The position numbers were made by a program, and so were the translations under genes. The notes below the pieces were generated by a model. It was not told the origin of the DNA and did not search any database. It worked only from the letters and a program-made list of their open reading frames with translations. 36,898 nt of DNA, from contig JAOPGA020001659.1 in the NCBI GenBank assembly GCA_026419775.2, forward strand, positions 1 through 36,898, given 5' to 3'. The DNA comes from Acrasis kona (Eukaryota > Heterolobosea > Eutetramitea > Acrasida > Acrasidae). Below are positions 1 through 36,898 of this stretch, one piece after another (the stretch's first letter is position 1; the number at the start of each line of letters is the position of its first letter).

Positions 1-12
1 CATCTTTTACAG

Positions 13-525
13 TTGATGAAAAAATACAATGCCAATACCGTCGATGCTGATTATACAGAGATACACCATAGTGATGAAGAGTTTGATTATTTGAATGTGA
101 AGACCTTCTTTTTCACATCGCCTCTTTTACGTGTACAAGATGCTGAATTTCGTTATGTTATACGTGCACCGATATTAACAAATAGTAGAGATCCGGGAGC
201 GACAAAATGTAAGAAGTACAGTGCTTGCGAAAAAGTCAGGGAAGAGGACATTACAAGAGGATGCTTTAGGGGAATACAATATTTGTACATTGCAGGTTGC
301 AAACAAATCACTAATGCATCATTTGTCTTTTCTCGAAGGAACACACGACCTTAACATGAGTGCCATGATTACCGACGAGGTATTCGTTTATCTCAAAGGA
401 ATACACTCTTTTTATGAGTAGTTGCAAACACATCACCAAGTTGCTATAAGGTCACCAATGCGGCAATTATACATCTGATTGAAATACGAAATCTTTACAT
501 GGGTGGTTGTGGGCAAATCAACTTG
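13..525 (+). pseudogene. Decayed leucine-rich-repeat protein fragment
   Basis: Successive pieces in different frames read as a roughly 24-residue repeat of the type GCKQITNASFVFLEGIHxLxMS. One copy lies near 214-265, then 262-345 (GIQYLYIAGCKQITNASFV), then a frame change to 330-420 (ITDEVFVYLKGIHSFY). After a stop, another frame gives MSSCKHITK at about 413-440 and then VTNAAIIHLIEIRNLYMGGC at about 449-515. The cysteine-type LRR pattern (C..IT..AF..L.GI..L.M) recurs across at least three frame changes and one stop, so it is no longer a working gene. The first 70 codons (from 16) are not recognisable. LRR identity is from the visible repeat; decay is seen directly. Confidence 0.55.
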
Positions 526-705
526 AAACATACTCTGGTAAGAAGACAATGAGTTAATGAGTTGTTGAGAACATATAATTTAAAAAATAAAAAAATATAA
601 TTATTATAATTATTTAACCTCTCTTACTCTTGCCTAGTTAAAACTATTTCCGTCATAAGTTATAACGTCTGTTGGCAAAGCATATACATGGACGCGTAAA
701 CTTTT

Positions 706-940
706 ATGGATTACTGCTCGAGGAACCGTGAAAGTTGATTCAAAAGAGTATTCAGTCGATGCAGTTGCACTAATTGATAAGAACGCTGGATATCATCCCA
801 GACATACGACTTGGTATTGGTCCGGTGGAGCAGGTAAAGGTACACTACCTGCCATACAGTTCCTGTACATAGAATACGCAAAAGCTTCGAAGAATATAGA
901 AAGGAATGTGGAGCACTACCTTTGTTACGTCTGATGTGTA
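706..940 (+). pseudogene. Possible DUF2804-like coding remnant
   Basis: One open frame contains RGTVKVDSKEYSVDAVALID followed by NAGYHPRHTTWYWSGGAGKG. The cluster of aromatic and basic residues before a glycine-rich turn reminds me of the core of DUF2804 proteins. The match is from memory of the family pattern and is weak. The frame closes after 68 codons. A shifted frame from about 905 could continue the protein, suggesting a frameshifted fragment. The rest of 526-1257 shows no gene, only an AT-rich stretch (570-615). Confidence 0.25.
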
Positions 941-1257
941 GACGTTGATTATGCCTCCCACCACAAGTCAATAAATATGCTAATCTTCAATAATTATTCG
1001 TTGCAAATCGTATTGAGGTTCTTTCTACCCATAGTGGAGAAAAAGGTTGGGGAGTTTTTAGCCTTCCATTTTAAATTAGAAGGTAAGGCTTTGTAATTGT
1101 CAATCCATCGTAAAATGATTGAACAGCGAGTAGAACTCGATTCCGGCTATTGCCATAGGGACTGATAAATTATATACAGTGTATCTTTGTATTATATAAT
1201 ATCATTTATTGTTGCGTTTGTTATGTATGTTCGAATTCTATCGAACTGTTGTAAGCG

Positions 1258-3183
1258 ATGTGGAGTTTCGGCGAAGCACAAGTTGATCGTCGAAATAAAA
1301 ACCCCACCCCGAAGTTCTATATCTTGAATGATGTCCCAAGCTTCACCCAAAGAAACAAAAAAACTAATAATATGAAGCATTCACACACAACACAAAGTCC
1401 GAAAGTTAATGACATTAAATACCAGGAAACAGTGGACAAAATAGCAAGACAGGCTTCAGAATATCACCACGAAAAAATTCACATCCCTCGCTCACTAGGC
1501 ACTACACAAAAGAGAAGTATTATTCACGCACTCACGACTTTGAGAAACCCACATTCGTCCAACTATCATAAAGAATTGAGAGATGGTATAGATTGGCTTC
1601 TTCAGTACGAACTAAACATCAAGGGCATTGTAGATTCAGAGACAATTGCAACTGTTTTAGAATTATTTCATTCACATTCGCCAATCACAAGCGACGTTCA
1701 ACATTTGTTTTCAAACATTAAACTATGGAAAGGTGACATTACTCGCCTCAGAGTAGATGCCATCGTTAATGCAGCCAACTCACAAATGCTAGGCTGCTTC
1801 GAACCTTCTCACAAATGCATCGACAATGTAATTCATGCATCTGCAGGTCCACAATTAAGAGATCATTGCCATCAAATCATGCAAACTACAAACCAAACAC
1901 AAGGTCAACCAATCATAACACCCGCTTATAATTTACCATCAAAATACATTATTCACACAGTCGGTCCCAACCTCAACCAAACACATGACGGAGCCACGAA
2001 ACCAACCCAAGAACACATTAACCAATTACAATCATGTTATGAAAATTGTTTAAAAATAGCTTCCGAACATGAACTTACATCAATTGCATTTTGTTGCATA
2101 TCAACTGGACTATTCGGATTCCCGAACGACCTTGCCTCTCAAATAGCCGTTCGTACCTGTAAACGTTATTTGGAACAAACTCGATACAACACATCCATCA
2201 AACACATCATTTTTAATGTATTCACAGACAAGGACCAAACTTGCTACTTGAACCAATTAGAAAACATTTCAAATCAAAAAATACCAAAACAAGTCAAGAT
2301 GAGCCATTTGATGGATTCCAATGTGTTGACAGCTTCTGAGTGGATCAAACAGTCACATTCCATTTTGATTAGTGCCGGCGCCGGTTTATCCGCTTCTGCT
2401 GGTTTGGATTATAATTCAACGAAATTATTTAAGGACTTGTTTCCTGCCATGTACAAGAGAGGTCATCGTTGCATGTATGAATTTATTGGTTACAAAAATT
2501 GGAGACCTACTTTACAATGGGGCTACTTTTTTTCACAAGTCAACCTTGCAAGATTTAATTGGCCAAGAACAAGAGCATATCAAGATTTGAAAAAGATCGG
2601 CGAGTCAGCACAGAATGGATACTTTGTGTACACGAGCAATGCCGATGGCATGTTCGAACAAAATGATTTTGATAAAGATTTAATTTATACCATTCAAGGC
2701 GATTATAGTAGAATTCAATGCTTGAAGCCGTGTTCTGCCGATTCTATATGGCCGATCAAACCATACATTGATGCTGCATTACCCAAGGTTGACCCGGAGA
2801 CGAATGAGATTACAGATTTATCCCTAGTACCCAAGTGTCCGAAATGTGGATCCGACATGATGATGAACGTTAGGGGAGGTAACTGGTTTTTAGAAGACCA
2901 TTTTAGAGAGAAGAGGAGGAGGTACCAAGAGTGGGTGAGTAATTCTATAGAGGAAGCTGAAAAGAATAATAAATTGTTTGTAATTGTTGAGGTTGGGTGT
3001 GGATTTAATACACCATCTGTTGTTAGGTGGCCGATGGAGAAGTTAGTGTCAATGCATTCTAATGTTCGTTTAATTAGAATCAATTCTGATCATCCTGAAT
3101 TTGATAGATATTCTGGAGAGAATGCTGTTGGTATCTCATCTGATGCTAAGGATGTTTTATCTATACTTGCATCGTATGTATGA
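1258..3183 (+). CDS. Macrodomain-SirTM fusion (ADP-ribose hydrolase plus class M sirtuin)
   Basis: Single exon, 641 codons from the first ATG. Met39 at 1372 is an equally good start, because the first 38 residues are low complexity. Residues about 150-335 form a macrodomain with VDAIVNAANSQMLGC and the zinc-type signature GCFEPSHKCIDN (C180, H185, C187), plus STGLFGFP. Residues about 345-641 form a Sir2 domain: GAGLSASAG (about 371-379), TSNADG (about 459-464), and two cysteine pairs (C488/C492, C527/C530). The usual catalytic His is replaced by Gln in IQGDY (about Q480), a hallmark of class M sirtuins (SirTM), which are mono-ADP-ribosyltransferases rather than deacylases. In bacteria these two activities are encoded by neighbouring genes: SirTM adds ADP-ribose to a lipoylated GcvH-like protein and the macrodomain removes it. 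Here both are in one chain. No GcvH-like gene lies in the window. The target in this organism is unknown. Confidence 0.9.
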   Translation: MWSFGEAQVDRRNKNPTPKFYILNDVPSFTQRNKKTNNMKHSHTTQSPKVNDIKYQETVDKIARQASEYHHEKIHIPRSLGTTQKRSIIHALTTLRNPHSSNYHKELRDGIDWLLQYELNIKGIVDSETIATVLELFHSHSPITSDVQHLFSNIKLWKGDITRLRVDAIVNAANSQMLGCFEPSHKCIDNVIHASAGPQLRDHCHQIMQTTNQTQGQPIITPAYNLPSKYIIHTVGPNLNQTHDGATKPTQEHINQLQSCYENCLKIASEHELTSIAFCCISTGLFGFPNDLASQIAVRTCKRYLEQTRYNTSIKHIIFNVFTDKDQTCYLNQLENISNQKIPKQVKMSHLMDSNVLTASEWIKQSHSILISAGAGLSASAGLDYNSTKLFKDLFPAMYKRGHRCMYEFIGYKNWRPTLQWGYFFSQVNLARFNWPRTRAYQDLKKIGESAQNGYFVYTSNADGMFEQNDFDKDLIYTIQGDYSRIQCLKPCSADSIWPIKPYIDAALPKVDPETNEITDLSLVPKCPKCGSDMMMNVRGGNWFLEDHFREKRRRYQEWVSNSIEEAEKNNKLFVIVEVGCGFNTPSVVRWPMEKLVSMHSNVRLIRINSDHPEFDRYSGENAVGISSDAKDVLSILASYV

Positions 3184-3590
3184 ACAATAAAATTTGGTTG
3201 AAAATAAAAAACTTTAAGAATTATTGATCGAATCAAGTATATATAAGTTCTCTGCTAGATATTATATCTCTAAAATCCTATTCAATAGTTTATCAAATTT
3301 AGATCTGCTTGACTGATTTAAGATTCGAATCCAAGAGATTGGGAATGATTAGCGGAACAGTATATTAGACACGCAAGATCCTCAAACCTTAATCATAATG
3401 TTGTAAGCTTTACTCTTCACAGATGATGTACTTCTTACTGTAGGCCAATTGAGACAAAATTAGAAGTTTTATTTGTGACGTGGTCAAAAATGACGTTATA
3501 ATTTGTAATGATTATTTTAATTGGTGAATAAATTCGTAGAGGTTGTGGTTGACAAAGAAAAATCGAGCTTCTCCAATACTAAGCAACACA
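3184..3590. other. Intergenic, 5' region of coactosin gene
   Basis: No reading frame of substance. It holds the 3' end of the macro-sirtuin gene (AATAAA-like signals near 3186-3205) and the upstream region of the coactosin gene. A palindromic GATTCGAATC near 3322 looks like a tRNA B box, but no cloverleaf can be folded around it. Confidence 0.5.
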
Positions 3591-4040
3591 ATGGCACTAA
3601 AATTTGACGACGAATCAGCCAAGGCCTGGAAAGAGGTTAGAAGCGACGGATCAGCTACAAACTGGGTGGCCATTGGTTACGAAACTAACGACTCACTCAA
3701 GCTCCTTGGTCAAGGTTCCGGTGGATACGATGAGTTTGTTAATGTATTGAAGGACGATCAAATGATATATGGAGCTTTCCGCGTCTACGGTTGCACAGGA
3801 AGCGGTTTGGATGCCAAGAGAACAAAGTTTGTTGGTGTTCATTGGATTGGCTCCGGCGTCAAGCCCATGTTGAGAGCTAAGGGATCTATCCACAAGACCC
3901 ACGTGAACAAATTTTTCGATGGAGTACATGTTGTCATCACAGCAACTAATGTTGATGAAATCAGTAAACCAATAATCGAAAAGAGGTTGAACGACATTTC
4001 TGGAGCCCACAAGGTTGAACGATATGAATGGACTGATTAA
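3591..4040 (+). CDS. Coactosin-like actin-binding protein (ADF-H domain)
   Basis: A 149-residue single-exon protein that is almost entirely one ADF-homology domain. It begins MALKFDDESAKAWKEVRSDG and contains TNWVAIGYE, the YDEFVNVLKDDQMIYGAFRV block and the KRTKFVGVHWIGSGVKPM block typical of coactosin, followed by GSIHKTHV. Coactosins bind F-actin filaments and hinder capping at barbed ends; they act in the cortical cytoplasm. I chose ATG 3591 because an in-frame ATG at 3543 only adds 16 residues outside the domain. The gene converges on WDR75 with 23 bp between stop codons, so their 3' untranslated regions must overlap or be minimal. Confidence 0.93.
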   Translation: MALKFDDESAKAWKEVRSDGSATNWVAIGYETNDSLKLLGQGSGGYDEFVNVLKDDQMIYGAFRVYGCTGSGLDAKRTKFVGVHWIGSGVKPMLRAKGSIHKTHVNKFFDGVHVVITATNVDEISKPIIEKRLNDISGAHKVERYEWTD

Positions 4041-4063
4041 AAGATTAATTAAAACAATTGTTT

Positions 4064-6543
4064 TTATTTTTTCAATATAGCAATTAATTCAGGATCCAAT
4101 TCCTCATCCTCTACATCAATGTCCATTTTATCTTTTTTGTCAACTACTGCCTTGTTGCTCATCTTGGCTGTGTTCTTGGAGTCTTGGACTATTTTTCCTA
4201 CCTCTTCACTTGCTTTGCTCTTCATTGTGAAGTGATCCATAAATGTTGTGAACACCGAGTGAGTGGAAGTTAACGAATGTGACAATGAATTTGCAAAAAG
4301 TTCTTTCCATGCATCCTGTGGCCTATCCGTATCGTACGAATAATACATTGTCTTGACATGTCCGACTACATATGAATTTTGAGGAGTTGTTTTTGTAGAC
4401 GTCTTCTTGTAAAGCATTTCATCTTCGTTCTCTGGTTCTCTATCTTCTTTTCTAACAAGTTTGGAAGCATTTAAATCTAACACTGATGCATGATGATTTG
4501 GTGCGACGACGATCAATCTTGACCTATCAACATATGCTATTTTTAGATGAGTTCCGGAAACATTCTCCGGATCGGAATATAATCTTTTAAAAAGTTTTTT
4601 ATCATCATTTATTTGGTTCAAATCAAGAACAAGAATCTCATCAGTGAGTGTCTGAATCACAACTTCACCGTTGAGAGATGGATTGCCATAAGCGTGCACA
4701 CAGTTTACTTGGAAGTTCAAAACAACCTTTTCGTACAATAGTGAATAAACCAATACGCTCTTCTTGTTAGCAATGACTACTTGGAAATTATTTGTGAAGA
4801 ATGCATCAATGGCGAAATGTAGATCCGTCATGGAGTGAGTGGAAAGTAACGATAATGTATTCACATCCCACGATGAGATCATTCCTGGATGGACCACGAC
4901 TAGTACTGAACCATCTTCTGAGGCTGCAAAGCAAAGTGCTTCCAAGTTCCTATGGTTGGCCACACCTGTGCACATGTATCGATGATTTTCGTCCATGCTC
5001 CATACTTTAATGTCTCCTGATTTGCAAGTAGAAATGCATGTTTGTGACTTGGGAATGAATTTTAGGTCCGTAATGTCATTTGAGTGAGGTGAGTCGACGA
5101 CCGTCGTTAAAGTGTATTGTTTGTTGTGAGAGTTGTAGAGCCAAAACTTGAGATTAATCAATGTTCCATAAAGTTCTGTTGTTGCCATCATTTGTGCGTC
5201 ATGTGAAAATGCAATTTTTGTAACGTATGCTTCTACGGAGTCTTCTGCTAATCTTTGTACGTCTTCAGCAATGTTCTTGTGTTGGATGGTTAATTTAAAG
5301 TCTTCACGTTCGACCGAAAAATCATAGAATTGAATCACGTTGCTTCCTGTCTGGACGATTCTGCCATTGAGTGGATCAACAATGATGGAACATTTGACTT
5401 TGGCGGGAATTTGTCGGTTGTCTATTTATAATTAGAATTTAATGTTAAAAATAAATGTACCCTTGTATAAGCCAGTGACCTTTGTGATGGGTTGGTTTAA
5501 TGTAATATCGTTCACAACCACTTCGTTGGTGTTGCATCTAACGGCGAAGAAATCCAATTCTTGCGAAGCACATACTTCAAGTACTGGAGACAAGAACTTT
5601 TTGAGTTTGTATATTTCGTTGGTCTCAATCTTCCATGTCGCCACGAAACAATCTCTACTTCCTGAGAATAGATACTTTCCATCAGCAGAAAAGCACAACG
5701 CTTCAACTGCGACAGGATGCCAACGAAGTTGTGATTTGCCACCAGTTGCTACGTAACGTACGAAAATGTGACCTGCTGATGATCCTACTGCTAATGTGTT
5801 TGAACTATCGCTGTAGCTGATGCAGTTAAAATGATCCGCACGAGAGGAGTTTTGTAAGAGGTTTTGATTTTCCCTAAAATGATTTTTTAGTAATATGATT
5901 TCAAGTTGACTTACATTTGAAGTTGGTCATCTACGGTGCTATATATTATAATGTTATTGTGTTCGTAACCCATAATGAGGGCACCATCTCTGCTCACACA
6001 AAAATTATCAAATTGGTTTTCTAGATGTGGACCTCTGTGTTCCTTTAGTTCATGATCCAAAGAATGAATGAATCCATTATCGGTATAGTAAACTCTGTCT
6101 GCGACGAAAATCTTTCTCTTTTCTTTAGAATTCATTAATCTGCATTCTCTTATTTTATGACCTCTTTCAACATCCCATAAATGTATTCGACTACTTGCTA
6201 TAAGGTATATTTGTGAATCATCTTCTGGGTTGACTTGTAAGCCATCACAGTTAACGTGAACTTCTATTGTTCTAACTAGTGTTCCTGATTGGGCAGAATA
6301 AACTCTTATTGTATGATCGACTGCGACGATAATGTATTTATCCTTGCACACTAGTTTTGGGCCAGCTTCAAATGTTCCGCAATGATGCGAACCTGACCGC
6401 AGGGTAAATGCATTAGGGTCTACTGTTCTCTTTTTTTTTGGCTTTTTAATCGCAGGTGTTTGATGATTAGCAGTATTTGGCTGTTCCTCCTTTAGGCCCG
6501 TCATCTTGCTCAGGTTATTGTTTGAAGTTTGGGAGTTGACCAA
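4064..6543 (-). CDS. WD40 protein WDR75/Nan1 (small-subunit processome, t-UTP complex)
   Basis: Three exons: 6543-5915, 5873-5461 and 5421-4064, with introns of 41 and 39 nt. The spliced product is 799 residues, close to the roughly 830 of human WDR75. The N-terminus has a basic KKPKKKR stretch, likely nuclear or nucleolar targeting. WD-like blades follow (IIVAVDHTIRVYSAQSGTLV, LIASSRIHLWDVERGHKI, ALCFSADGKYLFSGSRDCFV, CISTCKSGDIKVWSM), and the C-terminus is charged and acidic (DIDVEDEELDPELIAILKK). WDR75 belongs to the t-UTP subcomplex that starts 18S pre-rRNA processing and supports rDNA transcription. Family assignment rests on domain order, length and the C-terminal tail; other t-UTP WD proteins are the alternative. 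The start lies 57 bp from the stop of the upstream DJ-1-like gene on the same strand. Confidence 0.75.
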
Positions 6544-6600
6544 TTTTCACAAGGGTATAGAATAAAATATTTATTACAAAGTTTTACATGTAATACTGTT

Positions 6601-7299
6601 CTAAAAACGACGAGAGATGAAGAAGGTCAACAATGCCACAGATATCAAACCAATTCCGAAAGTAAATACGCTTACTTCATTGGAATCTTTTGCATCAAAT
6701 TGCATCATACTCGATACTTTATTTGCTGTCTTTTTATTAATCATTTTCGCCACCAAGTAGAGAGCACCGTCTATACCTGATGTAATACCAGATGTTGTAA
6801 TAATGTCACCTCGACCAGTGACGTCTACGTACCTAACACCCTTCACAACAGCGCTGTTAGGTAATCGATTTTCAAGATCATCATAGTGGTCCTTATGTGT
6901 GGTGCAGGGTTTGTTTTCTAAAAGTCCAGTCTCGGCCAATATAAATGCACCTGTACAAACAGACATGATGATAGTTTGGGGTCTTTGCTTTTTTGTCTCA
7001 ATAAGCCATGGGATGACAAGATATTTGAAATCCTCACTTGGTATGATGTTATTTCTGATGTTATTTAATTCTGATCCTGGTATAATTATTACGTCTGGTT
7101 CTAAAGGACAGTTATGTATAGAGTACGTTGGCATTATTGAATAACTAGACTTTTCAGCGTAGACGAAATCTTTCTTGGCCGCTAATGTGAACACGTTAAA
7201 GGTATTCTCTATCCTACACGCCTTGATAAAAACATCAAGCGGCCCTGACGCATCTACTATTTCAAATTGATCATATATAAGCAGTGCGACATTCTTCAT
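6601..7299 (-). CDS. DJ-1/PfpI-family protein with C-terminal membrane anchor
   Basis: A 232-residue single exon. Residues 1-190 are a glutamine-amidotransferase-like fold of the AraC/isonitrile-hydratase branch: LLIYDQFEIVDASGPLDVF at the N-terminus, the nucleophile elbow MSVCTGAFILAETGLL with the cysteine after V, then a CTTHKDHYDDLE histidine segment and TTSGITSGIDGALYLV. Residues about 210-229 (VFTFGIGLISVALLTFFI) form one hydrophobic helix followed by SRRF, which looks like a tail anchor. Soluble members of the family lack this. Members act as glyoxalases, deglycases, isonitrile hydratases or transcriptional sensors, so the substrate is open. The tail suggests the domain faces the cytosol on an organelle or ER membrane (inference). 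Confidence 0.85.
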   Translation of the reverse strand: MKNVALLIYDQFEIVDASGPLDVFIKACRIENTFNVFTLAAKKDFVYAEKSSYSIMPTYSIHNCPLEPDVIIIPGSELNNIRNNIIPSEDFKYLVIPWLIETKKQRPQTIIMSVCTGAFILAETGLLENKPCTTHKDHYDDLENRLPNSAVVKGVRYVDVTGRGDIITTSGITSGIDGALYLVAKMINKKTANKVSSMMQFDAKDSNEVSVFTFGIGLISVALLTFFISRRF

Positions 7300-7758
7300 G
7301 TTGTTCCAGACTTGTTTATAAATATAATTTTGGGCTTTTGTTTGGTTCTATAATTATACTGACAGTGTTGATCCCAACAAGAATCAAACAGGCTGGACTA
7401 ACAACAAATATAAGGGAGAAGGAAGCCATTGTCGAAATAAGAACCAATCATTATCAAACAAAGAGAAAAGATTATTGACGACGCTGCACAATTACTTTAA
7501 GATCCAAGAAATTACGGATCTGTAAATAAATTAATGACGAATCGAGCGATTGTTTGGAGATTGACTACCAAGTAATACTTTGGGATAAGAAGAGGGCAAT
7601 AGAATATTGAAAGCCAGCGTGACGGCGCATTAGCAGAAGACAAAGTAAACGACGAAATTTTTTGCAACTTTTACGCTCAACTTCTGATCTGGAATATAGT
7701 TTGAATGGTATGTCGAACAAAATTCAACAAATTAATAAAATTAGATTTATTCAATCAA
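7300..7758. other. Intergenic without recognisable gene
   Basis: A plus-strand frame of 64 codons (7284-7478) overlaps the start of the DJ-1-like gene and has no start context or family features. The rest is broken by stops in all frames. The right edge contains the 3' end of the GAF-protein gene (AATAAA-like sequence near 7733-7751 in either orientation). Confidence 0.5.
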
Positions 7759-10614
7759 CTAAACATCTTCCTCGTCACTTTCCTCCACCGCGGTAGAAAC
7801 ATTAGTCAATTTTGATTTTCTTAATTGAACAGCACTCTCTCTCAGCTGAAGTGTAATTTGTGTAAAGTTAAATAGCAAAGCCGCGGGACCACTACTCTTC
7901 TTCTCAACCGTTTCATAATCCAAGTCCTTCAAAGCCGTTCTGCAGTTACTGAACTTTACTTTCTTCTGAATGGATGTAGGATCATAGGTGGAAACCTTTT
8001 TCAAAAAGTTATCCTTCAAAGCCTTTCTGCATTGATCCCATTCTGTAATGTCCTTCTTCTTGTGTCCCAACAAATATAGCACTCCCTAATAAAAGTTAAT
8101 CTTTTGTAAATTAATTCAGCGTACTTTGATGATCTTGTGAACGGCAGGTGGAGGTGTTTTGTAACTAATTAGCTCCGTTAAGGCCTTATTATCAAGTGAC
8201 TCCAATTCACGACGACAAGCCGATAACATTTTGCTTAAAAAGAATGTTTTTGTCTTTTGTTTTTGTGAAGTGAGTTCGCTATCAATTGCTAGTTTCTGTG
8301 CTTGAAGTGTGTCAAGTTCGTTTCTTCTTAACATGTCAACAGAGTCTCCCATGATTGAAGCTGAAAGTTGAATGTTTTTCAATTCCTCGGGTGAAAAAGT
8401 ATCTTGAGTTCCAAGTTTATCTACTGACAGTACTCCGATGATTTGATTAGAGCTGGACTGCGAAAGTTAGTTATGACTTGAGGAAATGCACTTACTTTAA
8501 TTGGTACGGTAGCAAATGATCCGGTCCTCTGCATTCCTTCGTTGAACAATTTGATGCGAGGGTCTTTTGATATGTTAGGAACATATTTCATGTTACCAGA
8601 GTCAATTGCATCAAACGTCACTCCTGAACCTCTCTCTAAAGTTCTTCCAATCATGTTTTCATTTCCTTCGGTTGCTGCAACATATCTTATGGTGTTGTCA
8701 TCTTGAAGTATTCCAAAGTATGCACTTTTGGCGTTTGTGGTTGACTTTATCCATTCCAACGCTAAGTTTGTTAGTTTAGACAAGAAACGAATTCATACCG
8801 CTGTTTGATATGCTGGTAAGTTTCTCCCTCACATCAATTTCCTGAGTGAGCTTTCCTATTGTCTTTGCAATTTTATCAACTTGTTCCTTTTCTTCTTGTG
8901 TAAGCTGAATTGCAGCGTCAATGTTTATGACGGCAACAACTTTGCCTGTACTCTCATTTGTTATAGGAATTACAATTGCACTATCGCCATGTGGGATATT
9001 TTGGTCTGTAATAATGTAAAATAAAATAAAGCATCAGATTACCATCTTCAGAGTCGAAGAATGCAGCATTTGAAACGTTGATGGCGGTAGTGATTTCTTT
9101 CTTTTCCAGAACATGGAAGTATGATTCGTTTTTTTCTTTTTCAACCGTTCTTCCTAACACCAATGAGACATCATCTTCATTCGCATGGACGGCCGCAATA
9201 CATTCAACACTGAATACGCCGGCATCAACATCTCCTGCAAAGGCCTGTTTGGATTCAGGCACGACTATTATGTAAATTAACTAAATGTAACGTAAAAATC
9301 TTACCAGACAAAAGTTGTTCTAAACCAGCTTTGAAAACAACTTCCTTGTTAGAGTTAAAGTTCTCTGCGGCTACTTTTCTTATGACTTGCAACTTCTCCT
9401 GTAGTGCAACCTCCTTCTCAGCAGACTCTAAGAGTGCCCTAACATCTCCAATAAAATTTAATTCATCATCAGTGATTTGACGATTTTTATTGGACCTGTC
9501 AACGTAAAAAGTTCTGACCACCCCAGCCAATCCCAATATAGGTTCGACCAATAACTCTCCGGTTAAACCAGATCTTCTTGATGTTGATAACATCTTCACT
9601 GTTTTTTCCAAAGATACATTTGGTACTCGCACTCGTTGTTTACTGTCTACAACTTTGAATGAAACTCCCTCTCCTCTCATCATTACGGTGCTCGTAATTT
9701 CCTCAGGAACATTTTTCGGGGGCACATCGAATTCAATCACATTCTTGTTTTTCAAAACCTTACCGAAGTACACAGTCGCTCCAAGTAGGTCCTGCAACAA
9801 CCGAGCATACTATTTTTGTAAGAATATATTTTTGTAAAATGAAATCCACCTTTTGATAAATATCCAGCAATTCTGCTGCTGAAACTACTGTAGATGTATC
9901 AGAATCCAAATTCTTCAAAATAGAATTCATCTTTCTCTTATACTCTCTTTCTTCAGCCTCCCTCAATTCTACCTTCCTTCTCTCTATTTCTTCTAGCTTC
10001 TTTTTGGCATCCTCCTGGTTCATTTTAAGAAGTGCCTCCTCTTCCTCTTTGAGTTTTCTAGCTAGCTCAGCTCTCCTTCTCTCTTCCTTCTCTTCTTCTC
10101 GCTTTATACGGTCTAGCTCTGCTTGCTTTCTTCTGTTCTCCTCCTCTTCGGCTTTTCGCTTCATCAAAAGCTCATGCTCCAATTTTTTGCGTTCCAATTC
10201 CTCCTGTCTATACCTCTTCTCATCAATTTCTTGTTGGAGCAGCCTAGCTTTGCGATTTCTACCCTCTTCAATAGTTGGTCGAATTTTGTCACAGTGCTCT
10301 TTTAATAGTCGATAGTATGGGTGATCTTTTAATTCTGAATTATGTTTTGTGTTGTTTCTCATGATTTGCATGGCGAGCCAATTGATTGGATCGACCTTAT
10401 CATCTATTGCAGTTGATTCCTCGCCATATAATGTTACCAACTGTTGTATTGTTGGAATTAATACCCCAAAAATTTCATCTTGGACGTAAAACTTTTGCTC
10501 ATTGTCGTGAGTTTTGAAAGTCAATCCTTGATAAATATCATCTTCATATACAGTTATGTTTACCAAATAATTAGGGTCAGTTGTTGGATCATCATCTTGT
10601 TTGTGTCTGAACAT
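7759..10614 (-). CDS. Coiled-coil protein with three GAF-like domains, possibly ciliary
   Basis: Seven exons: 10614-9850, 9809-9305, 9264-9043, 9005-8799, 8761-8496, 8457-8125 and 8085-7759, with 37-42 nt introns. The product is 874 residues. Residues 1-110 contain DPINWLAMQIMRNN, reminiscent of Dpy-30/RIIa-type docking helices. Residues about 115-245 are a long charged coiled coil rich in E, K and R. Three GAF-like units follow: around 260-390 (MMRGEGVSFKVVDSKQRVRV), 415-570 (SYFHVLEKKEITTAINVSNA, HGDSAIVIPI, VVAVINID) and 585-715 (GRTLERGSGVTFDAI, FATVPIK, IIGVLSVDK). The tail is helical and ends acidic (EESDEEDV). GAF domains bind cyclic nucleotides or other small ligands. No catalytic domain is attached, so this is a sensor or scaffold. 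Some ciliary proteins combine Dpy-30-like and GAF domains; a ciliary role is inference, supported only by IFT38 elsewhere in the window. It is preceded by the structured hairpin cluster 15 bp upstream. Confidence 0.8.
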
Positions 10615-10628
10615 TGGTTGGCAGCTTG

Positions 10629-10747
10629 GTATTGTGATTACAAAGGGGAAATGGAGTCAACCATACATCGTATATGACATCATACTAAGTAACTATGCGC
10701 CGGCCCAATGGGACGGCTATGAGACCCTATGTATGGTTTCACAATAC
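10629..10747. other. Long-range inverted repeat enclosing a GC-rich hairpin
   Basis: GTATTGTGA at 10629-10637 is the exact reverse complement of 10739-10747. A ten-base arm at 10659-10668 (AACCATACAT) pairs with 10729-10738. On the right the two arms abut; on the left they are 21 nt apart, giving a 19-bp stem with one bulge. Inside, GCCG at 10699-10702 pairs with CGGC at 10714-10717, with CCC/GGG stacked above a three-base loop. The outer stem begins 15 bp upstream of the GAF-protein start codon, so it may lie in that gene's 5' untranslated region or promoter. Confidence 0.6.
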
Positions 10748-10753
10748 ACCACA

Positions 10754-10878
10754 GTAAGCATACTTTTACTGGGAGCCGAACCAGTATGCTTACCGTATAA
10801 GGAGCCGAACTTATACGAAGCTTAACGGGAGCCGAACCGTCTAGAAACAATTATTCATAAGTTGGGAGCCGAACCAAC
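10754..10878. repeat. Four-hairpin array with constant GAGCCGAA loop and unrelated stems
   Basis: Four perfect hairpins each present the same eight-base loop GAGCCGAA. Hairpin 1: loop 10773-10780, arms 10754-10772 and 10781-10793 (GTAAGCATACT plus GG pairing with CCAGTATGCTTAC, six extra bases in the left arm). Hairpin 2: loop 10802-10809, CGTATAAG against CTTATACG (10794-10801/10810-10817), directly abutting hairpin 1. Hairpin 3: loop 10829-10836, ACGG against CCGT. Hairpin 4: loop 10866-10873, GTTGG against CCAAC. The stems differ completely in sequence and length (4-13 bp) yet always pair by Watson-Crick rules, so structure is conserved and stem sequence is not. Read on the minus strand the loop is TTCGGCTC. 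Function unknown. Confidence 0.8.
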
Positions 10879-11254
10879 AATTTTATTATTATTGTTGATG
10901 ATTGATAACTTTATTTAAGTGACCATACTTCATTTACCATATACAAGACCATTTAGTGCCAAATAATTCTTAAAAGTGAGCTCGTCGCACGACTACGCCG
11001 TCGCTCCTCCTATAACATTACTTATCAAGAGCCAGAAAGCTCAAAAGCAACAACCAATCATCCCTGACCACAAGATTTATCAATACATACACAACCAAAA
11101 GAACAGAGTGAGCACTCTCAGTTAGAGCAAGACAAATACATCCAAGATAATTCAGAGATGTCTTGAGATCTCTGTTCAAGTGTTGTTATAGAATTTAGAT
11201 GAAGATTTCTCATATCACTTTTATATAATAATATGGTAATATATTTTACATAAC

Positions 11255-11357
11255 TTCGATATAGTCCAGTGGTTTTCGTCTACCATGTAGGATGAGAGAC
11301 TCTCACTCTCTAGACCCGGGTTCGATAAAATAGCATACGGTAGTCCCGGTATCGAAG
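11255..11357 (+). tRNA. tRNA-Glu (anticodon CTC) with introns in the D-loop and T-loop
   Basis: Removing 14 nt at 11275-11288 and 17 nt at 11327-11343 leaves a perfect 72-nt tRNA. Acceptor stem TTCGATA (11255-11261) pairs with TATCGAA (11350-11356), discriminator G 11357. D-stem GTCC 11264-11267 pairs with GGAT 11290-11293. Anticodon stem AGAGA 11295-11299 pairs with TCTCT 11307-11311, around the seven-base loop CTCTCAC, giving anticodon CTC (Glu, codon GAG). T-stem CCGGG 11316-11320 pairs with CCCGG 11345-11349, around TTCGATT. The A box TAGTCCAGTGG is intact; the B box GGTTCGAT is split by the second insertion. A T5 Pol III terminator follows. Exact intron ends are uncertain by 1-2 nt. TGGT at 11270-11273 can pair with ACCA at 11282-11285, a relaxed bulge-helix-bulge. 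Confidence 0.85.
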
Positions 11358-11360
11358 ATG

Positions 11361-11365
11361 TTTTT
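11361..11365 (+). terminator. RNA polymerase III T-run terminator of the tRNA gene
   Basis: Five T residues begin 3 nt after the discriminator base of the tRNA-Glu gene, the usual position and length for a Pol III terminator. Confidence 0.75.
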
Positions 11366-11639
11366 GTTATTGTCATGCTTTCTTTTATGTGACATGTTAA
11401 TTTAATATCTTTCATCAGCAAAGAACAATCCGTTGTATTTTTCAAACTAAATATATTATTATTGTAAACAAGAGTATGAACGCATTATTGACCAGATGGC
11501 CACTTTCAACTTCATTATTGTGAAGTAAAGCAAGCAGCATTTTATTGTATATATTTCTGGTCTATTACAACGTTATTTTAGCAATTTGCACATCAGGGTT
11601 AGTTACATCCCTGGACAAATGAAAATCGATTATGAAGGT

Positions 11640-11900
11640 AAATTTAAGGTTGTAGTATCATTTTCAACCTTTACAAATCGGAATACAAAATTGGAACACC
11701 ATTTGCACCTCACCACAACACAATTGAAAAGAACAACACAGCGGCCATGGAAAAGCTCGATTTTGATCAACTGAAATCTGAGGTGCAACAATCCAGCAAA
11801 TGAATGCGTCACGAATAACGACAGTGGAGAACCGTATACCGAAATTTTACCGAGGAGAGCCCACACCAAATGACTTTGAAGTGTTGATGGTCGTTGGAAG
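11640..11900 (+). pseudogene. Decayed coding remnant, family not recognised
   Basis: Protein-like sequence continues across frames: first EYKIGTPFAPHHNT then AAMEKLDFDQLKSEVQQSS up to a stop near 11800. A shifted frame then gives QQMNASRITTVENRIPKFYR and GEPTPNDFEVLMVVGRILG until a stop near 11912. The amino-acid composition looks like real protein and the frames join end to end, which suggests an old gene broken by at least one frameshift. I do not recognise the family. Confidence 0.3.
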
Positions 11901-12822
11901 GATCTTGGGGTAAAGTTTCAGTTGAAAAGAGCAATAAGATATTGGAATAGACGAGATGGGTTACCTAAAATTACTAGACATTGGTCTAGTGAAAGACGGT
12001 AATCCGTCTAATTAATGACAGAAACTACTCTTTCTAATCACTTTTGTAAAACTCCAATACAAAGATGCTGGTATTGTATTTTATGGATGCACACTGATGT
12101 AGAAATCGTTAGAGCACATAGAGATGCGCAATCAAAGTCGTTAGACGACGAAACAACTACGTGACGCTCTGAACAGGTCTGTGAAGTTGTTGTGCGGTTA
12201 AAATGACGCTCTGAATATGGCCGATTTTGATTGTGATCGTTTGGACGTTGATGACGAGGGGACTGAGTAAACTTATTTTAAAATCATAGTCGTAGTCTTT
12301 TGTAAAGTCTAAGTTGTTTTTTTGTTAGGTTCAGAGTGCCTATGAAGAGCCACATCCGAAAATAAAAATCACAGTAGAGGTCATTATTACTGCTAAATAG
12401 ATAGTGCTCACTAGTGGTTGTAGTCAGAGTGCGATGTACATCTTTAGTCGATGTTGAGACCAGAAGCGAAGCAGACAGATTTATTTGAAAAGGCTGTGTA
12501 AATAGATATAGAGTTCATATTAATTCCAATTGGATTGATATGCAATACCCTGGAGTACGAACCTATAGAATGGTCCACAAAAATGAGTATTAGAGCAATT
12601 CATATGCGAGAAAATAAAACATATTTCAATTGCCAGCTTAAAATATCTGTTAGTCTGCTGTAGTTAGTTTAGATAAATTTGATTATTGGTGACCAATCGA
12701 ACTAAAAAGACTTTTGTTTCTTTCCTTTTAGGTTGTAAGACATCACGCCAACAATTAGGTTGACAAGTTGAAAACTACGGTCGGATAATACTTTCCCGCA
12801 AATAGTTAGAATCAAGTAGAGG
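11901..12822. other. Intergenic with tandem hairpins and short repeats
   Basis: No gene seen. Two adjacent perfect hairpins sit at 11973-11990 (ACTAGAC/GTCTAGT, loop ATTG) and 11994-12009 (AGACGG/CCGTCT, loop TAAT). A 12-bp direct repeat TGACGCTCTGAA occurs at 12162-12173 and 12204-12215, and reverse-oriented CAGAGTGC cores occur near 12332 and 12425. The right end is the upstream region of the phosphodiesterase gene. Confidence 0.45.
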
Positions 12823-14920
12823 ATGGGTAACCAGTGCGTTAAAGAAGATGCGATCATAGATGAAGCATCTACTAATGGTCGGTTCAATTCGTATCTTGCG
12901 ACCCTCCCCAAATTGTTTTCGGAGACAACAGTTGGAGGAGTCAAATTTTTATGTACTGCCCACGTGAACTCCAGTTTCAGTTCAGTAATATTTGCCTGTA
13001 CAGATACCAGAGAAAACTTTTATCAAAAGCAAGTTAGCCAAGAAGAGCTTCAACAAATTGTAAGCTTGTGAATAATGATTAATTAACTCTTCAAAGAGAG
13101 AAGCTGCAGATGTAAATAATACCATTTCCTGGTGGAACTTTTTCTCTTCTTTGAAGCATGCATTCTTCAACAAAAAGATTACACTAAACTTTGAAGACTT
13201 GGACGACACCCAACAAATTTGCAACTTCAACATTGAATTAAACTTCGTTACGTTAGGAAGGACTGCCCTAACTTTGAAGTTGAAGAAGGTCGCAAATGCC
13301 TTTGACAATTTGGCGAATGTATTCTTGTTCCCGTTCTTTGAGTTCTACAGCATCAGAAATGAAACTGCCTCAGCCGAAAAAGTGGAGCAGTTGGAAAAGC
13401 AAGTAAAAATCTACAAAGAAAAAATTTTGGCCCTTGAAAATCAATACGGAAATGATGAAGGAGAAGAGGAACACGCAGGAAGAATATCAAGGGACGAACA
13501 CGTCAAAAAAGAACAAGAGGCGAACAACAACCAATCGGCTGGAGATGACATCAAGGGAATTAGTGACGACATTGACGATGAGGCAATTAATGTGCCGTCT
13601 GAGCGCATTGCTAGATTCTTGAAGGAACTAAAACAGAAGCTCGTTTCGAACAACCAATTAACCGAAACTGAAAAAGCGAGGTTCAACATGGTTGTCAATA
13701 TTCTAGGAAGGGACAAGATTCACAACCCAGCCATACCATCCTTTGTTGAGTCGAAAATGGATTTGGAAGTAGTGTCACACTTAAAGAACAAATTCTCCAA
13801 GCCCAACGAGCGCGGAATGATTAAAAAGGAAGCTGTGCCCATGATGCCCTCATCAGGAGATAACATCAAGAGTGGTAGCGTCAACATTAGTAGAGAAAAG
13901 ATCAGAGATGACATCATCTTGTTGTTTGATAAAGTAGACAACTGGGACTTTAACGTGTTCGCCTTGAGCGATCTGACAGAGGACAGAACGCTCTTCACTA
14001 CAGGATATACTTTGTTCGTTAAATACGACCTGCTTAACAAATTTAATATCCCCGAGGACATTCTCGTCAATTTCTTGAGGGAAATTGAATCTGGTTATCA
14101 TCCTAATCCTTACCATAACGCTAAGCACGCAGCTGACGTGCTTCAAGTTCTCCACTACATTATCTATAAAGGAGGTCTTGGTCAAATGCTAACTGATGAA
14201 GACGTCTTAGCTGCCCTGATTGCTGCAATGATTCATGACTATGATCATCCTGGTCTAAATAATGCTTTCCAGATCAATACTCAATCCTACTTGGCCACAT
14301 TGTACAACGATAGAGCTGTACTCGAAAGTCATCACTGCGCACAAGCGTTCGAGTTGATGAGAAATCCTCAGTACAACATCTTGTGTGGTCTTAGTCACGA
14401 ACAAAGGTTAGGTGTTCGCGATACCATTGTAGAACTGTTGTTAGCTACAGATATGGGTCAGCATGCCAAAATTGTTGGAAGATTTAAATCTCGTCTTGAA
14501 ATTGACACCGACTTTAAGACTAGAGAAGATGTTATCCTTGCCATGCAAATGTCTATAAAGATCTCCGATGTGAACAATCCCGCTCGTCCTTTGTATTTGT
14601 ATTTGAAGTGGACTGATGTTATCAACGTAGAATTTTGGTCACAAGGAGATCGTGAGAAGGAATTGAAAGTTACCGTGTCTCCTTTGATGGATAGAACAAC
14701 AGCAGTCGTTGGAAAGGGTCAAATTGCTTTCTGTAACTATGTTGTCGAGCCGATGTACAAGAGCTTTATTAAATTGTTGCCAAAAATGGCCTTTACCATG
14801 AAGCACATTGAGAGGAACAAGGGCTATTGGAGTGACCACGATAAAATTGATCCTCTAGATTTTATACCAGAAAAGATCCCAACAATACCAGAGGCCAATG
14901 AGATACCAACTCAATCATAA
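12823..14920 (+). CDS. Class I cyclic-nucleotide phosphodiesterase with myristoylation-type N-terminus
   Basis: Two exons, 12823-13059 and 13097-14920, separated by a 37-nt intron; 686 residues. It hydrolyses cAMP and/or cGMP. The catalytic HD domain spans about residues 355-665. It has the metal-binding set: HNAKH (about 419-423), HDYDH (about 459-463), a distal D in ISDVNNPARP, and the LLATDMGQHAKIV helix. The start MGNQC offers Gly2 for N-myristoylation and Cys5 for palmitoylation, implying membrane attachment (inference). Residues about 25-160 are a beta-rich domain (KITLNFEDLDDTQQ, FVTLGRTALTLKLKKV) followed by a coiled coil (EKVEQLEKQVKIYKEKI). That order resembles the head-plus-coil architecture of XRCC4/SAS-6-type dimers rather than the GAF or UCR regions usual in these enzymes. 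Substrate preference cannot be read. The region before it contains acidic linker sequence. Confidence 0.9.
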
Positions 14921-15318
14921 ATATCAGTGTTTAATTTTTCACTTCTGTTGTTCACTTTTGCGTTTATATTTTTTCGAATATCTGTCCTAAAAAGTCGATG
15001 TATGGTTTATTTCAATCCGCAGTGAGGGGCCCAATTTTTTACAATGAGTCTTTGGTGTTCTTCATCTGCACAGAACAGAGAAATTGAGTGCAATAACTCG
15101 CCCTCTGTCTATCGTAGTATTTTCCACTGGGTGCGCTGAAAGTGAGGGGCTCAATATCCGATTAGATTCGAAGGGAAATGTCTAAATCCAGGACAAGGAA
15201 CTGCCATTCTAGGAATTGTTTTTAACTATTCAACCGAGGGGTCCAAAATATCTATTAATACTGAGAAAATAACAGCACAACTTTTGTTTTTGAACAAACA
15301 CGCGCACAACAGTGCTAC
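14921..15318. promoter_or_regulatory. Intergenic with three GAGGGGYYCAA motifs upstream of the RWP-RK gene
   Basis: Three same-orientation copies of GAGGGGYYCAA occur at 15024-15034, 15144-15154 and 15236-15246. The first two extend to AGTGAGGGGCYCAAT. The copies lie about 295, 175 and 83 bp before the RWP-RK start codon and do not occur elsewhere in the window as far as I can see. They may be binding sites, perhaps for autoregulation; this is inference from position and repetition. Confidence 0.45.
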
Positions 15319-16032
15319 ATGGAGCTAGAAAAGCAACCGACTAGGGAGGAACTTGCACAATATTTCGAGATGCCAATCAAGGCCGTTGCAGCATTAATGG
15401 GAATTTCACTGACGCAACTCAAAAGAGTATGCAGACAAAGTGGGATTCCTAGGTGGCCCTACAGAAAGATACAATCAATTTATGGGAAAATACACGAAAA
15501 GCAAATATCAATGGATAAATGTACATCAACAGACAGATCCGCCACACTAAAATCAGAGATTGACATGCTCCAACAATCAATAGATGCTATCAAGAACGAC
15601 CCCTCAAGTTTAAACCTACTAGACCACGAGGAGGACTCAGAATTTGTTCTTCCAAACAGTCGAGCCTTTGCTCGAAAGAGGACTGCCGATATATCACAAC
15701 ATGCAGGTCTCGAATTCAAACGAGTCAGGACTGCATCTCCCTCCCCAAGACCTTTGTTGAGAACTCAATCTCTCCCAGAACAAAGGATGCTATACAACCC
15801 CCTTGATGACATGCAAGACGCTTTGTCAAAATCAATGAACGAACTAAGATACGCTCAGGACCAAATGTGTAAAATAACAAAGAATGGACATTCGCAAAAC
15901 ATGATGATGAAAGATGTAAATACAATGAATCTGGATCGTAGTACGGACCAGAACTCTATTGAATACTTGACACCTTTGCGGTCGTTATTTCCCGGTCATT
16001 CAATGCATTTGAAACATACACAATCATTCTGA
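15319..16032 (+). CDS. RWP-RK domain transcription factor
   Basis: A 237-residue single exon. The RWP-RK DNA-binding domain sits at the very N-terminus (residues about 6-58): TREELAQYFEMPIKAVAALM, GISLTQLKRVCRQSGIPRWPYRKI, with the diagnostic RWPYRK at about 45-50. A short predicted coiled coil (ATLKSEIDMLQQSIDAIK) follows, then a serine- and proline-rich tail. RWP-RK proteins regulate nitrogen responses and gamete genes in plants and green algae and also occur in amoebae. There is no PB1 or GAF-like NLP region, so it belongs to the short RKD-like architecture. The stop is TGA. Confidence 0.9.
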   Translation: MELEKQPTREELAQYFEMPIKAVAALMGISLTQLKRVCRQSGIPRWPYRKIQSIYGKIHEKQISMDKCTSTDRSATLKSEIDMLQQSIDAIKNDPSSLNLLDHEEDSEFVLPNSRAFARKRTADISQHAGLEFKRVRTASPSPRPLLRTQSLPEQRMLYNPLDDMQDALSKSMNELRYAQDQMCKITKNGHSQNMMMKDVNTMNLDRSTDQNSIEYLTPLRSLFPGHSMHLKHTQSF

Positions 16033-16090
16033 TGTAAATAGGTACCTATAGAAAAATAAAAAAACAATTCAATTTTATACACTTGAGAAT

Positions 16091-16368
16091 TTAACGTTTT
16101 ATTGTCTGAACGTTGCATGGAACGGTGTTTTCGTAGTTGGATTCGCACAACGGAGTTAGGCACTTGCAAAAATCAAAACAGATTACAGGCAGACCTGCTT
16201 GTCTTTTTTTATAAAAATCTGTGGTGTAAGTGGCTTGCGATTTCTGTCGTTTCTATGAATGATGTAATCGGTGAACATTAGTGATAATTCTGCCATTGCG
16301 TAAAAGAACGAAAACCAAATTAAAAGCATCATCGACATGTTGATTATATTTTTTATTCTGTTGATCAA
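16091..16368 (-). CDS. Possible small single-pass membrane peptide
   Basis: The first exon (16368-16195) starts MINRIKNIINMSM and has one hydrophobic helix (MLLIWFSFFYAMAEL), then a basic segment DRNRKPLTPQIFIKKDK. Removing a GT-AG intron of 32 nt (16194-16163) extends the frame to CLTPLCESNYENTVPCNV and QTIKR before TAA at 16091-16093, adding three cysteines. Without splicing it ends after KQVCL. About 80 residues in total. The intron is the shortest proposed in the window and lacks the usual branch motif, so the model is tentative. It lies between the RWP-RK and transporter genes. Function unknown. Confidence 0.35.
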
Positions 16369-16420
16369 ACAAGATTATCCAATACACACCTTTCAAATCA
16401 TCTTTAATAAAACAAATACA

Positions 16421-17927
16421 TTATGCGTTATGCGTCTCTTGGGATGGTCTATCTTCAACTTCAACTTCTGGGACTACTACAGGTGAATACCTACTAATGT
16501 GATTCCTCTCTTCTGCTCTTGACTTGACATAATATGATGCCAAGAAGCCTACTGCCATGAAAGCAGCGCACAATGTATATACAATAGGAGTGGACAATTT
16601 CTTGACTTGGTTCAAAATAATTACCACAAAGAAATTTGTAGGTAACCTAAAGTAGTTCATGACCGTTCCTCTCACATCCTCCGGTATGTAAATTCCCTTC
16701 AACGTACTAATGCTTGGCCAAAAGACACCAACTGATCCCTCAAACAACAAGAAGCTTGATACGATTATTTCCCTGTTCTATAAAATGTTAATTGCTTTTC
16801 AAAATGTTTTTGGAACTTACATTAATAGCAATTGGTCCTACGAAACTCAAAGCCGATACAAGGAACATGTACGATAGAATTGCTTCTTTGGCGTAGAAAG
16901 TTGACGTCAAATTGTAAACGCTGCTTCCAATCATGGCAGCAACCATGAAGCATGCAAAGATGAGACCATGGTTGAGTTCCTCTTCGAACAATGGCGCAAT
17001 GGTAGGTGTCCACATGAACACAAAAATGTACATTGCTGATTCGAAGAATGATTGAGCCACTCCCAAGCAAAGAACATTAGCGTCTAAATGTTAATCAAGA
17101 TGAAAAACAAAAATTACCATTTTTGATGGCATTATAGGCGTTAACAAAGTTAGCCCCAAACTCTCCGGTTGAATCTCCATAGTTCTCCTTCCATAAGAGT
17201 GCAATGGCGACACCTCCAATGATCAAAAGGATTACTGCAGCGTCGAATGGAGCGGTCACGGTTCCAAAAGCGCTTTTAACCAATCCTCCGGCGATTCCTG
17301 ATAGAATGGCGACGATACTGTTACCAAAGCTCTTAAAGATAAAACTTTTTGGAATTTTAAATCATTTGCGTACCTGCAAGTAGAAAGTGTAAGAGAGCCA
17401 CTCGCTATCAAAGCCCCTGCTAAAATGCTCTGATATCATCCAACTTTCAAAAGCAGAGAATAGAATGGAAGTGGAAATTCCTCCCAAAAGTCTTCCGAGC
17501 ATGAGCACAGAGAAATTAGAGAAATGCTTAGTGATGCAAGATATCGTATATAGAACAACGTAGACCAAGCAGCAATTCTTTCTTCCACTTTATAATGTTA
17601 ATAAATTTAGTGTCACAAATCTTACAATCTGTCGCATAGAGACCCTACAAAGGTTCCAAATATCATTGAACTTCCAAAACCCGCAGTGAACAGTAGTCCT
17701 ATGTCCTCAATACCATAGTTGTATGATTCGTATAGGACGTAAACAAATGGACCTTGGAGCCAATCTGACGCGGTCATAAGGAAGAAGGGTACCAAATATA
17801 TCAACTGGAATCTCTTGAACTCGCCTGAGGTGGCGGGTATGGTTTGTTTGGATCTATTGTACAACACTAATATGACACATACCAGTGATAGAGCAGCAAA
17901 TGCGACGTTGAACATCTCTATTTTCAC
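16421..17927 (-). CDS. MFSD5-type major facilitator (molybdate-anion transporter family)
   Basis: Five exons: 17927-17626, 17587-17374, 17331-17118, 17083-16821 and 16777-16421, with introns of 34-43 nt. The product is 449 residues, the same length as human MFSD5 (about 450). Twelve hydrophobic stretches can be counted. Family marks are the CDRFGRKNCCLVYVVLY loop-2 motif, the block LGRLLGGISTSILFSAFESW in which the conserved FSAFE follows the fourth helix, and GVFWPSISTLKGIYIPEDVR in the second half. Family members import molybdate or related anions at the plasma or internal membranes; the substrate here is inferred from homology. The acidic C-terminal tail faces the cytosol in the standard topology. 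Confidence 0.88.
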
Positions 17928-18087
17928 AATCTTGTCAGATCAACTTTTGGCGGTTGAGAAATCAGGAGAGTTCATGATTGTAAAGAAATGAATTATACCA
18001 TTTTTGGAAATAATAGTTGACATTTTATTGCCGATCAAAAAATTCTACCAATAAATAGTACAAGCTTCAATTTACAGAGACATCAGA

Positions 18088-19577
18088 TTAAAAATCATCT
18101 ATTCTGTTTCCGTCATCGTCGTCATCTTCCGATTCTGACTCGCCATCATCCTCTGAGTCATCTTCGTCCTCATCATCTTGAGACTCCTCACTTTCCTCAC
18201 TATTATTGCTCTCTCTACTTTCATATTCACCAGTCTCCGTGCTGCCTTCATCCTCCGTATCGTCATCACCATACATGTTTCCCTTCACAACTGGCTGCTG
18301 TTGAGGCCTCATTTGAGTCAAATCAGGTCTACCATTACCATTGGGGTTAACTCTCATGGGCCTTTGGTTGTTACCATTAGCCGGTCCTGTTGTCCTTTGT
18401 GCTGGCCTCCTTCCACTTGCTGCTCTTGGTCTATTTCTATTTGCTCCATTTCCTTGTCCTTTGTTTTGAGCTGCATTGCCAGTGTTCTCTTCGTCAGAGT
18501 CTAAAATATCAGCGTGCATAATTCTCTTCTCTTCCTCTAACAACCTCTTACGAACATTGGCCAACCTCCTCTTATTAGCTTCAATCTGTTCTGCCTCGGC
18601 TTTCCTGTACTTTTCCAATTCATTTTCGAGATACTCAATATTTCTATATCTCTCTACGTATGACGTGTATAATTTCTGTAATTCCTTTTCCTTTGCTTCA
18701 TATTCGTCCATGAATGCAGGTCTGAAATTCTTCATCAAGTTATATCTCTTCTTCGTAGCCTCTAGCTCGTGGTACCTACGATTTTTCTTCTCTATCAGAG
18801 TCTCCTCGTTCTTGTGCAGTGATTCTATGGACTCTGTTAAACTATTAATCATTTCCCCAGCCTCATTGTTCTTGTCGGCAATTAGTTTTTTTATATCATC
18901 GATACTGTGTGGTAAAGAGACTGCATCTTGTCTCTCTTTCTTAATAATGTTAGTTGGTATGAATCTCTTCAACTTACTCGAAGCGTGAGCTCTTCCTCTA
19001 GCAAATTATGAAGTTCTGTTCCAGTTTCAGTGAGCTCCGTCGCCAAAGAACGAATGTTTTTTACATTATCTTGAAATCTATCTCTGTTTGCGCTGGTAGT
19101 TTCATCCTCTACCTCTTTATTAACAGTGGCGATTTTCGTCGCATCTTTTAGTACCACTGCAATTTTTAATAATTCTTTGACAGCATATCCATCAGCTCCG
19201 TATAACTTCTTAATGTTTAACTTTATCCTTGCTTTATAATACTGATAAAATTTATAAACTTTGCAAATTAATTCTACTAACCACAAGTTGTGCGATGGCT
19301 TTTAAAAAAACGACACGGTCTTGCTCTGTTGTTATGGAATCTGGAATGTCCACGTTGGGATCGTATCTTTTTTTGTTTAGCATTGAAATAATATCAAAAG
19401 TACCTCTGCACTAACCAATACAATACGTCAGAGACCAAAATAAAGTTTGGTGTTCTAAAGTTTTCCATGGATATCAATCGAGGGTAACCAAGGCCACGCA
19501 TAATCTCCGTGAAATCTATAGTCTATTAATATGCTAGATAAAAACATTGACAAACTTCTAAGCTCACGAAACGACAT
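18088..19577 (-). CDS. IFT38: Intraflagellar transport protein IFT38 (CLUAP1/qilin/DYF-3)
   Basis: Five exons: 19577-19556, 19515-19404, 19366-19282, 19241-18978 and 18939-18088, with introns of 37-40 nt. The first exon codes for only seven residues (MSFRELR). The product is 444 residues. The N-terminal calponin-like domain reads [22 protein letters not shown]-type linker, then [20 protein letters not shown]. The central coiled coil contains [19 protein letters not shown] and [20 protein letters not shown], both strongly matching the family. The C-terminal 130 residues are low complexity and very acidic, ending DDF as in vertebrate CLUAP1. IFT38 is part of the IFT-B peripheral complex that carries cargo into cilia, so the organism has or had flagella. 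Confidence 0.95.
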
Positions 19578-19718
19578 GTTTTTTGTACTGATTACAAAAC
19601 TATTGCAATCCAACTGAGCGCCAAAACTTACTTCGGAATTTCACAAGCCACGGGTCAACCAACCCTTCTTAAATTTCGTTCCGGCAACAAAGAGATCTGT
19701 TCCATATAAACTGCCATC
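19578..19718. promoter_or_regulatory. Shared 141-bp divergent promoter of IFT38 and CCT6
   Basis: The start codons of IFT38 (minus) and CCT6 (plus) are separated by only 141 bp, so both promoters must lie here or overlap. No TATA box is obvious. This is position-based inference. Confidence 0.5.
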
Positions 19719-21415
19719 ATGTCCATACAGTTGATCAACAACAACTCTGAGGTTGCATCGAAATCACAAGCACTAGCGATCAACATCAGTGCCTCGCAAT
19801 CATTGCTTGGCATCTTGAAGAGCAACTTGGGTCCACGTGGAACCTTGAAAATGTAAACATTAAAAAACACACATGAACCATTAACATTAAAAAAGGCTTG
19901 TTGGTGGAGCGGGAGACATTAGGTTAACCAAGGATGGAAATGTACTTTTACACGACATGGTAACATTCACACGTACATGTTGACACCAACTGACTTGTTT
20001 AGCAAATTCAACACCCCACAGCCGCACTCATTGCACGCACAGCCACAGCACAAGATGACATGACCGGCGACGGAACCACAACGATCGTATTGCTAATTGG
20101 TGAAATGCTAACACAAGCACAACGCTTCTTGGGAGAGGGCCTCCATCCATCCGTATTGATTGAAGGTCTGTACCTAGCAAAAGCAGAGGCACGTAACTTT
20201 TTGGTCACATACAAGGAACAAATGAAAAAGAATGTAAAAATTGACCGCGAAGTATTAAACAATGTCGCCAAGACTGCATTAAGAACAAAGCTACGCGGAG
20301 AACTAGCCGACCAAATTGCAGACATTGTAGTGGACTCCATCAATGTCATCAAGAAGGAAAATGAAATTGATTTGTTCATGGTCGAAATCATGCACATGGA
20401 ACACAAGACCGACAGCGAGACGCGATTCGTAAATGGACTCGTATTGGATCACGGAAGTCGTCATCCGGACATGAAGACCAACGTCAAGGATTGTTTCATC
20501 CTGACGTGCAACGTTTCGTTGGAGTACGAAAAATCAGAAGTGGCATCCACCTTCAGCGTGGACTCTGCAGAGAAGCGTCAGAAACTAGTCAGGCAGGAAA
20601 GAAAGGTCACCGACGATCGCGTACAAAAGATTATTGATTTCAAGAAGCAAGTGTGCAGCGGAGACGACAAGGACAAGAACTTTGTGGTGATCAATCAAAA
20701 GGGAATCGATCCCATCTCTTTGGATTTGTTGGCCAAGGCGGGCATATTGGCCCTGCGTCGTGCCAAGAGAAGAAACATGGAGAGGTTGACGCTGGCATGC
20801 GGCGGAGTGGCCGTGAATGCGTTGGAGGATTTGACGAAAGACGTATTGGGATACGCAGAGCACGTTTACGAAGTCACTCTGGGAGAAGAAAAGTATACAT
20901 TTGTGGAAGGCGTCAAGAACCCGCTGAGCTGCACCATCTTGATCAAGGGACCCAACAAGCACACCATCGCGCAGGTCAAGGACGCAGTCAGGGATGGACT
21001 TCGTGCGGTAAAGAACACGATAGAAGACGACGTCGTGGTGCCTGGCGCAGGTGCGTTCGAAATTGCGCTCCACGATCACTTGATCAAGTACGCCAACACT
21101 GTGGAAGGAAGAGCCAAGTTGGGCGTCAGGTGCTTTGCGGAAGCGCTCTTGGTGATCCCAAAGACGTTGGCACAAAACTCTGGGTTCGATGCGCAGGACA
21201 GCATCATTGCTCTGCAGGAGGTGCACCAGGCCGGACAGATTGCTGGACTGGACATTTACACTGGAGACGTGATCGATCCCGTACAAGAGGGCATCTTTGA
21301 TAACTACAAGGTCAAGGAACAGACGCTAGAAGCAGCCACTTTTACTGCCACTCAATTGTTATATGTTGACGAGATTTTAAGAGCTGGAAAAGTGCAAAAG
21401 CAATTACCACAATAA
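19719..21415 (+). CDS. CCT6: Chaperonin TRiC/CCT subunit zeta (CCT6)
   Basis: Three exons: 19719-19852, 19896-19959 and 20003-21415, with two 43-nt introns; 536 residues. It begins [20 protein letters not shown], with the group II chaperonin signatures [21 protein letters not shown] (split at 'KM'), [40 protein letters not shown] (nucleotide-binding GDGTT) and, near the C-terminus, [12 protein letters not shown]. The QIQHPTA and GAGDI wording points to the zeta subunit. It is one of eight paralogues in the double-ring cytosolic chaperonin that folds actin and tubulin. The coding sequence is notably more GC-rich in its second half than its neighbours, consistent with high expression. It ends 5 bp from the convergent acetyltransferase gene. 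Confidence 0.95.
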
Positions 21416-21420
21416 ACAAT

Positions 21421-22795
<1,375 letters not shown>

Positions 22796-23258
22796 TTCAG
22801 AATGTTTGTTGAACCTTTGTCAACTTTCACCGAGAAGATAAAAACAATAACGGAAATCCATAAACCACGTGATGATCTCAAAATAGCACATACATTAGAC
22901 TAATATCGTGACCTCAATGAAGAACGGAATAATGGTTTGTAAATCAAGAAAGATGGAGGACAGTAGACTTGATTGACGTTTCGAAATTCTTAAGGTTGAG
23001 GAGATGCAATCCACACTCAAGTATTCGTTATAATACTAGATGACTAAAGTTGTTTGTACATTTAAAACATTAAAAATATATACTTTGAACTATTGTGTTG
23101 CTCCATGACCACCTACAAATTCATAATTCTCATAGGGCATGGCTAAAGAAGTATGAGCAGCAAGGTTAATTATCACATTAAAGGGATGCATTTTAACAAC
23201 AGGTTCACACAAACATGGTATGACAATCATTAAATAAAATGAATATGTGTTTTTATGT
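22796..23258. other. Intergenic, includes a possible 46-codon ORF on the minus strand
   Basis: Upstream region of the acetyltransferase and downstream region of uL13. A 33-codon plus-strand frame begins at 22802 (MFVEPLSTFTEKIKTITEIH) and overlaps nothing known. The only better candidate is the minus-strand frame 23230-23090, listed separately. Nothing else is recognisable. Confidence 0.4.
23090..23230 (-). CDS. Candidate 46-residue microprotein
   Basis: An ATG-initiated frame beginning MIVIPCLCEPVVKMHPFNVI, followed by LAAHTSLAMPYENYEF and VGGHGATQ, ends with TAG. Composition is protein-like, with few of the residues typical of translated AT-rich spacer. It lies 28 bp beyond the stop of the uL13 gene on the same strand, so it could be a separate transcript, part of its 3' untranslated region, or the last exon of something unseen. 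No family recognised. Confidence 0.25.
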   Translation of the reverse strand: MIVIPCLCEPVVKMHPFNVIINLAAHTSLAMPYENYEFVGGHGATQ

Positions 23259-23966
23259 TTAGTATCCAAGAGCGGCTAATTGTTGTTGGATCTTCTTGAA
23301 CTCAGCACCTTCCGCAACCTTGCTCTCAGCTTGTTTCCACAACTTCAACTTTTGTTGTTTCTTTCTGAAGTACAAAACGGATGCCAACTTTCTCTTCTTT
23401 TCAAGGCTGGAAACTACTGCAGCTTGCTTCCATCCGACTGAGGCAGATAGGTTACCAAGACGAGTGATGGACGCACCTGGTCTTAAACGGGCAGCTCTTA
23501 AGGCAGCTGGTACACATACTCTCTTTGTTTTGACCAACTTGTTTGGAACACCTTCGAATACACGTAAATTTCTAAGTGCGGCAGCTCCGCGCTCGGTCTT
23601 GTATGGGATCATACCACGGATTGCCTTGTACAACATCCTTGATGGTGAGCGGTAGTGGAAGTGACCACGGGTTGGGTTGGTTAAATGTCTCTTGTGGAGG
23701 TAATCCATGAAAACGGCTAAAATATAAAGTAAGCACATCATTATAAGACAATTCAATTTTACCTCTGTTTCTGTTGATTGGTCCGGAGATGCTGATCTCT
23801 TCGCAACGAACAACGTCCTACAAGATACGTTCAATATTCAAAGTTCATACATTTTTATACTTACGATGCGACCTCCTGACAACAATTCCTTGGAGACTGC
23901 CTCAGCAAGACGACCTAATAAGTGGTCCTTGGCATCCACTACTTTTCTTCTGCTTGGGATTGACAT
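23259..23966 (-). CDS. RPL13A: 60S ribosomal protein uL13 (RPL13a)
   Basis: Three exons: 23966-23865, 23817-23763 and 23716-23259, with introns of 47 and 46 nt, the longest in the window; 204 residues against 203 in human. Order of family blocks: VVDAKDHLLGRLAEAVSKEL, VVRCEEISISGPINRNR, NPTRGHFHYRSPSRMLYKAI, RGMIPYKTERGAAALRNLRV, FEGVPNKL, then the basic eukaryotic C-terminal extension (RKKQQKLKLWKQAE). Structural protein of the large ribosomal subunit. The coding region uses G/C-ending codons more than its neighbours, as expected for a highly expressed gene. Confidence 0.96.
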
Positions 23967-24304
23967 GTTGCGTGTGTTATGACGTAGAGAGTTTTTTCAC
24001 AATTCAGAAAAATTTCTTTTCACCGGATTTCACAATTGGTTGATTAAATTACAAAATAAGATAATGACGGACAGGAGCAAAGACTGAAGATTGAGGACCT
24101 CATGGATACGCCCCGTACGACTATGTAACAATAAACAAATTCACGAAAAGAACGATTCATTTCTTTAGTTACGAAACAACCAAGCTGCGAAAGAACGATC
24201 TGCTAGAATTTATCAACGCCATCAACCTTCAACAGCAAAACAAATACGAGTACAGAAAAAACACATAGTTTAAACTTTAAAATAATTTATATACGATTAC
24301 ATTC
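23967..24304. other. Short gap between uL13 and the Q-rich gene with a plus-strand coding signal
   Basis: Holds the uL13 promoter on the left and the open frame 24101-24268 (listed separately) on the right. The last 36 bp separate two convergent stops. Confidence 0.4.
24101..24268 (+). pseudogene. C-terminal coding fragment of an unrecognised small protein
   Basis: A frame without its own ATG reads HGYAPYDYVTINKFTKRTIH, then FFSYETTKLRKNDLLEFINA and INLQQQNKYEYRKNT, ending TAG. It looks like real protein. Upstream the same frame continues as RTGAKTED, TGA, GP, HGYAPYDY: a single in-frame TGA at 24092-24094, and an ATG in another frame at 24064. Options are a frameshifted or stop-broken small gene, a missed upstream exon (an AG precedes at 24093-24095), or TGA recoding. 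I cannot choose. It is flanked by uL13 (divergent) and the Q-rich gene (convergent, 36 bp), a position that suits a small gene. Confidence 0.3.
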
Positions 24305-25666
24305 TTATTGTTGTTGCTTTACTTTGCCACTGTTCTTCCTCTTTAACACAAAAACGAATTGATTTACCGCTCTTCCTTTCCCTTTGCTTCTCTTATCTAC
24401 AGGCTTTTCAACTAATACTCTATCATCAGATTTGACATTACCGGAGTCTCCATTGTTGGCTTTATTTAAAACCGTCAATGAACCGATAACGGGCGCACTG
24501 TCATGTCTCGAAAGTGTTTTAGTAAATGACCCCTTGTTGATACCTGACCCCTCACCAGATGCCCTCTTTTCAATTTGAGTGTTAAACAAATGGTCATTTG
24601 ACGTCCTCCTTAGTAGTGTAGGGTTAAAATCTGTCTTCTTTTCTTCCTCCACTAGAGACTGTTTCCTCATTTGAAGATTCTTTTTTCTTTGTGGCAAAAT
24701 TAGACTCAATAACGACCTAGCTCTACCATTGACTGTGGCCTTAGGGCTAACGTTGTTCCTAATGTCGTCTATTACATTTGTCGGGGAGCCTTCACTACCT
24801 GCAACGGGCGAGGCGCCATGTTGGTGGACGATGTGATGTTGAAACTGTTGCATTTGTTGAGGGTGTTGTTGCTGCTGTTGTTGCTGTTGCATCTGATGCA
24901 TTTGCTGCAACATTATCTGTTGTTTGTTCCTCATTTGTTGTTGTTGGAAACCATTGTTGTACGTGCTTGTCATTTGTTGGACGTTAGCACTTGATGGTGA
25001 TGAGTTTGGGAACAACTCTTGTTCATTATCAAACAAGCTATCCGTGTCAATGTCAAACGGAGTTGCATATGAGGTTGTGGATGAAGGGCCTGCTGAATAA
25101 GTTTGTGGACTAGGAGCGCTTGGAGACGAGAGGAAGTGTGTGCCGCTTACTTGTTGTGTAAGCTGCTCAACCGGCGACATGGCAGTTGAAGGGTAGGGAG
25201 CGGCTACCTTCTCTTTCCTTGTGAACCGCATATTCAGCCCTTGTTTGTTCTGGTTGAATTGGTGGTTATTATGCTGCACTTGCTGTTGGATGTATTGCTG
25301 AGGGGCTTGTTGGACGTAGTTTACATTTTGGTAGTTGGATACTGTTTCAGTGAAACCATACTCATGTTGGTAGTTTGGGGAAAAGTGTTGTGGACTGGCA
25401 GGGGAGTTCACACTTTGGACCTGATAGGGGTAGGAATAACCGTTATTGTCTTGCTGTTGGTAGTTTTGGTATTGGGAGTAGTTTTGTTGTTGGCTCTGAA
25501 CACCAGACAAGTTGTCAACATTTATGTGAAATGACTGCTCCGGTTGGTTTATCTGCCCGTAGTCCTCATAGGAGTTATACCCCATATTTAACTGAGCTTT
25601 AATCATAGACTCAATGTCATCGTCTTGTATGAGGTAGGAAAGGTTACTATTACTTGCTTCAGTCAT
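24305..25666 (-). CDS. Q/N-rich low-complexity protein, unknown function
   Basis: A 453-residue single exon. The first 330 residues are dominated by Q, N, S, Y and P with a polyQ run (about residues 254-262, within MHQMQQQQQQQQHPQQMQQF) and spaced Y/N/Q patches such as QQQNYSQYQNYQQQDNNGYS, a prion-like composition. A short acidic N-terminus (LIQDDDIESMIKAQL) could be an amphipathic interaction motif. The final 120 residues are basic (RARSLLSLILPQRKKNLQMR, VLVEKPVDKRSKGKGRAVNQ) with several Arg-x-x-Ser sites (RRTS, RHDS) suited to basophilic kinases. No folded domain is recognisable. This type of protein is often a transcription coactivator or RNA-granule component, but that is inference only. 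Confidence 0.7.
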   Translation of the reverse strand: MTEASNSNLSYLIQDDDIESMIKAQLNMGYNSYEDYGQINQPEQSFHINVDNLSGVQSQQQNYSQYQNYQQQDNNGYSYPYQVQSVNSPASPQHFSPNYQHEYGFTETVSNYQNVNYVQQAPQQYIQQQVQHNNHQFNQNKQGLNMRFTRKEKVAAPYPSTAMSPVEQLTQQVSGTHFLSSPSAPSPQTYSAGPSSTTSYATPFDIDTDSLFDNEQELFPNSSPSSANVQQMTSTYNNGFQQQQMRNKQQIMLQQMHQMQQQQQQQQHPQQMQQFQHHIVHQHGASPVAGSEGSPTNVIDDIRNNVSPKATVNGRARSLLSLILPQRKKNLQMRKQSLVEEEKKTDFNPTLLRRTSNDHLFNTQIEKRASGEGSGINKGSFTKTLSRHDSAPVIGSLTVLNKANNGDSGNVKSDDRVLVEKPVDKRSKGKGRAVNQFVFVLKRKNSGKVKQQQ

Positions 25667-26388
25667 GGAGTATTCTTGTTCTGTAACGATTCAGTTTTTT
25701 ATTTTCTTGATGATTTTATGACGTGTGATGACGGTTTATTCATTGTACCTCTACTGTTCAAAAAGTCATGCGTCAATCGGCTCTGTTTAGACGTATGTTA
25801 ACCATATTAGGTACATTTACCCCTCATTGGTATATGTTCAACAAGCTTGTTTAAATTTGTTGCTATGGAGCAAGTTTATTACTAACAAATCGAACACATA
25901 CTACTATTGATACAATTCTTTGTTTGGTACTGTTTCCCACTTCTCATAAGGAAGAGATGTTCGCGAATGGTATCAAGTGAGCGCCGTTTCACATAAAATT
26001 ATAATTGCTCACCAAAAAAATTCTTCTTTTATGTGGAGTATCGCAGGATAGGTTGAGATCGACAATTGCTTTTATTATTTTTGTCGTCGTCAAAATCAAT
26101 CTCCATTATATCTATTCCCGTACTCGACTACTTTGTTGTTTATGTATTACTTTTAGATTTTCAGGACAGCTCAAAACCAAGAGTCAAAGCAATTGTATCA
26201 ACACATTGAACTATCAATTTGCAGGGCGTGTTTACCAGCGCAACTTCAATTGTTTGGATTTTACGTCAGATTTAGTCACAGTTACATGTGATATGGCCTG
26301 AGATTGCAGCCTATTGGATATATGTTGACCGTATCGCATTACGTAAATATTGGTAAAGATTTGTAACAGTCAATTTGTAGATTTTGAC
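25667..26388. other. Intergenic between divergent Q-rich and ankyrin genes
   Basis: 720 bp without a convincing gene. A plus-strand frame at 26005-26301 lacks homology marks and a clear start. 26360-26381 could contain a short 5'-UTR intron (GT near 26351, AG at 26379-26380) just before the ankyrin ATG. Mostly AT-rich upstream sequence of both genes. Confidence 0.4.
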
Positions 26389-26983
26389 ATGTCCAAACTA
26401 GAAAGGTTAGATGTGTTAGAGAGGGCTCTCCGACATGCTGATTTCAAAGCGACAATAGATTTATTAAAGCAAAGTTCTTACACATCAATTCTCAATGAGC
26501 AGAACAATCATGGAATGACCCCCTTACACACATTATGCTCAAGACCTCTTATGGACCCTGATGTAGTTAAACAAATTACTATAGTGCTACTTAAGAGTGG
26601 GGCATCAAAATCTCTTGAGAAAGTGGACGATGAAGGATACACGCCCATCCATTACGCGACTTTGAATGGATACTTGGATGTTGTCAAAATTATGATTGAA
26701 AATGGTAAGTTCCATTATTGTTCACAAACTCAAGTATTAGGTGCATCTGTCTTGGCAAAAACAAACTTCAAGTTCACACCACTACACAACGCTGTATCTT
26801 CACAAAACGTCAAATTAGTAGAGTATCTATTATCAACAAAACGTAAGAATTAATCCTTTTAAAATTCTCACCAACTAAGAATGTGATCTCAATGCGATAA
26901 ACGAGTTTAATGCAACACCTTTGGAGTTAGCGATACTTCATCAACAAAAAGAAATTACTGATTTACTACAAGCGGCTAAATAA
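26389..26983 (+). CDS. Ankyrin-repeat protein
   Basis: Three exons: 26389-26704, 26741-26842 and 26880-26983, with introns of 36 and 37 nt; 173 residues. The first intron is a multiple of three and is open, so an unspliced frame exists, but splicing restores a canonical repeat junction (ENGASVLAKTNFKFTPLHNA). Repeats: NNHGMTPLHTLCSR (about 47-60), DDEGYTPIHYATLNGYLDVV (about 83-102), KTNFKFTPLHNAVSS, and a last one EFNATPLELAILHQQKEITD. About four ankyrin repeats fill the whole protein, a scaffold for protein-protein contacts. Partner unknown. Confidence 0.85.
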
Positions 26984-27242
26984 ACTTTTTGCAAAACATT
27001 TAATTTGTTCATTTGTTGATGAATCACCAAATAGGCACAGTGAGTGTTGCAATCTTACATTACTTTATTGCACAGAGAGCGGAGGCCTCCAATTTATTCA
27101 AAAATGGTTTCACATTTCTTAATTCATCTTCAAACTTCCTCCCGTTCGGCTACCCGAGCAAACTTGTTGATTCTTGATGGTCAAGATGAACATGAAATGA
27201 ATTACATCAAATTGTAAAATATTTAATGATGTCATTCTGACG

Positions 27243-28766
27243 TTATTCTTCTAAAATAGCCTTCCATTTATCATCGGTAACCAACTTTCTCCATTCTAGT
27301 GGTACAAACATATAATGATTAACACTGGTACCATCATGATCACGTATCGCTTTCCATAGTCTCTTTAAATAATTATTTTCATCTAGAAAATTCTTAAGCT
27401 CTTGTGAGTGATTGTTCACTATAAAGTCTAGCCACTTCATCGCTTTATTATGGGCTAGATAGTCGTTGCCGTTCATACTGAAGCTGTAAGTAACGAAGTA
27501 AACAAGACAAGGATCAAAGTGTTGTGGTAAATCATTGTTGCTTAACCACTTCTTAAAATGAGCGACTAAAAAGGATTTAGGAGACACAAGATATCTTTTA
27601 AAACAAGTATTATCAATTTCTTTAAGTATGTCTACGCTAGCAGGATCAAGGTCTTTTAGCCTCCGTTCATGTAGGTCACGTATACTTTTAATGAGAATTT
27701 CGTTTAAGTTTTGGTAAAAGGGGTCATTCTTTTGGACGCCACTCAGTCCTCTATGGTTTGTTTCATGTTCATAATCTCTTTTGTTTTGTATGCATAATAT
27801 TGATTTTAAGCACTTGTCTTGTATTTTATCAAAACCCACATCTTGACACTGCTTTAGTAACCAAAAATAAATTGACTGGTCATAACTAGGAAGACACTTT
27901 TCTATACACTTTGCAACAACAGATAAAACTTGCACATCATTTATTGAGTGCTTGGACTGCATCTCTTTAAGTATTTCATGCATCTTATATGAGCTGCTGT
28001 TAATGGCTAAGGAAGTACTAATGGACGCATATCCAATACTCGTAAGATTAATGTTCTTCTTTAAGCAAATAACTACAAGCTTTATCAAAGAAATATCGTT
28101 TACGATCTTTTCATTACGTTGTATACCTCTATGATGTTCGTAAAGAGGTGTACCTGATAAAATTGGTTTTAACAACAATATGTAGTCAAAGGTGTTGGGA
28201 CTCCAAAACAACCTATTGACAAAAGACTTTATTAAAGACAATGAGCTATTGATTGGATTCGATGCTTTGTGCACAAACTCAGCAAATTCCCAAGATGGCC
28301 AATCTACTAATTTCAATACTTGACCAGAGCATTTATAGATGACAGCATTGTAGTTTTGTGTGAAATATTCTAGTTGGTTAATAATACGTATCACAGCGAG
28401 AATGCCCTCGCAGTCATTGATAATTGATTCGTTTATTGTAGAGGCGCATAAGTCTAGCAGAGCATTTGTGTTTGATAGCTTAGAGTAGTCAATATCATAG
28501 CCACAATAACTCTTCTTCCTACTAAATGTCACGAAAAAAGATCTCATTACCAGCGGGGACTTCTTCAGTGCTGGGTTGTCCAGTAAAATCTTTAGAAATT
28601 CAGGGAGTACTTGATTTAGTAAAAGAATTTCTGAGCGCCTAAGGTCTTGTACTCGCTTCAAAAGCGCAAGTACTTTTGATTCCACGTCTTCTGACTCTTG
28701 GATGTTTGAAATCTGCAATAGAATATCATCTGCTAGGTCTTTCTGGACCTTGAATATGGGATGCAT
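27243..28766 (-). CDS. Helical protein of unknown function
   Basis: A 507-residue single exon starting MHPIFKVQKDLADDILLQIS. Secondary structure by eye is almost all helical with leucine-rich segments (LALLKRVQDLRRSEILLLNQ, LPEFLKILLDNPALKKSPLV), suggesting an alpha-solenoid. No signal peptide, membrane segment or known motif is visible. A conserved-looking end reads VPLEWRKLVTDDKWKAILEE. I do not recognise the family. Codon composition matches the neighbouring genes. Confidence 0.7.
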   Translation of the reverse strand: MHPIFKVQKDLADDILLQISNIQESEDVESKVLALLKRVQDLRRSEILLLNQVLPEFLKILLDNPALKKSPLVMRSFFVTFSRKKSYCGYDIDYSKLSNTNALLDLCASTINESIINDCEGILAVIRIINQLEYFTQNYNAVIYKCSGQVLKLVDWPSWEFAEFVHKASNPINSSLSLIKSFVNRLFWSPNTFDYILLLKPILSGTPLYEHHRGIQRNEKIVNDISLIKLVVICLKKNINLTSIGYASISTSLAINSSSYKMHEILKEMQSKHSINDVQVLSVVAKCIEKCLPSYDQSIYFWLLKQCQDVGFDKIQDKCLKSILCIQNKRDYEHETNHRGLSGVQKNDPFYQNLNEILIKSIRDLHERRLKDLDPASVDILKEIDNTCFKRYLVSPKSFLVAHFKKWLSNNDLPQHFDPCLVYFVTYSFSMNGNDYLAHNKAMKWLDFIVNNHSQELKNFLDENNYLKRLWKAIRDHDGTSVNHYMFVPLEWRKLVTDDKWKAILEE

Positions 28767-28889
28767 TGTTTTCAGTGTAATTGTTGGTTCCGAACGAAAC
28801 GTTTCTTTTTATAATTGTTCATCGTACCGGCGAAGTTGCCAAGAACTTCTATTGTAAAGCAACAACAAAAACATGAGAAAAATAAATCT

Positions 28890-31520
28890 TTATAAAATTT
28901 TAATTCTTGCACTGACTTCATTTGATGGTTGAGTTCCAGTCAAAGTAACCTTAAAATCTCCAGCGCTCACTACCAATTTTCCGTCCCTAAATCTCTCAAA
29001 GCTTTGATTCGAAAGCTCCAACTCTACCGTCATGTTCTTTTTTGATTTCACATGAACCCTCTTAAATGCAACCAACGTCCCATGTTCATTCTTAAAATCA
29101 TCATTTCCACTTTCGCTCTTTGCAAATGCCATGGCAACATAATCACCATCTCTATCGCCAACGTTCTCCACGTTTAATTTCCACGTCCATCTCGTTACCG
29201 GTCTATATAATTCCACAACGTCGTCGATGGATTGATGGGATGTGACTTTAAATGTAGTATAGCTCAATCCATGTCCAAACTTGTACACTGGTTCTATTTG
29301 CAAGTATCTATAGGTTCTTCCTGGATAAGGTCTCATGTTCATGTTGGTTAATGGTATCAAATCAATGTACTTGTTCGGATAAAACGTAACCGGTAATCTA
29401 CCTCCAGGATTGTATTTTCCAAAAATCACATCAGAGATGGCTCGTCCTGCACTTTGACCTCCATACCATGCTTCTACGATTGCGCCGATTTTATCGTTCG
29501 ATTTCAATTCCGAAATGTCGATGGGACCTCCATTGACCAACACGACAATGATTGGTTTTTTGCTGTTTTTGGTCAACTCGGAAATTAACTCCGATTGAAC
29601 TCCGGGGAAAGAAATGCTCTTACGATCTAATCCTTCCGATTCAATTTGTTGATCGATGCCACCTACATAAACAACAACGTCTGATGATTTGGCCAGATCG
29701 ATTGCCTCTGCAAAGTGAGTGGTGTCATTTGAATTCACATCACATCCTTTCGCATGGGACACTTTTTGAAAATCGGATCGAATGCCCTCTAGAGCAGTAA
29801 TGACGAACGGCGGTTTGCCTTGATAATTGCCCCAATAGACATCCTTTCGATCAGCATTGGGTCCGATCACTGCAATTGATTTTAATGATGATGCATCGAT
29901 GGGTAATGTTTGTCGATCGTTTTTCAATAGAACGATACTTTCTTGAGCGGCTAATAACGATATGGATTGTGAGTGTGGCGAATTGATTTGATCCATCTTG
30001 ATGGATTCCCATGGATTCGAATCACGATCGAACATTCCCAATTCGATGCGTTGCGTGAATAAACGAGTGATGGCGAGATTTAAATCTTGTTGATTGATGC
30101 GATTTAATTCCAACGCTTTTGGTAATGCGCCATAAAATGTTCCACAGTCCAAATCGGTTCCTGCCTTGAGGGACACTGCGCATGCTTCGTAGGTTGTGTT
30201 TCTGTAGTGATGTGAATCATAAACGTTTTGAATGGCATCGCAATCCGAAACGACGTATCCATTAAAGTTCCATTCTTGTCTTAATTTTGTTTGTAGTAGG
30301 AATGGATCGGCACATGCAGGTACTCCATTAATTGCATTGTAACTACACATGATTGATTTGACTTTTCCTTCCACCACGCAGGCCTTGAACGCTGGGAAAT
30401 AAGTTTCTTCCAAATCTTGCGAGTCGACGATGGCATCGAACATGTACCTTTGGTAACCTCCCCAATCTTCCAAGCTGTAGGCAGCAAAGTGTTTGCATGT
30501 GGTGACCACCTTTGTGAATTGATCATTTCCTTCTTGCATTCCTTTTGCGAAATTAATTGCATATCTTGACGATAAATGTGGATCTTCGCCTGGTGTTTCT
30601 TGTCCTCTTCCCCATCTTGGATCTCTGAAAATGTTAATGTTGGGCGCCCAGTAATCTAGTCCTTGTATGCCTTCGTTCGCTAGGGCTCTTGCTTCTGTTG
30701 AAATGATTCTGGCCATCTCTAAAAACATTGATTCGTTGAAACCTGCTCCTAGGCCGATGATTTGTGGAAACATTGTGACTACATCTTCGGTGCTCATTAC
30801 TCCATGAAGGGATTCGCTCCACCAATCATATCTGGCTATTCCTAATCTTGGAATGGGAGGTGCGATGGATAATAATTGGGCCATCTTTTCTTCATTCGTC
30901 ATTCTTGAAGCAATGTCTTTTGCACGTTGTTCGGATGTGAGTTTGCGATCGCACATGGGAAGATCTGCAATGAGAGAATCTTTTCGGTCGCATTGCCATG
31001 TGGTTGCATAGTCTAAACATAGACCTAATGCTAATGACTTTATTGTTTTTGATTTTGGATCATACTTCCATCTTTGAAAATCATAACCCTCTTTACAAGG
31101 TAGGAACAGAGCAGGTGTTCCGAAATACTTCTTGTCGGCACTGGGTACCACGGCAGTTAAACATGTCTTTTTGGAATCAGTAAAAAGGCTGTTTGCTTTG
31201 AGAGTGGGCCTATTCTTCTCACTTCTTGGAGCGGACCTGAAGTTCTTTGTCTTGGTGTTTGAAATGGTCAAAGTAGTTGCGTCATAGACGAATGTTTGAG
31301 ATTCTTCTCCTGTACAGTGCCTAAAAAAGAATGTTGCATCATTGTCTACTTGGAAGCACTTGTCGGGAACATTTGGATTTGAAAATTGGTTACCAATTAT
31401 ATTAAACTGTTGTCCCTTGTTGTTTGGAAGACAGCTCCAAAGAGCGGCAGTGGGTTGTTGAGGTGGATAAGCATAAATGAGTACTATAATCGCACATAGC
31501 GAAACTATGTGTCTGATCAT
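28890..31520 (-). CDS. Secreted GH3 beta-xylosidase/beta-glucosidase with N-terminal lectin-like domain
   Basis: An 876-residue single exon. A signal peptide is visible (MIRHIVSLCAIIVLIYAYP). Residues about 25-185 resemble a ricin-B-type trefoil (CFQVDNDATFFFRHCTGEES, YDFQRWKYDPKSKTIKSLAL, GLCLDY). From about 195 the GH3 barrel starts: MTNEEKMAQLL, RYDWWSESLHGVMS, FAKGMQEGNDQFTKVVTTCKH. The catalytic nucleophile is the Asp of GYVVSDCDAI (about residue 426). The second GH3 domain includes AVIGPNADRKDVYWGNYQGK and VYVGGIDQQIESEGLDRK. A fibronectin-III-like domain ends the protein (WKLNVENVGDRDGDYVAMAF). SDCDAI and TDLDCGTFY are typical of the beta-xylosidase branch. It probably digests plant or fungal cell-wall glycans outside the cell or in food vacuoles. 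Confidence 0.93.
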   Translation of the reverse strand: MIRHIVSLCAIIVLIYAYPPQQPTAALWSCLPNNKGQQFNIIGNQFSNPNVPDKCFQVDNDATFFFRHCTGEESQTFVYDATTLTISNTKTKNFRSAPRSEKNRPTLKANSLFTDSKKTCLTAVVPSADKKYFGTPALFLPCKEGYDFQRWKYDPKSKTIKSLALGLCLDYATTWQCDRKDSLIADLPMCDRKLTSEQRAKDIASRMTNEEKMAQLLSIAPPIPRLGIARYDWWSESLHGVMSTEDVVTMFPQIIGLGAGFNESMFLEMARIISTEARALANEGIQGLDYWAPNINIFRDPRWGRGQETPGEDPHLSSRYAINFAKGMQEGNDQFTKVVTTCKHFAAYSLEDWGGYQRYMFDAIVDSQDLEETYFPAFKACVVEGKVKSIMCSYNAINGVPACADPFLLQTKLRQEWNFNGYVVSDCDAIQNVYDSHHYRNTTYEACAVSLKAGTDLDCGTFYGALPKALELNRINQQDLNLAITRLFTQRIELGMFDRDSNPWESIKMDQINSPHSQSISLLAAQESIVLLKNDRQTLPIDASSLKSIAVIGPNADRKDVYWGNYQGKPPFVITALEGIRSDFQKVSHAKGCDVNSNDTTHFAEAIDLAKSSDVVVYVGGIDQQIESEGLDRKSISFPGVQSELISELTKNSKKPIIVVLVNGGPIDISELKSNDKIGAIVEAWYGGQSAGRAISDVIFGKYNPGGRLPVTFYPNKYIDLIPLTNMNMRPYPGRTYRYLQIEPVYKFGHGLSYTTFKVTSHQSIDDVVELYRPVTRWTWKLNVENVGDRDGDYVAMAFAKSESGNDDFKNEHGTLVAFKRVHVKSKKNMTVELELSNQSFERFRDGKLVVSAGDFKVTLTGTQPSNEVSARIKIL

Positions 31521-31958
31521 TTTGTTGGTTTTGATCGAAAAAAAAGTTGACCGGATAAATCAATGCAGATCAAAACGTAATAAGTGTCACCAAAATGTCA
31601 ATCTGCAAACCAACATTAACGACCATTGTATACTGTTGGTGTGATCAATTGATTATTTAAGCGAAACATATCATTTGTCGCTTGCTGCATCCAAACGAGT
31701 TCCGAATGGTAATATTATAGACCGTTGTAAAACATCCTTGTTTTGGCGCGAAGATATATTGCATTCCTAGGTAATGAATAACCGTATCCTCCACTCATAG
31801 GATCCTTAAATGTACGTATAAAATACAATGTAAGTATCGGACTATGGCGCCATATTTTCCCATCAACCAGGAAACAATCACATTCCGGTTACAATTATTT
31901 GATCACCGCACCAATCGTCAACTTAAAAGTTTTCACAACCTAGACAGCCCACGCGAAA
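31521..31958. other. Divergent intergenic region of GH3 and CCT7
   Basis: 438 bp with no reading frame of note; contains both promoters. No repeats or structured elements beyond AT-rich tracts were noticed. Confidence 0.45.
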
Positions 31959-33693
31959 ATGAGTCACATGATGGTAATAATGATCTATAAACGTCACAAA
32001 CTAACGATCAACGCAGCAACCCGGTATTATCCTGCTTCGTGATGGAACAGACACTTCGCAGGGTAAGGGTCAATTATTAAGCAACATCAATGCTTGTACC
32101 TCAGTCGTCGATGTCGTCAAGACAACTCTTGGCCCACGTGGAATGGATAAACTTATGCACGATGGACGGACGGCTACCATTTCCAACGATGGAGCGACAA
32201 TTGTGAAACTTTTAGATATTGTCCACCCCGCAGCAAAAACACTTGTAGACATTGCAAAATCACAAGATTCAGAAGTTGGTGATGGAACAACTAGTGTAAT
32301 GATTTTAGCGGGTGAGTTTTTGAAGGAGGCTAAGCAATTCGTAGAAGATGGCGTACACCCTCAAGTCATCATCAAGAGTTACCGCCTTGCAGCTTCATTG
32401 GTATGTGTGACACCATGTGAGATGTATGTGTTTTAACAACAATAGGTATTAAACAAACTCAAGGAATTAGAAGTAGACATCACCAAGAGCGGAAGCAAGA
32501 CCACCCGTGATTTGTTGGTAAACTGCGCCGGCACAACTTTAAACTCCAAATTGATTGGAGGCCTACAAGGACAATTCTTTGCAGAGATGGCCGTTGATGC
32601 CGTACTGTCGCTAGATGAAGATTTGAACATTGATCTAATCGGTGTCAAGAAGGTTCAAGGAGGTGCCATGCAAGATTCATTCTTGGTCGATGGGGTTGCA
32701 TTCAAGAAGACATTCTCGTACGCTGGTTTCGAACAACAACCCAAGAGCTTCAAGAATGCCAAAATCATTTTGCTAAACATTGAGTTGGAACTCAAGGCCG
32801 AAAAGGACAATGCCGAGATCAGATTGACCAACCCAGAGGACTACCAATCCATCGTCGATGCAGAATGGAAGATAATTTACGAAAAATTGGACAAGATTGT
32901 TGCATCAGGCGCAAACATTGTTCTCTCCAAGTTGGCCATTGGTGATTTGGCAACTCAATACTTTGCAGACAGACAAATCTTTTGTGCCGGTCGCGTAGCC
33001 CAGGACGATTTGAACAGAGTCAGCAAGGCCACAGGCGCACAAGTCCAAACAACCGTAAACAATGTGGTACCGGAGGTGATTGGTTCGTGCGGTGCCTTCG
33101 AAGAGCGTCAAGTCGGCAACGAGAGATATAACATCTTCACCGGATGTCCCAATGCCAAAACAGCCACCATCGTGTTGAGAGGTGGCGCCGAACAATTCAT
33201 CGCAGAGGCAGAGCGCTCCCTACACGACGCCATCATGATCGTGAGGAGGACCGTCAAGAATCAAAGAATCGTTGCAGGAGGTGGAGCCATCGAAATGGCA
33301 CTGAGCTTTTACTTGCGCGACTACGCACGCACCATCAGAGGAAAATCACAACTCATCATCAACGCTTATGCCAAAGCATTGGAGGTGATCCCACAACAAT
33401 TGGCGGAAAATGCAGGATTCGACTCTACCGACATTTTGAATCAATTAAGACACAAGCACACCCAAGAGGATGGACTTTGGTATGGAGTGGACATTAACAA
33501 CGAGGGAATTACGGATACTTTGAAGAGCTTTGTTTGGGAACCAAGTTTGGTCAAGAGGAATGCATTGTCCAGTGCGACGGAGGCTGCTAACTTGGTTTTG
33601 AGCGTCGACGAGACTGTAAAGAATCCAAAATCAGAACAAGAAGAACATCAACAGATGCAAGCAGGAAGAGGGCGTGGAAGGCCAATGATGTAA
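31959..33693 (+). CDS. CCT7: Chaperonin TRiC/CCT subunit eta (CCT7)
   Basis: Three exons: 31959-31973, 32017-32400 and 32446-33693, with introns of 43 and 45 nt; 548 residues (human 543). The first exon encodes just MSHMM. Then [80 protein letters not shown] (ATP site). Eta-specific stretches include [13 protein letters not shown] and [20 protein letters not shown]. The C-terminus ends GRGRGRPMM, the glycine/arginine tail seen in eta subunits. It is part of the same hetero-octameric ring as CCT6, encoded 11 kb away. Confidence 0.96.
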
Positions 33694-33753
33694 TTACAGG
33701 ATTAAAATATTATTTTTGTAAATGTGTGTTTTCTCCTCTTACTTAATTTATGT

Positions 33754-34698
33754 TTATTTGTTTTGGTTCTTGATGTTCCTGTGCTCCCTGGTGGTGAAGC
33801 CGACATGATGCATTCTGAGGACTACTACAAAAAAAGCGCCTGGCATATTATGCTCCACATAAAAATCCACCAGGTTGTTGTCGAACCTCGCTCTGCACCT
33901 GCTCCTTGATCCGTGCTGCACTGGTGCAATGGAGTTGTCGTTGACCCAAGGCAAATTATTAAAAAGATATATATCAGTCGCCAAACGAGCCGCCTTCTCG
34001 ACTGGAATTCCAAGTATATTCGTCGCACTTAACAATACTGGGAGACCAGTGTTGAACAACAAGTACTCTGTGTCTAGACAGCCAGCATACTCGTGAGTTA
34101 CGACAACTGGGAAGGCGACTGTAACCTCAACTGGCTTTGGGTATACCGGGAGGTTTGGGATGTTGGCAGCAGCAGGTAGTGCAGGATTGCCCACTGCCTG
34201 AATGTCAACTCGATGGACGATTACTACATGACCGCCTATCTCGAACCATACTGCGTATTCTTGTCCTGGCACAGCACCAACACCGTCTGTCACAATGCAA
34301 TGCATTGTGTGCTTCAATCCTCGCGTTAGTATAGAATTATACCCCGTTATAGAAACTGGCGTATATGTTTGGGTCTTAACGGCGCCCAAGTAGTCCGTTT
34401 CGACTAGAGTCATTATCGCACTCCTTACTAATGGAGGTAGCGACAATGGCAACATGTAGTGTTGAGTTGACACCTGACTTATCAGTATGATGTTCATCAA
34501 CACTAGGGTGTTTACATTTAGGGACACAGACATGCCAACGGTACCCTTCTGCTTGCCCTTCATTTTTTTGTGAATGGTCTCCATTTGACGTGTCATCTGA
34601 TTGATATCCGTCTCAAAATCAAACTCATCGTCCTCAGACATATCCACTTCTGTTATATCAGAATTATAATTACATCCCATCATCACTTCAGTAGTCAT
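33754..34698 (-). CDS. Orphan protein of 314 residues
   Basis: A single open frame starting MTTEVMMGCNYNSDITEVDM, with an acidic N-terminus (EDDEFDFETD) and a helical segment (QMTRQMETIHKKMKGKQKG), then one hydrophobic stretch (NTLVLMNIILISQV). The remaining 220 residues look like a beta-rich fold (YAVWFEIGGHVVIVHRVDIQ, VEVTVAFPVVVTHEYAGCLD, NNLVDFYVEHNMPGAFFVVV). No family recognised. It is tail-to-tail with CCT7 (60 bp) and lies beside an inverted-repeat element, so an accessory or mobile origin is possible (inference). Confidence 0.6.
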   Translation of the reverse strand: MTTEVMMGCNYNSDITEVDMSEDDEFDFETDINQMTRQMETIHKKMKGKQKGTVGMSVSLNVNTLVLMNIILISQVSTQHYMLPLSLPPLVRSAIMTLVETDYLGAVKTQTYTPVSITGYNSILTRGLKHTMHCIVTDGVGAVPGQEYAVWFEIGGHVVIVHRVDIQAVGNPALPAAANIPNLPVYPKPVEVTVAFPVVVTHEYAGCLDTEYLLFNTGLPVLLSATNILGIPVEKAARLATDIYLFNNLPWVNDNSIAPVQHGSRSRCRARFDNNLVDFYVEHNMPGAFFVVVLRMHHVGFTTREHRNIKNQNK

Positions 34699-34731
34699 AT
34701 TATGTTCTTTTATTATAATTAAACAAATGAA

Positions 34732-34956
34732 ACTGGTGTAAGTTGCCCAACGCGCGTCACTATAAATAAATAATTAAATAATTAAATAATCACGTACAAT
34801 ACTGTATGGTGGATACCCGAGAGAAAGAGGGCAAACCTACCGCTCCACGCATCATCAAAGGACCTGAATTGATTCAGTGTATGGAGAAGTTTCGAATGAG
34901 TAATCACAACAACCTTCATCAAAATGATGACAACACGTTGGGCAACTTACACCAGT
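34732..34956. mobile_element. Short element with perfect 21-bp terminal inverted repeats (MITE-like)
   Basis: 34732-34752 (beginning ACTGGTGTAAGTTGC) is the exact reverse complement of 34936-34956. The 225-bp unit between the outer ends is internally AT-rich on the left (34760-34790) and contains a 50-codon frame on the right. The flanking bases show no clear target-site duplication. A non-autonomous DNA transposon is the simplest reading. Chance is unlikely for 21 matching bases, but a single copy does not prove mobility. Confidence 0.55.
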
Positions 34957-34958
34957 AA
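34806..34958 (+). CDS. Small ORF or first exon inside the inverted-repeat element
   Basis: Fifty codons: MVDTREKEGKPTAPRIIKGP, then ELIQCMEKFRMSNHNNLHQN and DDNTLGNLHQ, stop TAA. The final CAG-TAA overlaps a perfect splice donor (GTAAGT at 34955), so it may instead be a first exon continuing beyond 34960. The right terminal inverted repeat encodes its last residues. Composition is protein-like. No family recognised. Confidence 0.3.
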   Translation: MVDTREKEGKPTAPRIIKGPELIQCMEKFRMSNHNNLHQNDDNTLGNLHQ

Positions 34959-35052
34959 GTTCTCCGACATTAAGAGCTAACTGAATCTTTTCAAACACAT
35001 ATATCTGAACTTTTTCCTGTGTTTGTGTATTGGGGGGGGGCCGAAATGTTGA

Positions 35053-36175
35053 TCACTGTCGATTTCTGTAGTCGTTCAATTTCTTGTATTTCTTGCATCC
35101 GTTCACCTCAGAGTTGTTCAGCATGAAGGCGTTCAATTGACTAATGGTTGCTCCTGTGATGGCATTATTCGGAACAGATCCAATGTGCTTGTGCATGGGT
35201 AAATCTAACCTTCGTACGCGCTTCAATCTTTTCAAACATCTCTCTGCAATCTTGAGAGTACTCAAAATGCAATCCTTGTGGGCGAGGTAGTTTCCAGCGT
35301 TGTCAAAAACGTCCTTAATGATGACATTGTTCTCCTCCTTAATATTCTTCTTGGCTGTTTTTGTGGTTGGATTGACAAGCATTTTTGCATTGTATAGACT
35401 CTTCTGCTTTAATCTTATAGTGTCCAATCTGTTCAAGGTAGGTTGCAACAAGGTTTTGCAATGACAGGTTGGTTCTACATCCTCTGGAGGAAGCACTGGC
35501 TCTATTGGATCTGCAGCTTCAACTCCACCAATTTCTATTTCTTCCTCGTCTATTGCTTCTTGGTTGTAGAAATTTGAAATGTCGATAGAGTTGGTGTCAC
35601 TTAGGTCATTCTCTCGTTCCTCATCTTCATCTTCGTCGCTCTCAATGTCGTTGTAATCGTCAGCATAGACTGCTTCCTCTCGATCTATCTACAATTGACT
35701 GCTACAACTTGAACTTATGGATATAATCGCATCACGTATTGTATACTTTAACGAAGCAAAAGAGAAATAAATTAGAATTCTGCAAATCTTATCTTTGAAT
35801 GTGCCAATTGCACATGTTTTGATTANANTATGAAAATTTTCGAATGCCACACGATTTGTAGGAACAAAACTAAGGTTTATAGAAGTAAACAATGTTGTTA
35901 ACATACTGTTTAAAAATTTCAAGTACATCTTGGAACTTCTTTGNGGTTTCTTGTAGTTTTTTCTCCCTGTTGTTCTTGATCAAGATAAATGTTCCAAGAG
36001 AGAAGTTAAATTCATCTTGTGACCTTCCAAGAAGTGACTTGTACAGACCGGTTGTGATGGCACGGAAGTCTCTATCATTAACTTTTCTTTTTTTCTTTGG
36101 CACTACNTATGCACTTCTAGCTGTTCCATTTGCGATTGATTCAACCTGACTGAGGTTACTCTTGCGATCCATCAC
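35053..36175 (-). CDS. Three-exon orphan with undetermined bases, probably multicopy
   Basis: Exon 1 starts at 36175 (MMDRKSNLSQVESIANGT) and carries a PKKKRKV nuclear-localisation-type run. A 37-nt intron with a GTATGT donor (about 35896 to 35860) leads to exon 2 (FVPTNRVAFENFH). A second intron, about 30-51 nt and ending near 35690, leads to an acidic stretch (YADDYNDIESDEDEDEEREN) and a basic C-terminal domain (CHCKTLLQPTLNRLDTIRLK, GNYLAHKDCILSTLKIAERC, LKRLKRVRRLDLPMHKH), ending TGA at 35053. N bases at 35826, 35828, 35944 and 36107 fall inside the coding sequence. The basic domain looks DNA-binding (inference). Next to an RNase H element, it may be element-borne. Splice sites of intron 2 are uncertain. 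Confidence 0.5.
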
Positions 36176-36898
36176 TGCGTGGTTTATCCATAAAACAATG
36201 GAATTGTAAAATAGTTCAAATAGGTAACCATCAGAGAGAATATCATAACTATGTGGAAGTCAGCAGAAAGAACCTTTCCCCTCCATCCCAGGTGGACATT
36301 ACCGATACCTATGATAGAGTCACCTGGTACACTGACGGTTCTGCTACCGCTGATAGAAGTATTGCGGCTTATGCGGTTGTTAATGCATCTGATTTTAAGA
36401 AGCATGAATTCGGCCGCATTCCTGGTGTGATCAACAACTATAGAGCTGAGCTCTTTGGTTTTCTCCGTGCTTTGCAACTCTCTCGTGATGACCAACATGT
36501 GACTATACTAACAGACTGCTTATCTGGCATTCAAGCTGTACAGTCATATGAAAAGCTGGTAAATGTGGAACAACAGTTACGAATATGTGACAACCAACTA
36601 CTTCATGCAATTGTCCAGGAAAAGAAGAGAGTTAAATCATGTACCCTCAACTATGTTGAAGCTCATTCCAACATTCCTGGTAATGAAGAAGCTGACAAAC
36701 TCGCAAAGCTTGGTTTGAAGAATCACCTCATCAGTGATATCTGTCCACCTACTCACCTTGCTTTTGATCTTGTTTGTAACGGTGATGTTCCACACAAATC
36801 TGTTCGTCTTTTTGTCAAATCTTATTTGTCTTCCAAACGTGCTTACTCAGTTGACTACAAATATGACCTTCTACATGATGATTACCACATTAAAGCGT
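36154..36898 (+). CDS. Retroelement RNase H domain (partial, runs off the window)
   Basis: An open frame without ATG continues to the window end. It contains a full RNase HI signature: TWYTDGSATADRSIAAYAVV (first Asp), NNYRAELFGFLRALQLS (Glu), VTILTDCLSGIQAV (second Asp), and VEAHSNIPGNEEADKLAKLG (His and final Asp). All catalytic residues are present. This wording (TDGS..., AELFGFLRAL, HSNIPGNEEADKLAK) is typical of RNase H domains encoded after reverse transcriptase in non-LTR retrotransposons; the reverse transcriptase is not visible in the window on this strand upstream, so the piece may be 5'-truncated or the frame begins by splicing (a CAG at 36286-36288 follows a pyrimidine tract). The first 45 codons overlap the start of the minus-strand orphan. 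Confidence 0.75.

Follow-up and report, generated by a model that had tools for sequence, protein, structure and literature searches.

Can a nuclear tRNA gene that is interrupted in both its D-loop and its T-loop, with the anticodon loop left entire, still be a functional gene, and by which machinery would the two insertions be removed? The question is raised by positions 11255–11357 of the window, the window being the whole stretch of Acrasis kona DNA that was analysed, a contig of 36,898 nt. The answer developed below, on the letters of this gene and its relatives in the genome, is that the locus is very probably a functional nuclear tRNA-Glu(CTC) gene with two ectopic introns that would be cut by the tRNA splicing endonuclease.

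The interrupted tRNA-Glu(CTC) gene

The tRNA-Glu(CTC) gene at 11255–11357 is split by an insert of 14 nt in the D-loop and one of 17 nt in the T-loop. When both inserts are taken out, ARAGORN calls a perfect 72-nt tRNA-Glu(ctc), just as the sequence-only reading had proposed; in the unspliced window, no tRNA is reported by ARAGORN and none by Rfam (E up to 1). Exon 1 (11255–11274, on the forward strand as are all features given here) consists of the 5′ strand of the acceptor stem, positions 8–9, the 5′ strand of the D-stem, a stem with one G–T wobble, and the D-loop up to the first junction, and does not differ among the 11 copies whose 5′ end is intact. It is followed by the D-loop insert (11275–11288), a putative intron with a junction equivalent to 20/21 and a register that is set by sister copies. 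Exon 2 (11289–11326) contributes the remainder of D-loop and D-stem, the anticodon arm (CTC), the variable loop, the 5′ strand of the T-stem and TTCGAT of the T-loop. Its anticodon loop, CTCTCAC as previously read, is uninterrupted at 7 nt, which excludes a canonical 37/38 intron in this gene. The T-loop insert (11327–11343), a second putative intron, is located at 59/60 and, as had been noticed before and is confirmed here, splits the Pol III B box, with GGTTCGAT left together upstream of the insert in the T-loop-interrupted Glu(CTC) gene. Exon 3 (11344–11357) supplies the end of the T-loop, the 3′ strands of T-stem and acceptor stem and the discriminator G.

The T5 run that had been recorded as a terminator is present at 11361–11365 and is, by its letters, a likely Pol III terminator. 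A run of four or more T is found within 26 nt of the 3′ end in 23 of 23 Glu(CTC)-type genes with enough sequence and also follows 17 of 17 Glu(TTC)-type ends; indeed, every 3′ end that could be judged has one. Further downstream of the gene, a 26-nt stretch at window positions 11391–11416 recurs downstream of another Glu(CTC) copy (L069). The surroundings, between window positions 1255 and 19005, harbour genes for a macro-domain protein, a cofilin/coactosin-like protein, a WDR75-like protein, a DJ-1/PfpI protein, a cyclic-nucleotide phosphodiesterase, an RWP-RK protein and a Cluap1 protein.

Copies of the gene in the genome

The genome searched comprises 37.35 Mb in 1021 contigs, with the window as contig C866, and copies of tRNA-Glu(CTC) were located with two queries, the spliced sequence and the 150-nt locus. 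The CCT7 protein encoded there falls into one cluster with A. kona at 100% identity, and its further matches include Heterolobosea such as Willaertia and Naegleria. Copy counts given throughout are lower bounds, with the best 63 of 2352, 40 of 44 (spliced Glu(CTC) query) and 40 of 41 (Lys query) candidates scored. At least 15 dispersed loci on different contigs carry both the D-loop and the T-loop insert. Eleven of the 15 are complete, with the 5′ end kept, and possess identical exons, combined with D-loop inserts in four versions and T-loop inserts that are different in all 11; a middle exon with one to four changes did not occur among the loci retrieved. Such recurrence of both inserts, with 11 identical exon sets next to 11 different T-loop inserts, shows that the match is not due to chance, and a fortuitous cloverleaf was rejected on these grounds.

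The remaining four copies (on C834, C812, C770 and C351) are interrupted by a repeat in the 5′ portion of the D-arm and are likely dead. The repeat, of about 1.0–1.1 kb, is inserted at the same D-arm site in all four (L073, L069, L075 and L074, respectively), has AGTCCA on both sides in the two fully covered copies (L069 on C812 and L074 on C351) and resembles at its right end an antisense tRNA-like B box (GAGTTCGATTCT); possibly, it is a tRNA-targeting mobile element. Another repeat, CAGGGTAACTATACCTTATC, lies near several Glu(CTC) copies (L065, L069, L070 and L074).

A sister Glu gene (TTCGATATCGTCC...) is present in at least nine copies, all with a D-loop insert, of 25–28 nt in the eight copies measured, and with an uninterrupted T-loop; the anticodon is CTC in eight of the nine and CTT in one (L081). 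The latter is one of two genes which combine a tRNA-Glu body with a Lys anticodon one base away from Glu, L055 (C987:4372–4439, TTT) and L081 (C541:52025–52121, CTT). An intact Glu(CTC) gene elsewhere had been named by the sequence-only reading as a finding that would speak against introns. Beside the 24 interrupted copies, one with changed anticodon, no such gene was found among the best 40 of the 44 candidates of the spliced query, where an intact copy would rank first.

Interrupted genes in other tRNA families

Whether other tRNAs carry such inserts, a check proposed along with the original observation, is answered by at least six further families. For tRNA-Glu(TTC), nine intact copies and eight with an insert of 11–12 nt (8/17 interrupted) were found, with L055 as one further intact Glu(TTC)-type copy with a TTT anticodon. 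tRNA-Gly(TCC) has nine intact copies and 12 with an insert of 11–14 nt (12/21; four read by letter), while tRNA-Ser(GCT) has one intact copy and ten with an insert of 10–17 nt (10/11 full-length genes; six read by letter), the Ser(GCT) search also returning one fragment without an insert and a few divergent matches over part of the gene. tRNA-Arg(TCT) is represented by two intact copies and three with a 10-nt insert (3/5; one interrupted copy read by letter), and among its relatives nine are, by coordinates only, also 10 nt longer and one is 4 nt longer. All 20 copies of tRNA-Ile(AAT) exceed the query length by 9 nt (three read by letter), and all 12 copies of tRNA-Lys(TTT) have a 10-nt insert, which in the eight read by letter is located before GG18–19 in seven and after GG in one; two of these seven share their flanks and were entered once in the statistics. 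Of 28 further Lys-like genes, considered by coordinates only, 25 span 10–14 nt extra and three cannot be judged. One Lys(TTT) gene (L109) and one Ile(AAT) gene (L111) share the same 10-nt D-loop insert and D-arm, as if introns had been exchanged between isotypes.

The assembly thus contains at least 123 interrupted tRNA genes (15+9+8+12+10+20+12+25+3+9), for 52 of which, plus one variant, the letters were read. Exons are collinear in these 52 genes, which excludes permuted tRNA genes, and the inserts lie, in the numbering used here, at 15/16, 17/18 and 20/20a to 20/21 in the D-loop and at 59/60 in the T-loop, all outside 37/38. Met, Asp, Ser(TGA), Trp, His and Asn are among the tRNAs uninterrupted in the loci read; a generic tRNA-Tyr query of the A. 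kona genome gave no match.

The coexistence of interrupted and intact copies permits a direct comparison of predicted and existing sequences. For Ser(GCT), Gly(TCC), Glu(TTC) and Arg(TCT), an interrupted copy minus its insert equals the intact sister, letter for letter over the D-arm, and the spliced T-loop of Glu(CTC) equals the T-loop of the sister Glu(CTC) gene. The Ser(GCT) product was predicted before any intact copy was known and then matched the intact gene with 100% identity over 80 nt. For Glu(CTC), Lys and Ile, families in which no intact copy was found, the D-loop product was assumed. In Glu(TTC), the flanks of intact and interrupted copies are unrelated, and gain and loss of introns are not separable there for this reason.

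Could the inserts nevertheless reflect decay, with pseudogenes left at these loci and intact genes elsewhere doing the work? Published surveys class short insertions in the D- or T-arm of eukaryotic tRNA genes in this way when synonymous intact copies exist (PMC4090602), as they do here for Ser, Gly, Glu(TTC) and Arg. Exon changes that break stems or conserved bases are present in five genes, namely the four Glu(CTC) copies disrupted by the repeat and the sister copy L082, in which bases of the T-arm are altered. Such changes are absent in the 11 complete Glu(CTC) copies, where the identical exons are undecayed; moreover, the inserts hold one pairing register (see below), and no uninterrupted copy of Glu(CTC), Ile(AAT) or Lys(TTT) was found among the scored candidates, though the codons GAG, AAA/AAG and ATT/ATC are common in A. 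kona. Pseudogenes are in consequence a very unlikely explanation, and the initial preference for introns over decay is supported by the uninterrupted sisters that are equal to the predicted spliced products and by the identity of the exons.

Predicted pairing at the insert junctions

All families read by letter can be described by one pairing rule: a tetranucleotide of the 5′ exon and a tetranucleotide of the insert form a helix, and 2 nt separate each of the two strands from the cut on its 3′ side. The rule corresponds to a 4-bp helix with a 3-nt bulge, the published bulge–helix–bulge (BHB) geometry, with cuts set to yield the correct product; derived from the same data, it is not an independent prediction. 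In the window gene, GTGG (11269–11272) is the 5′ strand of the predicted 4-bp D-loop splicing helix and would pair in the fixed register with CCAT (11283–11286) on the insert strand, after which GT and the cut follow. The sequence-only reading had placed this helix one base off, as TGGT/ACCA; with the inserts at 11275–11288 and 11327–11343, GUGG/CCAU fits better. The UGGU/ACCA register was dropped once sister copies were read, as two of them (L035 and L038) differ in the last base of the D-loop insert, which allows only GUGG/CCAU. In the T-loop, TTCG (11321–11324) is predicted to pair with CGGT (11338–11341), followed by AG and the cut. The weakness ascribed to this second pairing holds for the window copy, with three of four pairs, but does not extend to the family, since 13 of 15 copies reach four of four.

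From the 67 inserts read in the 52 genes, 56 distinct ones were used in the pairing statistics. In the fixed register, 43 of them form four of four pairs and 13 form three, with none lower, a result that was not reached in any of 3000 shuffles (on average 4.3 inserts with four pairs, at maximum 23). When only those families are considered that include an uninterrupted sister, 26 of 34 inserts form four pairs and 8 of 34 three; with Ile left out, the figures are 42 of 53 and 11 of 53. Among 72 strand shifts tested, zero shift was best (3.71 pairs), the neighbouring diagonal register gave 3.42 and all others gave at most 2.91, values computed before two inserts counted twice were merged (58 vs 56). 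The exon strands vary across families (GUGG, GGUG, AGUG, GCUC, UCAG, GUCG and UUCG) and the insert strands follow, with a mean of 3.73 pairs between an insert and its own exon versus 1.99 with foreign exons; 2 of 82 foreign combinations nevertheless equal the own ones (4.00). As exons are invariant inside a family, changes occur on the insert side only, and two-sided covariation is found only between families.

An Ile insert of 9 nt was rejected, with at most two helix pairs in three of three copies; set to 10 nt, a length assumed from the Lys D-loop, it forms three to four helix pairs in a register that is thereby a fitted one. No clean outer helix is left in Lys-a and Arg, where the helix draws on D-stem bases or their neighbours; in Lys-a, the D-stem strand doubles as the exon strand of the helix, which makes D-stem and splicing helix mutually exclusive. 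By RNAfold, the helix is formed in the D-arm of the window gene and in the T-arms of the sisters L031 and L037, with three pairs in L036, while the splicing helix is absent from the fold of the window's own T-arm. With this pairing, the insert junctions are predicted to adopt BHB or relaxed BHB structures.

The same data bear on the idea that no splicing takes place and that mature tRNAs retain enlarged D- and T-loops. D-loop length varies among tRNAs generally, and Ile and Lys-b have small inserts of 10 nt. A T-loop of 24 nt, on the other hand, would abolish the conserved contact between T-loop and D-loop; one and the same tRNA is encoded by interrupted and by uninterrupted copies that are otherwise identical, and retention leaves the fixed pairing register unexplained, which renders this idea highly improbable. 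Concern about an assembly or sequencing artefact might be raised by the origin of the published A. kona assembly from 454 and Illumina reads and by the 37.35 Mb analysed versus a published estimate of 44.02 Mb (PMC11589745), and the two assemblies may differ. Inserts of 10–28 nt that differ in sequence yet occupy identical loops and keep one register throughout dozens of contigs make the probability of such an artefact negligible.

Splicing machinery and proposed mechanism

Two PF01974 domains are encoded in the genome, L105, which is closest to Sen34 and resembles archaeal EndA too, and L106, which is closest to Sen2; the Tyr, His and Lys residues which we take to be catalytic align. RtcB is represented by one full gene and one in pieces. 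In the mechanism proposed for the Glu(CTC) gene, Pol III would transcribe the unspliced precursor, the Sen endonuclease would cut the BHB of either loop, and the exons would be joined by a ligase, for which RtcB is a candidate, to a 72-nt tRNA that reads GAG. The same scheme would apply to the other interrupted tRNA families of A. kona.

Self-splicing group I introns are excluded by size, as inserts of only 10–28 nt are too short for self-splicing and the core of a group I ribozyme alone comprises hundreds of bases. Alternatively, the inserts could be introns whose removal depends on another enzyme than Sen or another motif than the BHB, in keeping with the 13 of 56 helices that are only 3 bp long, with the lack of an outer helix in some and with the many ectopic introns of the Guillardia nucleomorph that have no defined BHB (PMC3978253). 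This is unlikely in view of register, bulge size and cut position, which match BHB rules in ten insert groups, and of the presence of Sen2 and Sen34 genes. Cleavage by Sen, our preferred reading, can be extended from the single locus to the whole genome: there is, in our estimation, an even chance that A. kona possesses a generalist, archaea-like tRNA splicing system, in which decoding of GAG, AAA and AUU/AUC would depend on D- and T-loop splicing and introns would still be gained, lost or exchanged among otherwise identical copies.

If this is true, one genome offers natural pairs of genes with and without intron. The coexisting intact and interrupted twins make directly testable how introns are gained and lost, what effect a split B box has on Pol III and by which rule the eukaryotic Sen recognizes its substrates. 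If other Heterolobosea share the trait, a feature of a deep branch of the eukaryotes would have been overlooked, as tRNA finders do not search eukaryotes for such introns. tRNAscan-SE 2.0 seeks non-canonical introns with the archaeal model only (PMC8450103), a blind spot of tRNA gene finders which the A. kona inserts expose.

Comparison with known ectopic tRNA introns

Reports of eukaryotic ectopic tRNA introns have so far come mainly from a single red alga and from nucleomorphs, with Sen thought to measure to 37/38; a non-photosynthetic Discoba amoeba with at least 123 interrupted tRNA genes would show that introns in the loops are not an algal oddity. According to a review, ectopic tRNA introns are rare among eukaryotes, and an insertion in a single copy probably marks a pseudogene (PMC4090602). 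In the open-access literature searched, nothing was found on tRNA introns in Acrasis or on intron-containing or D-loop-interrupted tRNA genes in Heterolobosea, and work on Naegleria and on protist non-canonical introns yielded, by title and abstract, no such introns in Heterolobosea. The main text of the A. kona genome paper mentions tRNA only in the form of tRNA synthetases (PMC11589745), and for Naegleria gruberi 924 tRNA-like loci are reported (PMC2888827).

Canonical eukaryotic introns are presumably cut by the same endonuclease, with its recognition thought to be tied to 37/38 (PMC3978253), and it is in their position that the A. kona inserts differ. Non-canonical BHB introns of archaea are described as having a 4-bp helix and cuts in 3-nt bulges, at positions which include 20/21 and 59/60 and with several introns per gene (PMC4090602, PMC8450103). 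A. kona resembles them in helix and bulge geometry, in both these positions and in the occurrence of several introns per gene, but belongs to another domain of life and has short inserts in multicopy gene families. The nucleomorph of Guillardia theta has, like A. kona, short inserts in D- and T-arms, there of 3–24 nt and with excision confirmed by RT-PCR in the original work according to a review (PMC4090602). This nucleomorph is, however, a relic algal nucleus in which many introns are without a defined BHB (PMC3978253), whereas 56 of 56 A. kona inserts pair in one register.

The red alga C. merolae is reported to have introns in more than 62% of its tRNA genes, with several introns in at least 12 genes (PMC9602550), at junctions that include 20/21, 14/15 and 59/60 (PMC3978253). 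Common to both organisms are the location in a nuclear genome, introns in D- and T-arm of one gene and junctions of BHB type; permuted genes and 37/38 introns, both present in C. merolae, did not occur among the A. kona genes read. The Sen15 subunit is missing from C. merolae (PMC4090602). The kind of intron is thus known from red algae, nucleomorphs and archaea. What appear to be new are the lineage, Heterolobosea, and the mix of intact and interrupted twins, as the introns of A. kona, in contrast to those of C. merolae, are found in multicopy families scattered over the genome, where an uninterrupted twin of identical mature sequence is often present as well.
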